Assembly: GCF_900113045.1 (NCBI RefSeq)
Contig: NZ_FONY01000007.1
Span: forward strand, 4,755 to 68,754
Direction: 5' to 3'
DNA from: Thermoflexibacter ruber
GTDB taxonomy: Bacteria; Bacteroidota; Bacteroidia; Cytophagales; Thermoflexibacteraceae
Length of the DNA: 64,000 nt
Shown here: positions 1 to 64,000 of the stretch, in pieces
Position numbering within the stretch: the first letter of the stretch is position 1
How the letters are laid out: the number at the start of each line of letters is the position of its first letter
Made by a program: the position numbers and the translations under genes
Notes under the pieces: generated by a model
Seen by the model: the letters and a program-made list of their open reading frames with translations, nothing else
What the model was told of the DNA's origin: nothing
Databases searched by the model: none

Positions 1-85
1 TTCAGAAAAGGGTGATGATTCCAATTGTATGATGGTATTTTATCTACCGTTATCAATTTGATGAGAAAAGTGTTTTTTTGAATAA

Positions 86-172
86 AAATCTGTGTTTATC
101 AGCCCAATCCGTATTATCGGTGTTCTATTTTGGAACACTGATGACACAGATTGTACCGATGAGAACGGATTT
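86..172. repeat. 87-bp palindromic intergenic repeat
   Basis: Two 40-base arms (86-125 and 133-172) separated by 7 bases form an imperfect inverted repeat. By hand alignment 29 of 40 positions match, and several of the mismatches still allow G-U pairs in RNA. Each arm is itself made of two similar halves (AATCtGTgttATCaG-like). The rest of the 1-321 spacer holds no convincing gene; only the rpoB terminator is seen besides this element. The shape and wording resemble interspersed repeats common in Bacteroidota genomes; the family assignment is from memory. Confidence 0.7.
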
Positions 173-261
173 TTTAAACACATAAAATTATCATACATTT
201 GAAAGCACCACCGAAGTATTACAATCGCATGGGAAAGCACTTTTTTGTATCAGCAAGTACA

Positions 262-299
262 AAAAAAGCCTGACAAGGAAACTCTTTGCCAGACTTTTT
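262..299 (-). terminator. rho-independent terminator of rpoB
   Basis: On the minus strand a stem starting AAAAAGTCTGGCAA, about 25 bases after the rpoB stop, pairs with TTGTCAGGCTTTTT and runs into a T tract. The pairing includes two G-U pairs. It indicates that transcription ends directly after rpoB instead of continuing into rpoC. Confidence 0.75.
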
Positions 300-321
300 G
301 ATAATCAAGTTATGTTCCGCT

Positions 322-3300
322 TTAATCCATAGTTACTTCCAGTGCCAACCCGCGTAACTCGTGAATCAATACATTGAAGGATTCTGGGATATTGGGTTTA
401 GGCATATTCTCACCTTTGACGATGCACTCGTAGGCTTTGGCTCTCCCTACTACGTCATCAGACTTCACGGTGAGGATTTCTTGGAGAATATTTGCTGCGC
501 CGAATGCCTCTAATGCCCACACTTCCATTTCGCCAAAACGCTGACCACCAAACTGCGCCTTACCACCCAGAGGTTGCTGAGTAATAAGTGAGTAAGGTCC
601 GATAGAGCGGGCGTGCATCTTGTCATCTACTAAGTGTCCTAATTTGAGCATGTAGATTACCCCGACGGTAACTTTATTTTCAAACTTATCCCCCGTCAAT
701 CCGTCGTAGAGGTCTGTACGTCCCCACTCTGGCAATCCTGCTTCTGCTAACTCTCTTGCTACATCTTCTTCCGTAGCTCCGTCAAAGATAGGCGTAGCAT
801 ATTTCTTACGCATTTTTAGCCCTGCCCAGCCAAGTACCGTTTCATAAATCTGTCCTAAGTTCATACGCGAAGGTACACCAAGCGGGTTCAGCACTATGTC
901 CACAGGCGTTCCATCTGCCAAGAAAGGCATGTCTTCTTCTCTGACTATCCTTGCTACTACCCCCTTGTTTCCGTGGCGACCAGCCATTTTATCCCCTACT
1001 TTTAGCTTGCGTTTCTTTGCGATATATACTTTGGCTAACTGCACGATGCCTGCGGGAAGTTCATCACCTACCTCGAGAGCAAATCTATCTCTCTTGAAGA
1101 AGCCGCTAAGCTCATTGCGTTTGTTGATGTAATTTTTTACCATTTCCACCAGCAAGCGGTTTGTTTTCTCGTCATCTGTCCAGTTATCTAAGTTTACATC
1201 AGCGATTAGGTTTACTTCTTCTGGTACATTGTAACTACTCTCATCTCTGTAAGGATTTTTAGCAGGGAAAAGGTTAGTTTCTATGTTTTGTCGGTTGAAC
1301 TTTACTCCTTTCGAGATTAGTTCATCGCCAAACTTATGCTTCACTCCCTTGCTTGTTTTGCCATCAAGGAGGATGGAGAGTTTATCTATCATTTTTTCTC
1401 TCAAAGCGTTAAGATTTTTAGCATAGCGTTGTTTTAGCTGTTCTACTTCTCTTTTTGCCTTGATTCTGAGTTCTTTGTCTTTCTTTGGACGTGAGAAGAG
1501 TTTGGTATCTATCACCACCCCACGCAAAGAAGGAGGTGCTTTCATAGAAGCATCTTTTACATCTCCTGCTTTGTCCCCAAAGATAGCTCTTAGGAGTTTT
1601 TCTTCTGGAGTAGGGTCTGTTTCTCCTTTTGGGGTAATCTTACCTATCAAAATATCTCCTTCTCTTACTTCTGCCCCGACCCTAATGATGCCATGCTCAT
1701 CTAAGTTTCTTACGGCTTCCTCACTCACGTTAGGGATTTCTGCGGTAAGCTCCTCCTCACCTCGCTTGGTATCTCTTACCTCTAATTCAAATTCTTCTAT
1801 GTGGATAGAGGTAAAAATATCTTCTTTGACTACTTTTTCAGAAATAACTATGGCATCTTCGAAGTTATACCCTTGCCAAGGCATGAAAGCTACCAGCATA
1901 TTTCTACCCAGTGCCAGTTCGCCGTTTTGTGTAGCATAGCCTTCACAAAGAACCTGCCCCTTCCTTATTTTCTGCCCCTTGCGGACTATTGGCTTCAAAT
2001 TGACGCAAGTATCTTGGTTGGTACGGCGGAACTTGGTGAGGTGGTAAGTGAATAATTCGTCTTCGAATCCAACCAATTTTTGGTCATCAGACAAATCGTA
2101 TTTTATAACGATTTTTTCTGCATCTACATAATGCACTACTCCGTCTTCCTCAGCGGCTATCAAAGTACGCGAGTCCATAGCCACCCTTCTTTCCAGCCCT
2201 GTTCCTACTATTGGGGCTTCTGGTCTTAGCAGAGGCACAGCTTGACGTTGCATATTGGACCCCATCAGGGCGCGGTTTGCGTCATCATGCTCTAAGAAAG
2301 GAATCAAGGAAGCAGCAACAGAAACAATCTGATTAGGCGCAACATCTATATAAGACAAAGTAGTTGGCTCTACAATTGGGAAGTCGCCTTCATATCTTGC
2401 TTTGACTTTATCTACCGTAAAGTTGCCCTCATCGTCTATCATCGCATTTGCCTGAGCGATGTGGTGTCCGTCTTCTTCTTCGGCTGTCAAATAAGTAACT
2501 TCCTCATCTAAAGCTACCTTACCGTTTTTAATTACTCTGTATGGAGTTTCTATGAAACCCATTCCATTTACTTTGGCATGAACGCAAAGTGAGGAGATTA
2601 AACCAATGTTGGGACCTTCTGGGGTTTCAATCGTACAAAGACGACCGTAGTGGGTATAGTGAACGTCCCTTACTTCAAAGCCTGCACGCTCTCTGGACAA
2701 GCCACCAGGACCTAAAGCTGACATTCTGCGCTTGTGCGTAATCTCCGCCAAAGGATTGGTTTGGTCCATGAATTGAGAAAGCTGATTTGTACCAAAGAAA
2801 GAGTTAATGACCGAAGAAAGAGTACGGGCATTAATCAAGTCCACAGGCTTAAAGTCCTCATTGTCGCGCACATTCATTCTTTCTTTGATAGTACGTGCCA
2901 TACGCGCCAGACCTACGGCAAACTGACCGTACAACTGCTCCCCTACGGTGCGTACCCTACGGTTGCTCAAGTGGTCTATGTCATCAACTACCGCTCTGGA
3001 GTTGATAAGGGTAATCAAATACTTAATAATTTCTATAATGTCTTCCTTAGTCAATACCCTTACTTCCATAGGAATACTAAGACTCAACTTTTTGTTGATT
3101 CTGTAGCGTCCTACCTCGCCCAAATCATAACGTTTGTCGCTAAAGAACAAACTTTGGATAATTTCGCGGGCTGTTTGCTCATCTGGGGCTTCTGTATTAC
3201 GCAACTGCCTGTAAATCTGCTCTACAGCTTCTTTTTCAGAGTTGGAATTGTCTTTTTGTAACGTATTGTAGATAATAGCGTAATCGGTAATATTGATGTC

Positions 3301-4197
3301 TTCTCTATGAAGGATAATAGTATCTACACCTGCCTCTATGATGGTGTCTATGTCCTCTTCTTCGATGATGTGGTCGCGTTCCAACATGATTTCATTTCTT
3401 GGAATTGTTACTACCTCACCGGTATCCTCATCTACAAAATCTTCCATCCAAGTTCTCAATACTCTTGCGGCTAATTTTCTGCCAATAGCTACATTTTTGA
3501 GGTTGCTTCGGGTAGCCTCTATTTCTTCTGATAGTTGGAAAATATCCAAAATTTCTTTGTCAGAGCCATAGCCTATTGCTCTTAACAGGGTAGTAACTGG
3601 GAACTTCTTTTTACGGTCTATGTAAGCATACATCACGTTGTTTACGTCAGTAGCAAACTCTATCCAAGAACCTTTGAAAGGGATAATACGAGCAGAATAC
3701 AGCTTTGTACCGTTAGTATGCTTGCTTTGAGCAAAGAATACGCCCGGTGAACGGTGTAGCTGGGAAACGACTACCCTTTCTGCACCGTTGATAACAAAAG
3801 AACCGCGCGTAGTCATGTATGGGATATTTCCTAAGAATACCTCCTGCTCAATGGTTTCGAAGTCTTCGTTATCTTCATCATTGCAAGAGAGGCGTAACTT
3901 TGCCTTTAGAGGAACAGAATAAGTTAGCCCTCTATCTATACACTCGTCCATAGTGTACTTGGGAGGGTCTATCATGTAGTCGATAAATTCCAAAACAAAG
4001 TTTTCTCTCGAGTCAGAAATAGGAAAGTTCTCCGCAAATACTTTGAACAAACCTTCGTCTTTCCTTTTCTCCGCAGGTGTATCTAATTGGAAAAAGTCCC
4101 TAAAAGACTGAACTTGCACATCTAAGAAATCTGGATAGGGAATCGTGTGCTTAATGGAAGCAAAGGAGTATCTTCCGTCGACTAATTTTGGTTCCAA
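322..4197 (-). CDS. rpoB: DNA-directed RNA polymerase subunit beta
   Basis: This is the beta subunit of RNA polymerase, 1291 residues, the usual size in Bacteroidota. The rifampicin-binding cluster lies near residues 468-500 ([20 protein letters not shown] then LGPGGL) and has the sensitive-type Asp, His and Ser residues. The C-terminus has the conserved [16 protein letters not shown] and [18 protein letters not shown] motifs. The reading frame opens with TTG; a stop lies five codons upstream and no ATG occurs before the conserved FASIKH segment, so a UUG start is likely. Unusually, rplJ/rplL are not upstream and rpoC is not within 321 bases downstream. It has its own promoter at 4265-4294 and terminator at 262-299, so it appears to be transcribed alone. 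Confidence 0.98.
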
Positions 4198-4264
4198 GTT
4201 ATTGATATTTATTTAGTTAAATTCTGGCAATATATTTGATAGGGTACATGCCCAAATCAAATCG

Positions 4265-4294
4265 CAAAATTAGAGATTATTTATGGAATTTCAA
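4265..4294 (-). promoter_or_regulatory. rpoB: rpoB promoter, TTG-N19-TAATTTTG
   Basis: Read on the minus strand, TTG (4294-4292) is followed after 19 bases by TAATTTTG (4272-4265), matching the Bacteroidota primary sigma consensus TTG/TAnnTTTG with spacer 17-23. It lies 67 bases upstream of the rpoB start. Confidence 0.7.
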
Positions 4295-4328
4295 AACTTT
4301 TTGAGCTGTTAAATTTTTAAAATATTTT

Positions 4329-4955
4329 TTAAAATTCTTTTTCAAATCCTTTCCACTTTTTTTGGGCATATTCTCTGAAAACTTGGAGTCCATTTTTAAA
4401 GTTTGCGTCCATGTTCATCTCTCCCCCATACGATTCGTCTCCCATGACTATTTTGCAGGTGCCACGAACAGCATATTTTTTATCGCCTTCATACATAATA
4501 AGTTTCATTGTACTCGGGCTTACGTCGCCCCTACAAGCTAAGCGGTACATCAACCAAGTTTCTGCGATGCCATTTCCATCTAAGTCAGTTACAGACAAAG
4601 CATCTGTTAGAAAAGTAGTAGTAATATCCAAGATACACTGACGAACAAAATCTGTAACTTTCCACAGAAGCTGATAAGTTCCTCCTTTTTTCACATAGAG
4701 ATAAGCATACAACTCCGCATCGTAGTAATCATCTTCTCCCTTACGTTTTTGGCTTAAAAAAGGAGCAATTTCTGTTAGTACGAGCATATTATCCCCATTT
4801 TTATCTGTCCAACTGAGCGATTTGACTACTTTACCTTTGTAGGCATTGGCAGGTAAATCGGTAAGTTTGGCTTCCTGCGTTTTGATTTGAGCAAAACAAT
4901 GTGAGATTGTCAAAATTAGCATAAGCACACATAAAACAGGGAATAATTTTTTCAT
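4329..4955 (-). CDS. secreted protein of unknown function
   Basis: The 208-residue protein has a clear signal peptide (hydrophobic stretch ending HCFAQ near residue 23). The mature part contains DLDGNGIAETWLMY followed by ACRGDVSPS and IMYEGDKKYAVRG. I associate these motifs with a Bacteroidota family that databases label 'M949_RS01915 family surface polysaccharide biosynthesis protein', but that recollection is uncertain and I do not infer an activity from it. It is co-directional with rpoB, 131 bases upstream of it, but rpoB has a separate promoter in between, so the two need not form an operon. Confidence 0.75.
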   Translation of the reverse strand: MKKLFPVLCVLMLILTISHCFAQIKTQEAKLTDLPANAYKGKVVKSLSWTDKNGDNMLVLTEIAPFLSQKRKGEDDYYDAELYAYLYVKKGGTYQLLWKVTDFVRQCILDITTTFLTDALSVTDLDGNGIAETWLMYRLACRGDVSPSTMKLIMYEGDKKYAVRGTCKIVMGDESYGGEMNMDANFKNGLQVFREYAQKKWKGFEKEF

Positions 4956-5214
4956 AGGTATATCAATTTAATGTCAAGTAATCGTGAAAATTACTATTTT
5001 TCTCCAAGAAAAACAGCATTATTTTTATAAATCTTTTCATTTCTTGACGATTCTTACATACAAACAATATAATATTTTTGACATATACCAACTATTTTCC
5101 TTATATTGCGTTATGTTTGTGTAAGCTACTGTAAATGAGTAAGCTGTTTCCCAAAAAGTTTCCCTTATTAATCTTATTTATTCTTAGTTTAGTACAATTT
5201 TAAACTTTTGTATA

Positions 5215-8100
5215 GTGAAAAGAATTGGATTATTAGTCATAGTGCTGTTCTCGGTTTATTCGACCTTATTGGCACAGTCAGGAAACTTTTATCTCAGTCA
5301 TTTCCAACATAATATTGATAACATTGATAACCAAAATCGTGCAATTTTACAGGACAATTTGGGGGTGATTTATGCTGCTAATCGCAAAGGCATACTGCGG
5401 TTTGACGGAGCGAACTGGGACATTATTTTCTCTCTGGCTTCGGTCTATTCCCTTGATTTAGATAAGAATACCAATATAGTATATGTAGGGGCAAAAAATG
5501 ATTTTGGCTACATTAGTCGTCTTTCTACTGGGAGAGAGATTTACCAATCTATTAAAGACACTACCTATACAAATACGGATTTTGATAAGACGATTGTTTG
5601 GGAAAACAGTGTTTATTTCTATGGGAATGGTAATTTGATACAGTATGATATTCCGACAAAAAAGATTGTAAATAAGTGGAAAAAAATAGATAAGAAGCCA
5701 ATTACTTCTTTTTTTACTGCCGAGAATAAACTTTATGTAGAAGTGGCTGATAAAGGTATTTATCTTTTTGATGGCAGCCAATTTAGGCAGCTTTACGTGC
5801 AGTTACCCAATAAAGATAAAACCATTGCCGCAAGAGAATTGCCTGAAGAGCAGGGTATTGTACTGATTACCTTGGCGGGTAAACTCTATCGTTTCTATGG
5901 GAATACCTTGATGCCTTTTGGAGTAGATGAGTTAGAATATTTGGAAAAAAGCCAAGTTTCAGATGCTTTGGTACTAAATGATAGCTTAATGATATTTTCT
6001 ACTATGCGTGGTGGTTGTGTAGTGGTCAATTATCAACAGGGCAAAGTAGTCCAATTTGTAAATTATCAAAGTGGATTGCCCGATGAGGATATTTTAGCGA
6101 TTGCCAAAGACAAAAGCAAAGGAATATGGATAGCCCACCGCTACGGTTTGTCAAGGTTAGATTATGGCTTGCCTATTCGTGATTTTTCCCAATTTGGTGG
6201 TTTAGAGGGGCATATCTTGGCGGTTCAACCTTTTCAAGACGTGTTATACGTAGCTACGAGTACGGGAGTATTTTATTTGGACGAAATCAAAAAATACAAT
6301 GAAACCACAGAAAAAGTATCAGTTTTAGTAAAAACTAACAAGAGTAAGAATACATCTAACATCAATTTAGCAAATACGAGCATTACTAATACTTCTTCTC
6401 AAGTAACTGTAAATAAACCAGTTAGCAATGAAAGTTCTACTTCCAACGAAACCATAGATATTTCGCTTCCTACTACCAAAATAGAAGAAACCGAAGTTGT
6501 CAATCCAAATGTAAAAGTAAGAGAGAAACCTAAAGTCAGCTATCGTAGGAGAATAATAGAAAAGAAATTTATTGATATTAAGTCTATTAGATACTTGTTT
6601 AAGCGAGTAGAAGGCATAGAGGGTAAGTGCGATAGATTTATTATCATAGGTAACACCCTTTTGGCAAGTGGAAGTGCAGGTTTATTTCTAATTGGGGACA
6701 AAAAAGAGGAAGTAGAAGAAAAACCCAAAGCCAAAAGGCGAAAAGTAGTACGCAAAGTAGAATCCAAAGTAGCTACAAAAACTAAGAATAAAAAAGCCAT
6801 TACCCTTAGTAGTGAGCCTATACTGTATGCCGTCAAAGCAGCAAAAAAGAAAGTCATCTATGCTACTACTGACGAGGGCAGGCTGGTTATGCTCAACATG
6901 ATTGATAAAAAAGTACGCAACTTGGTCAAGTTTAACGACGAGATAGACAGAATTACTGAGGACAGCAAAGGAAATCTCTGGGTGTGCGGTAGCGATTTTA
7001 TTTACAAAGTGGAACTAAAGAGAAAGAAACCTAAAGTAAATTCGTTCCCAGTAGAAAATGAGTATAATGACCAAATCATTCCTTTGAAAGCCTACAATAG
7101 AATGTATTTTATTCTTTCCTCAGCAGCTTATTATTTCAATGAACAAAAAAGTGAAATAGTAAGAGATAGCATTATGATAAGGCAAATCAACCCCAAAGCT
7201 GAGTTTATTAGCTATGATGAGAAAATCTTATGGACAAAATATAAAAATAATTGGAATGTATTTGGCGACATTCAGTTCCAAAAAGAAAATTTGACCCTTT
7301 TTAAGTTATTAGAAAATATTGAAAACATCATTCCCGACAAAGATGGTATGCACTTTTGGCTCATTACTCGCAATAATGGTTTGTTTAAGTTTGATGCCAC
7401 TATAGATTTCCAATTTGCTCAGGACTACGGCTTGCTTATCAACTTTATCAAAAACAAGCAGGGGAGTTTGATTAATTTACAAAATAGCTTTCAAGTAGAT
7501 TACAACAACAATGCCCTCACTTTTTCGCTTACTACTCCTGAATACCTCAAAGGAGGAATGGTAGAATATCAGTATATCTTAGAAGGGAATATGAAAAAAT
7601 GGTCAGACTGGACACCGAACGGCAACTTTGCTTTCCCAGTGTTAGGAAGTGGCAAATATACTCTGAAGGTGCGTAGTCGCAATGTATTTGGCAATATTGT
7701 GGAAACCGCACCCTTTGTCTTTACAGTAAACCTCCCTTATTGGCAAACGTTCTGGTTCAATGCTATAGAAGTAAGTATATTAATTATTTTACTCATTGCC
7801 GCCAGTCTCATTAATCGCTACTTTAAGCATGAAAATCGCCTTTGGGCTATTGGGAAAAGAGTAGTTACTATGCTTACCTTAGTCGTTTGTATAGAGTTTT
7901 TGCAAACCATTCTTCAGGGCTACATAGATATAAATGGCTCTCCTGTCAAAGATTTTATTGTGGAAGTTTCCTTAGCTTTAACTTTGCTACCCTTAGAATG
8001 GGTATTGATGAAGATGATTACCGCCCAATTCAAGAAAAAGAAAATCAAGACTATCGCCAAAAGTGATATTGCCGAGTCAGGGAATATACAAACCGCTTAG
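5215..8100 (+). CDS. Y_Y_Y propeller-type membrane sensor without output domain
   Basis: The 961-residue protein starts at GTG and has a signal peptide ending LLAQ near residue 21. Residues 25-360 hold short repeats typical of two-component regulator beta-propellers (LQDNLGVIYAAN, IAKDKSKGIWIAHRYGLSRLD). A Ser/Thr/Asn-rich then Lys/Arg-rich low-complexity insert spans about 385-540, interrupting the propeller. Residues 760-840 look like a Y_Y_Y domain (VEYQYILEG...KWSDW...SGKYTLKVRSRNVFG). Three membrane segments follow at about 848-867, 881-903 and 913-935. Relatives usually carry a histidine kinase or LuxR-type output domain after this point; here the chain ends in a short basic tail. A role in sensing an extracellular ligand is inferred, and the signalling partner is not evident. 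Confidence 0.8.
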   Translation: MKRIGLLVIVLFSVYSTLLAQSGNFYLSHFQHNIDNIDNQNRAILQDNLGVIYAANRKGILRFDGANWDIIFSLASVYSLDLDKNTNIVYVGAKNDFGYISRLSTGREIYQSIKDTTYTNTDFDKTIVWENSVYFYGNGNLIQYDIPTKKIVNKWKKIDKKPITSFFTAENKLYVEVADKGIYLFDGSQFRQLYVQLPNKDKTIAARELPEEQGIVLITLAGKLYRFYGNTLMPFGVDELEYLEKSQVSDALVLNDSLMIFSTMRGGCVVVNYQQGKVVQFVNYQSGLPDEDILAIAKDKSKGIWIAHRYGLSRLDYGLPIRDFSQFGGLEGHILAVQPFQDVLYVATSTGVFYLDEIKKYNETTEKVSVLVKTNKSKNTSNINLANTSITNTSSQVTVNKPVSNESSTSNETIDISLPTTKIEETEVVNPNVKVREKPKVSYRRRIIEKKFIDIKSIRYLFKRVEGIEGKCDRFIIIGNTLLASGSAGLFLIGDKKEEVEEKPKAKRRKVVRKVESKVATKTKNKKAITLSSEPILYAVKAAKKKVIYATTDEGRLVMLNMIDKKVRNLVKFNDEIDRITEDSKGNLWVCGSDFIYKVELKRKKPKVNSFPVENEYNDQIIPLKAYNRMYFILSSAAYYFNEQKSEIVRDSIMIRQINPKAEFISYDEKILWTKYKNNWNVFGDIQFQKENLTLFKLLENIENIIPDKDGMHFWLITRNNGLFKFDATIDFQFAQDYGLLINFIKNKQGSLINLQNSFQVDYNNNALTFSLTTPEYLKGGMVEYQYILEGNMKKWSDWTPNGNFAFPVLGSGKYTLKVRSRNVFGNIVETAPFVFTVNLPYWQTFWFNAIEVSILIILLIAASLINRYFKHENRLWAIGKRVVTMLTLVVCIEFLQTILQGYIDINGSPVKDFIVEVSLALTLLPLEWVLMKMITAQFKKKKIKTIAKSDIAESGNIQTA

Positions 8101-8133
8101 TTATTTTTTAGCTCTATCCAAGTTGATTTATTG

Positions 8134-8152
8134 CTATACTCAAAAAGTATAG
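8134..8152. other. small hairpin after the propeller gene
   Basis: CTATACT and AGTATAG form a perfect 7-base stem with a 5-base loop, 33 bases after the stop at 8100. No T tract follows, so it is only a weak terminator candidate. Confidence 0.35.
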
Positions 8153-8247
8153 ATACCAAAATATTTCCTTATGGATTGCTTTTTTTACAATCATTAGTAT
8201 TAGTTTTACGCAAGTATTAGACTTGTAAAAATAACACCATAGCCATT

Positions 8248-9663
8248 ATGAAATACGATGTAACAGTCATAGGGTCAGGACCGGGCGGCTATATTGCTGC
8301 TATCCGCTGCGCCCAACTTGGATTGAAAACTGCTATCATAGAAAAATATAATACCTTAGGAGGCACTTGTTTGAATGTGGGTTGTATTCCTTCTAAGGCA
8401 CTATTGGACTCTTCCGAGCATTACCACAATGCTGCTCATACCTTTAAGATTCATGGTATAGAACTGAAAGACCTCAAAGTAAACCTTCCACAAATGATTC
8501 AACGCAAGCGTGAGGTAGTCAAGCAAACTTGTGATGGCATTGTTTACTTAATGAAAAAAAATAAAATAGATGTTTACTACGGTCTTGGGAGCTTTGTAGA
8601 TAAAAATACCATTCAGATTACGCCAACTAAAAACCAAGCCGAAGGAGGAGAAACTAAGCAAATTCAGACAGACAAAACTATTATTGCTACAGGCTCAAAA
8701 CCTATTATACTGCCTTCCGTGCCGTATGATAAAAAGCGCATCATTACCTCTACCGAAGCCTTAGAACTCCAAGAAGTGCCTAAGCACCTCATTATTATTG
8801 GAGGCGGAGTAATCGGTATGGAGATAGGCTCGGTCTATGGTCGTATGGGAGCAAAAGTTACCGTGATTGAATTTTTGGACTCTTTGATTCCTACTATGGA
8901 CAGAACTATGGGCAAGGAGTTGCAAAAGGTCTTAGCCAAATTGGGCTTCGATTTTTATTTCAAACACAAGGTTACAGGGGCGAGCGTCAAAGGGAATACA
9001 GTAACGGTAACGGCAGAGAACGACAAAGGCGAAACGGTCAATTTTGAAGGGGATTATTGCTTACTTTCTATCGGAAGACGACCTTATACCGAAGGGTTGG
9101 GCTTGGAAAAAGTGGGTATAAAAGTGGACAATAAAGGCAGGATAGAAGTAAATGACCACTTGGAAACTAATGTCAAAGGGATTTATGCGATTGGGGACGT
9201 AGTCAGGGGGGCGATGTTAGCACACAAAGCAGAAGAAGAGGGGGTAATAGTCGCCGAGCAGATTGCTGGGCAAAAGCCTCATATCAACTATTTACTTATT
9301 CCCAATGTAGTTTATACTTGGCCTGAAGTAGCCGCTGTAGGCTATACAGAAGAAGAATTGAAAGCCAATGGTAGAAAATATAAAACAGGAACTTTCCCTT
9401 TCAAGGCTCTGGGGCGTGCAAGAGCAAGCATGGACTTAGACGGCTTAGTAAAAGTCTTGGCAGATGCTACCACAGACGAAATACTGGGCGTACATATCAT
9501 CGGACCAAGGGCGGCAGACATGATAGGCGAGGCAGTAGTCGCTATGGAGTACAGAGCCTCCGCAGAAGATATTTCACGCATTAGCCATGCTCACCCAACC
9601 TTTATGGAAGCCCTCAAAGAGGCTTGCTTGGCAGCTACAGGTGGTAGGGCTTTGAATATGTAA
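8248..9663 (+). CDS. lpdA: dihydrolipoyl dehydrogenase (E3)
   Basis: The 471-residue flavoprotein reoxidises dihydrolipoamide in 2-oxoacid dehydrogenase complexes and the glycine cleavage system, using NAD+. The N-terminal FAD motif GSGPGGY lies at residues 9-15, and the redox-active disulfide is C41/C46 in GGTCLNVGCIPSK. The NAD-binding motif IIGGGVIGMEIG, the second FAD motif (YAIGDVV) and the C-terminal His/Glu active-site segment SHAHPTFMEAL are all present. Length is normal. No E1 or E2 gene is next to it, so which complex it serves cannot be told here. A palindromic repeat follows directly. Confidence 0.97.
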   Translation: MKYDVTVIGSGPGGYIAAIRCAQLGLKTAIIEKYNTLGGTCLNVGCIPSKALLDSSEHYHNAAHTFKIHGIELKDLKVNLPQMIQRKREVVKQTCDGIVYLMKKNKIDVYYGLGSFVDKNTIQITPTKNQAEGGETKQIQTDKTIIATGSKPIILPSVPYDKKRIITSTEALELQEVPKHLIIIGGGVIGMEIGSVYGRMGAKVTVIEFLDSLIPTMDRTMGKELQKVLAKLGFDFYFKHKVTGASVKGNTVTVTAENDKGETVNFEGDYCLLSIGRRPYTEGLGLEKVGIKVDNKGRIEVNDHLETNVKGIYAIGDVVRGAMLAHKAEEEGVIVAEQIAGQKPHINYLLIPNVVYTWPEVAAVGYTEEELKANGRKYKTGTFPFKALGRARASMDLDGLVKVLADATTDEILGVHIIGPRAADMIGEAVVAMEYRASAEDISRISHAHPTFMEALKEACLAATGGRALNM

Positions 9664-9674
9664 GTATTCCCAAA

Positions 9675-9701
9675 TCTGTCAGGTCTTGAAAACCTGACAG
9701 G
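9675..9701. repeat. CTGTCAGGT palindromic element
   Basis: CTGTCAGGT (9676-9684) and ACCTGACAG (9692-9700) form a perfect 9-base stem with a 7-base loop, just downstream of lpdA; a T tract follows about 11 bases later, so it may double as a terminator. A related element with the same core (CCTGTCAGGTCTT) sits inside the coding region near 57829-57876. Confidence 0.75.
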
Positions 9702-9748
9702 TTCTAAGTAAATTTTTTTAGTATCATTTGAAATGTGCGTATTTTTCC

Positions 9749-10828
9749 ATGAACGAACAACTCAACGAACTCCGCAATCGAATTGATAATATTGATAATC
9801 AATTACTTGAACTGCTCAACCAGCGCATGGAGGTTATCAAAGAAGTCGGAAAGCTCAAGCGCATCAACAATGCCATTATTTACAGACCTGAGCGAGAAAA
9901 ATCTATTCTTGACCGTCTGAACAACTTAAATAAGGGCTTAATGACCGCACCAGCGATAGAGGCTATTTTTTTAGAGATTTTTGCCGTCAGCCGTAACTAC
10001 GAACTTCCTGAACGCATTGCCTATCTGGGTCCTGAGGGGAGTTTTTCCCACCAAGCCGCCGAGAGTCGCTTTGGCTCGCTAAGTGATTATGTGGCATTGG
10101 CTACTATCAAGTCCGTGTTTGAGAGCGTTTCTACAAAAAGGGTCAGGTTTGGAGTTGTTCCTATGGAAAATAACCAAGAAGGCTCAGTCAAGGAAACAAT
10201 AGATATGCTCAAGACCTCTGATGTGAAGATAGTCGCTGAAATTCCTATGAATATTCACTTCACTTTTGCTTCTATGGAAGACCGACTACACCGCATCAAG
10301 AAAATTTATTCCAAAGACATTGCCTTTCGCCAGTGCCAAAAGTTCATAGATGAATATTTCAGCAGAGATGACGTACAGTTTATCCCTGTGGAGTCCACCT
10401 CCCAAGCGGCAAAGTTAGCCTCCCAAGAGGCAGGTGCGGCGGCTATATGTTCCCAAGTTGCGGCAAAAATATATCATTTACCTTTACTCTTTGAAAATAT
10501 AGAAGATAGCAACTTCAATCGCACTCGCTTCCTCATTATTAGTAAAGATTTTGAAAATCAGCTAAGTAGTGGTTGTAAAACCTCTCTCATTGCTCAAATT
10601 CCTCATGATACCGAAGCGGGAAGTTTGGCAAGACTGCTGGAGGATTTTGGCAAGGCGGAAATCAACTTGACCAAAATAGAAAGCCACCCCTCAAAAGAGG
10701 CAGCAAAGTTTAGCTATTGGTTTCTTATAGAGTTTGATGGACACTGCCAAGACGAGAAAGTGCAACCTATTTTGGAGAAAAATAAGGAATTTGTAAAAGT
10801 TTTAGGAAGTTATGTGAAACTGTGCTAA
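9749..10828 (+). CDS. pheA: bifunctional chorismate mutase / prephenate dehydratase
   Basis: The enzyme converts chorismate to prephenate and prephenate to phenylpyruvate in phenylalanine biosynthesis. Residues 1-85 are an AroQ-type chorismate mutase (LRNRIDNIDNQLLELLNQR, then YRPERE). Residues 89-270 are prephenate dehydratase, opening with AYLGPEGSFSHQAA and ending with the TRFLII motif. An ACT domain from about 277 carries ESHP (311-314) at the position of the usual ESRP phenylalanine-binding motif, so feedback control by phenylalanine is expected. I start the gene at ATG 9749 (359 residues); an in-frame TTG at 9728 would only add a poor leader. A terminator separates it from panC. Confidence 0.95.
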   Translation: MNEQLNELRNRIDNIDNQLLELLNQRMEVIKEVGKLKRINNAIIYRPEREKSILDRLNNLNKGLMTAPAIEAIFLEIFAVSRNYELPERIAYLGPEGSFSHQAAESRFGSLSDYVALATIKSVFESVSTKRVRFGVVPMENNQEGSVKETIDMLKTSDVKIVAEIPMNIHFTFASMEDRLHRIKKIYSKDIAFRQCQKFIDEYFSRDDVQFIPVESTSQAAKLASQEAGAAAICSQVAAKIYHLPLLFENIEDSNFNRTRFLIISKDFENQLSSGCKTSLIAQIPHDTEAGSLARLLEDFGKAEINLTKIESHPSKEAAKFSYWFLIEFDGHCQDEKVQPILEKNKEFVKVLGSYVKLC

Positions 10829-10832
10829 GGGA

Positions 10833-10886
10833 AAGAACTAACTTTGCTCAACAATTAATTTCTGATGAAAGTTAGTTTTCTTTTTT
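10833..10886 (+). terminator. pheA terminator / panC leader hairpin
   Basis: AAGAACTAACTTT (10833-10845) pairs with AAAGTTAGTTTTCTT (10868-10882) and the stem runs into a T tract that ends directly at the panC ATG (10887). It looks like an intrinsic terminator after pheA. Its abutment on the panC start means that read-through RNA would hold the panC start at the foot of the stem. Confidence 0.65.
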
Positions 10887-11741
10887 ATGCTTGTTTGTAC
10901 AACTATTCCACAAATCAGGTCAGCTTTACAAGCGCACTATCCTGAAAAAAGTATTGGATTAGTGCCTACCATGGGTGCGTTGCACGAAGGGCATCTCTCG
11001 CTGATTCGGGCTTCTAAGCAGGAGAATGACTTGACTGTTTGCAGTATTTTTGTCAATCCAACGCAGTTTAACAATCCAGAAGATTTGCTCAAATATCCAA
11101 GAGTATTAGCACAAGATTTGGAAATGCTCGAGAAAGTAGGCTGTGATTATGTTTTCGCTCCAGAGGAAACCGAGATGTATCCGCAGCCACTCAGTTTAGG
11201 GATAGATTTTGGAGATTTGGAAAGAACGTTGGAAGGAACGCATCGTCCTGGACATTTTAAGGGAGTAGGCGTAGTAGTAGCCAAACTTTTTAACATCATT
11301 CTGCCTCAAAGAGCCTATTTTGGACAGAAAGACCTACAACAATTTTTGATAATCACACAATTAGTTCAACAACTAAATTTTAATATACAGCTCAAATCTT
11401 GCCCAATCATCAGAGAAAAAGACGGTTTGGCAATGTCTTCGCGCAATCGCCGTTTGAACGAGGCAGAAAGACAAGTCGCCCCAAAAATTTATGAAGCCTT
11501 GAAATTGGCGGAGAATGCGTTGAAAAGTCATGCTTCAGTCGAGACTGCCAAAAAGACAGCCTTACAACTTTTGAACGATTTTAGCGTATTCGAAGTTGAA
11601 TATTTGGAAATTGTAGGTGCGGAAAATCTGGTACCACTTCCGCCAAGTATGAAAGTGGAAGAATTTGGAAAACCTATTGCTGTTTGTACCGCAGTAAAAT
11701 TGGGCGATATTCGCTTGATAGACAATATTTTAATTCCTTAA
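10887..11741 (+). CDS. panC: pantothenate synthetase
   Basis: This enzyme joins pantoate and beta-alanine with ATP to give pantothenate, the vitamin precursor of coenzyme A. The 284-residue length is typical. The class I nucleotidyl-transfer HxGH motif is at residues 33-36 (GALHEGHLSLI), followed by FVNPTQF, GHFKGVGVVV, YFGQKD and the KMSKS-equivalent AMSSRNRRL. It precedes panD by 11 bases, so the two pathway genes are probably cotranscribed. The ATG directly follows the T tract of a hairpin. Confidence 0.97.
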   Translation: MLVCTTIPQIRSALQAHYPEKSIGLVPTMGALHEGHLSLIRASKQENDLTVCSIFVNPTQFNNPEDLLKYPRVLAQDLEMLEKVGCDYVFAPEETEMYPQPLSLGIDFGDLERTLEGTHRPGHFKGVGVVVAKLFNIILPQRAYFGQKDLQQFLIITQLVQQLNFNIQLKSCPIIREKDGLAMSSRNRRLNEAERQVAPKIYEALKLAENALKSHASVETAKKTALQLLNDFSVFEVEYLEIVGAENLVPLPPSMKVEEFGKPIAVCTAVKLGDIRLIDNILIP

Positions 11742-11752
11742 CCTTTAATTAA

Positions 11753-12100
11753 ATGTGGATTAATATTTTAAAATCAAAAATTCATAGAGCCAAAGTAACA
11801 CAAGCCGAACTCAACTATGTGGGGAGCATCACCATAGATAAGGACTTATTAGATGCCGCAAATATGATAGCAGGAGAAAAAGTGCAAATCGTTAATAACA
11901 ACAATGGCGAACGATTTGAAACCTATATCATTGAAGGAGAAAGAGGTAGCGGTCAAGTCTGCCTCAATGGTGCTGCAGCGCGCAAGGTGCAAGTGGGGGA
12001 TATCATCATCATTATGTCGTATGCCATGATGGATTTTGAACAAGCCAAGACCTTCAAACCTTGGGTGATTTTTCCCGATGAGAATAACAAAGTCATATAA
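11753..12100 (+). CDS. panD: aspartate 1-decarboxylase
   Basis: The 115-residue proenzyme makes beta-alanine from aspartate, which PanC then uses. The self-cleavage site Gly24-Ser25 is present in the context [10 protein letters not shown]; Ser25 becomes the pyruvoyl cofactor after cleavage. The conserved NGAAAR motif and the tail IIIMSYA are also visible. Gene order panC-panD with an 11-base gap puts both halves of the pathway in one transcript; panB is not nearby. Confidence 0.97.
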
Positions 12101-12125
12101 AACTTAGCAAATAAGCCTATTTTCA

Positions 12126-13070
12126 ATGAGCCTATTTTTTAGAATGTTTTTTATTAGCCGCTTGGCAGTTTTGTTTATTTTTTCTTTTAATGCTAATGCA
12201 CAAAAAATCAAAATTTTATTTGATGCTACCAAAGCACAAACTGCGGGAAATGCAGACTGGGTGATAGACTCTGACCAGTTTGACTTGGACTTGGGTGGGA
12301 AACGCAAACAGTCTAACCCTCAGCGATTTCCTACGCCTCCTGCCTCGCAAGTAAAGCCTAATACGCCTGAAAATTTTTGGAAAGGGGGACTTTCTGCTTG
12401 GGGAATAGAGTTGGTCAAGCGTGGTTATGAGGTAGAAACCCTACCTGCTTATGCAAGCATTACTTACAACAGCAAGAAAAATCCACAAGATTTAGCTAAT
12501 TATCAAGTATTTGTCGTTTGCGAGCCTAATATTAGATTTTCTAAAAGCGAGCAGGAAGCATTGATTAATTTTGTAAAAAATGGAGGAGGTTTGTTTATCA
12601 TTGCTGACCATGCTGATTCTGATAGGAACAACGACGGTTGTGATTCGCCTTGTGTTTGGAATGAGTTTTTTAAAAATTACAATTACCCTTTTGGGATAGA
12701 ATTTGCCTTAGACAATATCAAAGAGGTAGCTACTAATATTGCCGATGAACAAGCCTTTACTCATGGAGCAGCAGGGAAAGTACGCAGCCTCAAATTTAGT
12801 AATGGGGCAAGTATCAAAATCCGAGATAATAAAGTAGCCAAAGGGGTAATCTATCAAAATAGCTCTAAGAAAGGGAGTAGTAGTGGGGTACTTTTTACCT
12901 ATGCTACTTATGGAAGCGGTCGCATCGTGGCTTTGGGAGATAGCTCTCCCGCAGATGACGGCACAGGCGACATCAAAGATAAACTTTGGCAAGGCTGGGA
13001 AGAGGAGCAGGGAAGCCATAAAAACCTGATAATGAATGCGACTATTTGGTTGGCAAAAAGAGAAAAATAG
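12126..13070 (+). CDS. secreted protein, DUF4350/amidotransferase-like fold
   Basis: The 314-residue protein has an N-terminal signal peptide (hydrophobic stretch ending NANAQ near residue 26). The body reads like a flavodoxin-like or class I amidotransferase-like fold: LANYQVFVVCEPN, QEALINFVKNGGGLFIIADHAD, and GRIVALGDSSPADDGTG. The same layout occurs in DUF4350-type domains. No catalytic Cys typical of amidotransferases is obvious, so the function is unknown. It begins 25 bases after panD on the same strand and may be read from the same transcript. Confidence 0.7.
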   Translation: MSLFFRMFFISRLAVLFIFSFNANAQKIKILFDATKAQTAGNADWVIDSDQFDLDLGGKRKQSNPQRFPTPPASQVKPNTPENFWKGGLSAWGIELVKRGYEVETLPAYASITYNSKKNPQDLANYQVFVVCEPNIRFSKSEQEALINFVKNGGGLFIIADHADSDRNNDGCDSPCVWNEFFKNYNYPFGIEFALDNIKEVATNIADEQAFTHGAAGKVRSLKFSNGASIKIRDNKVAKGVIYQNSSKKGSSSGVLFTYATYGSGRIVALGDSSPADDGTGDIKDKLWQGWEEEQGSHKNLIMNATIWLAKREK

Positions 13071-13082
13071 CATAAAAAATTC

Positions 13083-13907
13083 TTAATCTACAAACCTTTT
13101 CAAATGCTTTTTCTCGAAAGTCCATTCTGGCGTAACTAATTCATTAGCAAAATGAATATTATACCAAGGGCTTAACTTTTCATCATTGGGATTGATAAGT
13201 ACTTGAATATCTTGGGCAGGCATATAGCTTTGAGCAAGAAGGAAGATTTTTTCTTGGGTTTGTGGGTTTTCTGCTATATCCAATACGATGACCGCATGTC
13301 CGGGACTACCTCCCTTGATGAAAACATCGCCGATTTGCAGTTGGCTGATGTTTTTGACTGCTTGCATTTCCCCATCCAGCGACCAAGTACCCGCATAAGT
13401 AAATACCAAATCTAAATACCTGCGAAAGTTGGTATATGAAGTGTCTTTTTGCGCTGACTTTACCCAACTGACCTTGTTTCCTTTGATGACAGCCCTGTAG
13501 CCTTCTGCGTACTTGGTATAGTCTGCTCCATCACCACTGGTAAAATTAAAGTGAATTTTGCTAAATTGCTGATTTTTAAATAAATACTCAGCTCTAAGCC
13601 GAATGATAGCATCGGCGCACTGTTGGAGGTCTTTCGTGCCTATTTCCATATCGATTACTCCACAATAAACTCCTTCTTTGTTTTTAATGCTCCCGTTGTA
13701 AAACTTAACCATAGTGCCATGAGGCTTCAAAGGCAAATTACGCAAATATGCTCCAAAGGAATTTTCTGCTACCTTGCTGCGCTGAAAGCCCGTAGGAAGT
13801 AAAAAACGCTCCTGAATCGTTTTCCCTTCTTTTGCGATGTAGCTGTCCTGTGCCAAAGAAAGAGAAAAAAACAAGGCAAATATAGTGAAACAGGTGATAT
13901 TTTTCAT
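13083..13907 (-). CDS. DUF4846 secreted protein
   Basis: The 274-residue protein has a signal peptide ending SLAQ (residue 19). It carries the DUF4846 hallmarks: GFQRSKVAENSFGAYLRNLPLKP near the N-terminus, KDLQQCADAIIRLRAEYL in the middle, and IGDVFIKGGSPGHAVIVLD with a His and Asp that look like an NlpC/P60-like or papain-like layout. The biochemical role of the family is unknown to me. It is the last gene of a minus-strand cluster that begins with gldG, 33 bases after its neighbour's stop. Confidence 0.85.
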   Translation of the reverse strand: MKNITCFTIFALFFSLSLAQDSYIAKEGKTIQERFLLPTGFQRSKVAENSFGAYLRNLPLKPHGTMVKFYNGSIKNKEGVYCGVIDMEIGTKDLQQCADAIIRLRAEYLFKNQQFSKIHFNFTSGDGADYTKYAEGYRAVIKGNKVSWVKSAQKDTSYTNFRRYLDLVFTYAGTWSLDGEMQAVKNISQLQIGDVFIKGGSPGHAVIVLDIAENPQTQEKIFLLAQSYMPAQDIQVLINPNDEKLSPWYNIHFANELVTPEWTFEKKHLKRFVD

Positions 13908-13940
13908 AAGGCAAAGTGTTTTGATAGTTGTATTTGCTCA

Positions 13941-16085
13941 TCATAAACTTACGCGAATACCCGGTCCTAACAGGTAAAACCACCTCTCTTGCTTTATTAA
14001 GTAGCCAAAACCTAAAAATAGAGGAAAACTTAGCTTGGCATCTCGCCTTGTAGGATATACAGAGCCAATGACCACTAAACTCAAATCGCGATTAGTATTG
14101 TTATCTCTCAGATTGAACGCATCTAAAGCCAATGCCCCAACCCCTATGCGATAAGGTCTGAGTTGGGCAATTTTATTAGGTCGGTAAAATTTGAATTGGG
14201 CAATCGCTGCTATGCTTATCCCCCCCAAAGGTCCGAAGTTATCATCTCCAATTTTTTTAGTTAGCAGACCTGCTGGGAAAGAAACGTCTATGTCAAAATT
14301 GGAATGTTTAGCCAAGATGATTTCTATTCTATGCGTAAATCCGCTTCCTCCATGCTCGTCTGTTTTATGCTTGATAGTCAGTTCTATACGACTCCAATCT
14401 TCCAATTCATGGGTTTTCCGACTGATATGGTTATTGAGATTGATGTCATTGATATTGCAGTCTTTTTTGTCATAAAAAGCGTAGCGTGGTGAGTTATCCG
14501 CAGGGCATACAACGATTCGCGGAATAGAGGTAAGCTCAATAAGTTGGCGATTGGCGTTAGTAATTTTTATATCAATGCTAATGATTTGCTTTCCAAAAAT
14601 TCTGTTGTCTTTGTCTATCAATTCAGGGTGGAAAGAAAAAACGATGCTGGGAACAGTTTTGTAATACAAGATAGGCTGATGAATTTTGGACAGCTCTACT
14701 GCCCCATCGCCAAAGTCTATGTCTATAAAATTAAACTCATGTGGTTTTTGGTATTCCCTGATAGTCAGAGCGTAAGAAGTCGGTTGGTTGTTGTTATAAA
14801 TCACCACTCTGCGTTTGGCTATATTCAGTGGGATTCTTAACTTAAAAATTTGTACTCGTTCTGTTTTGACTACGGAGTCAGTCCTGATTTCTGACAAGCC
14901 GTCAAAACGAAAATTGGCTTTGTTAAGGGATTCTCCCTCTATGCGAATTTCTATGTTCTCCCCTGCAAACGCTGACAAATCTCCCGACCAGTCCCCTCCT
15001 TCTTTCATCATGCTGACTTTATCTATACGCATTTTGGGGATAATATCAAAGTTAGTGATAAAGAGGGCTTTATCTCCTTCTTTGAGATACAAATAACCAT
15101 CAGTAGTACGATGCAGGGCATACAAACGCAAGACAGCCAAGACCTTATTGGTGCTTAGTTTACTTTTAGTAAAAAGTTCTCCAACCAAGTAGCCTCCTGC
15201 TTCTTCCTGTTTTTCAATACGGTAAGTCCTTCGCATCTGCAATTTATGATGATGTTCTATTTGAATTTCTATGCCTGTCTGTAGGTTATCCTCTAAGGTA
15301 ATGTCCTTTTTATCTACTTCCAGAAAAGCCAAACGTCCTTGCTTGACTTTGAATACATTGTCTATGAGTGGAATAGAAAAGCCAATTTTTCCATTTTCTA
15401 AGGAAGCCTTATTAGTGGATAGACTTAATCGGAGTAAATGGTCTTTCTCTTCGTTAGGAAAAAGATGTAAAAAAATTTTGCCATTGCGTTCGCTGACTTT
15501 GTAATTAATTGGCTCGTTTTCAGTCCAAGTATTATTAGCAATAATGAGTTGAGGTTTATTGACCTCTATTTCATATACTTTTTCTTCACCTATGAATAGT
15601 TCATCATCTTTGATATTCAATTTTGCTCGGATATTGGTGAAAGGTAATAAGCGAATCTGTTGCACATTTTCCTTATGCAATCCTCTATCCCCTTCATTTT
15701 CAATAAGAAAGCTAAAAAGTAAAAAATTACTTTGGTCTAAGTTAATAAAACGAACTTTGAAGCGGTAATACTCCTCTTTTTGAGCAATATCTCCTATTTT
15801 GACCATAGAGTCTAAAAGTTCGTAGTCTGCGGAAGGTAAAAGATAGATTTTCTTGATGATTTGGGAATGATAAGGATATAATTCTACCTCAGCAATGGAT
15901 TCACTTTTTTCATATTGAAAGTATAAATGCTTGGCGGATTGAAAGTTGATAGTATTCTCTGACCAAGTATAGACGGAAGTATCTATCCTCACCACCATTT
16001 CTTTGAAAGCAAAAGAGCTTTTTATTTGTGAAAAAGATAGATTTGACAAACAAATCAGCATGAAAAAGAAAAACAGTTTTTTCAT
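13941..16085 (-). CDS. large secreted or outer-membrane protein, unknown
   Basis: I do not recognise this 714-residue protein. It has a signal peptide ending SFSQ (residue 20). The first 500 residues look beta-rich with no Cys-rich or catalytic signature. The last 150 residues contain alternating hydrophobic strands (GGISIAAIAQFKFY, YRIGVGALALDAFNL, FPLFLGFGYLI, FYLLGPGIRVSL) like an outer-membrane barrel end, which suggests a surface location. It sits between gldG and the DUF4846 gene with 33-base gaps on both sides, so it is probably cotranscribed with gldG. Confidence 0.75.
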   Translation of the reverse strand: MKKLFFFFMLICLSNLSFSQIKSSFAFKEMVVRIDTSVYTWSENTINFQSAKHLYFQYEKSESIAEVELYPYHSQIIKKIYLLPSADYELLDSMVKIGDIAQKEEYYRFKVRFINLDQSNFLLFSFLIENEGDRGLHKENVQQIRLLPFTNIRAKLNIKDDELFIGEEKVYEIEVNKPQLIIANNTWTENEPINYKVSERNGKIFLHLFPNEEKDHLLRLSLSTNKASLENGKIGFSIPLIDNVFKVKQGRLAFLEVDKKDITLEDNLQTGIEIQIEHHHKLQMRRTYRIEKQEEAGGYLVGELFTKSKLSTNKVLAVLRLYALHRTTDGYLYLKEGDKALFITNFDIIPKMRIDKVSMMKEGGDWSGDLSAFAGENIEIRIEGESLNKANFRFDGLSEIRTDSVVKTERVQIFKLRIPLNIAKRRVVIYNNNQPTSYALTIREYQKPHEFNFIDIDFGDGAVELSKIHQPILYYKTVPSIVFSFHPELIDKDNRIFGKQIISIDIKITNANRQLIELTSIPRIVVCPADNSPRYAFYDKKDCNINDINLNNHISRKTHELEDWSRIELTIKHKTDEHGGSGFTHRIEIILAKHSNFDIDVSFPAGLLTKKIGDDNFGPLGGISIAAIAQFKFYRPNKIAQLRPYRIGVGALALDAFNLRDNNTNRDLSLVVIGSVYPTRRDAKLSFPLFLGFGYLIKQERWFYLLGPGIRVSL

Positions 16086-16118
16086 TTCTTATAGAATTAC
16101 GTGCTAATAAAATCCTAT

Positions 16119-17804
16119 CTACTCTACTTCTTCCTTCACTTCATATTTCTTTTTTCTCCACCAAAATCTCAATATTCCAAAGCCGATGATGACGACTATG
16201 GGTAGAACTAAGTTAAGCATTTGCCAAAAAAACTTCTCTTCCTGAATCCTGAATTTGTCCAAAGGTCTAAGAGTAATCTCTTTGTTACGAGAATCTATCA
16301 CTCCTTTTTCATCTATCAAATATGCCAAAGCATTCATTACAAAGTCTTTGTTAGAAAAAGTTTGCTGAGAAAGCGGGTCGTAGCCGAGCGGCAAGGGCTG
16401 CCCGTTGCGCCTATCTATCTCATTGCGGGGAATATCTCCGTCAGAAAATACGATAATTTTTGTCGGCTCACTTTCTTGCTTTACCGTCTTGTTTTCTGCG
16501 CTATCAGGAGCAAAACGATTTTTATACAAAGAGGTGAACCTACCCTCCAATAAGTAGCATATAGGCAGATGAGATTGGGTAAAAAGTTCAGGTTTCAAGT
16601 CAGTTTTCAATTCTTCTAAACTTACCACATTGGGCATATTTCGTATGCGTGAGTATTGATTAGTCAAAAGTAAAGGCGTTTTTACCACATTGGGTGTTTT
16701 AATGGTATCTATCGTACTAAGAAAACGAGAATAAATGCCATTGAGATTTTTAGTAATGGGCATTCGCTTAAAGCGATTGATAATCACATAATAAGGCCAA
16801 GGCACTCCTCGCAAATTGGGCTTGTCGCCAAACTGCCCTACATTGACCAGAATCCTGCCCATTTCCGTATCTTGGACGAGGTTTAGGTTAATCCTGATGC
16901 CATATTTGAAAAGCATATCGTTGAGATTCAAGTCATAGCCAAAAGCATACGCTCCCCCTTTGGAGATACTGTCCAAATTCATCTGTATAGCATCTATGAA
17001 AAACAATGCCTTTCCACCCTTCATGATGTATTGGTCTAACTTGTATTTTTCTAATTCAGAAAAGCGTTTTTTGGGCTGTGCAATCATGACCGCATCATAG
17101 CCGTCTAAGTTATTTTCTGCTAAATTGAGCCTATCCACTACATAAAACTCATCTAAGGAAGTAGTCAAGTCTGCCATATCTATAGGGCGAAGCTCGTCAT
17201 GCCCTTCTATAATAGCAATACTTGGCTTTTGCTTGATAGTCAGCTTTTTAATAGCATTGATGAGTTCGTATTCTACGTTTTCTATGGACTGGTTCAACTG
17301 CTCCATAGGCGTAGCGGCAGTATTTCCTTTCAAGAGTAGTACGGGGGTTTCTTTGCTTTTATAAGAAATCAAAGCAGAAGGGAAAATGATTTTTTCTACT
17401 TTTTTCCCATTGACCGTTTCAAAAAGGTTAGTGGGTTGTATGCCCTTGCCCATAAGTTGTTGGTAGAAAGCCCTGCGGTCTTGCTCGCTACTTGCTTGGT
17501 CGGGATTGACAAACTTGTATTGGATTTTATTGTTGCTGTAAATCACAAACTCGTCTAAGTTTTCTCTGATAGAGTTTTGCAGTCTTTTAAAACCCGCATT
17601 GAGTTCGCCGTCCAAATACACTTCTACAAATACTTGGTCGTCTAATTCGCTGAGCAGTTTTTTAGTAGGTGTTGAAATGGTAAATCTTTTTTCTTCGGTG
17701 AGGTCAAGGCGAAAAAAATACCTGCTTGCATAGATATTGAGCAAGACAATGAATAGAAACAAAGCAATAAATTGTAAAATATCTTCCCACTTTTTAGTCT
17801 GCAT
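16119..17804 (-). CDS. gldG: gliding motility ABC-transporter-associated protein GldG
   Basis: GldG is the extracytoplasmic and membrane component that works with GldA (ATPase) and GldF (permease) and is needed for gliding in Flavobacterium-type bacteria. The 561-residue protein has a membrane anchor at about residues 11-30, the family opening RLDLTEEKRFTISTPTKKLL, a central ABC-type segment (YDAVMIAQPKKRFSELEKYKLDQYI, GGKALFFID) and a C-terminal membrane helix before a basic/acidic tail. GldF is usually encoded just upstream; here a divergent gene is there instead. A TAACTTTG box on the minus strand at 17850-17843 is a likely promoter. The two genes that follow encode exported proteins of unknown role. 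Confidence 0.92.
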   Translation of the reverse strand: MQTKKWEDILQFIALFLFIVLLNIYASRYFFRLDLTEEKRFTISTPTKKLLSELDDQVFVEVYLDGELNAGFKRLQNSIRENLDEFVIYSNNKIQYKFVNPDQASSEQDRRAFYQQLMGKGIQPTNLFETVNGKKVEKIIFPSALISYKSKETPVLLLKGNTAATPMEQLNQSIENVEYELINAIKKLTIKQKPSIAIIEGHDELRPIDMADLTTSLDEFYVVDRLNLAENNLDGYDAVMIAQPKKRFSELEKYKLDQYIMKGGKALFFIDAIQMNLDSISKGGAYAFGYDLNLNDMLFKYGIRINLNLVQDTEMGRILVNVGQFGDKPNLRGVPWPYYVIINRFKRMPITKNLNGIYSRFLSTIDTIKTPNVVKTPLLLTNQYSRIRNMPNVVSLEELKTDLKPELFTQSHLPICYLLEGRFTSLYKNRFAPDSAENKTVKQESEPTKIIVFSDGDIPRNEIDRRNGQPLPLGYDPLSQQTFSNKDFVMNALAYLIDEKGVIDSRNKEITLRPLDKFRIQEEKFFWQMLNLVLPIVVIIGFGILRFWWRKKKYEVKEEVE

Positions 17805-17842
17805 GGAGTACTATAGATTAAGCATAAGTAAAAATATATGCA

Positions 17843-17850
17843 CAAAGTTA
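17843..17850 (-). promoter_or_regulatory. gldG: gldG -7 promoter box
   Basis: TAACTTTG on the minus strand fits TAnnTTTG and ends 38 bases before the gldG start. No TTG at the ideal spacing was seen. Confidence 0.5.
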
Positions 17851-17935
17851 AGAAACACAAGCATTAGTTTGATATAAAACTCCAACTTAAAAATATTTTA
17901 TCTTTCCCCAATGCACAGTATTTTAAAAAGTTTTA

Positions 17936-17943
17936 TACCTTTG
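17936..17943 (+). promoter_or_regulatory. -7 promoter box of the subunit-3 gene
   Basis: TACCTTTG fits TAnnTTTG and ends 47 bases before the ATG at 17991. With the gldG box it forms a divergent promoter pair. Confidence 0.5.
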
Positions 17944-17990
17944 AGTAAAAGAACAAAAATTACTCTAAGCAATCATAATTACTTTACTCT

Positions 17991-18626
17991 ATGGCAAAAA
18001 TATCAAGACGCGATTCGTTAAAGGCTTTGGCTGTCAGTGGCTTAGGCGCAGGTGTTCTCGTAGGGTGCGATGACAAGAAAGCAGAAGAAAATGCACAGGT
18101 AGGGGGGCATGACCATTCTCACGCTGCACAAAATACAGGATTAAATGAGCGCGACCAAAAACTCATGCAACAAAAATTTTTTACAGAGCATGAGCGCAAG
18201 ACAGTGAAAGTATTGGCAGACATCATTATTCCCAAAGACGAAAGGTCGGGGAGTGCCTCTGAGGCTGGCGTGCCAGAGTTCATAGAGTTTATGATGATAG
18301 ACCAACCCCAACAGCAACTCACCGTAAGAGGGGGCTTGAAATGGCTGGACATACAATGCCATAAGAGATTCCAAAAGAACTTTATTGATTGTGCTGAAAA
18401 TCAACAGTTTGAGATGTTAGATGAGATTGCCTACCCCGAGGTAGCCAAGCCAGAGATGAGCCAAGGCGTAGCTTTTTTTACGCATTTTCGCGGCTTAGTA
18501 GCCTCAGGCTTTTGGTCAAGTAAAATAGGCATGAAAGACATAGGCTTCATGGGCAATGTGGCTAACGTCTGGACGGGTGCCCCTAAAGAATTTTTAGACA
18601 AGTTAGGCGTAAGCTATGAATTATAA
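17991..18626 (+). CDS. gluconate 2-dehydrogenase subunit 3 family protein
   Basis: The 211-residue protein starts with a Tat-type signal (SRRDSLKALAVSG) that ends in a lipobox-like LVGC with Cys26, so it is probably a Tat-exported lipoprotein. A His-rich segment (GGHDHSHAAQ) follows. The core VKVLADIIIPKDERSGSASEAGVPEFIEFMM is the signature of subunit 3 of gluconate 2-dehydrogenase-type complexes. The flavin-containing GMC oxidoreductase subunit that normally accompanies it is not adjacent, so it must be encoded elsewhere or this protein has another partner. Confidence 0.88.
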   Translation: MAKISRRDSLKALAVSGLGAGVLVGCDDKKAEENAQVGGHDHSHAAQNTGLNERDQKLMQQKFFTEHERKTVKVLADIIIPKDERSGSASEAGVPEFIEFMMIDQPQQQLTVRGGLKWLDIQCHKRFQKNFIDCAENQQFEMLDEIAYPEVAKPEMSQGVAFFTHFRGLVASGFWSSKIGMKDIGFMGNVANVWTGAPKEFLDKLGVSYEL

Positions 18627-18712
18627 GCGAATTGCCTTTCTCTCCTTAATTTTTTCATTTTTCACGCTAATTGAGATTGATTTTCGTTATCTTTAAAAGA
18701 AAATCCTTGCCT

Positions 18713-20125
18713 ATGAAACTCAATCTCTCATTTTACCAAGCGAAGTATTGCCTAATTTTGGGTATATTTCTCATTCCAAGCTGTTCCCAACTCAAACCCG
18801 ACGAGCCTGAAAAACTGCCCTTTGACCCACCTATCCAAGCAGAAATGTCTTACATTGCTACACCTATTGCATTGGAAATAGGCACATTGAGGGAAAAAGT
18901 CAATTCCTCTCTCAAAGAGGTAATTGTCAATGATGAAAGCTATGAAAACAATAATCGCGACAATTTGAAACTCAAAATTGTAAGAATGGGTAAGATAAAT
19001 TTGCAGATGCAAGGCAATGAACTATCTTATTCTGCTCCTTTGAAAATCTATGCTGACAAACGTTTTGAAACCAAAATCTTAGGCAAACAACTGCAAAAAA
19101 GTCAGGCACTTACTTTCTCCCTCATCGCTAAGTTCAAAAGTAAAGTAGATATTGGGCAAGATTGGAAATTGCAAAGCAAGACTACTTTCCAAGGCATAGA
19201 ATGGATAGAAAAACCCAAACTGAGCCTACTTTCTATCAATTTTGATTTGACAAAATTGATAGAGAAAATTCTTTTACAAGAAGCCCCACACATAGAACAA
19301 ATGATTGATAACTTGGCACATGACCAACTGCATTTGGACAAAGAAATCCTGCACATATGGACGGAATTGCAAAAACCTATTCTCATTAATCGACAGCATA
19401 AAAAAGTTTGGATTAAAGCACAACCTATGGAGTTCACTGCAAGCCACATACGTAGCGATGGGTATCACATTCTTATTGACGGTAAAATTGGGGCAATGGT
19501 AGAAACTATTTTTGGCGACCACCCTACTTACGAAATCATAGAGAAACTGCCTCCTCTCCAGCGAGCCAACGAAATTCCTAATCATTGCGATTTGAATGCC
19601 GTCAATCACATTCACTACGCAGACATCAATGAAATATTGACTAAGGAGTTGGCAGAGAAAGAGTTGAACATAGAAGGGCATACATTAAAAATTAAAAATA
19701 TACGCATCTTTGGCAATGGTAGCTTTATCGTATTGCGGGTGGACGTAAAAGGCGATGCCAACGGCACTGTTTTTCTCAAAGGTAAACCAAGCTATACAGA
19801 TGACGAGGAGCAAACTATTCATATTCAAGACTTTGATTTTGATATACATACAGAGGAAGCACTTTTACAAACGGCAGATTGGCTACTGCACGATACTTTT
19901 AAAAGCCTTATCCAAGAAAAGCTACATTTTCCTTTGAAAAAACAAGTAGAAAAAATCCCTTCGCTTATTTATGAAGGCATAGCCAAAGGCAAAGTAGGGA
20001 AAAAAATAGAACTTCAATTAGAAAATATGCAACTGAAACCCAAGCAAATCGCTATACACGAAGACGGCATTGCTATTATGATAAACATGAAAACTAATTT
20101 GCAGTTGAAATTGAAGCATTTGTAA
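18713..20125 (+). CDS. DUF4403 family lipoprotein
   Basis: The preferred start is ATG 18713 (470 residues), because a lipoprotein signal with lipobox LIPSC (Cys24) follows directly; an in-frame TTG at 18671 adds only a poor leader. The body has the DUF4403 pattern: SYIATPIALEIGTLREKVNSSL near the N-terminus, then two repeated BPI/SMP-like halves of alternating strands (KPILINRQHKKVWIKAQPMEF; GKKIELQLENMQLKP). The function of the family is not established. The gene ends three bases before the convergent neighbour. Confidence 0.85.
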   Translation: MKLNLSFYQAKYCLILGIFLIPSCSQLKPDEPEKLPFDPPIQAEMSYIATPIALEIGTLREKVNSSLKEVIVNDESYENNNRDNLKLKIVRMGKINLQMQGNELSYSAPLKIYADKRFETKILGKQLQKSQALTFSLIAKFKSKVDIGQDWKLQSKTTFQGIEWIEKPKLSLLSINFDLTKLIEKILLQEAPHIEQMIDNLAHDQLHLDKEILHIWTELQKPILINRQHKKVWIKAQPMEFTASHIRSDGYHILIDGKIGAMVETIFGDHPTYEIIEKLPPLQRANEIPNHCDLNAVNHIHYADINEILTKELAEKELNIEGHTLKIKNIRIFGNGSFIVLRVDVKGDANGTVFLKGKPSYTDDEEQTIHIQDFDFDIHTEEALLQTADWLLHDTFKSLIQEKLHFPLKKQVEKIPSLIYEGIAKGKVGKKIELQLENMQLKPKQIAIHEDGIAIMINMKTNLQLKLKHL

Positions 20126-20128
20126 TTT

Positions 20129-21358
20129 TCAAAAAAACAAATACGTCAGCCAAATCGCCGCTATGACACCCGCCAAGTCAGCCAGCAGTCCACAATTGAC
20201 GGCATATCTTGTATTTTTGATATTTACCGAGCCAAAGTAAACCGCCAATACGTAAAAAGTAGTTTCTGTAGAACCTTGAATGATACTTACCAGCCGCCCT
20301 ACAAAAGAGTCCGCACCGTATTGTTTCATGGCATCGAGCATCATGCCCCTTGCTCCACTTCCGCTCAGAGGTTTCATCAAAGCCGTAGGCAATCCTGCAA
20401 CAAAATCAGTGTTTACTCCTAAGCTGCTCACTGCCAATTTGATACCATCTACTAAGAAGTCCATTGCGCCAGAAGTGCGAAATACCCCAATCGCTACTAA
20501 GATGGCGACCAAATAAGGAATAATGGTAATAGCAGTTTGGAAGCCCTCTTTGGCTCCTTCTATAAAAGCTTCATACACATTGACTTTGCCAAAGAGTGCC
20601 AAAGAGATGAACAAAATAATGACAGAAAACAAAATCAGGTTGCTCGCCACAGAGGAAATCGTGCTGATTTGTGCTTGGTCTAAGGAAGAAAAGTACCAAA
20701 TTACACCCAAGACAAATAAGAGCAAACCTCCCAAGTAGGCAATAATTACTTTATCAAATAAATTGATTTTCTGATAAATAGCTACACTAATCAAGCCAAT
20801 AAAAGTAGAGAAAAAAGTAGCTAACAGAATAGGAATAAAAATATCCGATGGGTCTTTTGCCCCCATTTGCGCCCGATAGACCATGATGCTCAGAGGAATA
20901 ATCGTCAAGCCCGAAGTATTCAAAACTAAAAACATGATTTGAGCATTTGAGGCAGTATCCTTTTGAGGGTTAAGTTCTTGCATCTCTTTCATGGCTTTTA
21001 ATCCTAAGGGTGTAGCCGCATTGTCCAGCCCAAGCATATTAGCTGAGAAATTCATCAGGATAGAACCTATTACAGGGTGATTTTTAGGCAATTCAGGAAA
21101 AAGTCTATGGAAAAATGGACTGACCAAGCGAGCCAATAAGTTTACTGCTCCTCCCTTCTCCCCAATTTTCATTAGTCCGAGCCAAAGCGTCATAACCCCT
21201 GTTAGCCCAAGGGAAATCTCAAAGCCTGTTTTTGCCATGTCAAAAGTGCTTGCAATCAGTTTAGGGAACATTTCTGTATCTCCAAAAAAAATCAATTTGA
21301 CAAGGGCAATGACAAAAGCGATAAGGAAAAAAGCCACCCATATATAATTTAGCACCAT
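20129..21358 (-). CDS. nucleoside recognition / SpmA-SpmB fusion membrane protein
   Basis: The 409-residue, polytopic protein contains two nucleoside recognition (Gate) domains in tandem, in the order found in Bacillus SpmA and SpmB. The first half has SLGLTGVMTLWLGLMKIGEKGG and NMLGLDNAATPLGLKAM (SpmA-like); the second has FVAGLPTALMKPLSGSGARGMMLD and GSTETTFYVLAVYFGSV (SpmB-like). In a non-sporulating bacterium the role is unknown; transport or membrane gating is inferred from the family. A TAAATTTG box on the minus strand at 21429-21422 may drive it. Confidence 0.88.
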   Translation of the reverse strand: MVLNYIWVAFFLIAFVIALVKLIFFGDTEMFPKLIASTFDMAKTGFEISLGLTGVMTLWLGLMKIGEKGGAVNLLARLVSPFFHRLFPELPKNHPVIGSILMNFSANMLGLDNAATPLGLKAMKEMQELNPQKDTASNAQIMFLVLNTSGLTIIPLSIMVYRAQMGAKDPSDIFIPILLATFFSTFIGLISVAIYQKINLFDKVIIAYLGGLLLFVLGVIWYFSSLDQAQISTISSVASNLILFSVIILFISLALFGKVNVYEAFIEGAKEGFQTAITIIPYLVAILVAIGVFRTSGAMDFLVDGIKLAVSSLGVNTDFVAGLPTALMKPLSGSGARGMMLDAMKQYGADSFVGRLVSIIQGSTETTFYVLAVYFGSVNIKNTRYAVNCGLLADLAGVIAAIWLTYLFF

Positions 21359-21439
21359 ACGTATTAGGTTGTTTTGATGAATAAAAGACTAAAAATAGAG
21401 AACAAAAACCAACAAATCCAACAAATTTACTTTTGCTTT

Positions 21440-21470
21440 TTGAATATTTGTAGGGAGAAGTTTACTTTTG
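21440..21470 (+). promoter_or_regulatory. penicillin acylase gene promoter, TTG-N20-TACTTTTG
   Basis: TTG at 21440-21442 and TACTTTTG at 21463-21470 are separated by 20 bases, within the 17-23 range of Bacteroidota promoters, and lie 35 bases before the ATG at 21506. A second TACTTTTG lies at 21428-21435. Confidence 0.6.
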
Positions 21471-21505
21471 GTACAAAGCAATTTGAAATTTAGACTTATG
21501 AAAAT

Positions 21506-23698
21506 ATGAAATCATTACTACTAATCTTTTTATTCCTTCCTATTGCACTTTTTTCCCAAAACTTTACCCAAGAGGAAATTAGCCGCTGGGAAAAACAAGC
21601 CCAACAAGTTACTATTATCAGGGACACTTGGGGAATCCCCCACATCTACGGCAAGACTGATGCTGATGCCGTTTTTGGTTTGCTCTACGCCCAGTGCGAA
21701 GATGACTTCCCAAGAGTAGAAATGAACTACATAGAAAAGTTAGGACGCACCGCCGAGGTCAAAGGGGAAGCAGAACTCTATAACGACTTGCTCATTCGCT
21801 TGGTCATAGACTCTACCGAAGCCATAGCAGACTACAAAAAATCTCCCAAATGGCTCAAATCCTTGCTCAATGCCTACGCTGATGGCATCAACTTTTTTTT
21901 GTATAAAAATCCACAAATCAAGCCCGCTTTGCTCAAAAGATTCCAGCCTTGGTATCCCTTACTCTGGACTGACGGAAGCATTGGAGCGATTAGTACGGCA
22001 GGCATTACTGTCAATGAGTTGAAAAGTTTTTACTCAGGAGAACCTGCCACAGGTTTTTTGCTGCCCAAAGAAAAAGACGAGGAGATACTCACAGGCTCAA
22101 ATGGTTTTGCCTTTGCTCCCTCTGTTACGGAGTCAGGCAAGGCAATTTTGTATATCAACCCCCATGTTACTTTTTATTTTCGTCCTGAAGTCCATGTCGT
22201 TAGCGAGGAAGGGCTAAATGCTTATGGTGCAGTTACTTGGGGACAGTTTTTTGTTTACCAAGGATTTAACGAAAAATGCGGTTGGATGCATACCTCCAGC
22301 AGTGCCGATGTTTCTGACGCCTACATCGAGAAAATGTATCAACAAGAAAATAAATGGTTTTATGAGTACAATGGAGCGAAAAAGCCTGTCAAAGAGAAAA
22401 AAATTACCTTGCGCTATCGCCAAGGCGATAAAATTTTGACAAAAACTATCAATGCACTATTTACGCATCATGGAGCAGTCATGGCAAAAAGAGAAGGACA
22501 ATATTTGAGTTTGAAAGCCAACAATCGCTCTTTCAATGGATTAGTACAAAGCTGGCAACGCACCAAAGCCAAAAGTTTTGCTGAGTTTAAAAAAACAATG
22601 GCTTTATTAGCCAATACTTCTAACAATACGGTTTATGCTGATGCAGAAGGGAATATTGCCTATTGGCATGGCAATTTTCTGCCTGTCAGAGATGCCAAAT
22701 ACGATTGGTCAAAACCTGTGGACGGCAGCACGAGCGCCACAGAATGGAAGGGCTTGCACAAGGTAGAAGAATCGGTACATATTTACAATCCTACTAATGG
22801 TTGGATACAAAACTGCAACTCTACCCCTTTTACCGCTTCGGGTGCTTACAGTCCTAAAAGAGAAAACTATCCCAAATACATGGCTCCCGATGGGGAAAAC
22901 TTCAGGGGAATCAATGCAGTAAAAGTATTGAGCAAACCTACTAAGTATAACATAGACAAGGTAATAGCAGCAGGATATGACACATATCTTGCTGCTTTTG
23001 AGGTCTTAGTACCCGCACTGGTCGAGTCTTTTGAAAAAAATATAAACCCTAATGATTCCTTATATGCTTACTTAGTTGGGGCTGTCATGGTCTTGAAAAA
23101 TTGGGACTTCCATAGCAAGGAAAAATCAATAGCAACAACTTTGGCAATAGAGTGGGGACAGAAACTACTTCCAGCCATTCTAAGGATAAAAATTGAAGGG
23201 AACGAAGATGCTGACCAAGTAGCTAAAACACAATATTTTGCTAAAAATGCCTCACCCAAAGAAATGCTTTTGCCTTTATTAGAAGTTTTAAAAGATTTAG
23301 AAAAAAAGTTTGGACGTTGGCAAGTTGCTTGGGGTGAGGTAAACCGCTTTCAAAGAGTTTCCGCTGATATTGAGCAAAAATATGATGACAACAAGCCAAG
23401 CCTACCTGTGCCTTTTGCCTCCTCAGTTTGGGGAATGTTGCCCTCCTATACAAGTCGCTATTTTTCAGGTACAAATAAAAGATATGGAGTAAACGGAAAT
23501 AGCTTTGTTTGTGCAGTCGAGTTTGGTGAAAAAATCAAAGCAAAATCACTTTTGGCAGGTGGGCAAAGCGGCAATCCCCAATCCAAGCACTTTTTTGACC
23601 AAGCTCAAATGTACGCACAAGGCAAATTCAAAGAAGTATGGTTTTACAAAGAGGATATTTTGAAAAATGCAGAGAGGACTTATCACCCCGGAGAATAA
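21506..23698 (+). CDS. penicillin acylase family N-terminal nucleophile hydrolase
   Basis: The 730-residue precursor has a signal peptide ending ALFSQ (residue 18). After export such enzymes cut themselves into alpha and beta chains, the new N-terminal Ser being the nucleophile; here the site is Gly197-Ser198 in TGSNGFAF. The N-terminal motif TIIRDTWGIPHIYGKTDADAVFGLLYAQCEDDFPRVE region and the beta-chain motifs HVTFY and NNTVYADAEGNIAYWH are also typical. Family members hydrolyse amides such as beta-lactams, acyl-homoserine lactones or lipopeptides; the substrate cannot be read from the sequence. It is not linked to other resistance genes. Confidence 0.92.
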   Translation: MKSLLLIFLFLPIALFSQNFTQEEISRWEKQAQQVTIIRDTWGIPHIYGKTDADAVFGLLYAQCEDDFPRVEMNYIEKLGRTAEVKGEAELYNDLLIRLVIDSTEAIADYKKSPKWLKSLLNAYADGINFFLYKNPQIKPALLKRFQPWYPLLWTDGSIGAISTAGITVNELKSFYSGEPATGFLLPKEKDEEILTGSNGFAFAPSVTESGKAILYINPHVTFYFRPEVHVVSEEGLNAYGAVTWGQFFVYQGFNEKCGWMHTSSSADVSDAYIEKMYQQENKWFYEYNGAKKPVKEKKITLRYRQGDKILTKTINALFTHHGAVMAKREGQYLSLKANNRSFNGLVQSWQRTKAKSFAEFKKTMALLANTSNNTVYADAEGNIAYWHGNFLPVRDAKYDWSKPVDGSTSATEWKGLHKVEESVHIYNPTNGWIQNCNSTPFTASGAYSPKRENYPKYMAPDGENFRGINAVKVLSKPTKYNIDKVIAAGYDTYLAAFEVLVPALVESFEKNINPNDSLYAYLVGAVMVLKNWDFHSKEKSIATTLAIEWGQKLLPAILRIKIEGNEDADQVAKTQYFAKNASPKEMLLPLLEVLKDLEKKFGRWQVAWGEVNRFQRVSADIEQKYDDNKPSLPVPFASSVWGMLPSYTSRYFSGTNKRYGVNGNSFVCAVEFGEKIKAKSLLAGGQSGNPQSKHFFDQAQMYAQGKFKEVWFYKEDILKNAERTYHPGE

Positions 23699-23740
23699 TA
23701 GACTTTTTAAGTATTCCTTTTTTTAATTTAAGTTTTCCTT

Positions 23741-23748
23741 TACTTTTG
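23741..23748 (+). promoter_or_regulatory. aroA: aroA -7 promoter box
   Basis: TACTTTTG fits TAnnTTTG and ends 40 bases before the aroA ATG at 23789. Confidence 0.5.
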
Positions 23749-23788
23749 CAAGTAAAATTTAGTTATTTTTCCATTTTAACGCTAAACG

Positions 23789-25027
23789 ATGTCAAACAAT
23801 ATTTTGAGTGCAGAAGCAGTAAGGATTTTTCATCCAAGCAAACAAATTCATACTTCTATTCTGCTCCCTTCTTCTAAAAGTGAAAGCAATAGGGTTTTGA
23901 TTATCAATGCTTTGTGTAAACAACCGTGCCAGCTTAACAATCTATCAGAAGCCAGAGATACCCAAACAATGCTTAGGTTGTTAGCTTCTGATGACCTAAT
24001 GTTAGATGTGATAGATGCAGGAACGACCATGCGTTTCTTAACGGCATACTGCACTGTAATCAATAGAGAAACTATTTTGACAGGAAGTCAAAGAATGTGT
24101 GAAAGACCGATTCAAGTATTGGTAGAAGCCTTGCGAGAACTGGGAGCAGACATTGAATACATGAAAAATGAGGGCTATCCTCCTATCCATATCAAAAAAT
24201 TTAGACCTGTCAAAAATGAATTGTATATGCGCGGGGACATCAGTAGCCAATATATCTCCGCACTGCTAATGGCTGCGCCTGCTCTACCCAATGGTCTGAA
24301 AATCAACTTAGTTGGGAAAGTAGCCTCTCTGCCGTATATCCAGATGACCTTACAACTCATGCAAAACTTTGGCGTACAGCATGAGTGGAATGGGAATAGT
24401 ATTTATGTCGCTCCACAGCAATATCATGCTTCGTCTTATAGCGTAGAGTCCGATTGGTCGGCATCGAGCTATTGGTACAGCATCGTAAGTTTGGCACACG
24501 AAGCAGAAGTCAAATTATTGGGGTTGAAAAAAGACTCTTTGCAAGGAGATGCAGAAATCGTAAAAATCATGGAACACTTGGGCGTAAGTTCTGTTTTTGA
24601 GGAAGATGGCGTATGGCTAAGGAAAACAAAAACGGTGAAAGATTTTGAGTGGGACTTTACGCACTGCCCAGATTTAGCCCAAACTATTGCGGTCTTAGGT
24701 GCAGCAAAAGGAGTCAATATGAAATTGACAGGCTTGGAAAGTCTGAAAATCAAAGAAACTGATAGGCTGATAGCTGTCAGAGATGAATTGGCAAAGTTTG
24801 GCATAGAGGCAAAAGATGTTAATGATGCAGAGTTGCATATCAGCCCTCAAGCTATGCAAGCCCCCTCAGCAATGATTAGAACCTACAAAGACCACCGCAT
24901 GGCAATGGCGTTTGCTCCTTTGGCTTTACTTTTTGAGATAAGCATAGAAAAGCCAGAAGTAGTAGAAAAATCCTATCCAAGATTTTGGGAGGATTTAGAG
25001 AAAGCAGGTTTTGAGGTATTTGCATAG
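23789..25027 (+). CDS. aroA: 3-phosphoshikimate 1-carboxyvinyltransferase (EPSP synthase)
   Basis: The enzyme adds enolpyruvate from PEP to shikimate 3-phosphate, the step before chorismate synthase. Diagnostic parts are SSKSESNRVLIINAL near residue 30, DAGTTMRFLTA near 70, GDISSQYISALLMAAP near 150, the catalytic region LESLKIKETDRL and the C-terminal KDHRMAMAFAPLAL. At 412 residues it is slightly short, as usual in Bacteroidota. Together with pheA it belongs to aromatic amino-acid synthesis but the two genes are 13 kb apart. Confidence 0.96.
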   Translation: MSNNILSAEAVRIFHPSKQIHTSILLPSSKSESNRVLIINALCKQPCQLNNLSEARDTQTMLRLLASDDLMLDVIDAGTTMRFLTAYCTVINRETILTGSQRMCERPIQVLVEALRELGADIEYMKNEGYPPIHIKKFRPVKNELYMRGDISSQYISALLMAAPALPNGLKINLVGKVASLPYIQMTLQLMQNFGVQHEWNGNSIYVAPQQYHASSYSVESDWSASSYWYSIVSLAHEAEVKLLGLKKDSLQGDAEIVKIMEHLGVSSVFEEDGVWLRKTKTVKDFEWDFTHCPDLAQTIAVLGAAKGVNMKLTGLESLKIKETDRLIAVRDELAKFGIEAKDVNDAELHISPQAMQAPSAMIRTYKDHRMAMAFAPLALLFEISIEKPEVVEKSYPRFWEDLEKAGFEVFA

Positions 25028-25093
25028 GGAGATTCTTTCGTTTCTCTAAAATCTGTTCTCTAAATGCGGAACTAAACAAGTCAGAAGAGAAAT

Positions 25094-25681
25094 CTAATAT
25101 CCAAATAATTTTATACTCATACCTGCGTCTCCTACGCTAAAATATAGTTCATCTTTGAATTTGCTTAGCTCGACCATTTGATATCCTCTGCCTTGAAATC
25201 CTACCACTATCTTTTCCTCATCATCTACTAAGGTAAATTTCTGGTCATAAGGATATACTGACCAACGTCTTGCATTATTTTTTCTTCTTCCCATAGATAA
25301 TTCTTTAAAATTTACTATAAAAAACTCTCCAGTGGTTGCTCCACCTGTTAGCAGAAAGAAAAGATATTTCCCATTTTTTGAAAAGGCAATTTGTTTTACT
25401 GTATCGTATCCTTTTATTTTCAGTGTGTTGATTTTCTTGTTGTCTGCATTGTCATAGACTTCTATAAAAACTTTGGAAGAGTAAGGTGTAAATCCGCCGG
25501 GTCGTATAAAGTCTATTCCTTCTATTCTATACTTATTATCAGGACTTTGCAATACAAATGGCTCGCGAGAAGGAAGCGTCGATTCTTTGTATATTTCATA
25601 TACTTGTGCATGAGATATTTGCCTACTTATCAAAGTATTAGCTAAAATTAGCATTGCGATAATATAAAGTTTTCTATTCAT
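25094..25681 (-). CDS. secreted protein of unknown function
   Basis: The 195-residue protein has a signal peptide (hydrophobic residues 5-18, then SRQISHAQ). The body suggests part of a beta-propeller: YRIEGIDFIRPGG, KQIAFSKNGKYLFFLLTGGATTGEFFIVNF, KIVVGFQGRGYQMVELS, with regular strands and Asp/Gly turns. I know no family for it. It converges on aroA and is followed on the other strand by the CHAT cassette. Confidence 0.65.
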   Translation of the reverse strand: MNRKLYIIAMLILANTLISRQISHAQVYEIYKESTLPSREPFVLQSPDNKYRIEGIDFIRPGGFTPYSSKVFIEVYDNADNKKINTLKIKGYDTVKQIAFSKNGKYLFFLLTGGATTGEFFIVNFKELSMGRRKNNARRWSVYPYDQKFTLVDDEEKIVVGFQGRGYQMVELSKFKDELYFSVGDAGMSIKLFGY

Positions 25682-25925
25682 ATTATTTTTAGGTTTAGAT
25701 GTTTACAATCTAATAACGAAATCTCTTTCTCGTTGTTGTGATGCTTATGAATACAATACTTTAGCAAAATGAGTTTGCTTGCTATGTCAAAGTCATACCG
25801 ATACGTTGAGGCAAGGGGCTTTAGCAAATAAAACTACAGAAAAAAATTTTTCTGTACTCCTTTAAGAACTTGATGATAAAATTTTCTAACTTGCACATTA
25901 TCAGATAAAAAATTATGAGTTTCTT

Positions 25926-26957
25926 ATGCTCAGTAAACCTGTTATTTTTCTTGCCTTTGCCAATGACAAAGTAGATAGCACAAGGTATCTAAGAAATATC
26001 CCTATGGAACACAACGAAATCCGCAAAGCACTCCAAGAGGCTGATAAGCAAGGACTTTGTGAGGTAGTAGAAAGGGCTAATGCCAGTATAGAGCAAGTCT
26101 TGGACGTTTTCCAAGACCTACGCTACAGGGATAGGATTGCGATTTTTCATTTTGGAGGACACGCTGATGGCTATCAATTGCTTTTGGAGTCTTCGCTACA
26201 CCCCTCAGAGGTAAAAGACCTGGAAGGTGTAAATCAAACTGCTCATGGAGTAGGTATAGTGGCTTTTCTCGCCCAACAAAAGGGCTTACGATTGGTATTT
26301 TTCAACGGTTGCACTACTAAACAGCAAGCCAAAGAACTTTCAGAAGCAGGCATTCCTGTAGTCATAGGTACTGTCAGCGAAATCAGTGATGAAGTAGCTA
26401 CTCACTTAGCAAGCCGATTTTACAAAGGAATCGGAGAGGAGATGGACATAGAAAGAGCTTGGAACGAAGCAGTAAATGAAATTACCATGAGAAACGGCTC
26501 AGGAAATATGCGTGGCTTGTACCGCAAGGATTTAAAAGAACCTCTACCTAACAAAATTCCTTGGGAGATGTATTACAAAGACAAAAGTTTATTAACTTGG
26601 AAACTGAAAAAAGTGGAAAGTACTATGAACCCAGAAAAGAAAAATGAAAGCAATGTTACAGGTAATAAAAACTTGGTTATTCAAGGGCTGGAAAATTCCC
26701 ATATTAACGTGAATATCACAAACAATAATCCTCAAATTGTTAATAATCAAATAGATAATAGTATAGATAAAAATGCCATCATGGATTTGATAGAGCAAGG
26801 CGACATAGCAAAGGTTTTTGAGGAGTTGGATAAAAAAGGAATCAAAGATTTTCAGTATAACCGCTTTAAGAAAGAATTTAGTGCGGGTTTGAAAGGGGTA
26901 GAATTAAGTGATTTTATTGATAGAGTGAAGGTGTATATGAGTTTGGTCAAATTTTAA
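25926..26957 (+). CDS. CHAT caspase-like protease with effector-associated domain
   Basis: The 343-residue protein begins with a CHAT peptidase domain (residues 1-215). The catalytic pair is visible: His79 in FHFGGHADGYQLLL and Cys129 in VFFNGCTTKQQA, followed by IPVVIGT as in other CHAT domains. A polar Asn-rich linker (240-282) contains NLVIQGLENSHINVNI. Residues 284-343 form a small helical domain (IMDLIEQGDIAKVFEELDKK) closely similar to the C-terminus of the ATPase two genes downstream; such domains are the effector-associated domains of bacterial conflict systems. The expected role is a suicide or signalling protease triggered by the partner ATPase. Three genes follow each other with 11-12 base gaps. 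Confidence 0.88.
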   Translation: MLSKPVIFLAFANDKVDSTRYLRNIPMEHNEIRKALQEADKQGLCEVVERANASIEQVLDVFQDLRYRDRIAIFHFGGHADGYQLLLESSLHPSEVKDLEGVNQTAHGVGIVAFLAQQKGLRLVFFNGCTTKQQAKELSEAGIPVVIGTVSEISDEVATHLASRFYKGIGEEMDIERAWNEAVNEITMRNGSGNMRGLYRKDLKEPLPNKIPWEMYYKDKSLLTWKLKKVESTMNPEKKNESNVTGNKNLVIQGLENSHINVNITNNNPQIVNNQIDNSIDKNAIMDLIEQGDIAKVFEELDKKGIKDFQYNRFKKEFSAGLKGVELSDFIDRVKVYMSLVKF

Positions 26958-26969
26958 TTGTGATAGAAA

Positions 26970-27746
26970 ATGCCCAATACAAGCGAAGTCATAGGCAATG
27001 CCAACATAGTCATACAAGGGTGTAACCTTAGTCAAATCTCTGTTAATCAAATAGATTTACCACAGTTAGAGCAATCTTTACGAAATGTCATCAACTCAAG
27101 CACCAAACCTTTGCACTTGCTCATCATTACTACTTCTGCCAAAAATATCGAAGATGAAGTCAAAGACATAGACTTCGCCCTTTTGAAGGGGCATTATGAT
27201 GCAAAGCATGAAAATTGGAAGCCTTACAGCCAAGAGGATACGATTTTAAAACTATTAAAAGATTACCAAGACAAGTCAGGCTATCGCCTCAATGCCTTTA
27301 TTCTCGATTTTCAAGATGAGGAGATAGACAGCATTTTTATAGATAGCCTTAAAAATATGAAAAAAAACATTGTGCTAATCGCAGACAGTTTAGCACTGCG
27401 TTTCTCAGGAAATACAGCATTAGCAAAGATTTTTAATGATAAAGATATTGGAGGGTGCTTAGTGCCTATTTGTCAAACACATACCGCTAAGCACAGGGAA
27501 ATTATGCTTAAAAATGGTAAAAAGGTCTTCAGCTCCTTGTATAACTTTCATTATAAATATGCTGAGGTTTTTTTGAAACAACGACAAGATAATGGTTATT
27601 TTTACATCGATTTAGAAGTAGCGGACAAAAACACATTTTTTAGGCGATTGACGAGTATTGCAAGGCTGCAGTTTGATTTGACGTGTGTGATTCCTGCCTT
27701 GCAAGACCATTTCGAGGGCGAAATTCCGCTTTCTTTGAATACTTAA
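26970..27746 (+). CDS. alpha/beta protein of the CHAT cassette, unknown
   Basis: I do not recognise this 258-residue protein. Its N-terminus has NANIVIQGCNLSQISVNQID, matching the VIQG motif in the linker of the CHAT protein. The rest alternates strands and helices (LHLLIITTSA, YRLNAFILDF, KKNIVLIADSLAL, GGCLVPICQT), suggesting a Rossmann-like or TIR-like core with no P-loop and no obvious catalytic residues, then a helical C-terminus. It starts 12 bases after the CHAT gene and ends 11 bases before the ATPase gene. A role as adaptor or sensor between protease and ATPase is inferred from position and the shared motif only. Confidence 0.75.
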   Translation: MPNTSEVIGNANIVIQGCNLSQISVNQIDLPQLEQSLRNVINSSTKPLHLLIITTSAKNIEDEVKDIDFALLKGHYDAKHENWKPYSQEDTILKLLKDYQDKSGYRLNAFILDFQDEEIDSIFIDSLKNMKKNIVLIADSLALRFSGNTALAKIFNDKDIGGCLVPICQTHTAKHREIMLKNGKKVFSSLYNFHYKYAEVFLKQRQDNGYFYIDLEVADKNTFFRRLTSIARLQFDLTCVIPALQDHFEGEIPLSLNT

Positions 27747-27757
27747 ATTTTCAATCC

Positions 27758-28996
27758 ATGATAGTTACTTTTTATTCATATAAAGGCGGCGTAGGGCGTA
27801 CCCAACTCATGGCAAATCTTGCCGCTTATCTGTGCTATCAAAAAGATAAGAAAATTTTGCTGATAGATTGGGACTTAGAGGCGCCTGGTGTGCATTTTTA
27901 TTTTAAAAAAAGTAATGAGGACATTACAGGCAAAGGACTTTTAGAAGTTTTCCAAGATTACTGCAAAGTAGTTCGTAGTGCAGAAAACCTGCAACATTTG
28001 ACAATAGAAGACTTCCCTAAGTTTACTCAGGAAAATATTATAAGTATGGTAGATGCTTCCTTACTCCCTCCAAATGAAAAGCAAGAATTGAGGACAGGCA
28101 AAATTGACCTCATTCCCGCAGGGAGATACATCGAAGCTGAGGAATACAAGCGAAACGTCATAGACTTTGATTGGTATGAGTTTTACGAAACTTTGGACGG
28201 TAAGCGATACATGGAGTACATCAAAAAAGAGTTGAAAAACTTGGATTATGACTACATATTCATAGACAGCCGTACAGGACTAAGCGACTACTCCAATATT
28301 TGCAATATCCAACTACCTGAAGTGAATGTTTTAGTTATCGCTCCTACTCACCAAAATTTAGAAGGTTGCTTGCAAGTTGCCAAAAATATAGTCAATTCTC
28401 CTTATGTAACAAGTGGAAAGTTTCGCAAGGGCATTGTTTTACCTGTGTTGTCAAGAGTAGAAGTAGAGTCCCCTGATTTTGAGCCTTTTTTCTATGCTTA
28501 CCAAGAGAAATATAGTTTTTTGATAGAAAATCTACGTAATCAATTTAATGATAATCAAAAAATAAGCGATGAAATCCGTTTGAGAGCATCCTCGTATTTT
28601 AGTGACAGTTTGTTAGGGTACAATAAATTTATAGCGATTGGGGAGAATGTCCTTTTTTCTGAAAGGCAAGGTATGATAAGAGGATTAGGAGAAAGTTATT
28701 TGTTTATTGCAGAGTTTATTAGGGTTTTTAATGAAAAAGATAGTAAACAGAATGGCGATGGGAATTATGATATAATTATGCTTTTAGAGTTATTGGAAAG
28801 CGGAAACTTTATTCAACTTTTCGAGGAGTTGGACAGAAAAGGCATTAAAGACCTACAATATCATGCCTTAAAAAGGGAATTTATTACTCAAGGAGAAAAG
28901 TCAAGCGATTTTATCGAGAGGCTGAGAGTGTTTATCAGCAATCTCTCGTTGGCTACTCCGCTCAGTCAAAAATCCTCTTTTAGTGCAAACGCATAA
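27758..28996 (+). CDS. KGGVGR-type ParA-like ATPase with effector-associated domain
   Basis: The chosen ATG 27758 gives 412 residues that begin directly with the first strand and deviant Walker A YSYKGGVGRTQ (7-17); an in-frame upstream start at 27683 would overlap the preceding gene. DWDLEAPG (37-44) is the switch/Walker A' segment and YIFIDSRTGLSD (166-177) the Walker B region. The Arg after GGVG replaces the Lys/Ser context of ordinary ParA/MinD proteins, a variant known as KGGVGR-motif ATPases and found with effector proteins. Residues 338-396 repeat the helical effector-associated domain of the CHAT protein (EELDRKGIKDLQYHALKREF against EELDKKGIKDFQYNRFKKEF). It probably controls the CHAT effector by homotypic contact. 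Confidence 0.88.
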   Translation: MIVTFYSYKGGVGRTQLMANLAAYLCYQKDKKILLIDWDLEAPGVHFYFKKSNEDITGKGLLEVFQDYCKVVRSAENLQHLTIEDFPKFTQENIISMVDASLLPPNEKQELRTGKIDLIPAGRYIEAEEYKRNVIDFDWYEFYETLDGKRYMEYIKKELKNLDYDYIFIDSRTGLSDYSNICNIQLPEVNVLVIAPTHQNLEGCLQVAKNIVNSPYVTSGKFRKGIVLPVLSRVEVESPDFEPFFYAYQEKYSFLIENLRNQFNDNQKISDEIRLRASSYFSDSLLGYNKFIAIGENVLFSERQGMIRGLGESYLFIAEFIRVFNEKDSKQNGDGNYDIIMLLELLESGNFIQLFEELDRKGIKDLQYHALKREFITQGEKSSDFIERLRVFISNLSLATPLSQKSSFSANA

Positions 28997-29012
28997 TTTA
29001 GATTTGTTTTCC

Positions 29013-29020
29013 TAACTTTG
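29013..29020 (+). promoter_or_regulatory. -7 promoter box of the metal permease gene
   Basis: TAACTTTG fits TAnnTTTG and ends 20 bases before the ATG at 29041. It suggests the permease genes are read separately from the CHAT cassette. Confidence 0.5.
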
Positions 29021-29040
29021 CCAAAGCTATTTTTTACTTT

Positions 29041-29958
29041 ATGGTCGATTTCTGGATAATACTGAGTGGCTCTTTGGTGGCTATTTGCTGTAGCTTGCTT
29101 GGCTGTTTCCTCATTTTGAGGAAAATGGCAATGGTCAGTGATGCGATTTCTCACAGCATCTTGCCCGGGATAGTCTTTGCTTTTTTACTTACAGGCACGC
29201 GAGAAACCTTTACTATGCTCATCGGGGCGGGTGCTTTAGGACTTTTTACTACTTTTCTCATAGAGTTTTTTCACCAAAGAATAAAACTACAAACCGATGC
29301 CTCGATAGGGGTAACTTTTACTACGCTGTTTGCCTTAGGAGTAATTTTGATTTCTGCCTATGCAGGGCAGATTGACTTAGACCAAGACTGTGTACTTTAT
29401 GGCGAAATCGCCTATACGCCCATAGACGTATGGATAGTAGGGGAAAATACCAACTTAGGACCCAGAGTGGTCTGGATTATGGGCATGGTGTTGCTCTTAG
29501 TTTTGGGATTTATCTTTTTCTTTTACAAGGAGTTAATAATTACTACTTTTGACCCTGCCTTTGCTGCCGCTTGTGGTATCAATGTAAGTCTTTGGCACTA
29601 CCTACTCATGGGTGCAGTTTCCCTCACTACCGTAGCTTCTTTTGAAGCGGTAGGGGCTATTTTGGTCGTAGGCTTTTTGATAGTACCGCCTGCGACTGCT
29701 TATCTTTTGACTACTGACCTGAAAAAAATGCTTTTACTTGCTGCCTTGATAGGTACGCTCACCGCCTTGATAGGGTACTATGTGGCAGTTTGGTTAGATG
29801 GCTCTATTGCAGGAGCGATGGCAAGCGTGGCAGGTTTGCTATTTTTACTTACTTTTGCATGGGTAAAATGGAAAAAGTCCCACATTTTTGAGAGATTTTC
29901 CTTAGATTCAACACAAAATTTGGTAAATTCACCTCCACAAACTAAAAGTAACTTATGA
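29041..29958 (+). CDS. metal ABC transporter permease (ZnuB/MntB family)
   Basis: The 305-residue membrane protein is an ABC-3 type permease for Zn, Mn or Fe uptake. It has the family opening SLVAICCSLLGCFLILRKMAMVSDAISHSILPG, about eight hydrophobic segments and the coupling region TFDPAFAAACGINVSLWHYLLMG, followed by SFEAVGAILVVGFLIVPPATAYLLT. The ATPase and binding protein are not encoded next to it, and the conflict cassette lies directly upstream, so the transporter may have been split. It overlaps the DUF4286 gene by four bases (ATGA). Confidence 0.92.
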   Translation: MVDFWIILSGSLVAICCSLLGCFLILRKMAMVSDAISHSILPGIVFAFLLTGTRETFTMLIGAGALGLFTTFLIEFFHQRIKLQTDASIGVTFTTLFALGVILISAYAGQIDLDQDCVLYGEIAYTPIDVWIVGENTNLGPRVVWIMGMVLLLVLGFIFFFYKELIITTFDPAFAAACGINVSLWHYLLMGAVSLTTVASFEAVGAILVVGFLIVPPATAYLLTTDLKKMLLLAALIGTLTALIGYYVAVWLDGSIAGAMASVAGLLFLLTFAWVKWKKSHIFERFSLDSTQNLVNSPPQTKSNL

Positions 29959-30263
29959 TTTTATACAACGTAACCATTAATATAGAGGACGATGCACATG
30001 ACCGTTGGCTTAGGTGGATGCAAGAGGTGCATATTCCCGATGTAATGCAGACGGGTATTTTTTCTCACTTCCGCTTTTTCAAATTGCTTACTGCCGCTCA
30101 GGACAATACAGGTACAAACTATGCGGTGCAGTATTTTTGCGAAAACATGGAAAAATTCCAAGAATACGAAGCCAAATACGCAAGTGCCTTGAGGGCAGAG
30201 GTGGAGAAAAACTTTGCAGGCAAATACTACGCATTTAGGTCTTTGTTGGAGGAAGTTTCATAA
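29955..30263 (+). CDS. DUF4286 family protein
   Basis: The 102-residue cytoplasmic protein matches the DUF4286 layout: an opening strand ILYNVTINIEDDAHDRWLRWMQEVHIPDVM, then TNYAVQYFCENMEKFQEYEAKYA and a short C-terminal helix. The fold is probably a ferredoxin-like dimer; the function is not known. The ATGA overlap with the permease gene and the five-base gap to the next gene point to translational coupling in one operon. Confidence 0.85.
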   Translation: MILYNVTINIEDDAHDRWLRWMQEVHIPDVMQTGIFSHFRFFKLLTAAQDNTGTNYAVQYFCENMEKFQEYEAKYASALRAEVEKNFAGKYYAFRSLLEEVS

Positions 30264-30268
30264 AGTTC

Positions 30269-31153
30269 ATGTTTACTCCTGCCCCTATACAAGAAATAAA
30301 AGATGAATTACTTGAAAAACATCAAGTTAGGCTTTTAGTAAAAAGGGAAGACCTCATACACCCACTCATCAAAGGTAATAAGTGGTACAAGCTCAAATAC
30401 AACTTAGAAAATGCTCGTAAACAAGGATTTACAAAAATACTTACCTTTGGTGGAGCATTTTCCAATCATATTTATGCTACTGCTTCGGCAGGGTATTTAT
30501 TAGGCTTCCAAAGCATTGGTATTATCAGAGGAGAGGAACATTTGCCTTTAAATCCTGTGTTAAGCCATGCTGTCAGTTGTGGCATGGAGATTAGCTACTT
30601 AGACAGAGCCACTTACAGAAAAAAAAATGAAGCGCAAATCATCAATCACCTCAAAGAAAAATTTGGAGATTTTTATCTTGTCCCTGAGGGTGGCACCAAC
30701 CCTTGGGCAGTCAAAGGGACAGAGGAAATACTAAAAAATGTCGATGTTGCATATAATTACGTTTGTTGTGCTTGTGGTACAGGGGGGACTTTAGCAGGTT
30801 TGGTAGCGGGAGCGTCTGACGATGTTCAGAAAATAGGTTTTGCCGTTTTAAAAGGAGATTTTTTGCAAAAAGACGTTGAAAACCTGCTCCAAGAAGCCAT
30901 CAAACAACAACTCATAGTAGATAAACTCTACCTCAATTGGCACGTAAACAACGACTATCACTTTGGAGGTTATGCAAAAGTTACTACTGTCTTACAAGAT
31001 TTTGTCAAAGATTTTTCTCAAAAATACCCAATCTCCATAGAGCCAATTTATACAGGAAAGCTATTTTATGGCATTTTCGACCTCATCAGTAAAGGCTTTT
31101 TCCAAAAAAATAGCACTGTTTTAGCGATTCACTCGGGAGGAGTGTATAGTTAG
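30269..31153 (+). CDS. PLP enzyme, ACC deaminase / D-cysteine desulfhydrase family
   Basis: The 294-residue enzyme belongs to fold-type II PLP enzymes. The presumed cofactor lysine is Lys38 in HPLIKGNKWYKL; the substrate and phosphate-contact segments TFGGAFSNHIYATASAG and CACGTGGTLAGLVAG follow. Members are annotated as 1-aminocyclopropane-1-carboxylate deaminase or D-cysteine desulfhydrase; in Bacteroidota the short form is usually of unproved substrate. Desulfhydration of D-cysteine or a related amino acid is more likely than ACC deamination in this setting, but the sequence does not settle it. It is the third gene of the operon with the permease. Confidence 0.88.
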   Translation: MFTPAPIQEIKDELLEKHQVRLLVKREDLIHPLIKGNKWYKLKYNLENARKQGFTKILTFGGAFSNHIYATASAGYLLGFQSIGIIRGEEHLPLNPVLSHAVSCGMEISYLDRATYRKKNEAQIINHLKEKFGDFYLVPEGGTNPWAVKGTEEILKNVDVAYNYVCCACGTGGTLAGLVAGASDDVQKIGFAVLKGDFLQKDVENLLQEAIKQQLIVDKLYLNWHVNNDYHFGGYAKVTTVLQDFVKDFSQKYPISIEPIYTGKLFYGIFDLISKGFFQKNSTVLAIHSGGVYS

Positions 31154-31251
31154 GAACATGAGTTTATAATCCTATCATTGAGTCTTAAATTTTGTAAGAC
31201 AATCGAAGGTCAAGCAATCGGCACAATATTATTTTTTTAATAAGAGGTTTT

Positions 31252-31578
31252 TCAAGAATAAACATGATATACACTGCCCTTCTCTGCACTATCAATCGTA
31301 AGAATTAATTGAGGAACGAGTGGTTTTATATATTCCCACTTCAGTAGTTTAGGATATATTACTATTAGAGCCATGGGTAAATTACTAATTTTCTGTTGAT
31401 ATTCCAAGTTTTTATCTGCGGTGATGAGAATATCAAAGTTTTGAGCAACAGCATCATTTACCAATTGCCTATCCTCTATACCACTCCAACCTAATTCTTG
31501 AATTGTATAGACTTGATAAGCAGTAAGTTCTCTTTTAAGTGGTCTGGGAATATTCTCGTCTAAAAGTAAAGTTTTCAC
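31252..31578 (-). CDS. DUF5615 PIN-like toxin
   Basis: The 108-residue protein has the PIN-like features of the DUF5615/COG5573 family: D7-E8-N9 in LLLDENIPRPL, Asp49 and Asp55 in FDILITADKNL, and a DRQL segment near 36. These acidic residues fit an RNase metal site. It starts with GTG inside the end of the DUF433 gene, a 44-base overlap that fits a translation-coupled toxin-antitoxin pair. This family pairing is a predicted VapBC-like system; toxicity is inferred, not shown. Confidence 0.88.
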   Translation of the reverse strand: MKTLLLDENIPRPLKRELTAYQVYTIQELGWSGIEDRQLVNDAVAQNFDILITADKNLEYQQKISNLPMALIVIYPKLLKWEYIKPLVPQLILTIDSAEKGSVYHVYS

Positions 31579-31804
31579 GTAAAATAAATTTAGAATTAGC
31601 TAACAAGATTTCCTGTGCCATAGTAATGACTTTCATTGCTTGCTCTTTACTCACTGTAGGGAAATCATTAATAAAAGCATCAATAGTTTCTCCTGTAAGC
31701 ACATAGTCAAATAAACTATATATTGGCACTCTTGTTCCTGCAAATACAGGCACACCACTCATTACATTGGGGTTAATACTAATCACTTGCTCTTGCATAA
31801 GCAT
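31535..31804 (-). CDS. DUF433 antitoxin
   Basis: The small protein is a DUF433 (COG2442) winged-helix antitoxin with the typical segments SINPNVMSGVPVFAGTRVPIYSLFDYVLTGETIDAFINDFPTV region and a C-terminal toxin-binding helix. I begin it at ATG 31804 (89 residues); a TTG at 31819 and an ATG at 31798 are alternatives. It lies upstream of and overlaps the toxin gene, the usual order in which the antitoxin is made first and represses the pair. Confidence 0.88.
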   Translation of the reverse strand: MLMQEQVISINPNVMSGVPVFAGTRVPIYSLFDYVLTGETIDAFINDFPTVSKEQAMKVITMAQEILLANSKFILRENFTFRREYSQTT

Positions 31805-31883
31805 TATTTTTTTGTCCAAAAATATAAAAAAAATCGTAAACTTATCTTATAGAACAATTTACTTTTTTTGATAATTCCTAATT

Positions 31884-31891
31884 TATCTTTG
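31884..31891 (+). promoter_or_regulatory. -7 promoter box before the GNAT gene
   Basis: TATCTTTG fits TAnnTTTG, about 92 bases before the ATG at 31983. Confidence 0.4.
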
Positions 31892-31982
31892 GGTAAATCA
31901 AAAATTGCAAATCTTGTCTAACTGGAGAAAAGTTGTATTTTTACACCTCAAAATTTTTAGCAAACCATTTACTTGAACAAAT

Positions 31983-32474
31983 ATGGAATACACGATTCGT
32001 AGGGGAGAGCCAAAAGACCTCACCGCCGCCTTCCAACTCATCATGGAATTAGCGATTTATGAAAAAGGAGAACACAATGTAAGCAATACTCCAGAAAAAA
32101 TGCTCGAGGACGGATTTGGGCAAAATCCTGTATTTGAGTTTTTTGTGGTAGAAACTACGACAGAAAAGCCTGAAATTGTAGGCATGGCTTTGACTTACGT
32201 GCGCTATTCTACTTGGCGGGGGAAATGCCTTTGGTTAGAGGATTTGATAGTTACCGAATCGCATCGCCAAAAAGGCTTGGGAAAGCTACTCTTAGATGTA
32301 GTCATCAAAAGAGCAGTGGAAACCAATATGGCTGTGGTCATTTGGCAGGTATTGGATTGGAATACGCCAGCGATTAATTTTTACAAAAAATGCGGAGCAG
32401 TCTTAGAACCTGAGTGGATTAACTGCACGATTTACCCTGAAAAACTCCAGACTTGGCAGTATGGAAATTTTTAG
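31983..32474 (+). CDS. GNAT family N-acetyltransferase, diamine-type
   Basis: The 163-residue protein is a single GNAT domain that transfers acetyl from acetyl-CoA to an amine. It has the acetyl-CoA loop HRQKGLGKLLLDVV preceded by the acceptor strand WLEDLIVTESH, and the late motif TPAINFYKKCGAVLEPEWINCTIY. This last part, the opening RRGEPKDLTAAFQLI and the length resemble spermidine/spermine and thialysine acetyltransferases, so a polyamine-like substrate is possible. It has its own promoter-like box and stands alone. Confidence 0.88.
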   Translation: MEYTIRRGEPKDLTAAFQLIMELAIYEKGEHNVSNTPEKMLEDGFGQNPVFEFFVVETTTEKPEIVGMALTYVRYSTWRGKCLWLEDLIVTESHRQKGLGKLLLDVVIKRAVETNMAVVIWQVLDWNTPAINFYKKCGAVLEPEWINCTIYPEKLQTWQYGNF

Positions 32475-32533
32475 GCATGAGGAAAATTTTAAGATTTTAA
32501 ACTAAATTTTAGCAAAGCACCGATATTAATACC

Positions 32534-32541
32534 TAATTTTG
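32534..32541 (+). promoter_or_regulatory. -7 promoter box before the transketolase C gene
   Basis: TAATTTTG fits TAnnTTTG and ends 63 bases before the ATG at 32605. Confidence 0.45.
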
Positions 32542-32604
32542 TACGGAAAACCGAATTAGACATTTAGACAAACAAATTATCTTTCACAAAACATTCACTA
32601 ATCA

Positions 32605-33564
32605 ATGAAAAAGTACACTTTCACAGAAAAAAAAGATACTCGCTCTGGCTTTGGCGTTGGCTTATTGGAAGTAGGAAGAAAAAATCCTAATGTAGTGGCA
32701 CTTTGTGCTGACCTCACTGGCTCGCTAAAGATGGGCGATTTCAAAAAGGAATTTCCTGAAAGATTTTTCCAAGTAGGTATCGCTGAGGCAAATATGATGG
32801 GCATAGCGGCGGGCATGACGATAGGAGGGAAAATTCCTTATACAGGCACTTTTGCCAATTTTTCTACGGGCAGGGTTTACGACCAGATTCGCCAATCTAT
32901 TGCCTACTCAGGTAAAAATGTGAAAATTTGTGCTTCTCATGCAGGCGTAACTTTGGGAGAGGACGGTGCTACTCACCAAATTTTAGAAGACTTAGGCATG
33001 ATGAAAATGTTGCCCAATATGACGGTCATTAATACTTGCGATTTCAACCAAACTAAGGCGGCGACTATAGCGATTGCTGACTACGAGGGACCTGTTTACC
33101 TACGTTTTGGCAGACCTGTAGTCCCTATTTTTACCCCAGCCGACCAAGTATTTGAAATAGGCAAGGCAGTAAATCTGAACGAAGGTAAAGACGTAAGCAT
33201 CTTCTGCACAGGGCATTTGGTTTGGGAATCTATCCTTGCAGGGGAAATATTAGCCGAGCAGGGCATAGACGCAGAAATTATCAATATTCATACTATCAAG
33301 CCTTTAGATGAAAAAGCGATTTTGGATTCTGTGCTAAAAACAGGCTATGCGGTAAGTGCAGAAGAACACCAACTTAATGGAGGTTTGGGAGATAGCATTG
33401 CACAGGTGCTGTCTAGGAACTTGCCAAGACCTTTGGAAATGGTAGGCGTAAAAGATACTTTTGGAGAAAGCGGTACCCCTGAGGAACTCATGGAAAAGTA
33501 TGGATTGAAAGCTAAACACATAGTAGAAGCAGTGCATAGAGTTCTTCAGAGAAAAAATAAATAA
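32605..33564 (+). CDS. transketolase, C-terminal subunit
   Basis: The 319-residue protein corresponds to the second half of transketolase: a pyrimidine-binding domain with the catalytic Glu61 in FFQVGIAEANMMGIAAGM, and the C-terminal domain with GEDGATHQ, DVSIFCTGHLVWES and SAEEHQLNGGLGDSIAQ. In many Bacteroidota transketolase is split into N- and C-terminal genes that form one enzyme, using thiamine diphosphate to move two-carbon units in the pentose phosphate pathway. Here the N-terminal half is not adjacent, so it must be encoded outside the window. Confidence 0.92.
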   Translation: MKKYTFTEKKDTRSGFGVGLLEVGRKNPNVVALCADLTGSLKMGDFKKEFPERFFQVGIAEANMMGIAAGMTIGGKIPYTGTFANFSTGRVYDQIRQSIAYSGKNVKICASHAGVTLGEDGATHQILEDLGMMKMLPNMTVINTCDFNQTKAATIAIADYEGPVYLRFGRPVVPIFTPADQVFEIGKAVNLNEGKDVSIFCTGHLVWESILAGEILAEQGIDAEIINIHTIKPLDEKAILDSVLKTGYAVSAEEHQLNGGLGDSIAQVLSRNLPRPLEMVGVKDTFGESGTPEELMEKYGLKAKHIVEAVHRVLQRKNK

Positions 33565-33640
33565 AATCTATTGCAACGCCACGCTTATAGTTAGACGTAC
33601 TTAGAAAGTCAAACAAAGCTAATTAACCAAAGACGTTTTT

Positions 33641-34180
33641 ATGAAATATTACTTATTTTGTTTTACATGGCTCATCTTAGCAATTCATACGCAGGATTGG
33701 GTAAGTAGCCATCCTATAGGTATGAGTACTCCTGTTTCTTTTCCCTATGAAGCAAACTTGAAAATTCTTACCCCTACCAAAGGAGAAGTTTTGCGTTTGG
33801 AACAAAGCTATAAGATTACATGGGAAGCTAAGACAGGCGGAAATGTGCAGATAGACCTGTATAAAGCAGAAAAATTGGAAAGAACGATAGAGTTCTCTGC
33901 TTTGAGCGTGGCGGGTGCAAATAATGTTTTCACTTGGCAGATTCCTGCTGACATTGCCTTAGGAGATGATTACCAAATCATGATTTTTGATGTAAAAGAC
34001 AAAGAAAATGTTGCTAAAAGTGAGTTTTTTTCTATTCAGAAAAGCAAAAAACTCCCTAAGTGGGTGATTATTGCGGGTTCATTGGGCATAGTAGCCATCA
34101 TAGGTGCAGTAGTGTTGATTTTAGGTCGTCCTAAGACTTCTCGTCTGCCTGACCCTCCCAATCCAGATGAGGGCGGGTAG
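33641..34180 (+). CDS. single Kre9/KNH-like domain, membrane-anchored protein
   Basis: The 179-residue protein has an N-terminal signal, one Ig-like Kre9/KNH-type domain (residues 40-130: LKILTPTKGEVL, YKITWEA, VQIDLYK, FTWQIPADIALGDDYQIMIFD), a membrane helix at about 145-165 and a short Pro-rich tail. The domain is the same kind that repeats nine times in the next gene, 65 bases downstream. It may be the membrane partner or an anchor of that secreted protein; this is inferred from similarity and gene order only. Confidence 0.8.
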   Translation: MKYYLFCFTWLILAIHTQDWVSSHPIGMSTPVSFPYEANLKILTPTKGEVLRLEQSYKITWEAKTGGNVQIDLYKAEKLERTIEFSALSVAGANNVFTWQIPADIALGDDYQIMIFDVKDKENVAKSEFFSIQKSKKLPKWVIIAGSLGIVAIIGAVVLILGRPKTSRLPDPPNPDEGG

Positions 34181-34245
34181 TAAACTACCTTACTTTAATC
34201 ATTTTGTCATCAAAAAATGTTGAAAATAACCTCCATAGCTGCATT

Positions 34246-37200
34246 ATGAAAAAGATATTCTTTACTCATTACATCATTTTATTGCTGTCTTTATTTGCTC
34301 ATCAGGTAGTTGCCCAAGCCCCTATTACTATTATCTCACCAAATGGGGGAGAAAGTTTGAGTGTAGGTTCTCCTTACAATATTTCTTGGAATTTCACACC
34401 AACTACCCCCGCCCAAGATGTATTTACTATAGAACTTCTTATAGGGAATACACCTTATAGCATCATTGCCAACAATGTAAGTGCCAACACTTTTACATGG
34501 AATGTCCCTAATACATTACCCGAGAGGAACGATTACAGAATTAGGGTAAGCCGTACCAACAACTCGGCAGTAAACGACCTTAGCGATGCGAATTTTTCTA
34601 TTTTGGGAGGTCGAGTCATTAGAATAAACACTCCTAACAACACCAGCGTACTGACCAGAGGCGCAAACTTCAATATTACTTGGTTGGCTACTTTTACCGA
34701 TAACTTCAAGATTGATTTATTGCAAAATGGTACAGTCCTAACTACTATTTCCAATGCAACTACGGGAAATCTATTTACATGGACAGTTCCTCTTATGATT
34801 TCAGTAGGCAATAATTATCAGATTAGGATTACCAGCATTGCAGACCCTTTTGTTTTTGCAGAAAGTAATTTATTTGTCATAGAGCAAAGTATTAGGCTTA
34901 CCTCGCCCAATGGCGGGCAGTCTTATGCCAAAGGAAGTTCGCAAACTATCACTTGGACAACAAGTTCTAACATTACTGCCGCTGAGAATGTGAAGATAGA
35001 CTTAGTAAGTAATGGGAATGTAGTGCAAACAATTCTTGCAAGTACGCCCAACACAGGCACGGCTAATTGGACGGTGCCTAATGTGGCAGATGGAGGCAAC
35101 TACAAAATTCGTATTTCTTTGGTTTCCAATGCCAATGTAATAGACGAGAGTGATGATACTTTTGCCATAGGAGTTTTTGTAAGGGTTACTTCGCCTACCA
35201 GAGGGCAAGTGTGGAATACAGGAAGTACTTATCAAGTAAGGTGGACAACCAATGTGCTTGCTCTTTTGAGAGTAGAACTGATATTGGCAGGAGCAGTAGT
35301 GAGAATCATAGGCAATAATATTCCCTCAAATACACAGAGTAGCATTGACTTTTCTGTGCCAAGCGATTTGAGTAATAATGACGGCTATACTGTACGCGTT
35401 ATTAGCTTGGCAGATGCCAATCAGCAGGGGAGCAGCGAACCTTTTGCGATTCTATCTCCACCCACTATTACTGTTACTGCCCCTCAAGGTGGAGAAACAT
35501 GGCAGAAAAAGAAAACGTATGACATTACTTGGCAAAGCGGCGTAGCTGGAAACGTAAGAATAGATTTGTTGAAAAACAATGTATTGACCCAAACTATTTC
35601 GAACAGTACACCCAATGCAAACAGGAAGTTTACTTGGGAAGTTCCTACCAATATCCCTTCTGCCAATGATTACAGGATAAGAGTTTCAAGTCTTTCGCTT
35701 ACTAATGTAATAGGGCAAAGCCAAGCTAACTTTACGATTGCCGATGCAGATTCTATACGCATCACCAACCCCACTGCAGGTTTAAATGCTGTCATAGGTA
35801 CGGAAGTAAATATTACTTGGACTACTAATTTTGGCGGGAACGTCATCATAGAGCTGCTAAGAAATGGGGTTTTCTTTACCACACTTACCAATAATACCCC
35901 TAACAATGGTAGATTTACTTGGACAGTGCCAGCTACTGTAAACGATATTCCTATAGAAACGGGTAATTTTTTCCGTATTCGTATTCGGACTGCGGATAAT
36001 GCTATTAGTGAAAACTCTCCTCTATTTTCTATTGTAGCTCCTTCTTTCCAAATTAGCTCTCCTAATGGAGGTGAGCAGTTGGTCAGAGGATTTACCTATC
36101 CTATCATTTGGCTTTCTAACGTGCAGGGAGGGGTAAAGATAGACCTTTACAACAATAATTTTACTTTTATTCGCACCCTTGCCCAAGAAGCCACAGGAGG
36201 GAGGTTTGAATGGACTGTACCTAATGACTTACCAGAGGGAAATATTTACTCCATACGCATCACCAGCCTCACTAATACTAACTTAATTACCAACAGTGCA
36301 GGCAACTTTACGATTTTGCAGGGCAGATTGCAAGTTACAGTTCCCATAGCGGCACAAACTTGGTATAGCAACGGCTTTACTTATAGGATAGACTGGACAA
36401 ATAATACGCAAAGACCTGTCAGGGTAGATTTACTTAGGGGCAGTACTGTAGTGCAAAATATTGCTGTTAATCTACTTGCCAACACGACTAACTTCACCCT
36501 GCCTGAACTGCCTGAGGGTACTGATTATAGGATAAGAGTAAGCAGTATGGAAAACCCTACACTTGTTTCGGAAAGTCCCTTAGTTAGAATTTTAAGACCC
36601 ACGATTACAGTAAACTTTCCAAGAGGAGGAGAATCATTGATTCAAGAGTTACGGCACCAAATACAGTGGACAAGCAATCTCCCTGCGGAAGAGTTGGTAA
36701 AGATTGACTTATACATTGGTGATATTTTTAATCGCGTCATTGCTTCTTCGGTGGAAAACAACGGAACTTTCTCTTGGAATATTGGTACTAATGTGCCAGT
36801 AGGCAGCAACTACCGCATTAGAGTAAGTGTAGCCAATGTACCCAATGTTTTTGGAACGAGTGCTTCCAATTTCAGTATCATCAGAGATAATATTCCTCCT
36901 GTAATTTCAGATGAGATATTTCCTGCCCTTTTTGATGCAAGTAGGGGTGATATTACCTCGATAGACCCTTCGTTTAATGTTACAGACAATTTGGGTACGG
37001 ACGGATTGACTGTTAATTGTATTTATCGTAGTATCAGTAATGCCCCTAATACGACTCAAGGCGGTTGGACTACGGTGAATGCCAGATTTGAGAATGGGAG
37101 ATATGCTGCCTCTATTCCCTACAATATTTTCCGAGGAGATATAGGCGTAGAGTATTACATTCAAGCAACTGATAGAGTCGGGAATACCACTACCAGCCCC

Positions 37201-38577
37201 GCTAACGGAAGAAATAATCCAAGACTGGCTCATATTCGCTACAATAACCAACTCATTCCCGACCTTATTTTTGGAGAGAATGTAGAAAGCTATCAAATCA
37301 TAGCAATCCCGCTGGAACTGAACGATAAAAGTGTGAGAGGTATTTTAGAAGATGATTTAGGTACCTATGACGACCAAGCATGGAGATTGTTGCACTATCA
37401 AAGCGGGGAGCTTTATGAAGTGAATAAACAAGAAAAACCGCTTACCCAATTAGACCCAGGAAAAGGTTATTGGCTCATTATCAAAGAAAAACCTATTGAA
37501 AATGTAGATACAGGCGAAGGAACGACAGTGAGAGTAAGCTCTGCTAACCCTTTCTCTATCAACTTGAATCCAGGTTGGAATCAGATAGGCAATCCTTATA
37601 ACTACAATCTGTCTTGGTCTGATATTTTAGCTGCAAATCAGAACGCAGGAAGTCTTGGCAGTTTGAAAGTCTATGAAAAAGGCTTTAAAAATACTGATGT
37701 CCTTAGACGCTATCGCGGAGGCTTTGTGTTTTCTGCTACAGGGGGGACTTTGCGCTTCCCTACCTTAAAAAATGCTTCTATCAACTCTGGTGGACGTATA
37801 GAAGAAAAAGAACTCCTGACCAATCCTATTACCGCTCCTCATTGGGAAGTTCGCCTCACGGCAAAAATAGGAAAAACAAGCAATGAATTTGCAGGTTTGG
37901 GAATGAATCCTAAGGCAGAAATCTTAAAAGATGAGTTTGATGATATGACTTTGCCGAGATTTGGAAAGTATGTAGAGGTGAATTTCAACCGACCTGCTTA
38001 CTTTTATCCTAAGTTTACCAAAGACATCGTTCCTACTACTGACAATTTTATTTGGGAGTTTACCGTAGAATCCAACGAAAACGAAAAACTAACCACCTTA
38101 TCTTGGGACAATTCCTACTTTGGAAATGAAAAGCAACTTATCCTATTTGACCAAGAGCTACAGCGAATGGTGGACATGAAAGAGGTCAGTGAATATGCTT
38201 TTGCTCGGACAGTCGACAAGTATAGATTTAAAGTATTCTATGGCGACCAACAATTTATCCAAGAAAACTTGAATGCTGACAAAGTGATATTTACCAATTT
38301 CCCTAATCCATTCAGTAGCCAAACCCAATTTAACTTTACACTTCCGTTGAGCTTGGCAGATAGTCATGTGAGTATCAAAGTTTACAATGCCTTAGGTCAG
38401 GAGGTAGCTACCTTAGCTAATCAGTCCTATCAGGCAGGTTTTCATAACCTTACTTGGGAGGGCAGAGATGCTCAAGCTACTCCTTTGAGCAAGGGATTGT
38501 ACGTTGTTCGTCTTCAGATTACTAATACTGATAAAGGAATCAGCCAAGTACTCCACAGAAGTATTATCATTGAATAG
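34246..38577 (+). CDS. secreted protein with nine KNH-like domains and T9SS signal
   Basis: I start at ATG 34246, which gives a clean signal peptide (ending VVAQ) and 1443 residues. Nine tandem Kre9/KNH-like Ig domains of about 90 residues follow, each with an opening like ISSPNGGE, a W near the start, KIDLL, FTWTVP and DYRIRV. A further beta-rich region has GKGYWLIIKEK and LNPGWNQIGNPYNY, and the C-terminal 90 residues form a type IX secretion sorting domain (NFPNPFSSQTQFNFTLP, NALGQEVATL, GLYVVRLQ). The protein is therefore predicted to be exported by T9SS and attached to or released from the surface, perhaps as an adhesin. No catalytic domain is visible. Confidence 0.88.
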   Translation: MKKIFFTHYIILLLSLFAHQVVAQAPITIISPNGGESLSVGSPYNISWNFTPTTPAQDVFTIELLIGNTPYSIIANNVSANTFTWNVPNTLPERNDYRIRVSRTNNSAVNDLSDANFSILGGRVIRINTPNNTSVLTRGANFNITWLATFTDNFKIDLLQNGTVLTTISNATTGNLFTWTVPLMISVGNNYQIRITSIADPFVFAESNLFVIEQSIRLTSPNGGQSYAKGSSQTITWTTSSNITAAENVKIDLVSNGNVVQTILASTPNTGTANWTVPNVADGGNYKIRISLVSNANVIDESDDTFAIGVFVRVTSPTRGQVWNTGSTYQVRWTTNVLALLRVELILAGAVVRIIGNNIPSNTQSSIDFSVPSDLSNNDGYTVRVISLADANQQGSSEPFAILSPPTITVTAPQGGETWQKKKTYDITWQSGVAGNVRIDLLKNNVLTQTISNSTPNANRKFTWEVPTNIPSANDYRIRVSSLSLTNVIGQSQANFTIADADSIRITNPTAGLNAVIGTEVNITWTTNFGGNVIIELLRNGVFFTTLTNNTPNNGRFTWTVPATVNDIPIETGNFFRIRIRTADNAISENSPLFSIVAPSFQISSPNGGEQLVRGFTYPIIWLSNVQGGVKIDLYNNNFTFIRTLAQEATGGRFEWTVPNDLPEGNIYSIRITSLTNTNLITNSAGNFTILQGRLQVTVPIAAQTWYSNGFTYRIDWTNNTQRPVRVDLLRGSTVVQNIAVNLLANTTNFTLPELPEGTDYRIRVSSMENPTLVSESPLVRILRPTITVNFPRGGESLIQELRHQIQWTSNLPAEELVKIDLYIGDIFNRVIASSVENNGTFSWNIGTNVPVGSNYRIRVSVANVPNVFGTSASNFSIIRDNIPPVISDEIFPALFDASRGDITSIDPSFNVTDNLGTDGLTVNCIYRSISNAPNTTQGGWTTVNARFENGRYAASIPYNIFRGDIGVEYYIQATDRVGNTTTSPANGRNNPRLAHIRYNNQLIPDLIFGENVESYQIIAIPLELNDKSVRGILEDDLGTYDDQAWRLLHYQSGELYEVNKQEKPLTQLDPGKGYWLIIKEKPIENVDTGEGTTVRVSSANPFSINLNPGWNQIGNPYNYNLSWSDILAANQNAGSLGSLKVYEKGFKNTDVLRRYRGGFVFSATGGTLRFPTLKNASINSGGRIEEKELLTNPITAPHWEVRLTAKIGKTSNEFAGLGMNPKAEILKDEFDDMTLPRFGKYVEVNFNRPAYFYPKFTKDIVPTTDNFIWEFTVESNENEKLTTLSWDNSYFGNEKQLILFDQELQRMVDMKEVSEYAFARTVDKYRFKVFYGDQQFIQENLNADKVIFTNFPNPFSSQTQFNFTLPLSLADSHVSIKVYNALGQEVATLANQSYQAGFHNLTWEGRDAQATPLSKGLYVVRLQITNTDKGISQVLHRSIIIE

Positions 38578-38654
38578 TGAAGCCGAATTTTGTGGTTCTA
38601 TGACTCTTTCTGTGTAAAACTATGTAATTAATGGACTTAGTCTGCCATTGACTA

Positions 38655-38793
38655 ACACCGTAGATGTGTTATCTTTGTAGAAAATAATAAATATACCCAC
38701 ATAAAACCGCGTAGCAGTGGTATATTTCACGCCTACAGCGTTGTTGTACGTTGGGCTTGCTCTTTCCTACAAAGATGACAGCCCTACGGGCTT
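38655..38793. repeat. inverted pair of CTACAAAGAT...CTACGG elements
   Basis: The 349-base spacer 38578-38926 holds an inverted pair of one element. Read on the minus strand, 38684-38655 gives TTTCTACAAAGATAAC then TCTACGGTGTT; on the plus strand 38764-38793 gives TTTCCTACAAAGATGAC then CCTACGGGCTT. Between them lie small palindromes with GTAG or CTAC centres (ACGCCTACAGCGT). A 68-codon open frame over this stretch is not protein-like. The left arm overlaps a perfect promoter match TTG (38648-38650)-N19-TATCTTTG (38670-38677), so the element may bring its own promoter. Confidence 0.7.
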
Positions 38794-38926
38794 AAATTTA
38801 CACGTAGTATTTTCCCATTGGCTAACTCCACAAAAAGTGTCAGAGAACCCTAAGTTTCATTTTTTTGCTACCTTCTGCAACGCAATAAGTCCAAAAAGCG
38901 TCATAGATAAAAACTTGAACTGAACC

Positions 38927-39388
38927 ATGAAAAAATTTATTTTTCTTTATCTTTTTATCCTGCTGAGTGCTTTTTCTTGTGAAAAAAATGCAGACATTAC
39001 TTCCCAAAATAACCTTGTTATCAAAACGGGTTCTTCTTTTGGAATGTGTGCGGGGCTTTGCATCACCGAAGTAGTAATCAATCCTACGCAGATTGTGATG
39101 GAACGCAAGGCTTGGAGGGCTAACATAGCCAATCAGACCTGCCAGAGGACTATCGCTACCCAAGAATGGCAAAAACTTGCAAAAGCAGTTGATTTTAATA
39201 CATTTAAAGCCCTTCCAGAAACTATAGGTTGCCCTGATTGTGCTGACGGTGGGGCGGAATGGATAGAAATTATTTACCAAGAGCAAGCCAAAAAAGTAAC
39301 ATTTGAGTATGGTAAAGATGTTCCTCAAATAACCAACTTGCTTACTGAAATCAGAAAACTTAGAGAGAGTTTAAATAATTGTGAATAA
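38927..39388 (+). CDS. small Cys-containing lipoprotein, unknown
   Basis: The 153-residue protein starts with a lipoprotein signal with lipobox SAFSC (Cys18). The mature part has paired Cys motifs GMCAGLCITE and IGCPDCADGGAEWIEI and a further Cys between them, which suggests disulfides outside the cytoplasm or a metal site. I know the pattern only from unnamed Bacteroidota proteins and cannot assign a function. It is preceded by a repeat-rich spacer and is convergent with the TPR gene. Confidence 0.75.
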   Translation: MKKFIFLYLFILLSAFSCEKNADITSQNNLVIKTGSSFGMCAGLCITEVVINPTQIVMERKAWRANIANQTCQRTIATQEWQKLAKAVDFNTFKALPETIGCPDCADGGAEWIEIIYQEQAKKVTFEYGKDVPQITNLLTEIRKLRESLNNCE

Positions 39389-39397
39389 GCATAATTT

Positions 39398-42349
39398 TTA
39401 TCTCTCCCATTCCATTAGTTTTTCTTTGGCGCGGTAAATTATCTTAGCGTCTTGGCTATTGTCAATAATCCATTGCACAGTAGCCTTGGCTTGGAAAAGA
39501 TTATCCAAAGAAATATAATTGTCAGCAATAGCAAAAAGGGCTTCATATACCCATGTAGCATAGTTTTGATATTTCGCTTTTACTTTATATAGTTCTTCAT
39601 TGGAGGACAAATAATCTCCCTGTTCCTTGTAAATCAGCCCGATGAAGTATTGAGCTTCTGCGGCATAGACATTATTAGTTGCATGAATGACCTTTTCAAA
39701 GGCAGTTTTGGCTTCGTCAAGTTGCCCTTGCGAAAAATAGAGTTTGCCAAAGTAGAGATGCTCCACAGGGTGAGTATGAGGGGCATAAGAATTTTTCAAT
39801 TCAGTCAAATAATACATGACTTTCTCATAATTTTTCAAGACAAAATAAGCCTTTATCAAGCCTATTTTAGCTTCTATCTGCTCATTTTCTTCTGCATAGC
39901 TTTTTAGCACTTTTTCAAATTTTAAGATAGCACTCTGAAAAAAACCTATTTGAAAATCTATCTGAGCGGATTTGAGTAAGCCCTTCTTCAGTTTAGAGCG
40001 TTCAAAGTACGTACCTGCTCGTTCTGTATCCCCTATGGCATTGTAAGATTGACCTAATAAATACTCTGCTTCGCTTGTATTTTCTGAGGGGAGAACATTT
40101 TGTAAATACCTCGTCAAGGTCAAAATAGCTTTTGCATAATCTCCGTTCTCAAAATGAGTTTGAGCATTTTTTAATTCAAGGCTTTGTGTTTGCGACATAG
40201 ATGCCTGAGGGCGAATGAGCCTGCTCATCAAACGGTCAAGATTAGGAATATAGATGCCTCTCATGTTTAAATCCTGCAACCTCTGCAAGGCTTGCTGGGC
40301 TACTTCCGAATTGGGGAATTTTTCTATGATTGTTTTGTAGTCGTTTACTGCCCTATTATATACTGCCCCATCTGAGTAAATATCCCCTCTTTTTAGCAAA
40401 GCTAAAGACTGTACAGGGCTATCTGTCGGATTGTCTATGATTTGAGATAACATATTTCTGCACAAATCCTGACGCTTGCTTTCATAAAAAATATGGGCTT
40501 TTTGGTACTTAATCCAGTCTGTGTAGCGGTCGTCAGCATGATGAGCCTCCTCTAAAAGCCCCAGTAAATCCTCTGCCTCTCTAAATTTGCGAAGCTCTAT
40601 CAGGCACAAAGAGCGGTGATAATAGTTATGTGCAAAATCTGTACTTCCGTGTTTTAAAGCCAACTCATACGCATTGAGGGCTTGTGTGAAGTTTTTGATT
40701 TTAAAATAAGCATCTGCCTGTTTGCTATATGCCTCTTTTAGATAAGTTTCTTTACCCGAATTGACGTATTTTTCAAAATATTGGATAGACAAAGTATAAT
40801 TTTCCATTTGGAAATAGGCATAACCCAAGCCAAGATAACTATCTGCGATGTATAGCGAGTTAGTATGTATTTTTTGATAAAAAATGAGCGCAGAGTCAAG
40901 TTGTTTTAGATGTAAAGAGATTTCTCCAAGATAAAAATATGCTGCATTAGTCAGTTCTGAATTGTGAGGGAAAGTTAAAGACTTTCTCAGTGCGCTTTTT
41001 GCAGAGCGAAATTCGCCGTTATTGAAAAGTTCAACGGCGTAATTATAAGCAATGCGTTGGTAAGAAATTTGGGCTTTAAGGTCTTTAGAAGACATTTTTT
41101 CTATGTACTGCAAAGCAGATTGGTAGTTACCACTGTTGAGGTAGGCTTCACTTCTCATGCGATTGATTTCTCCTATGAAAACGGTATCATTAAGAAAGTT
41201 CTTTTCAAAAAATTGACAACCTTCTGTTGCATTCTTACTATCATCAATCTCGAAGTTGAGCCTAATGTAATAAAAAGAAGCAGATTTTTGCAGTTCTTTG
41301 TTGAATCTTAATTTTCTACACTTATCAAAAGCATGAATAGCTGCAATTTTTTCCCTCTGACGGATATACACGATGCCTAACTGATAAGCACCAATCTGAG
41401 CCAAAGAATCAGTTTCGTCGGCAACCTTGCTCAAATAATACGTAGAAAGAGAGAGCTTATTGACATAAGAAGAGCTATACGCTATACCCATTTTGTAAAA
41501 CAAAACCCTGTCTGTTTGCACTTTGCTTCTTTTGATATACTTTTCAAAGTATTGAACGGCGATGGCAGAGTCGCCTTGTGTCAAATAACTATCGGCTAAA
41601 AGCAAGTCATAAGCAGGCTGGTCTGCTTGCTTGCTTTTTAAAATTTGGTTAATGACTTCTGCATAACGCTTTTGATGGTAATAAATAGAAACCAGCAGGA
41701 GTTCAGCCTCATGTTTGATTTTTTCATCTTGCATAGATTTGGAGATGTCTGCGGTAGCACTGGCATAGTCCCCTTTCATATAAGCAATATAACCTGCGTA
41801 ATAACTTGCTAAATAGGCATAATTATGCTCGCCTCCTTTAATTTTTTGTAAGATTTTATTTGCGTTTTGATAATCTTTGTTTACAAAGTAGCTGTATGCC
41901 AACTGATAAGCAAGATGCACATTGCCCAAATTGGGCTTTTCTAAATCCAATTTTTTCAAGTACTTTGCCGCTTGGACATAGTCGCCTTGTTGAAAAAACT
42001 GCGTGCCTAATTGGGCATAGGTATTTAGTGTGAAGTGATGATAGGGATACTTGCTAACGAGTTGATTTACATAGTAATCAAAATCAGGATTTTTCAAATA
42101 TAAAGCGCATAAGACCAAGTAGTTCTGGGCTTTGATACTATTCTCATCGTCAAGGTCTTTGGCTACATACTGCTCAAATAGTAGTTTGGCAGCGGCATAT
42201 TTTTCTTTTTCAAATAGCTCTACAGCGGTATAGTAATCTTTTTCACTACTAACGCCGTTTTGTTGGCTAATAGGGTTTTGGGCAAAAACTACACAAGTAT
42301 TTACTATCAGTAGCAATAGTAGTATCCTGATAAATCGCATTGTGTTCAA
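39398..42349 (-). CDS. large tetratricopeptide-repeat protein
   Basis: The 983-residue protein has a signal peptide ending CVVFAQ (residue 24) and then TPR-like helix pairs over almost its whole length (for example SYLGLGYAYFQMENYTLSIQYFEKYV and QTHFENGDYAKAILTLTRYLQ). Such periplasmic TPR solenoids act as scaffolds for cell-envelope complexes, but no partner domain is present here. No catalytic motif is visible. A TACTTTTG box at 42410-42403 on the minus strand, 54 bases before the start, is a probable promoter. Confidence 0.9.
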   Translation of the reverse strand: MNTMRFIRILLLLLIVNTCVVFAQNPISQQNGVSSEKDYYTAVELFEKEKYAAAKLLFEQYVAKDLDDENSIKAQNYLVLCALYLKNPDFDYYVNQLVSKYPYHHFTLNTYAQLGTQFFQQGDYVQAAKYLKKLDLEKPNLGNVHLAYQLAYSYFVNKDYQNANKILQKIKGGEHNYAYLASYYAGYIAYMKGDYASATADISKSMQDEKIKHEAELLLVSIYYHQKRYAEVINQILKSKQADQPAYDLLLADSYLTQGDSAIAVQYFEKYIKRSKVQTDRVLFYKMGIAYSSSYVNKLSLSTYYLSKVADETDSLAQIGAYQLGIVYIRQREKIAAIHAFDKCRKLRFNKELQKSASFYYIRLNFEIDDSKNATEGCQFFEKNFLNDTVFIGEINRMRSEAYLNSGNYQSALQYIEKMSSKDLKAQISYQRIAYNYAVELFNNGEFRSAKSALRKSLTFPHNSELTNAAYFYLGEISLHLKQLDSALIFYQKIHTNSLYIADSYLGLGYAYFQMENYTLSIQYFEKYVNSGKETYLKEAYSKQADAYFKIKNFTQALNAYELALKHGSTDFAHNYYHRSLCLIELRKFREAEDLLGLLEEAHHADDRYTDWIKYQKAHIFYESKRQDLCRNMLSQIIDNPTDSPVQSLALLKRGDIYSDGAVYNRAVNDYKTIIEKFPNSEVAQQALQRLQDLNMRGIYIPNLDRLMSRLIRPQASMSQTQSLELKNAQTHFENGDYAKAILTLTRYLQNVLPSENTSEAEYLLGQSYNAIGDTERAGTYFERSKLKKGLLKSAQIDFQIGFFQSAILKFEKVLKSYAEENEQIEAKIGLIKAYFVLKNYEKVMYYLTELKNSYAPHTHPVEHLYFGKLYFSQGQLDEAKTAFEKVIHATNNVYAAEAQYFIGLIYKEQGDYLSSNEELYKVKAKYQNYATWVYEALFAIADNYISLDNLFQAKATVQWIIDNSQDAKIIYRAKEKLMEWER

Positions 42350-42402
42350 AGGGTAAATTTTAGGTTGTTAAAGGGTCGTCAAAGTTGCTGTATGCCTTAC
42401 TG

Positions 42403-42410
42403 CAAAAGTA
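42403..42410 (-). promoter_or_regulatory. -7 promoter box of the TPR gene
   Basis: TACTTTTG on the minus strand fits TAnnTTTG, 54 bases before the start at 42349. Confidence 0.45.
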
Positions 42411-42438
42411 TGATTTTTTTGATAAACGCTTGCATTTT

Positions 42439-43362
42439 TTATAGTTTTTTTCCCTGTAAAAAACTCTTGATGTCCATTTGTTTTCTGCCTTCTGCTTGTA
42501 TTTCTTCTACACTCACGAAGCCATCAAGGGTAGCAATATGTAAAAAGGTTTTATTATCTGTTCTAAAAGTTCCTACTTCGCCAAAAGGTTCACTTTCCAC
42601 AGGTTTGACTTTATAAATTTTGTAAATGTTGCCACTAATCTCCGTCCATGCCGTAGGAATGGGCGAAAGTCCTCTCACAAAATTATATACCTGCCTTGCG
42701 GTTTGATGAAAGTTAATTTGGCAAGTTTCCTTAAAAATCTTAGGTGCGGTTTTCAATTCTTCAGCAGGAATGAGCGGTTGTGGGCTTGGTTTTACTTCAC
42801 CTCTTTCTATCAGTTGTACGGTTTTTAAGACTAGGTTTGCCCCTTTGTGCATGAGCCTCTCGTACAATATTCCTACCGTATCTTCCTCATAAATAGGCTC
42901 TTTCTCTTGTAAAATCAAATCTCCTGTATCTATTTCATGTTGTAAGAAAAAAGTAGTTACTCCTGTTTCTTTCTCTCCATTGATGATAGCCCAATTGATG
43001 GGGGCAGCACCGCGATACTGCGGTAAGAGCGAGCCATGCAAGTTAAAAGTTCCCAAAGGAGGCATAGTCCAGACAGCCTCTGGCAACATTCGGAAGGCAA
43101 CCACTATCTGTAAATCTGCTTGGTAAGATGCAAGTTCTGCTAAAAAATCTGGGTTTTTCAATTTCTCAGGTTGCAAAACAGGGATATTGTACTGTAAAGC
43201 ATATTGCTTGACCGCAGAAGGCACTAAAGCAGAGCCTCTTTTACCTTCTTTGTCTGTGGCAGTAACGACAGCAACTATATTGTAGTTGTTTTTTATCAAA
43301 ATTTCTAAGGAAGGCACAGCAAACTCTGGCGTTCCCATGAAAATAATACGCAGGTTCTTCAT
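42439..43362 (-). CDS. fmt: methionyl-tRNA formyltransferase
   Basis: The enzyme formylates initiator Met-tRNA with 10-formyl-tetrahydrofolate. The 307-residue protein shows MGTPEFAVPSLE at residues 9-20, the catalytic residues Asn107, His109 and Asp145 in NLHGSLLPQYRGAAPINWA and HEIDTGD, and a C-terminal OB-like tRNA-binding domain (QTARQVYNFVRGLSPIPTAWTE). Length and order are normal. A TAAATTTG box at 43386-43379 lies 16 bases before the start. The peptide deformylase gene, often a neighbour, is not present. Confidence 0.96.
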   Translation of the reverse strand: MKNLRIIFMGTPEFAVPSLEILIKNNYNIVAVVTATDKEGKRGSALVPSAVKQYALQYNIPVLQPEKLKNPDFLAELASYQADLQIVVAFRMLPEAVWTMPPLGTFNLHGSLLPQYRGAAPINWAIINGEKETGVTTFFLQHEIDTGDLILQEKEPIYEEDTVGILYERLMHKGANLVLKTVQLIERGEVKPSPQPLIPAEELKTAPKIFKETCQINFHQTARQVYNFVRGLSPIPTAWTEISGNIYKIYKVKPVESEPFGEVGTFRTDNKTFLHIATLDGFVSVEEIQAEGRKQMDIKSFLQGKKL

Positions 43363-43378
43363 TGGTCGGTTTTTTATA

Positions 43379-43386
43379 CAAATTTA
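43379..43386 (-). promoter_or_regulatory. fmt: fmt -7 promoter box
   Basis: TAAATTTG on the minus strand fits TAnnTTTG, just upstream of fmt; the leader would be very short. Confidence 0.4.
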
Positions 43387-43592
43387 AGTAAGATTTGGAG
43401 GGTTCTACTTTTTTGATTGGTAATTTTTACTCTGTAATAACTTATCAGAAACCCTTGCTTTTATTTTTAGCATTTTTATTTACAGTTCTCTTTATTTATC
43501 TACTGTAAAGAAGCCTTTATTTTACATCTTTTCTCAGTTTATGCTTTACTTACAAAACCTTCCAATAATTTTCCTTATTCAAAATACTTGCA

Positions 43593-43600
43593 TAGTTTTG
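43593..43600 (+). promoter_or_regulatory. -7 promoter box of the NYN gene
   Basis: TAGTTTTG fits TAnnTTTG, 113 bases before the ATG at 43714. The rest of the 351-base spacer 43363-43713 is A+T-rich and I see no gene or strong structure in it. Confidence 0.4.
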
Positions 43601-43713
43601 TGAAAGCAGATTTTAGAATAAAAGCAGGATAGGCAGAAGGCAAATCCTATGACATTGACATACAATAGGCAATAGTAAATATAAATAACACATTTTTAAT
43701 TCATTACAAGAAC

Positions 43714-44712
43714 ATGATAGAAGCAGACAAAAGATTAACAAGAATAGGAGTATTTTATGACGGGAATTACTTTTTACACGTAAGCAATTATTATAACTAC
43801 GAACACGCACGAAAAGCACGCATTAGCATAGGAGGTTTACATGATTTTATTAGAAGTAAAGTAGCACAAGAAGAAGGAAATGATATTAGATATTGTCAAA
43901 TCGTTGATTCACATTATTTTAGAGGAAGATTAACCATTTCAGAAGCAAGTAGCCCCAATAAACTATTATCTGATAGATTGTTTGATGATGTGCTGATGAA
44001 TGAAGGGGTAATTACGCATTACCTTCCTCTAAAAACGCGTGGAGGGAAATTAGAAGAAAAAGGAATAGATGTTTGGCTTGCTTTGGAGGCTTTTGAGTTG
44101 GCTTTATACAAAAAATACAATGTAGTAGTTTTGATAGCTTCCGACGGGGACTATGTGCCTTTGGTTCGTAAGTTAAATACGCTGGGAACGCGGGTAATGG
44201 TTTTGAGTTGGGATTTCGAGTATCGCACTGACGCAGGAAAAGAGATGGTTACGCGTACTTCCCAAGACCTACTTGAGGAGGTTACTTATGCAGTACCTAT
44301 GCACGAAATCATAGAGAATCGTGCAAAAAGAAATGACCCGATTATTAATAATATTTTTGTCCAAGAAGCTCCTAAGTACGTGGACAATAAGGAATCAGAC
44401 AATAAGATTCGCCAAAGCACCATAGTAAGTGTGAAAAATGGCTATGGCTTTATTTTTGCCCGCCCTGACAATTTATTTTTTCATTACTCTGACGTAGTAG
44501 AGGGCGACTTCAATGAGTTAGCAGACGGCGACTCGGTAGAGTACACAATAGGCAGAAATCGCGAAGGGGGAGAAGTAGCACGTAACGTAAAAAAAATAAG
44601 GACGCAACAAACCGATAATAGTGGTACCAATGAATATGCCCGCACTACTTATTACGAGATGAAAGCCAAAGCCAATCCTTTCGGCAATGGGGGGAGCTAT
44701 GCCTCTGAGTAG
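43714..44712 (+). CDS. NYN-domain protein with C-terminal cold-shock-like domain
   Basis: The 332-residue protein joins a NYN (LabA/DUF88) PIN-like nuclease domain and a cold-shock-like OB domain. The NYN acidic residues are Asp16 in GVFYDGNYF, the Asp in KGIDVWLALEAFEL and the pair in IASDGDYVPLVRKL. The C-terminal part (about residues 225-300) has VSVKNGYGFIFARPDNLFFHYSDVV, like cold-shock domains with their RNA-binding aromatics (GYGFI, LFFHYSD). An RNA-processing or RNA-decay role is therefore likely. The gene stands alone and is closed by a strong terminator. Confidence 0.9.
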   Translation: MIEADKRLTRIGVFYDGNYFLHVSNYYNYEHARKARISIGGLHDFIRSKVAQEEGNDIRYCQIVDSHYFRGRLTISEASSPNKLLSDRLFDDVLMNEGVITHYLPLKTRGGKLEEKGIDVWLALEAFELALYKKYNVVVLIASDGDYVPLVRKLNTLGTRVMVLSWDFEYRTDAGKEMVTRTSQDLLEEVTYAVPMHEIIENRAKRNDPIINNIFVQEAPKYVDNKESDNKIRQSTIVSVKNGYGFIFARPDNLFFHYSDVVEGDFNELADGDSVEYTIGRNREGGEVARNVKKIRTQQTDNSGTNEYARTTYYEMKAKANPFGNGGSYASE

Positions 44713-44743
44713 AGGGACTGATAGACGAAATATTTTTTGTAGC

Positions 44744-44776
44744 AGACCAACTTTTTCTGAGTTGGTTTGTTTTGTT
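44744..44776 (+). terminator. terminator after the NYN gene
   Basis: ACCAACT (44746-44752) and AGTTGGT (44760-44766) form a perfect stem with a 7-base loop, followed by TTGTTTTG. Confidence 0.75.
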
Positions 44777-44874
44777 AATTAGTAGATTGAAAGACTTATT
44801 TGGTAATTAGAGATTTTATTTGTATATTTATTAAGTATTGTTGATATTGATAATAGGTAATAAAATATAGCACG

Positions 44875-45171
44875 ATGAGTCAATTTATGGTCGATATAAA
44901 CCTACCAGAGTACCCAACAGAGGAGTTTTTTGCACTGATTCCTGAGCAAAGAGCCAAGATAAATAAGCTCATGAGCGAAGGAATCATTACAAGCTATACA
45001 CTTTCCGAAGATAGACTCAAACTTTGGGTAATGGTCAATGCAAATACAGAAACAGAGGTGATGGACGTACTTGCGAGCTTCCCCATGCTCAAATTCATGC
45101 GTTTTCAAATCCACTCCTTGATGTTTCACCAAGCCATAGCCTTTCGTTTCCCTGCTATTTCACTGAACTGA
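44875..45171 (+). CDS. muconolactone-isomerase-like small protein
   Basis: The 98-residue protein resembles the muconolactone delta-isomerase/YciI-like dimeric ferredoxin fold: a first strand QFMVDINLPEYPTEEFFALIPEQRAKI, then GIITSYTLSEDRLKLWVMVNANTETEVMDVLASFPM and LKFMRFQIHSLMFH. Such small proteins are often found without any aromatic degradation pathway, as here, so real isomerase activity is doubtful and the role is unknown. It is flanked by separate promoters and terminators. Confidence 0.75.
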   Translation: MSQFMVDINLPEYPTEEFFALIPEQRAKINKLMSEGIITSYTLSEDRLKLWVMVNANTETEVMDVLASFPMLKFMRFQIHSLMFHQAIAFRFPAISLN

Positions 45172-45230
45172 TTACTTGTAGAGATTTTGGTAAAACTATC
45201 TAAATGTTTTCACTTATTCATATCAAATAT

Positions 45231-45238
45231 TAATTTTG
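45231..45238 (+). promoter_or_regulatory. yebC -7 promoter box
   Basis: TAATTTTG fits TAnnTTTG, 46 bases before the ATG at 45285. Confidence 0.5.
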
Positions 45239-45284
45239 CATAAAAATTATCATCATTCATCTGTAATTTAACTGAAAGCATAAG

Positions 45285-45998
45285 ATGGGAAGAGCATTTG
45301 AAGCCCGCCGCTCACGCAAAGAAAAAAGGTGGGACATGATGTCTAAGACATTTACCAAGTACGGTCGCGAAATCTCTATTGCCGTAAAGCAAGGCGGTGC
45401 AGACCCCGAAATTAACGCTCGCCTGCGTATGATTATCCAAAATGCACGCCAAGCCAATATGCCCAAAGACCGCATAGAAAATGCTATTAAGAAGGCATCA
45501 TCGAAGGAAGAGGGAGATTTTGAGGAAGTAGTCTATGAAGGCTACGGACCTTATGGCGTAGCTATCTTAGTAGAGTGTGCCACTGATAACCCTACGCGTA
45601 CTGTTGCTATGGTACGTATGCACTTTAACCGTTCCAATGGCTCTTTGGGAAAATCTGGCTCTTTAGACTTTATTTTTCAACGCAAAGGTATTTTTACTGT
45701 TGCTCCCGAAGGAGTGAATAAAGATGACCTCGAGCTCGAGCTTATTGATTTTGGTTTGGAAGAGATTTATGATAACGAAGAAGGGAATTTGGTCATTCAA
45801 ACTTCTTTCACTGACTTTGGGACAATGCAAAAAGCCTTAGAAGATAGAAAAATTAACGTTATTAATGCTAAGTTAGCACGTATCCCTACTTCTACCGTGG
45901 ATAGCCTTACCGACGAGCAGGCAGAAGAAATTTTGGATTTGATTGACAAGTTTGAGGAAGAAGATGACGTACAAGCAGTTTATCATAACATGGCATAA
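45285..45998 (+). CDS. yebC: YebC/PmpR (TACO1) family regulator
   Basis: The 237-residue protein is a full YebC/TACO1 family member with MGRAFEARRSRKEKRWDMMSKTFTKYGREI at the start, ARQANMPKDRIENAIKKA, YEGYGPYGVAILVECATDNPTRT and the acidic C-terminal domain LTDEQAEEILDLIDKFEEEDDVQAVYHN. Members were named as transcription regulators, while the mitochondrial and several bacterial ones act in translation of proline-rich stretches. Which applies here cannot be read from the sequence. The usual ruvC neighbour is absent. Confidence 0.95.
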   Translation: MGRAFEARRSRKEKRWDMMSKTFTKYGREISIAVKQGGADPEINARLRMIIQNARQANMPKDRIENAIKKASSKEEGDFEEVVYEGYGPYGVAILVECATDNPTRTVAMVRMHFNRSNGSLGKSGSLDFIFQRKGIFTVAPEGVNKDDLELELIDFGLEEIYDNEEGNLVIQTSFTDFGTMQKALEDRKINVINAKLARIPTSTVDSLTDEQAEEILDLIDKFEEEDDVQAVYHNMA

Positions 45999-46041
45999 TT
46001 TCATTTTTTATTGCTAAATTTACCTCAAAATCAAAAATAAC

Positions 46042-46680
46042 ATGAGTAAATTCAGTGATTGGACAAGGGAAAAACTGGGGAAAAGATTTGGCTTGAGGCA
46101 AGTCAGCCAGCTTGAGGTACTGGAGAGTTGGTTGGCTATGCCCGTAGAATTGACTGATTTAGAAGTAGCAAACTTGACCTACTTAAGAGATTTACTCGCT
46201 AAAAGAGTAGATTTTTGGAATGAGGAAGAACTCAAAATCAAATTTATAGGTACGCTTATTACTTTTGTAAATTTTGAAACTGAATATTTTTCTGCTTTTG
46301 CAGATAGAGTTTTGAGCGGAATAGTGGACGGCGAGGAAATCAGTGGAGTGCCTGACTTAATGGTCGCTACGGGTTATCAAGAGGTAGGCTCACCGTTTTT
46401 TTGCTTGCATGAATATAAAAAAGAAGTTGATAATAGCAGTCCAGACCCTGCGGCACAGTGCCTTGCCGCAATGCTAACAGCGCAAACGCTCAATCAGACG
46501 GGTAGCCCAATATATGGAGTATATGTTGTTGGACGGAATTGGTTTTTCATGGTCTTAGAGGATAAAAAATATGCCATTACTACAGGGCATAATGCGACCC
46601 AAGACGATATTTTTGATATTTTTAAAATTTTAAAAGCTTCCAAACAGATTTTTTTGCAAAAATGCCAAGCACTCACATAG
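46042..46680 (+). CDS. PD-(D/E)XK-like protein, unknown (copy 1)
   Basis: The 212-residue protein belongs to a Bacteroidota family without a name known to me. It has a nuclease-like motif pattern: Glu62-64 in WNEEELKIKF, Asp105 in GVPDLMVA and Glu124-X-Lys126 in FFCLHEYKKE, the spacing and strand context of PD-(D/E)XK enzymes, then PIYGVYVVGRNWFFMVLE. A paralogue lies at 50593-51249. The gene overlaps the start of purM by 19 bases on the same strand, which suggests translational coupling. Nuclease activity is an inference. Confidence 0.75.
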   Translation: MSKFSDWTREKLGKRFGLRQVSQLEVLESWLAMPVELTDLEVANLTYLRDLLAKRVDFWNEEELKIKFIGTLITFVNFETEYFSAFADRVLSGIVDGEEISGVPDLMVATGYQEVGSPFFCLHEYKKEVDNSSPDPAAQCLAAMLTAQTLNQTGSPIYGVYVVGRNWFFMVLEDKKYAITTGHNATQDDIFDIFKILKASKQIFLQKCQALT

Positions 46681-47837
46681 AACGCTATACTCAAAGAGGG
46701 GTTTCTGCCTCCAAAGAAGAGGTGCATAATGCTATCAAAAACTTAGACAAAGGCTTGTTTCCCAAAGCCTTTTGTAAGATTGTGCCTGACTTATTGACTG
46801 GCGATAGTGAGTATTGTTGCATCATGCACGCTGACGGTGCAGGGACAAAATCCTCTTTGGCTTACCTCTATTGGAAGGAAACAGGAGATATGTCCGTTTG
46901 GAAAGGCATAGCCCAAGATGCTATTGTGATGAACCTCGATGACTTGCTTTGTGTGGGGGTTATGGACAATATTTTACTTTCTTCTATCATCAACCGCAAT
47001 AAAAACCTGATTCCAGGGGAAGTTATCTCTGCTATCATCAATGGCACGGAGGAAGTATTGGAGATGTTGCGTTCTTATGGCATAGGAATTTATAGCACTG
47101 GAGGCGAAACCGCAGATGTAGGCGACTTGGTACGCACTGTAACCGTAGATAGCACAGTAACAGCACGTTTGAAACGCTCAGAGGTTATTTCTAATGATAA
47201 AATTCAAGCTGGAGATGTCATCGTAGGACTTGCTTCCTATGGGCGGGCAAGCTACGAAGCCGAATACAATGGAGGCATGGGAAGCAATGGACTTACCTCG
47301 GCCCGCCATGATGTATTCAGCAAAGTATTAGCCCAAAAATACCCTGAAAGTTTTGACCCAGCTGTGCCTGCTCACTTGGTTTATTCAGGAAAAAGAAACC
47401 TCACGGAAAAATACAAAAATCTCCCTATTGATATTGGTAAACTGGTGCTTTCACCTACGCGTACTTATGCCCCTGTGATGAAGCAAATTTTTGAAAGTCA
47501 TAGACCGCATATTCATGGTTTAGTACATTGTAGCGGTGGAGGGCAAACTAAAGTGTTGCATTTTGTTGAAAATCTACACATTGTCAAAGATAATCTTTTC
47601 CCTTGTCCTCCTCTTTTTGAACTTATCCAAAGCGAAAGTGGAACAGATTGGAAGGAAATGTATAAAGTTTTTAATATGGGGCATCGCATGGAAATTTATA
47701 TTCCTGAAAAATATGCACTTGAAATTATCCAAATTGCAGAGTCTTTCCAAATAGAAGCCCAAGTAATCGGCTGGGTAGAAAAATCAACTCATAAAAAACT
47801 CACTATCAAGAGCGAGTCTGGAGAATTTGAGTATTGA
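46662..47837 (+). CDS. purM: phosphoribosylformylglycinamidine cyclo-ligase (AIR synthase), long form
   Basis: The 391-residue enzyme closes the imidazole ring of AIR in purine synthesis using ATP. It opens with ERYTQRGVSASKEEVHNAI and has the ATP/phosphate segments MHADGAGTKSSLAYLYWKETGD and DAIVMNLDDLLCVGV, then STGGETADVGDLVRTVTVDST and the C-terminal HCSGGGQTKVLHF. It is longer than the about 345-residue Escherichia coli enzyme, as is usual in Bacteroidota. It overlaps the upstream PD-(D/E)XK-like gene by 19 bases. Confidence 0.92.
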   Translation: MPSTHIERYTQRGVSASKEEVHNAIKNLDKGLFPKAFCKIVPDLLTGDSEYCCIMHADGAGTKSSLAYLYWKETGDMSVWKGIAQDAIVMNLDDLLCVGVMDNILLSSIINRNKNLIPGEVISAIINGTEEVLEMLRSYGIGIYSTGGETADVGDLVRTVTVDSTVTARLKRSEVISNDKIQAGDVIVGLASYGRASYEAEYNGGMGSNGLTSARHDVFSKVLAQKYPESFDPAVPAHLVYSGKRNLTEKYKNLPIDIGKLVLSPTRTYAPVMKQIFESHRPHIHGLVHCSGGGQTKVLHFVENLHIVKDNLFPCPPLFELIQSESGTDWKEMYKVFNMGHRMEIYIPEKYALEIIQIAESFQIEAQVIGWVEKSTHKKLTIKSESGEFEY

Positions 47838-47867
47838 AACTCAGGTAATTCGCTGGTAATAAGTAAG

Positions 47868-50270
47868 CTATTTTAGATATACTTTAAAAGTAGAGCCTTT
47901 TCCTACTTGGCTTTCTACTTCTACTTTACCTCCGAGCATTTCTGTCTGTGCCTTAACTAAGTACAGCCCTGTACCTTTGCCCTCGATATGTGGGTGGAAG
48001 CGTTTGTATAAGCCAAATAAGCTATCTCCATATTTTTTCAGGTCTATGCCTAAGCCGTTATCTTTAAAAGAAATACAAACATAATTGTCGACCAATTCAC
48101 TTTTTATTTCAATAATAGGGCTTTCTCCTTCTTTGCAAAATTTAATTGCATTGCTAATGAGGCTTTGGAATATGCTCCTGACGGCACTTTCTAAAGCATA
48201 AATCTGGGGGACTTGTGAAAAATCAGTTGTTATTTTGGCATTGCTGTAATAGATTTGAGATTTCATAGTTTCCTCTACAAGGGCTACTTCTTTGGCTAAA
48301 TCAATCACTTGCTTACTTTCTTGGGAGAGTTGGGTTTGCGAAAGCACCTCGTTAAGGTCGTACAGGGTTTCATCTAACTTGTTTACTGCTTTTTGTAATT
48401 TTTCTAACATAAGTGGCATTTCTTCTTGGGAAAACAAGCCCATTTGAAAAACTTGGATAAGCCCTAAGATATTGGCTACGGGAGCGCGTAGATTGTGCGA
48501 AACAATATGCCTATAATGGCTTAACTGCTTGTTTTGCAGTATCAAATCTTCGTTTACTTGTATGAGATTGCGTTCTCTTTTTTCTATTTCTTCTTTGAGT
48601 TCAATGGTGTGTTCTAAAGTTTGGCGAATCTCCTCCTCGCTTGCTCGGAGTTCCTCATTCAGTATTTGCGTTTCTTGTAGCAGATTATTTTTCTCTATTT
48701 CTGCTACTTTACTTTCTGTAATTTCTCTGACAATTCGCAATATTTGGTTTTCGCTGTATTTTACTGAGCGAGATTCATAGTAACGAGTAATGCCATCGGG
48801 GAATAGCAAGTGGTATTCTATGGTTTGCACTTCGTCAGTGGCTATAGCTTTTTGATTCGCTTCTAATATCTGCTCAGCTACCTCTTTGGGGATACCTGAG
48901 TCGAGAATATTTGTACCGATGACTGTATTAGGATTGATGAATACTCTGCCTCGCCCACCTTTATAATCCAAATAATCACCTTTGTCATTCATCACAAATA
49001 TCATATCTGGGATAGCTTTGAGCAAGGCAGCCTTGTGTTGCTCTCTAAGCCTGACCTGTTCATCATTAAGTTTTTTTTCAGTAATTTCCCTGACAATCCT
49101 CAATACATGGGCATTACCGTATTTGATAGCCCTGGACTCAAAAAAATGCCTACTGGAGTCTTGGTAAGTAAGCTCGTACTCTATAGTTTGTATTTCTCCT
49201 GTTTCTATAGCTTTCTGATTAGTTTCCAGAATCAACTTCCCTGTTTCTAAGGGCATCATTTCAAGGATATTTTTCCCAATGATTTGACTTTCTGATAAAA
49301 AACCAAAACCGCTTCCGCCGCGCATATCTATATAATCACCCTTAGCGTCCATAATAAAAATGACATCTGGGATACCATTGAGCAAGGCGTTTTTCCTTGC
49401 CTCCTCCATTCTAATTCTTTCTTCTGCTTTTTTTCGCTCAGTAATATCCCTGACGATTCGGACAACCAAACTGTCGGTATAACGAACCGCTCTTGATTCA
49501 AAAAAGTACTTTGTTCCATTAGGAAAATCAAAACTATACTCTATACTTTGGACTTCGTCAGTTTCAATAGCCTTGTTTACATGAAAAACAATGAGGTCGG
49601 CTACATCTTTTGGCATACTGGATTCGTAAATAGAGCGACCTACTATGTCTTCTTCTAAGGTAGTATAAAGAAGGTCGCCCTTCCCTTTTCTGAAATCTAT
49701 GTATAAGCCTTTATTGTTCATCAAAATAATATGGTCAGGAATGGCTTTGAGGAGGGCTTTCTCTTTGTATTCTTGGAGCCTGATTTTTTCCTGTGCTTGC
49801 TTGCGTTCAGTAATGATTTTGATATAGGTACAGTTGTATTCAGTATTTTCAAAAATGATGAAATTAGCAGTAACTTCCGTAGGTAATAGTTCGCCTGCTT
49901 TGGTCTTGATAGCAGATTCATAGGTAATAGAAGTTTGCTTTTTTAGTTTTTGCCAAAAATCTTTCCATGTTTCAGATATGTAGGTTCGGTCTAAATCACT
50001 GATTTTAAAGTCTAAAGCTCCCATTTTTGAGTAGCCTAACTGCTTGCAAAGGGCTTCGTTGGCATAGATGACCTCTGCTTTTTCATTAATCCAGCAAATC
50101 ATATCGTTAGTATGATTGATGGTATAAGAAGTGAGTTGTTCAAAACTATGAAAAGAGTTACTCTTAGCGGCACTTTGAGTGGCACTTTGGGACTTTAGCT
50201 GAAATCTGAGTAGTTCATTCTCGATTTTTAACCTTCTTATTTCTTCTAACAGTTCTTTTTCTTTTATCAT
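47868..50270 (-). CDS. soluble sensor histidine kinase with four PAS domains
   Basis: The 800-residue protein has no membrane segment. After a short coiled coil come four PAS domains: about 45-155, 168-280, 288-398 and 408-522. The last three are very alike (for example KAIPDHIILMNNKG, NGIPDVIFIMDAKG, KAIPDMIFVMNDKG), so they arose by duplication. A coiled coil (525-583) leads to the HisKA-like segment with His592 in IVSHNLRAP. The ATPase domain has the N box around Asn707 (LISNAIKF), DNGLGID (737-743) and GKGTGLY (764-770). No response regulator is adjacent, so its partner is elsewhere. A TACTTTTG box at 50301-50294 is its likely promoter. Confidence 0.95.
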   Translation of the reverse strand: MIKEKELLEEIRRLKIENELLRFQLKSQSATQSAAKSNSFHSFEQLTSYTINHTNDMICWINEKAEVIYANEALCKQLGYSKMGALDFKISDLDRTYISETWKDFWQKLKKQTSITYESAIKTKAGELLPTEVTANFIIFENTEYNCTYIKIITERKQAQEKIRLQEYKEKALLKAIPDHIILMNNKGLYIDFRKGKGDLLYTTLEEDIVGRSIYESSMPKDVADLIVFHVNKAIETDEVQSIEYSFDFPNGTKYFFESRAVRYTDSLVVRIVRDITERKKAEERIRMEEARKNALLNGIPDVIFIMDAKGDYIDMRGGSGFGFLSESQIIGKNILEMMPLETGKLILETNQKAIETGEIQTIEYELTYQDSSRHFFESRAIKYGNAHVLRIVREITEKKLNDEQVRLREQHKAALLKAIPDMIFVMNDKGDYLDYKGGRGRVFINPNTVIGTNILDSGIPKEVAEQILEANQKAIATDEVQTIEYHLLFPDGITRYYESRSVKYSENQILRIVREITESKVAEIEKNNLLQETQILNEELRASEEEIRQTLEHTIELKEEIEKRERNLIQVNEDLILQNKQLSHYRHIVSHNLRAPVANILGLIQVFQMGLFSQEEMPLMLEKLQKAVNKLDETLYDLNEVLSQTQLSQESKQVIDLAKEVALVEETMKSQIYYSNAKITTDFSQVPQIYALESAVRSIFQSLISNAIKFCKEGESPIIEIKSELVDNYVCISFKDNGLGIDLKKYGDSLFGLYKRFHPHIEGKGTGLYLVKAQTEMLGGKVEVESQVGKGSTFKVYLK

Positions 50271-50293
50271 TGCAAAGGGTAATATAGCTTTTC

Positions 50294-50301
50294 CAAAAGT
50301 A
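50294..50301 (-). promoter_or_regulatory. -7 promoter box of the PAS kinase
   Basis: TACTTTTG on the minus strand, 23 bases before the kinase start. Confidence 0.45.
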
Positions 50302-50409
50302 CATAAATTTTTAGATTTTCAAGCAGATGCATTACTCCAAATCTGTATTTTATTATAGATAATTACATACAAGATTTATACTGTTTGTTATAGATTAAAA
50401 ATATAAACT

Positions 50410-50495
50410 TTCTACAAGTAAAATTTCACTCCTTTGGAGTTCATCAAGGCAATCCACTCTTGTTACTACAAACATAGCACACCTTCGGTGTTCTG
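50410..50495. repeat. two direct units of the CTACAAA...CCTnCGG element
   Basis: The spacer 50271-50592 holds two direct units: CTACAAGTAAAATTTCAC then CCTTTGGAGTTC (50412-50442) and CTACAAACATAGCAC then ACCTTCGGTGTTC (50466-50493). Each ends in a small palindrome (ACTCCTTTGGAGT; ACACCTTCGGTGT). The second unit aligns with the element at 38766-38793 base by base in most positions. Confidence 0.65.
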
Positions 50496-50533
50496 AAAAA
50501 GTTAAGAGTATAATTCTTGCATATATGAACCTA

Positions 50534-50566
50534 TTGTGGAAATTTTCCAAAAAAAATGTATCTTTG
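50534..50566 (+). promoter_or_regulatory. promoter of copy 2 gene, TTG-N22-TATCTTTG
   Basis: TTG (50534-50536) and TATCTTTG (50559-50566) are 22 bases apart, within the Bacteroidota range; the box ends 26 bases before the ATG at 50593. Confidence 0.6.
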
Positions 50567-50592
50567 CTTTGATAGTAAAAGACAGTAGAAAC

Positions 50593-51249
50593 ATGGCAAG
50601 AAAAAGCACAAATAAACCCTTTAAAGACTGGCAGTATGAGGAAGTAGAGCAGACTTTTGGACTGTCCCGTTATTTTGAGCATGAACTTTTTGATAGATTC
50701 AAAACTTTTGAACTTGCTAAGGATTATCCAGGAATAGCAGAAATAGAAAGCCTAAGAAGGTTGGCACTTGAATATATTGAGTCTTGGAACGAAGATGAAT
50801 ATAAGTTTATGTTTATCAGTCCATTTTTCAGAGTAGTGAATTTTGTGAGCCAATACTATAAGGTATTTACTCAAAGACCACTTTCTATTAAATATGATAA
50901 TGATACAAAAACCGCCAGTGGCAACGTAGAGTTTATGATTGCTAAAGGAAAGCAAATTCCACAAAAACCACACTTTTTTTTACATGAATATAAACCAGAA
51001 AAGAATAGGGACAATGACCCGCTTGGGCAGCTATTGATTGCTATGGTTGCCTCTCAAAAACTTAACCAAGATGATAAACCTATTTATGGTATTTATGTTA
51101 ATGGTCGAAACTGGTTTATTGTTATCTTAGAGGGTAAGAAATATGCGACAAGTAACCCTTATGTGATTACCTCAGAAGATATTTTTGAACTTTTTGCTGT
51201 TCTTTTATTTTTTAAACAAGAAATGGAAATTCTTTATCAACAAATCTAA
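50593..51249 (+). CDS. PD-(D/E)XK-like protein, unknown (copy 2)
   Basis: I use ATG 50593 (218 residues) because it follows a promoter and aligns with the start of copy 1; an upstream frame extension from 50536 overlaps that promoter. It parallels copy 1 through WNEDEYKFMF, FFLHEYKPE, QKLNQDDKPIYGIYVNGRNWFIVILE and ITSEDIFELF. At the motif II position it has Glu113 (NVEFMIA) in place of Asp105, while Glu132-X-Lys134 is kept. The copies are diverged, so the duplication is old or one was acquired separately. Confidence 0.75.
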   Translation: MARKSTNKPFKDWQYEEVEQTFGLSRYFEHELFDRFKTFELAKDYPGIAEIESLRRLALEYIESWNEDEYKFMFISPFFRVVNFVSQYYKVFTQRPLSIKYDNDTKTASGNVEFMIAKGKQIPQKPHFFLHEYKPEKNRDNDPLGQLLIAMVASQKLNQDDKPIYGIYVNGRNWFIVILEGKKYATSNPYVITSEDIFELFAVLLFFKQEMEILYQQI

Positions 51250-51349
51250 TTTTATATAAACTACTTAATCCAAATTGGTAAGTTGGTGATAATAAGCATA
51301 GTTCAACTTGAAAATTATGTAATTGGAAAATCTCAAAACAAATAAAACA

Positions 51350-52111
51350 ATGAAAATGAAAAAATTAGCCATAGCCTACATATCCATACTGCTGCTATGC
51401 TCAGGAAGTAATTTTAAAAAAGATGATAGGCTGTACGAAATGCGCGTTTACTATGCCGAGCAGGGGAAATTGGAAAATCTGTTGGCGCGCTTTCGCAACC
51501 ATACCACCAAGCTATTCAAAAAACACGGCATGACCAACGAAGGCTATTGGCTACCTATTGACAACAAAGACAACAAATTAGTCTATGTACTGTCGTATCC
51601 TAATAGAGAAATCAGGGAACAAGCATGGAAAAACTTTATTGCAGACCCTCAATGGAAACAAGTGCAACAGGAATCTGAGAAAGATGGAAAACTCATTAGC
51701 AAAATAGAGGCTCTTTTCCTGAAAACTACAGATTTTTCACCTACCAAGATAAAAAAGAAAGGGCAAAAAGGAAGAGTTTTTGAGTTAAGAACTTATAAGG
51801 CTACCCCTAATAACTTAGAAAATTTGTTAGCACGCTTTCGCAACCATACTTGTAAGCTGTTTGAAAAATACGGCATGACCAATCTTTGGTATTGGACTTT
51901 TACAGAAAAAGAACAGGGAAGCGATGTGATGCTCATGTATATCCTTGCCCACCCCAGCAAAGAAGCGGGACTAAAAGCCTTTGACGGATTTCGTCAAGAC
52001 CCTGAGTGGATACAAGTCAGAAAAGCCTCAGAGGAAAAGGCAGGCGGTTCGCTGACTGTCAGCGTAATCTCGGAGTACATGATTCCTACGGATTTTTCAC
52101 CGATAAAATAG
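51350..52111 (+). CDS. secreted double-NIPSNAP protein
   Basis: From ATG 51350 the protein is 253 residues with a hydrophobic export signal (residues 5-18). Two NIPSNAP domains follow, each opening with a strand (LYEMRVYYAEQGK; VFELRTYKATPNN) and sharing ENLLARFRNHT and LFkKhGMTN. The second copy has YWTFTEKEQGSDVMLMYILAHPS. NIPSNAP domains are small dimeric ferredoxin-like folds of unclear biochemical role. A TTG at 51323 is in frame but gives a poorer signal peptide. Confidence 0.85.
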   Translation: MKMKKLAIAYISILLLCSGSNFKKDDRLYEMRVYYAEQGKLENLLARFRNHTTKLFKKHGMTNEGYWLPIDNKDNKLVYVLSYPNREIREQAWKNFIADPQWKQVQQESEKDGKLISKIEALFLKTTDFSPTKIKKKGQKGRVFELRTYKATPNNLENLLARFRNHTCKLFEKYGMTNLWYWTFTEKEQGSDVMLMYILAHPSKEAGLKAFDGFRQDPEWIQVRKASEEKAGGSLTVSVISEYMIPTDFSPIK

Positions 52112-52265
52112 GCCAATTAGGTATGTCATTAGTGGAAAAAATACTACTAAACGTTGAGTGAAATTAAAGCTACTGTTTTTATTTCTCAGAAAACTTGCCG
52201 ATAAACTTGGTAAAATACCTTCCAAATATGATATTTGGCAATCAAATGAGGAAACGGTACAAATT

Positions 52266-52778
52266 ATGGCAATTATTAAAGCAGTTAATGGTATTAGCCC
52301 AGTGTTTGGCAAAAATTGTTATTTAGCTGAGAATGCAACCGTAGTAGGCGAGGTAGTCATGGGTGATGATTGTAGCGTTTGGTTCAACGCAGTAGTCAGG
52401 GGCGATGTCAATAGCATTACTATTGGTCATCAAGTCAATATCCAAGACGGAGCAGTGATTCATTGCACTTATCAAAAAGCCAAGACAGTCATTGGTAATA
52501 AGGTTTCCATTGGGCATAATGCCATCGTACATGGTTGTACCTTAGAAGATGAGGTCTTAGTGGGCATGGGGGCAATCGTAATGGACAATGCTGTAGTACA
52601 AACAAGAGCTGTCATAGCAGCAGGAGCAGTAGTATTAGAAGGTACTATAGTCGAGGCAGAGTGGCTCTATGCAGGAGTTCCTGCAAAAAAAGTCAAGCCC
52701 ATAGATGACAAACTTAGAGAGATGCTTTCCCGTATCGCAGGAAACTACATCATGTATGCTAAATGGTTTCAAGAGTAA
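52266..52778 (+). CDS. gamma carbonic anhydrase-like hexapeptide protein
   Basis: The 170-residue protein is a left-handed beta-helix built of hexapeptide repeats with the three zinc-type histidines of gamma carbonic anhydrases: His66 (AVIHCTY), His84 and His89 (SIGHNAIVHGC). The opening VFGKNCYLAENATVVGEVVMGDDCSVWFNAVVRGD and the tail YAGVPAKKVKP fit the YrdA/PaaY type. Most members are of unproved activity. I use ATG 52266, since the region upstream to the GTG at 52158 is not conserved in character. Confidence 0.93.
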   Translation: MAIIKAVNGISPVFGKNCYLAENATVVGEVVMGDDCSVWFNAVVRGDVNSITIGHQVNIQDGAVIHCTYQKAKTVIGNKVSIGHNAIVHGCTLEDEVLVGMGAIVMDNAVVQTRAVIAAGAVVLEGTIVEAEWLYAGVPAKKVKPIDDKLREMLSRIAGNYIMYAKWFQE

Positions 52779-52829
52779 ATCAGGCTAAATTTTTCTTACC
52801 AATAAATAGTCTTATTGTAAAATTTTTTC

Positions 52830-52837
52830 TATTTTTG
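52830..52837 (+). promoter_or_regulatory. -7 promoter box of the SpoIIE receptor gene
   Basis: TATTTTTG fits TAnnTTTG, 82 bases before the ATG at 52920. Confidence 0.4.
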
Positions 52838-52919
52838 TTCAAATCTTGGATTTCCCCCCGTACTACATACCTTTTTACATATTAAGTCAAATTAGTTTTT
52901 GAGGCTAAGCCACTTTCGC

Positions 52920-55355
52920 ATGAAGTCGGACATATCAAACACACTATCCAATAGACGTACCTTAAAGTTTAGAATACTTTTAGCTTTTACGTTATTTTTT
53001 GTGCTTACACTTGCCCTCATAGCACTTACATTGTGGTTTGATAAAACAGAAAGCCAAATAGATAAAATCATGATAACGCTCTCAAAGATTAACATGAGCG
53101 TCAAAGAGATAAACTCTCTGGAAAAAGACTTTATTAGCTACGAAGCCATCAACCCTGAGTTTTATGAGAGGAATGAAAGCATTTATATCAATCAGCACAA
53201 AGAAATGATAGATAGGCTCAAAAAAGAGTTGGAGGAACTTAAAAGAGATATCAAGCTTGTTTCATCAGACATCGTCAATCAAATAGATAGCATTTACCTT
53301 TCCTTAGATAAATACGAAAATACTTTTGATAGTTTGGTTTTTTACATCAAAGTTAGAGGTTTTAAAGACTACGGCTTAGAGGGCAAAATGCGAAACCTGA
53401 TTCATAAATTAGAAGATAAAATCTATCATGCAGACCCAGTAAAGGTCTTAACGATTAGACGCTATGAAAAGGACTATATTATTCGCAAAGAAACGGTCTA
53501 TGCCCACAAAGTTCGCCAATTTATCATTGCCTTGCAAAATGAAATTGCTAACCTACCTGTTACCAAAGAAACCTTGATTGCTGAGGAAACCCTGCAAAAC
53601 TACTTTAATACTTTCATAGAATTAGTCCGCACTGATGAGAAAATAGGTTTTCACAACAATAGCGGCTTGCGTAGAGAGCTGACCATGATTTCTAATAGTA
53701 TAAGCTCTCATATTCAGCAGATTAATAAGAAAATTGCCAGAGAGGCTGCCGCTGCAAACATGGGAGTAAAAATAGGTTTATTTTCTATTATCTTGCTAAG
53801 CGTTTTACTCAATATCATTGCCGTATATTTTGTGGTCAGAAAACTTGCCCAACCTATTATCAAACTTTCTCGCTCTATTCATAGGGTCATTGAGGACAAT
53901 TTTGAGCAAGGAAGCCAAATAGAGCAGATTGATACTGGCGATGAGATAGGAATGTTATCCAAAGACCTAAACTTCATGCTGGAGAAGGTACAAGAGCGTA
54001 CCGCAGAAGTCATACAACAAAAAGAAGAAACCGAACATGCCTACGAGAATATTAAATTATTGAGCAAGATTGGTCAGCACATCACTGCTAACTTGGATTT
54101 GGAAACTACCATTCAAACAGTTTATAAAAGTGTAAAGACCTTTATGCCCGTAGATGCTTTTGGTATAGGCATTTATGAGGCTCATGCAGAGCAAATTAGG
54201 TTTAGAAATTTTATTGAAAACGAAGAAATTACTCCTTCCCTAATAGTCAAAATATTCCAAGAAAATCATTTAGCTGTCAGGTGTACTACCCTCCAAGATG
54301 AAATTTTAATAGATGATTTTCCCCAAGAACTTCGCATACACAAGTATCTTCAGACGCTGGGCAAACAAATCCCTGAATCACTGATTTATTTACCCTTAGC
54401 CACTATGGACAAGCTCATAGGTGTAATAGCAATTCATGCTTTTGAAAAAAATGCTTATGAAGATTACCACCTCAATATCTTGCGAAACATGGCAATTTAT
54501 ATTTCTAATGCCTTAGAAAACTCTAATACTTATTACCAAATAGAGGTTCAGCACAAAGAGATAGAAAAGAAAAACCGCAATATTACCAACAGTTTGAACT
54601 ATGCCAAACGTATCCAACACGCCGTACTGCCCCATGCCGAGCAGCTAAATCAGAGCGTAAATGATTATTTTATCTTGTTCAAACCCAGAGATATAGTAAG
54701 TGGAGATTTTTATTGGTTTGCTAATATGGGACATCGTACTATAATTGTAGCGGCAGACTGCACAGGACACGGGGTACCGGGAGCGTTTATGTCTATGGCA
54801 GGTTGTGCCTACTTAAATCAAATTGTTTATTTACAAGGAGTTACTTCACCTGATAAAATCCTCTATCATTTACATCAAAATATTAAAAAAGAATTTAAGC
54901 AAGACAACAAAGAAAATCGCGACGGCATGGACTTGGCTATTTGTGTGGTGGATAAACAGCAGAAAGTCATAGAATTTGCAGGAGCAAAAAATCCTTTAGT
55001 CTATATCCAAGACGGTGAAATTTATGAAATAGAAGGAGATAAAATGCCTGTAGGAGGTATCATCAGAGGATTAGAGCGAAAATACACCAAACATACAGTA
55101 AGTTATGCCTCTCCCAATCAAAGTCCTTCTTTTTTCTATATGTTTTCTGACGGCTACCCTGACCAGTTTGGGGGAGAAGAAGGAAAAAAATTTATGAAAA
55201 AACGATTGAAAGAACTATTTTTATCTATTACTTTGGAACATCAACAAATGCGAAAACAAAAAGAAATCTTGGATATTACGCTCAAAGAGTGGGTTGGAGA
55301 TACCTACGACCAAGTAGATGATATTTTGGTAGTAGGCTTTAAAATGATAGGCTGA
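52920..55355 (+). CDS. membrane receptor with HAMP, GAF and SpoIIE-type phosphatase
   Basis: ATG 52920 gives 811 residues. Two membrane helices (about 17-38 and 283-305) flank a helical sensor region of roughly 240 residues. A HAMP domain (306-358), a coiled coil, a GAF domain (about 375-535) and a PP2C-type SpoIIE phosphatase (560-811) follow. The linker ITNSLNYAKRIQHAVLP and the metal-site segments VSGDFYWF and AADCTGHGVPGAFMSM with GMDLAICVV are intact. Such proteins dephosphorylate anti-sigma-factor antagonists or similar targets in response to a signal. No target gene is adjacent. Confidence 0.93.
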   Translation: MKSDISNTLSNRRTLKFRILLAFTLFFVLTLALIALTLWFDKTESQIDKIMITLSKINMSVKEINSLEKDFISYEAINPEFYERNESIYINQHKEMIDRLKKELEELKRDIKLVSSDIVNQIDSIYLSLDKYENTFDSLVFYIKVRGFKDYGLEGKMRNLIHKLEDKIYHADPVKVLTIRRYEKDYIIRKETVYAHKVRQFIIALQNEIANLPVTKETLIAEETLQNYFNTFIELVRTDEKIGFHNNSGLRRELTMISNSISSHIQQINKKIAREAAAANMGVKIGLFSIILLSVLLNIIAVYFVVRKLAQPIIKLSRSIHRVIEDNFEQGSQIEQIDTGDEIGMLSKDLNFMLEKVQERTAEVIQQKEETEHAYENIKLLSKIGQHITANLDLETTIQTVYKSVKTFMPVDAFGIGIYEAHAEQIRFRNFIENEEITPSLIVKIFQENHLAVRCTTLQDEILIDDFPQELRIHKYLQTLGKQIPESLIYLPLATMDKLIGVIAIHAFEKNAYEDYHLNILRNMAIYISNALENSNTYYQIEVQHKEIEKKNRNITNSLNYAKRIQHAVLPHAEQLNQSVNDYFILFKPRDIVSGDFYWFANMGHRTIIVAADCTGHGVPGAFMSMAGCAYLNQIVYLQGVTSPDKILYHLHQNIKKEFKQDNKENRDGMDLAICVVDKQQKVIEFAGAKNPLVYIQDGEIYEIEGDKMPVGGIIRGLERKYTKHTVSYASPNQSPSFFYMFSDGYPDQFGGEEGKKFMKKRLKELFLSITLEHQQMRKQKEILDITLKEWVGDTYDQVDDILVVGFKMIG

Positions 55356-55416
55356 GAAGTCAAAAATAAAAATATAAACTACACAAAATCAATAACTTAT
55401 AACTAAAAATAAACTG

Positions 55417-55851
55417 ATGACTGTCAAAGTAATCAATCAATCCAATAATCCATTACCCCAATACCAAACGGTACATTCCGCAGGATTAGATTTAATGGCT
55501 TTTATTTCTGAACCTATTACCCTAAAACCTTTGCAAAGGGCATTGATTCCCACAGGTTTATACATAGAGTTGCCTCCCGGCTACGAAGCACAAATTCGCC
55601 CAAGAAGTGGGCTGGCTTTTAAAAATGGCATCTCCATAGTCAATGCTCCCGGTACCATAGATGCTGACTATCGCGGTGAAATCAAAGTTCTCTTAGTCAA
55701 TCTTTCCGACCAAGACTTTACCATAGAAAATGGTCTGCGTATAGCTCAAATGATTGTATCGAAGTATGAAAGAATTACTTGGGAAAGTGTAAGCGAACTT
55801 ACTGAAACAGAACGCGGTACAGGAGGATATGGAAGTACAGGAGTGAAGTGA
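55417..55851 (+). CDS. dut: deoxyuridine 5'-triphosphate nucleotidohydrolase
   Basis: The trimeric enzyme hydrolyses dUTP to dUMP and keeps uracil out of DNA. All five motifs are present in 144 residues: [48 protein letters not shown] and the C-terminal [10 protein letters not shown]. Length and order are normal. Confidence 0.97.
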
Positions 55852-55900
55852 AGAGAAAGAAAATTAAATAAAGGCAAAACATTCTTTCCTCAAATTTCTT

Positions 55901-55908
55901 TATTTTTG
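55901..55908 (+). promoter_or_regulatory. -7 promoter box of the FAD/Fe-S oxidoreductase gene
   Basis: TATTTTTG fits TAnnTTTG and ends 31 bases before the ATG at 55940. Confidence 0.5.
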
Positions 55909-55939
55909 CAAGAAAACTCCAAATCTCTTTAAGCTAAAC

Positions 55940-58900
55940 ATGATAACTATTGACAAACTCCAAACCCTCGCCCAATCTTTACAGGGAGATTTTTACTATG
56001 ATACCACCATGCGTACCCTTTACGCTACTGATGCTTCTGCTTACAGAGAAATGCCCTTAGCTGTGGCTATCCCCAAATCAGAAGCAGACATTAAAAAGCT
56101 GATTCTTTTTGCCAAAGAAAACAAAACCTCCCTCATTCCAAGAACCGCAGGAACTTCCTTGGCAGGGCAAGTAGTAGGCAATGGAATCGTAGTTGATGTT
56201 TCCAAGCATTTTACTAAAATATTGGAAATCAACACAGAAGAAAAGTGGGTAAGGGTGCAACCGGGAGTTATTAGGGACGAACTAAATATGTTCCTCAAAA
56301 ACTATGGACTTTTCTTTGGACCCGAAACCTCTACTGCCAATCGGGCAATGATTGGTGGCATGGTCGGTAATAACTCATGTGGGTCAAATTCAGTAGTGTA
56401 TGGTAGTACAAGAGAGCACTTGTTAGAAGTTCGGGGCTTTTTGAGCGATGGGAGCGAGGTGGTGTTTAGTAATCTGCCCCACCCCTTACCCCTCCCCAAA
56501 GGAGAGGGGAACACCAACCAAGCGAGAGAGGAGCAAACCCCCTCCCAGAAAGGGAGGGCTGGGGTGGGGCTTGAACAGCACATCTACCAAAAAATTTACG
56601 AAATTCTCTCCAATCCAGAAAACCAAGCAGAAATCCGCAATGAATTTCCCAAGCCAAGCATAGAACGCCGAAATACAGGATATGCCCTTGACGTTTTGTT
56701 GGATAGCGAACCTTTTACAAAAAATGGTGTACCTTTCAACTTGTGTAAACTTATTGCAGGTTCAGAGGGTACACTCATGTTTATCACAGAGATTAAGTTG
56801 AATGTTGTGCCTTTGCCACCTAAGGAAAAAGGCTTACTTTGCGTGCATTTCAATAGCCTTGACGAGAGTTTGAGAGCTAATCTGATTGCGATGAAATACA
56901 AACCTTCTGCCAGTGAGTTGATAGACCACTATGTATTGGAATGTGTAGAAAACAACATAGAGCAAAAGCAAAATAGCTTTTTCGTGCAAGGAAAACCCAA
57001 AGCAATCTTGGCAGTAGAGATTTCCAAAGATACGCAGGAAGAAGTCATTAGAATAGCCCAACAAATTGAAAATGAGATGAAAGCGAAGGGCTTTGGCTAT
57101 CATTTCCCTCTGGTACTTGGTGAGGACATCAAAAAAGTATGGAACTTGCGAAAAGCAGGTTTGGGCTTGCTTTCCAATATGGTGGGAGATGCCAAACCTG
57201 TGGCAGTCATAGAAGATACTGCGGTAGATGTCAATGACTTACCCAAATACATTGCAGAATTTAATCAAATTTTGAAAAAATACGACTTGTATTGTGTGCA
57301 TTATGCCCATGCAGGTTCAGGAGAACTGCACTTGCGTCCTATCATCAACTTGAAAACAGAAGAAGGCAACCGCCTTTTTAAAACGATTGCTGATGAAATC
57401 GCTCACTTGGTAAAAAAATACAAAGGTTCTTTGAGTGGGGAGCATGGAGACGGAAGACTGAGAGGCGAATATATTAAGCTCATGATTGGGGAAAAAAATT
57501 ATGAATTGTGCAGAGAAATCAAACGAGCTTTTGACCCAGATAATATCTTCAATCCCAATAAGATAGTAGATACGCCTCCTATGAATACCAGCCTTCGCTA
57601 CCAGCCCAATCAGGAAACCCCAGACTTTAAAACTGTTCTGGACTTTTCTTCAACTTTGGGGATTCTGCGAGCAGCAGAGCAGTGCAACGGAAGTGGCGAC
57701 TGCCGAAAAACTGAACTCACAGGAGGCACGATGTGTCCCAGCTATATGGCAACTCGCAACGAAAAAGACACTACCAGAGCCAGAGCAAATATTTTGAGAG
57801 AGGCACTTTCTGGAAAATTTGACCTTAAACCTGTCAGGTCTTTAAGACCCGGCAGGTCTGAAGACAGGTCTGAACTTCAAGCCCGATTTAACAGCCAAGA
57901 AGTCAAAGAAGTCATGGACTTGTGCCTTTCTTGCAAGGGCTGTAAGTCAGAGTGTCCAAGTAACGTAGATGTAGGAAAACTCAAAGCAGAGTTTACGCAT
58001 CAATATTACCAAATAAATGGCGTGCCTTTCCGAACCCAACTTATTGGCAACTTTACCAAACTTACTTCCTTAGCTGCTTTATTTCCAAGTATTTACAACT
58101 TTGTAGTGAGTAATTCCTTTACCTCTTCGCTTTTTAAAAGTTTTACAGGTTTTGCCCCAAAAAGGTCTATTCCTTTATTAGAAAAGGAAACGCTGAAGTC
58201 TTGGTATAAAAAAAGTTATAAGTTAGGAGTTAGGAGTTATGAGTTAAAAAATAAAACTCAAAACTCAAAAAAGGTTTACCTTTTTTGTGATGAATTTACC
58301 AACTATAATGACGTAAGCATGGGCAAAAAAGCCATTCAGTTATTGGTAAAGCTGGGTTATGAAGTCGAGATTCCCTTACACTTGGAAAGTGGTAGAACTT
58401 ATTTGTCCAAAGGTTTGCTAAATGAAGCCAAAAATATCGCTATCCGCAATGTGGACTTACTGAAAAACTTGGTTTCAGCGGAAACACCTTTGATAGGTTT
58501 AGAACCTTCTGCTATTTTGACTTTCAGAGATGAATACCTTGATTTAGTGCATGACTATCAAAAAGAGGACGCTAAGAAATTAGCAAAAAATGCTCTTTTG
58601 ATAGATGAGTTTTTAGCAAAGGAAATAGACAAAGGCAACATCAGAAAAGAGCAGTTTACTGAAGAGAAAAAACTTATCAAATTGCATGGACATTGCCACC
58701 AAAAGTCTTTGGCTTCGCTTACGCCTACCAAAAAGGTACTTTCATTACCAGCTAATTACACTGTTCACCTTATTCCTTCGGGTTGCTGTGGTATGGCGGG
58801 GAGTTTTGGCTACGAAGCAGAACACTATGAAATTTCTATGAAAATAGGAGAGTTAGTCCTATTTCCTACGATTCGCCAGCAGCCCGAAGATGTAATCATT

Positions 58901-58996
58901 GCTGCCAATGGAACGAGCTGTCGCCACCAAATCAAAGACGGTACAGACAGAAAGGCTCAGCACTTGGTAGAGATACTTTGGGAGGCAGTCAAATAA
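55940..58996 (+). CDS. FAD-linked oxidase / Fe-S oxidoreductase fusion
   Basis: The 1018-residue protein fuses a GlcD/D-lactate-dehydrogenase-like FAD domain (residues 30-270: RTAGTSLAGQVVG, MIGGMVGNNSCGSNSVVYGSTREH), its C-terminal oxidase domain with SGEHGDGRLRGE, two Fe-S Cys clusters (CNGSGDCRKTELTGGTMCP and CLSCKGCKSECPSNV) and CCG-type domains near the end (HGHCHQKSL, IPSGCCGMAGSFG). It most likely oxidises a 2-hydroxy acid such as D-lactate and passes electrons through the clusters. Three short repeat sequences sit in frame inside it, in linkers at about residues 179-213, 630-648 and 757-776. All catalytic motifs remain, so the gene should be functional. Confidence 0.92.
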   Translation: MITIDKLQTLAQSLQGDFYYDTTMRTLYATDASAYREMPLAVAIPKSEADIKKLILFAKENKTSLIPRTAGTSLAGQVVGNGIVVDVSKHFTKILEINTEEKWVRVQPGVIRDELNMFLKNYGLFFGPETSTANRAMIGGMVGNNSCGSNSVVYGSTREHLLEVRGFLSDGSEVVFSNLPHPLPLPKGEGNTNQAREEQTPSQKGRAGVGLEQHIYQKIYEILSNPENQAEIRNEFPKPSIERRNTGYALDVLLDSEPFTKNGVPFNLCKLIAGSEGTLMFITEIKLNVVPLPPKEKGLLCVHFNSLDESLRANLIAMKYKPSASELIDHYVLECVENNIEQKQNSFFVQGKPKAILAVEISKDTQEEVIRIAQQIENEMKAKGFGYHFPLVLGEDIKKVWNLRKAGLGLLSNMVGDAKPVAVIEDTAVDVNDLPKYIAEFNQILKKYDLYCVHYAHAGSGELHLRPIINLKTEEGNRLFKTIADEIAHLVKKYKGSLSGEHGDGRLRGEYIKLMIGEKNYELCREIKRAFDPDNIFNPNKIVDTPPMNTSLRYQPNQETPDFKTVLDFSSTLGILRAAEQCNGSGDCRKTELTGGTMCPSYMATRNEKDTTRARANILREALSGKFDLKPVRSLRPGRSEDRSELQARFNSQEVKEVMDLCLSCKGCKSECPSNVDVGKLKAEFTHQYYQINGVPFRTQLIGNFTKLTSLAALFPSIYNFVVSNSFTSSLFKSFTGFAPKRSIPLLEKETLKSWYKKSYKLGVRSYELKNKTQNSKKVYLFCDEFTNYNDVSMGKKAIQLLVKLGYEVEIPLHLESGRTYLSKGLLNEAKNIAIRNVDLLKNLVSAETPLIGLEPSAILTFRDEYLDLVHDYQKEDAKKLAKNALLIDEFLAKEIDKGNIRKEQFTEEKKLIKLHGHCHQKSLASLTPTKKVLSLPANYTVHLIPSGCCGMAGSFGYEAEHYEISMKIGELVLFPTIRQQPEDVIIAANGTSCRHQIKDGTDRKAQHLVEILWEAVK
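56476..56570. repeat. in-frame palindromic repeat, GCCCCACCCC type
   Basis: GCCCCACCCC (56476-56485) and GGGGTGGGGC (56561-56570) are perfect inverted ends of a 95-base element with two inner hairpins (CCCCTCCCC...GGAGAGGGG and CCCTCCC...GGGAGGG). It lies within codons 179-213 of the oxidoreductase and is far more G+C-rich than its surroundings. The frame stays open through it, adding HPLPLPKGEG and QKGRAGVG to the protein. Confidence 0.85.
57829..57876. repeat. in-frame CTGTCAGGT-type palindromic repeat
   Basis: ACCTGTCAGGTCTT (starting 57829) pairs with AAGACCcGgCAGGT with two mismatches out of 14, and two more AGGTCTGAA-like units follow. The core equals the hairpin after lpdA (9675-9701). 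It adds the Arg-rich PVRSLRPGRSEDRSEL between the two Fe-S motifs. Confidence 0.8.
58211..58272. repeat. in-frame AGTTAGG-type tandem/inverted repeat
   Basis: Units AGTTATA, AGTTAGG, AGTTAGG and AGTTATG are in tandem, followed by GAGTTA and, after an A-rich loop, AAACTC twice, giving a small inverted repeat. The stretch reads KLGVRSYELKNKTQNSK in the protein, just before the CCG domain. Confidence 0.75.
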
Positions 58997-59003
58997 AAGT
59001 AAT

Positions 59004-60032
59004 CTAAATCATTAAAGTTTCCCCTTGCGAAGAGGCTCTTGGCACGAGTATAGATTTCAGCACAATATTTTCATTAGGAATACTTGCCCTTTTGCGGTCT
59101 AAATGTTGAAACAAAATGCTTGCGGCTTCTTTCCCTATCTCGAAAGCAGGTTGCGTAATAGTAGAAAGTGATGGGCTAAGCAAAGCAGCAATTTTCAAGT
59201 TAGAAAAGCATATTAGCTTCACATCTTGGGGGATTTGCAATGATAGCTCTTGGCAGACAGCATACGCGATAGTTGCTAACTTTTCTACGGAAGCAAAAAC
59301 TCCATCAGGTCTATGCGGAGAAGTAAGCAAGGCTTTTATTCTTTGGTAGGCTTCCTCATCGTTATTGGTACACTCTACTATCAGTTCTGGCGCTTGGGAA
59401 ATATTGTATTTATGTAAACCTTCCAAGTAGCCTGCTTTGCGTTTATAGTCAATGGATAGATTAGGAGAAAGCGACAAATAAGCAATTCTTTTCGCTCCAT
59501 TTTGTATCAAATGTTCGGTAGCACTCAATCCACTTACAAAATCATCGGTGGTAACTTTGGCAGTTTCTATTTCGTGCCTTACCCTGTCAAAAAAAACTAA
59601 CAAAATTCCTTTGTCCATGAGCTTGGCGATATGCTCATATTCTTGGGTTTCCGTAGTTACTGACATGAGTACCCCATCTATCCTTCCACTTTGCAAGTGT
59701 TCGCATATACTCTTTTCTTTTTCATAGCTATCGTGTGTGAGATAAATAAGCACATGATAGCCTTTTTCTTGGGCAATAGATTCTATGCCATTGATTGCCA
59801 AAGCAAAAAAGTTATTAGCAATCTCGGGTACAATCACTGCGATAGTGCGGGTCTGGTGTCGGCGTAAGCTACTCGCATACGGATTAGGCTGAAAGTTAAG
59901 TTTTCTTGCCAAGCTACGTACCTTGTCTTTAGTTTCTTGGCTTATTTCGTAGCTATCCTGCAAGGCTTTGGAAACAGTAGAAACAGAAACGCCTAACTCA
60001 TGGGCTAATATTTTAAGATTTATCTTGGTCAT
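59004..60032 (-). CDS. LacI family transcriptional regulator
   Basis: The 342-residue protein has an N-terminal LacI helix-turn-helix (residues 4-26, LKILAHELGVSVSTVSKALQ), the hinge LNFQPNPYASSLRR and a sugar-binding periplasmic-binding-like domain (TIAVIVPEIANNFFALAINGIE, GRIDGVLMSV, LQIPQDVKLICFSN). It is divergent from susC, 295 bases away, and is the natural regulator of that uptake locus. The effector sugar is not readable. Confidence 0.93.
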   Translation of the reverse strand: MTKINLKILAHELGVSVSTVSKALQDSYEISQETKDKVRSLARKLNFQPNPYASSLRRHQTRTIAVIVPEIANNFFALAINGIESIAQEKGYHVLIYLTHDSYEKEKSICEHLQSGRIDGVLMSVTTETQEYEHIAKLMDKGILLVFFDRVRHEIETAKVTTDDFVSGLSATEHLIQNGAKRIAYLSLSPNLSIDYKRKAGYLEGLHKYNISQAPELIVECTNNDEEAYQRIKALLTSPHRPDGVFASVEKLATIAYAVCQELSLQIPQDVKLICFSNLKIAALLSPSLSTITQPAFEIGKEAASILFQHLDRKRASIPNENIVLKSILVPRASSQGETLMI

Positions 60033-60327
60033 TGATTAATCAGGATAAAAGTGAAAAGCATCTTGCTCATTATTACCTATTTGGTGATAGTTTAGTGTTT
60101 TATCATGTCATTAAAGTAAAGTTAAAAAATAGTTTAAGAAAATGATAATAAAATTATAGATAATCTTACTATAACGTTTTCGTAAATAAACTACTATAAA
60201 AATACAAAAAATTAACTAATATTTACATATTTTAGTAGGAGATATATAACTATCTCAACAAACTCTTCCTAATCAATTAGCTAATGAGAAGAACTAAATA
60301 ATGGTTATCTAATAAATGCAGTAAACA
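60033..60327. promoter_or_regulatory. divergent control region between lacI-type gene and susC
   Basis: This A+T-rich spacer should contain the promoters of both genes and the operator. The only palindrome with a LacI-like CpG centre that I see is AACGTT at 60173-60178 within ATAACGTTTTCG; its flanks are not symmetrical, so the site is tentative. No clear TAnnTTTG box was found. Confidence 0.35.
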
Positions 60328-63300
60328 ATGAAAATGAAAAAATTACTATTATTCAGTCTGATGACTATACTCCCTATTGCTTTACTTTTTGCACAAGGAA
60401 GGCAAGTAAAAGGTAAGATTACCTCTTCTGAGGATGGATTACCCATACCCGGGGTAAATGTATTGGTAAAAGGTACGCAAACGGGTTCTATTACTGATGC
60501 AGAAGGCAAGTTTGCCATCAGTGTTCCCTCTGACAATGCCGTTTTAGTCGTTTCTTATGTGGGCTTTATCTCCCAAGAAATCCCCGTAGGGAATCAATCG
60601 GAGATAAATGTTACTCTCCAAGCAGATACGAAAACCTTACAAGACATCATTGTAGTAGGTTATGGTACGCAAAGCAAGAGCCAACTGACAGGGGCTATCT
60701 CTTCGGTTTCTTCTAAGGAAATAGCGGAGATACCTGTACGAAGCGTTCAGCAAGCCTTGCAAGGACGCGCCGCAGGGGTAGATATTGTTAATACCAATAA
60801 CCGTCCTGGGTCTGAACCTTCGGTTAGAATACGCGGAAGACGCTCGTTTTCAGCAGGCAATGACCCTCTGTACGTAGTAGATGGAATCCCTATAGAAGGC
60901 GGGATAGGCGACATCAACCCACAAGATATTGCTTCTTTGGAGATATTAAAAGATGCCTCAGCTACGGCAATCTATGGTTCAAGGGGAGCAAATGGTGTAA
61001 TTATCATTACTACCCAACGCGGTAAAGCAGGCAAAAGTAACATTACGTATGATGGCTATATAGGTGTTTCTCAGGCTCTTGGAAAAGTAGATGTCATGAA
61101 TGGGGCGCAGTTTGCAGAGTATAAAAGAGAATCTCGCAGAGCAACAGGAGCTTACCCTGCGGGAGTGAGTGCTGAGGCAGATAAAAGACTTTTTGAAGCG
61201 GTAGAGTTAGAGTCTATTGCATTGGGTAGAAGCACCGACTATCAGTCTTACCTCATGCGCGACGGCGTTCAGCAAAGTCATCAACTAAGCGTTACAGGAG
61301 GAGCAGAAAAAACACAATTTGCCATTACTGCCAACTATTTTGATGAGAAAGGCATTGTTTATAATCAAGATTTCAAACGCTATACTTTTCGGGTAAACAT
61401 AGACCACCAGCTAACAAAAAATATCAAAATAGGCACTTCTACCTTATTTTCTTATAACATCAGAAATGGAGAAAACTTTAATCCTATTAGCGGGGCTTTG
61501 GCAGAAAATCCACTTGGCGTACCTTTTGACCAAAACGGTAATCTGATTTTCCTTCCTACTACCGACGGGCTACGAACTAATCCTTTGGCAGAGATAGTAC
61601 CCGGTGCTATCATAGATGAAAATATACGCACGCGTATTTTTAACAGTATTTACGGCGAGGTAAAAATTGCGAATGGTTTAACCTACCGAATGAACTTCGG
61701 TCCGGATTTGCAGTTCCGCCGCTATGGGCAGTTTACAGGTAGCCAAACTAATGCCCGCAGAGGTGGATTTCCTACGGGACGCACTCAGCAGTTTTCCAAT
61801 TTTAATTATACCTTAGAAAATATCCTAACCTATCAAAAGACTTTCAAAGAAATACATAACCTCAATGTTACTGCCCTTCACTCTGTTCAGAAAAATAGAA
61901 GCGAATACTATGACACAAGGGTACAAGGTATTCCTGCCGAAACACAAGAGTTTTATAACACAGGAGCAGCTTCTATCATAGAAGGTGTAGGTAGTAACCT
62001 GACAGAGTGGGCGTTGCAGTCTTACATGGGTAGAGTAAATTATAGCTATAATGATAAGTACTTACTTACTTTTACAGCAAGGGTAGATGGCTCGTCCCGA
62101 TTAGCCGAAGGAAAAAAATATAGCCTTTTTCCCTCGGTAGCCGTAGGTTGGAATCTCTCAAATGAAGCCTTCTTAAAAGGAAGTAGCACTATTTCCAACT
62201 TAAAATTAAGAGCGAGCTACGGCAGAACAGGAAATCAGGCGATTAATCCTTATCAGACCCAAGGAGGGCTGGCAAGAACGGTTTACGCTTTTGGTAATGC
62301 TGGTGCATTTGGCTATCGTCCTAATGCTATTCCTAATAGTGATTTGCGTTGGGAAACTTCGGCTACCCTAAACATAGGCTTGGATTTTGGCTTGTTCAAC
62401 GACCGTATTTCTGGCTCACTTGAATACTACATTACCAATACTACCGACTTACTTTTAGCAAGACAGCTACCTATTACAAGCGGTTTCTCAAGTGTTACCC
62501 AAAACATCGGAGCAACACGCAACAAAGGCGTAGAGCTTACACTTTCTACCGTCAATATAGATACAGATGGGGGCTTCCAGTGGACTACAGACTTCAATAT
62601 TTTTGCTAACAGGGAGGCTATCATAGATTTGTACGGCGACAAGAAAAGCGATGTAGGCAACTTGTGGTTTATTGGGCAACCCGTAACTGTATTTTTTGAT
62701 TATGAAAAAATCGGTATCTGGCAGTTGAATGAAGTTGATGAAGCCAAAAAATATTCCCAAGTGCCGGGGCAGATTAAGGTAAAAGACCAAAACAACGATG
62801 GAAGAATCAACTCTGATGATAGAATTATTTTAGGCTCTGATGTACCTAAGTGGAGCGGAGGCATGACTAACCGCTTTGAATACAAAGGTTTTGATTTGTC
62901 TATTTTTGCTTTTGCTAGGGTAGGAGGCATGATTCGCAGTAGATTCCACGACAGCAATAACACGCTTTTTGGTCGTTACAATAACCTCAATGTGGACTAT
63001 TGGACACCCGAGAATCCCACCAATGCCAATCCAAGACCTAACCAGAATCAAGAGTTTCCTATTTATGGATCGACTTTATCCTATTTTGATGGCTCATTTT
63101 TAAAAATTCGCAACATTGCCATAGGCTATAATTTTAAGTCTTCTGTACTTTCTAAACTCAAAATAGAAGGGCTAAGGATTTATGCAAGTGCGCAACAACC
63201 CTTCATTTTTGCCCCTTATCGTCAGAAGTATAAAGGCATAGACCCCGAAGCTGCAGGCATAAGAAGTAATAACAGAGAAAACGCCGCAGAGTTAGCAGGT

Positions 63301-63351
63301 GATACACCAAGTTCTCGCTTGATTATCTTTGGAGTAAATGTGAGGTTTTAG
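60328..63351 (+). CDS. susC: SusC/RagA TonB-dependent outer-membrane transporter
   Basis: The 1007-residue protein has a signal peptide ending LLFAQ (residue 22), a CarboxypepD_reg-like domain (23-110; GKITSSEDGLPIPGVNVLVKGTQTG, LVVSYVGF), the plug domain with VVGYGTQSKSQLTGAISSV and DPLYVVDGIPI, then LKDASATAIYGSRGANGVIIITT, the SusC-specific signature. The rest is the barrel, ending in a terminal aromatic (VNVRF). It takes up oligosaccharides or other nutrients with its SusD lipoprotein, encoded 64 bases downstream. The LacI regulator upstream suggests a carbohydrate substrate. Confidence 0.95.
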   Translation: MKMKKLLLFSLMTILPIALLFAQGRQVKGKITSSEDGLPIPGVNVLVKGTQTGSITDAEGKFAISVPSDNAVLVVSYVGFISQEIPVGNQSEINVTLQADTKTLQDIIVVGYGTQSKSQLTGAISSVSSKEIAEIPVRSVQQALQGRAAGVDIVNTNNRPGSEPSVRIRGRRSFSAGNDPLYVVDGIPIEGGIGDINPQDIASLEILKDASATAIYGSRGANGVIIITTQRGKAGKSNITYDGYIGVSQALGKVDVMNGAQFAEYKRESRRATGAYPAGVSAEADKRLFEAVELESIALGRSTDYQSYLMRDGVQQSHQLSVTGGAEKTQFAITANYFDEKGIVYNQDFKRYTFRVNIDHQLTKNIKIGTSTLFSYNIRNGENFNPISGALAENPLGVPFDQNGNLIFLPTTDGLRTNPLAEIVPGAIIDENIRTRIFNSIYGEVKIANGLTYRMNFGPDLQFRRYGQFTGSQTNARRGGFPTGRTQQFSNFNYTLENILTYQKTFKEIHNLNVTALHSVQKNRSEYYDTRVQGIPAETQEFYNTGAASIIEGVGSNLTEWALQSYMGRVNYSYNDKYLLTFTARVDGSSRLAEGKKYSLFPSVAVGWNLSNEAFLKGSSTISNLKLRASYGRTGNQAINPYQTQGGLARTVYAFGNAGAFGYRPNAIPNSDLRWETSATLNIGLDFGLFNDRISGSLEYYITNTTDLLLARQLPITSGFSSVTQNIGATRNKGVELTLSTVNIDTDGGFQWTTDFNIFANREAIIDLYGDKKSDVGNLWFIGQPVTVFFDYEKIGIWQLNEVDEAKKYSQVPGQIKVKDQNNDGRINSDDRIILGSDVPKWSGGMTNRFEYKGFDLSIFAFARVGGMIRSRFHDSNNTLFGRYNNLNVDYWTPENPTNANPRPNQNQEFPIYGSTLSYFDGSFLKIRNIAIGYNFKSSVLSKLKIEGLRIYASAQQPFIFAPYRQKYKGIDPEAAGIRSNNRENAAELAGDTPSSRLIIFGVNVRF

Positions 63352-63414
63352 TCATGATTTAGTAGCCATAAATTACACAAATTGATACGAATGTACTTTA
63401 AAATTATTTTGATT

Positions 63415-64000
63415 ATGAAACATTTAAAAATATATAGCTTTTTCCTTTTTTCCCTTTTTGTAGTATCTTCTTGCGGGAAAAAATATTTAGAAGAAAGAAT
63501 GGTGTCCAATATTGGAGACGGATACCTTAGCACAAGAGCAGGTTTTGAGGACGCACTCAAAGCTGCTTACTCATCTTTCCGTAGCTTTTATGCTACCGAA
63601 AGAGGAATGTCTTTGACTGTTTTTGGTACAGATACTTATACGAGAGGTTCTGATGGCAGCTGGAAATTTGTCAATGACTACACAGCTCAGTTAGACGCAA
63701 GGACGGGCATCATCAACGAAGTATGGTCAGACTTTTACCGAGCTATCAACACAGCAAATGCAGTCATAGGGCGAGCCGACCAAATACCTAATATAGACCA
63801 AGCCACCAAAGAACGCAGAGTAGCGGAAGCCAAATTTATTAGAGCGCATCATTATTTTATTTTGTTACAACTTTTTGGAGGGGTGCATTTGTCTTTGGAA
63901 GAAGTACGCTCCGTTACCAACAAAGCGAGCCGTGCTTCTATCAAACAAGTCTATGATGCCATCACCAAAGACTTGGAGTCTGCTATTCCCAAGTTAGAGC
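63415..64000 (+). CDS. susD: SusD/RagB family lipoprotein, partial
   Basis: The gene starts at ATG 63415 and runs off the window end, so only about 195 residues are visible. It begins with a lipoprotein signal (lipobox VSSC, Cys20) and has the SusD-type opening KYLEERMVSN, WSDFYRAINTANAVIGRADQI, RVAEAKFIRAHHYFILLQLFGGVHL and IKQVYDAITKDLESAIPKL. It is the surface glycan- or nutrient-binding partner of the SusC upstream. Confidence 0.93.
   Translation, partial: MKHLKIYSFFLFSLFVVSSCGKKYLEERMVSNIGDGYLSTRAGFEDALKAAYSSFRSFYATERGMSLTVFGTDTYTRGSDGSWKFVNDYTAQLDARTGIINEVWSDFYRAINTANAVIGRADQIPNIDQATKERRVAEAKFIRAHHYFILLQLFGGVHLSLEEVRSVTNKASRASIKQVYDAITKDLESAIPKLE

Follow-up and report, generated by a model that had tools for sequence, protein, structure and literature searches.

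A single oxidoreductase gene of Thermoflexibacter ruber carries three different dispersed repeats in its own reading frame, and the explanation we favor, at a probability of about 0.7, is that the gene has three insertion-tolerant linkers, which would have been filled repeatedly by short dispersed elements: a REP-like hairpin (family B) spread by way of a RAYT, a G+C-rich palindrome (family A) representing the nuclease-less form of a DUF559-encoding element, and a heptamer repeat (family C).

Results

The window analyzed here is a 64,000-nucleotide stretch of contig NZ_FONY01000007.1, in which the host gene occupies positions 55940..58996 (+ strand) and was assigned from its ORF, Pfam, NCBIfam and alignment as an FAD-linked oxidase / 4Fe-4S / CCG-type oxidoreductase. 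It starts with ATG and encodes 1018 residues in a frame that is open end to end in the ORF list; Pfam places FAD_binding_4 at residues 39-175, FAD-oxidase_C at 294-542 and Fer4_17 at 581-677, the best NCBIfam model is the YdiJ-type D-2-hydroxyglutarate dehydrogenase (653.9 bits, under its cut-off of 1350), and the CCG label comes from an initial sequence-only reading together with GlpC-like NCBIfam matches. That reading had placed three interspersed repeats in frame within this gene, and the ORF analysis, shuffled controls and genome matches bear it out, with the host frame running open through all three.

Thirty best-match orthologue loci were aligned, and linker lengths in the host genome (G000) were compared with those of the 27 aligned orthologues from other genera. 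Site 1 measures 33 residues in the host genome against a median of 17 (range 11-31), site 2 measures 26 against 9 (range 9-18), and site 3 measures 26 against 20 (range 14-46). The gain in length is clear at sites 1 and 2; at site 3 it amounts to about 6 residues net, with 3 of the 27 orthologues equaling or exceeding the host genome. Site 2, which lies inside the Fer4_17 match between that domain's two Cys motifs, has 9 residues in 25 of the 27, the others being L109 (10) and G005 (18). Orthologues had been expected to lack the repeats and the genome to hold further copies of them: most aligned orthologues lack the segments, no family A or B repeat was found at sites 1 and 2 in those from outside the taxonomic family (at the peptide level), and the host genome holds many more copies of both. 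None of the 30 aligned orthologues has a DUF559 segment at site 1. Site 1 of L090 is longer than usual and possibly related to family A.

Among congeners, different families fill one and the same linker. Site 2 holds B in the host genome and in G001, where the hairpin is clean while the window copy is altered, and a G+C-rich element in G002; in G002 a second hairpin is nested within the A palindrome, and site 3 of G001 carries two other hairpins. These data support reuse of the same host-gene linkers and provide a clear case in which one gene's linkers have, across sister species, taken up several unrelated elements. The gene is not the only one affected: A is also found in MetH, AcsA, methylmalonyl-CoA mutase and Type ISP genes. 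When the window was compared with stretches of G001, G002 and G005, few of its ORFs besides the host gene gave matches.

Family A, at site 1 (56476..56570, + strand), is a G+C-rich composite palindrome, translated as LPHPLPLPKGEG...QTPSQKGRAGVG and delimited from sequence, genome matches and alignment. Its two arms, each of which has matches in flanks of DUF559 genes, are a 5' arm (56476..56512, + strand), composed of a foot, GCCCCACCCC, and a hairpin, and a 3' arm (56538..56574, + strand), composed of a hairpin and a GGGGTGGGGC foot. The core matches once in the window against 0.00 in dinucleotide shuffles, and 19 times in the host genome against 0 for the reversed-pattern control. Across four genomes 43 of 66 A sites lie in ORFs of at least 200 aa, against 7 of 32 hairpins for B (Fisher p 8e-5, the copies not being independent). 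In this A count three entries are the window gene (in G000, G001 and G002) and two are MetH; it leaves out G002:C295 and, under a stricter rule, scores L194:1138, in a 679-aa frame, as outside. Family C lies in an ORF at 1 of 16 places. All three families are dispersed and in frame in the host gene, but they are not equivalent, B being REP-like and RAYT-associated, A largely intragenic with arms like those of DUF559 loci, and C a mostly intergenic heptamer repeat. Ten repeat-bearing proteins were scanned (nine with A, one with B), and Pfam domains were found in all ten. The codon phases of the 43 in-gene A copies are uneven (21/3/19; p 0.001 in a chi-square test against a uniform distribution, with non-independent copies), phase 1 being rare although phase-1 contexts are open about equally often. 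The notion that A is stop-free in all six frames proved only partly true, with 55-71 of 88 contexts open per frame.

DUF559 (PF04480), a Vsr-like nuclease, has matches in 221 of 395 genomes of the phylum, and 48 of 150 matches, among those listed, lie in frames of at least 350 aa. In Bacteroidota, DUF559 genes are embedded in the reading frames of MetH, LeuRS, IcmF and restriction genes, with Pfam locating the domain within MetH, a class I tRNA synthetase, LeuRS, methylmalonyl-CoA mutase, Lhr and Type ISP proteins. In a relaxed test with a control rate of 5.6%, G+C-rich hairpins were detected beside embedded DUF559 at 52 of 92 flanks, against 49 of 873 control windows, while no arm was seen at 12 of the 46 embedded loci or at 3 of the 15 standalone ones; a strict test gave arms at 17 of 47 loci. 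These arms resemble those of the window gene: at 46 of 61 DUF559 loci at least one arm of the window A copy matches above the 99th percentile of controls, with order and orientation alike, the 5' arm doing so at 39 of 61 upstream flanks and the 3' arm at only 16 of 61 downstream flanks. The 61 loci combine the 30 best loci, 20 stretches picked for long frames from 23 such matches that lacked a locus, and 11 earlier loci, a non-random sample in which the proportion of embedded loci (46) is not a rate.

In MetH, LeuRS, Type ISP and methylmalonyl-CoA mutase, the same linker is occupied by short A and by arm-DUF559-arm copies in different genomes. In the mutase, short copies of A and B are offset by about 10 residues from the DUF559 site; this sharing of host sites may reflect vertical inheritance in part. 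A RecB-like gene of L361, considered as a short A copy, also holds DUF559 and was removed from the short/long pairs. DUF559 was not found in the A-bearing genomes G000, G001 (62% complete) and G003, and since the host genome itself has no match, the window copy of A can be at most a derivative. Across genomes DUF559 is present in 4 of 7 A-bearing against 0 of 6 A-less ones (p 0.07), so that its tracking of A is only suggestive.

Family B, at site 2 (57829..57876, + strand; from window matches and alignment), is an altered copy of the REP-like CCTGTCAGGT hairpin with an extra partial arm, translated as PVRSLRPGRSEDRS. At up to two mismatches CCTGTCAGGTCT occurs 11 times in the window, against a shuffle mean of 2.58 and a largest shuffle of 8, and the B 10-mer gives 42 matches in the host genome against 8 for the reversed-pattern control. 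The full hairpin is found at 24 places in that genome at up to three mismatches (control 0), a count that does not include the window copy, which exceeds three mismatches. B is mostly extragenic, 25 of 32 hairpins lying outside ORFs of at least 200 aa (a set covering 16 of the 24 places). At G000:C77 B-family hairpins directly adjoin both sides of a RAYT-type frame, which is open for 205 codons and carries HUH (NHFH) and YIHYNP motifs; its first ATG/GTG/TTG comes no earlier than codon 63, past the HUH motif, and for want of an ordinary start codon its present activity is doubtful and the frame may be broken. This frame was seen among the ORFs around B clusters and is not among the matches of a Pfam Y1_Tnp (PF01797) search. 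Hairpins that share an 8-mer also lie on both sides at other RAYT loci of the taxonomic family (18 of 24 and 5 of 11). Family B is best read as the putative REP of the C77-type RAYT.

Family C, at site 3 (58211..58272, + strand; from window and genome matches and alignment), consists of AGTTAGG/AGTTATG heptads followed by inverted AACTCAA units. The heptad array gives 2 overlapping matches in the window against 0.00 in shuffles, and 54 overlapping matches in the host genome against 0 for the control. It lies nearly always between genes, several copies being placed, by eye, shortly upstream of start codons, and the case for C as an insertion in the host gene is weak.

Discussion

In the model that we propose, insertions would survive in the host gene when they bring no stop codon into its frame and leave that frame intact, presumably because the enzyme is still functional. 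B would be a non-autonomous REP-like hairpin, mobilized in the past or elsewhere by transposition through a C77-type RAYT. The full form of A would comprise a 5' palindromic arm, a DUF559 nuclease and a 3' palindromic arm, all in frame with the host protein: the nuclease would cleave a conserved gene at a linker site that is still empty, the element would be copied into the cut site by repair, and an internal deletion would later leave the arms alone, as in the window gene. C would probably spread through slippage and recombination.

For A the balance tips modestly, on sequence comparisons, toward a class of homing elements, in frame, apparently non-splicing and spread across the phylum, in which Vsr-like DUF559 lies between palindromic arms and is read through at recurrent linkers (MetH, LeuRS and other tRNA synthetases, methylmalonyl-CoA mutase, helicases, restriction enzymes), leaving nuclease-free palindromes, as scars or non-autonomous copies, that would now be linkers of many Bacteroidota proteins. 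If the link between A and DUF559 is true, a domain of unknown function would be the likely engine of a selfish element in essential genes, one tolerated without a splicing machine because it is read through and located in linkers. It would also explain the G+C-rich insertions (for example the peptides TPSPLGRVGVG and NSLPFGEGWGG) across many Bacteroidota enzymes, and would provide countable insertion histories as a test of how proteins accept new segments.

A and B could instead both be ordinary REP/MITE-like repeats moved by known or unknown transposases, DUF559 having landed in, or targeting, G+C-rich palindromes. We consider this unlikely, while acknowledging that B is associated with a RAYT, that intragenic REPs are known (PMC3733652), that nested palindromes do occur, and that G008 has 18 A matches with only a partial DUF559 match. 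The same G008, however, has no RAYT match, the arms around DUF559, where found, keep a fixed order and orientation, and a RAYT as the mover of A is left unsupported by an A-like core at 0 of 35 RAYT loci (two of the 35 being one place) and by the absence of a RAYT match from 119 A-bearing stretches, among those listed (15 edge sites left out, and some in-ORF sites being long, DUF559-containing forms).

A quite improbable account would have the repeats arise in place, as unconstrained linkers grown by slippage and recombination and with no insertion at all. It could draw on the variable length of the site 3 linker, on two C41 methylase paralogues that differ by 6 residues within the hairpin, and on site 1 of G001, which is G+C-rich and has 18 residues against the outgroup median of 17, but it is at odds with the many dispersed copies of A and of the full B hairpin, for which own-genome controls give 0, and with the near-constant length of site 2 outside the genus; C may have arisen in place. 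That selection maintains the segments for a function as RNA hairpins or as parts of the protein, as the uneven codon phases of in-gene A might suggest, is highly improbable given that one linker holds different families in congeners, that linkers at sites 1 and 2 are short in most aligned orthologues, and that an Rfam scan of the window returned nothing at the gathering threshold.

Our preferred reading, of tolerant linkers filled by mobile repeats, relates to several known systems. B shares with REP/RAYT systems (TnpA-REP, REPtrons) a short hairpin that is dispersed in the genome and flanks a Y1/HUH RAYT-type frame on either side, and differs in that some copies are in frame within genes. RAYT subclass 2.6 is described in PMC6006769 as mostly from Bacteroidetes and flanked by atypical secondary structures; the C77 frame, with NHFH and YIHYNP and no ordinary start, fits the motifs printed there inexactly. 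Intragenic palindromes have precedents in Xanthomonas recB, where two species carry different REPs at approximately the same site (PMC3733652), and in Rickettsia palindromic elements (RPEs), which occur in frame (PMC10969869). The likeness to RPEs put forward in the sequence-only reading is a similarity in behavior, A being likewise a palindrome in frame in unrelated genes, but one from Bacteroidota with arms common to a nuclease-coding form. Embedded DUF559 recalls homing elements (inteins, intron-encoded endonucleases, the ShiLan insertion): a nuclease gene lies within conserved genes, its sites recur, and the linkers concerned also hold forms that lack the nuclease. It differs in being flanked by palindromic arms and read in the frame of its host, whereas the HNH gene of ShiLan is out of frame (PMC11855218), and Pfam returned no intein family for nine host proteins that carry DUF559 or A; homing would here be the presumed mode of spread. 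Titles and abstract openings of 14 DUF559 papers, from a literature set that mostly excludes preprints and subscription papers, mention neither palindromic arms nor in-frame insertion. Finally, C resembles the TAACTGA heptamer repeats described in PMC4679880 but is not identical to them, its AGTTAKG unit being a TAACTCA-like heptad one base off, and one C array lies inside a gene.

Dispersed repeats in the linkers of an oxidoreductase gene

The oxidoreductase gene at 55940-58996 (+), on contig C52 of the 5.5-Mb host genome (G000), of which the window is part, encodes a 1018-aa product with FAD-linked oxidase and 4Fe-4S domains, for which the nearest NCBIfam models (YdiJ-type D-2-hydroxyglutarate dehydrogenase and GlcD/GlpC-type) all score below their own cut-offs. 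The sequence-only reading had placed three dispersed repeats in frame in its linkers, and genome counts bear this out: the core of family A (a G+C-rich palindrome, site 1) has 19 matches in G000, the full hairpin of family B (REP-like, site 2) 24 and the AGTTAGG heptads of family C (site 3) 54 overlapping ones, each versus 0 for reversed-pattern controls, and the B 10-mer has 42 versus 8.

Window-gene matches were found in 53 of the 59 genomes searched (E <= 0.001, with its own genome and weak partial paralogues counted), and the 30 best-match loci, the window gene among them and 27 from outside the genus, were aligned. At site 2, the segment is indeed missing from most of the orthologues aligned, as had been anticipated: 25 of the 27 outside loci have 9 aa there (locus L109 has 10 aa and G005, from another genus, 18), versus 20-26 aa in the three congeners G000, G001 and G002. 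Site 1 measures 33, 18 and 45 aa in the latter, respectively (median 17 outside the genus), and site 3 26, 58 and 34 aa (median 20). Window-gene DNA is ~80% identical pairwise among the congeners, and the outer arms of A are recognisable at site 1 in all three, with most of the centre missing in G001 and, in G002, an altered 3' end and a further hairpin (TTGTCAGTG...CACTGACAA) nested within A. Site 2 holds a clean B hairpin in G001, a longer, altered B in G000 and a G+C-rich element instead in G002, and G001 site 3 carries two other hairpins plus heptad-like units; the same linkers are thus filled differently in close relatives. A-like peptides occur at sites 1 and 3 in G005, as judged from the protein. 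Separately, isolated 29-49 aa matches to the oxidoreductase C-terminus (G002:C370, G006:C1, G006:C27, G008:C369, G009:C152, G046:C56) mostly lie in very short open frames and may be contig ends, remnants or small genes.

Family B hairpins flank a RAYT-type frame

Three B clusters fall within ~7 kb on contig C77 of G000, where a 205-codon open frame (L126 8276-8887) has a B cluster on each side within ~60 bases and carries the HUH (NHFH) and YIHYNP motifs of RAYTs (REP-associated HUH/Y1 transposases), as judged against PMC6006769. Its first ATG/GTG/TTG is codon 63, downstream of the HUH motif, so the frame may be start-less or unusually started; judging from its sequence, a lost start, a frameshift or an unusual start codon may be responsible. 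With six aligned RAYTs as query, 9 of the 13 genomes searched in the taxonomic family gave matches, and hairpins sharing an 8-mer stand on both sides at 18 of the 24 RAYT loci first inspected and at 5 of 11 others, two of which are one place. An A-like core was seen at 0 of 35 RAYT loci of the taxonomic family. The hairpin nested in A at G002 site 1 occurs at G001 site 3 too, and its 8-bp stem recurs in a hairpin beside the RAYT at G001:C15. RAYT matches number up to 11 per genome (G005), and many of the loci (L133, L134, L136, L224-L258) have their own hairpin on both sides.

B hairpins are mostly intergenic, with 7 of 32 tested inside ORFs of at least 200 aa. B is carried within genes for a methylmalonyl-CoA mutase, restriction methylases and a presumably CHAT-like protein, for example; two in-ORF core matches, in what we take to be HisS-like and alanine-racemase-like frames, look like chance. 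Adjacent paralogous restriction methylases (L132, G000:C41:21687 and 23661) have the B hairpin at one and the same position, directly before DLIVGNPPYV; it is full in one and 6 residues shorter in the other.

Family A in genes and its probable relation to DUF559

Counting clustered A sites as in-gene when the ORF has at least 200 aa with at least 30 aa on each side, we find 10/19 in G000, 7/12 in G001, 9/14 in G002 and 17/21 in G005, together 43/66 versus the 7/32 of B (p 8e-5; for G000 alone versus 3/16, p 0.08). A Pfam scan of ten proteins, nine of which carry A and one B, found domains in every one, and A hosts include MetH, a hybrid histidine kinase, a cytochrome c assembly protein, a Type ISP enzyme, an acetyl-CoA synthetase with two A copies and a GTPase, presumably of the CysN kind. 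A methylmalonyl-CoA mutase, which we take to be IcmF, has A in G002 at the place of B in G000 (proteins 79% identical), which gives a second linker with two families. Like the window gene, the CysN-like gene at L193 (G002:C54) bears two families, at 1285 and 1719: A and the TTGTCAGTG hairpin, the type nested at site 1 of G002. In-gene A copies have codon phases 21/3/19, the immediate context of the rare phase being about equally often open. At L185 (G005:C34), a 1085-aa frame overlaps four A-like cores at up to 4 mismatches; at up to 3 there are two, one inside the frame by the ORF rule. At L014, L015 and L017 (G000:C28, C47, C67), A cores are enclosed by a larger palindrome whose ends are TTCTTGCGAAAGT-like and ACTTTCGCAAGAA, another nested and possibly MITE-like element.

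A scan of species genomes placed the A core in at least 119 stretches, those listed being mostly from Bacteroidota but also from Alphaproteobacteria, Thermaceae, Chloroflexi and others. Among the listed stretches, 46/113 A sites tested lie in ORFs of at least 200 aa (35/66 for stretches below 50% G+C), some being long forms (arm-DUF559-arm). Flavobacterium sp. RSP15 provides one example in a class I tRNA synthetase, presumably IleRS, and an Ignavibacteria genome another in LeuRS. In several stretches DUF559 (PF04480) stands between A arms in the host frame of MetH, tRNA synthetase, Lhr helicase and Type ISP genes. Its consensus retains the D...E.D residues expected of Vsr-like nucleases, which by their sequence are presumably catalytic. 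According to PMC12907096, DUF559 is often present in Vsr-like PD-(D/E)XK endonucleases.

Of the 13 genomes in the window's taxonomic family, four, all among the 7 bearing A, have DUF559 matches; in G002 the domain is within LeuRS, flanked on either side by A hairpins, and in G005 within MetH, at the linker of the short palindrome (A without nuclease) of G000 and G001. Across the phylum it is present in 221 of 395 genomes, and among the 150 matches listed, stop-to-stop frames reach at least 350 aa in 48, 250-349 aa in 2 and less in 100. Among the loci read, embedded copies recur in frame at one linker of MetH, between the cap and B12 domains (nine loci: L314, L409, L411, L417, L419, L427, L432, L433, L438), in the LeuRS editing domain (six, one linker: L393, L335, L402, L405, L426, L444) and at a second LeuRS site (three), as well as in IleRS (2), methylmalonyl-CoA mutase (2), HsdR (4), Type ISP (3) and others, some loci being close relatives and hence fewer events; host names lacking a Pfam assignment are our presumed ones. 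Short A copies from other genomes occupy four of the DUF559 linkers, namely in LeuRS, in Type ISP, in methylmalonyl-CoA mutase and, at a second site before IMVSGTITD, in MetH. In a single alignment of the short LeuRS copy with the solved chain 1h3n_A, the latter is 8 residues shorter there. G+C-rich hairpins mark 52/92 flanks of embedded DUF559 versus 49/873 control windows, and the 5' arm of window A matches upstream flanks at 39 of 61 loci, the 3' arm downstream flanks at 16 and at least one arm at 46, each above the 99th percentile of controls.

Proposed mechanism

The best-supported reading is that the linkers of the window gene would be tolerant and open to several kinds of palindrome, B being probably of the RAYT/REP kind and A putatively the arms of a DUF559 element minus its nuclease. 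What was observed is where the repeats lie and in which frames, their turnover, the genes beside them, the likeness of the arms and the linkers in common; movement, cutting, a long-to-short order and an unimpaired enzyme are inferred. The order may also be the reverse, with the arms earlier and the nuclease captured afterwards. Earlier papers describe in-frame REPs, with two Xanthomonas species carrying different ones near a common position in recB (PMC3733652), in-frame RPEs (PMC10969869) and Bacteroidetes RAYTs with atypical hairpins (PMC6006769). Searches of an open-access library gave no account of a DUF559 flanked by palindromic arms within housekeeping genes. Within MetH and LeuRS, the in-frame domain is possibly a non-splicing homing element.

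Family C

Insertion had been proposed for all three families; it is the probable origin of A and B, and C is its weakest case. The window gene's array is the one C place inside an ORF among 16 looked at. Its heptad differs by one base from the TAACTGA heptamers that, according to PMC4679880, occur in Beggiatoaceae, Cyanobacteria and five Bacteroidetes. Several C copies lie, by eye, shortly upstream of start codons.
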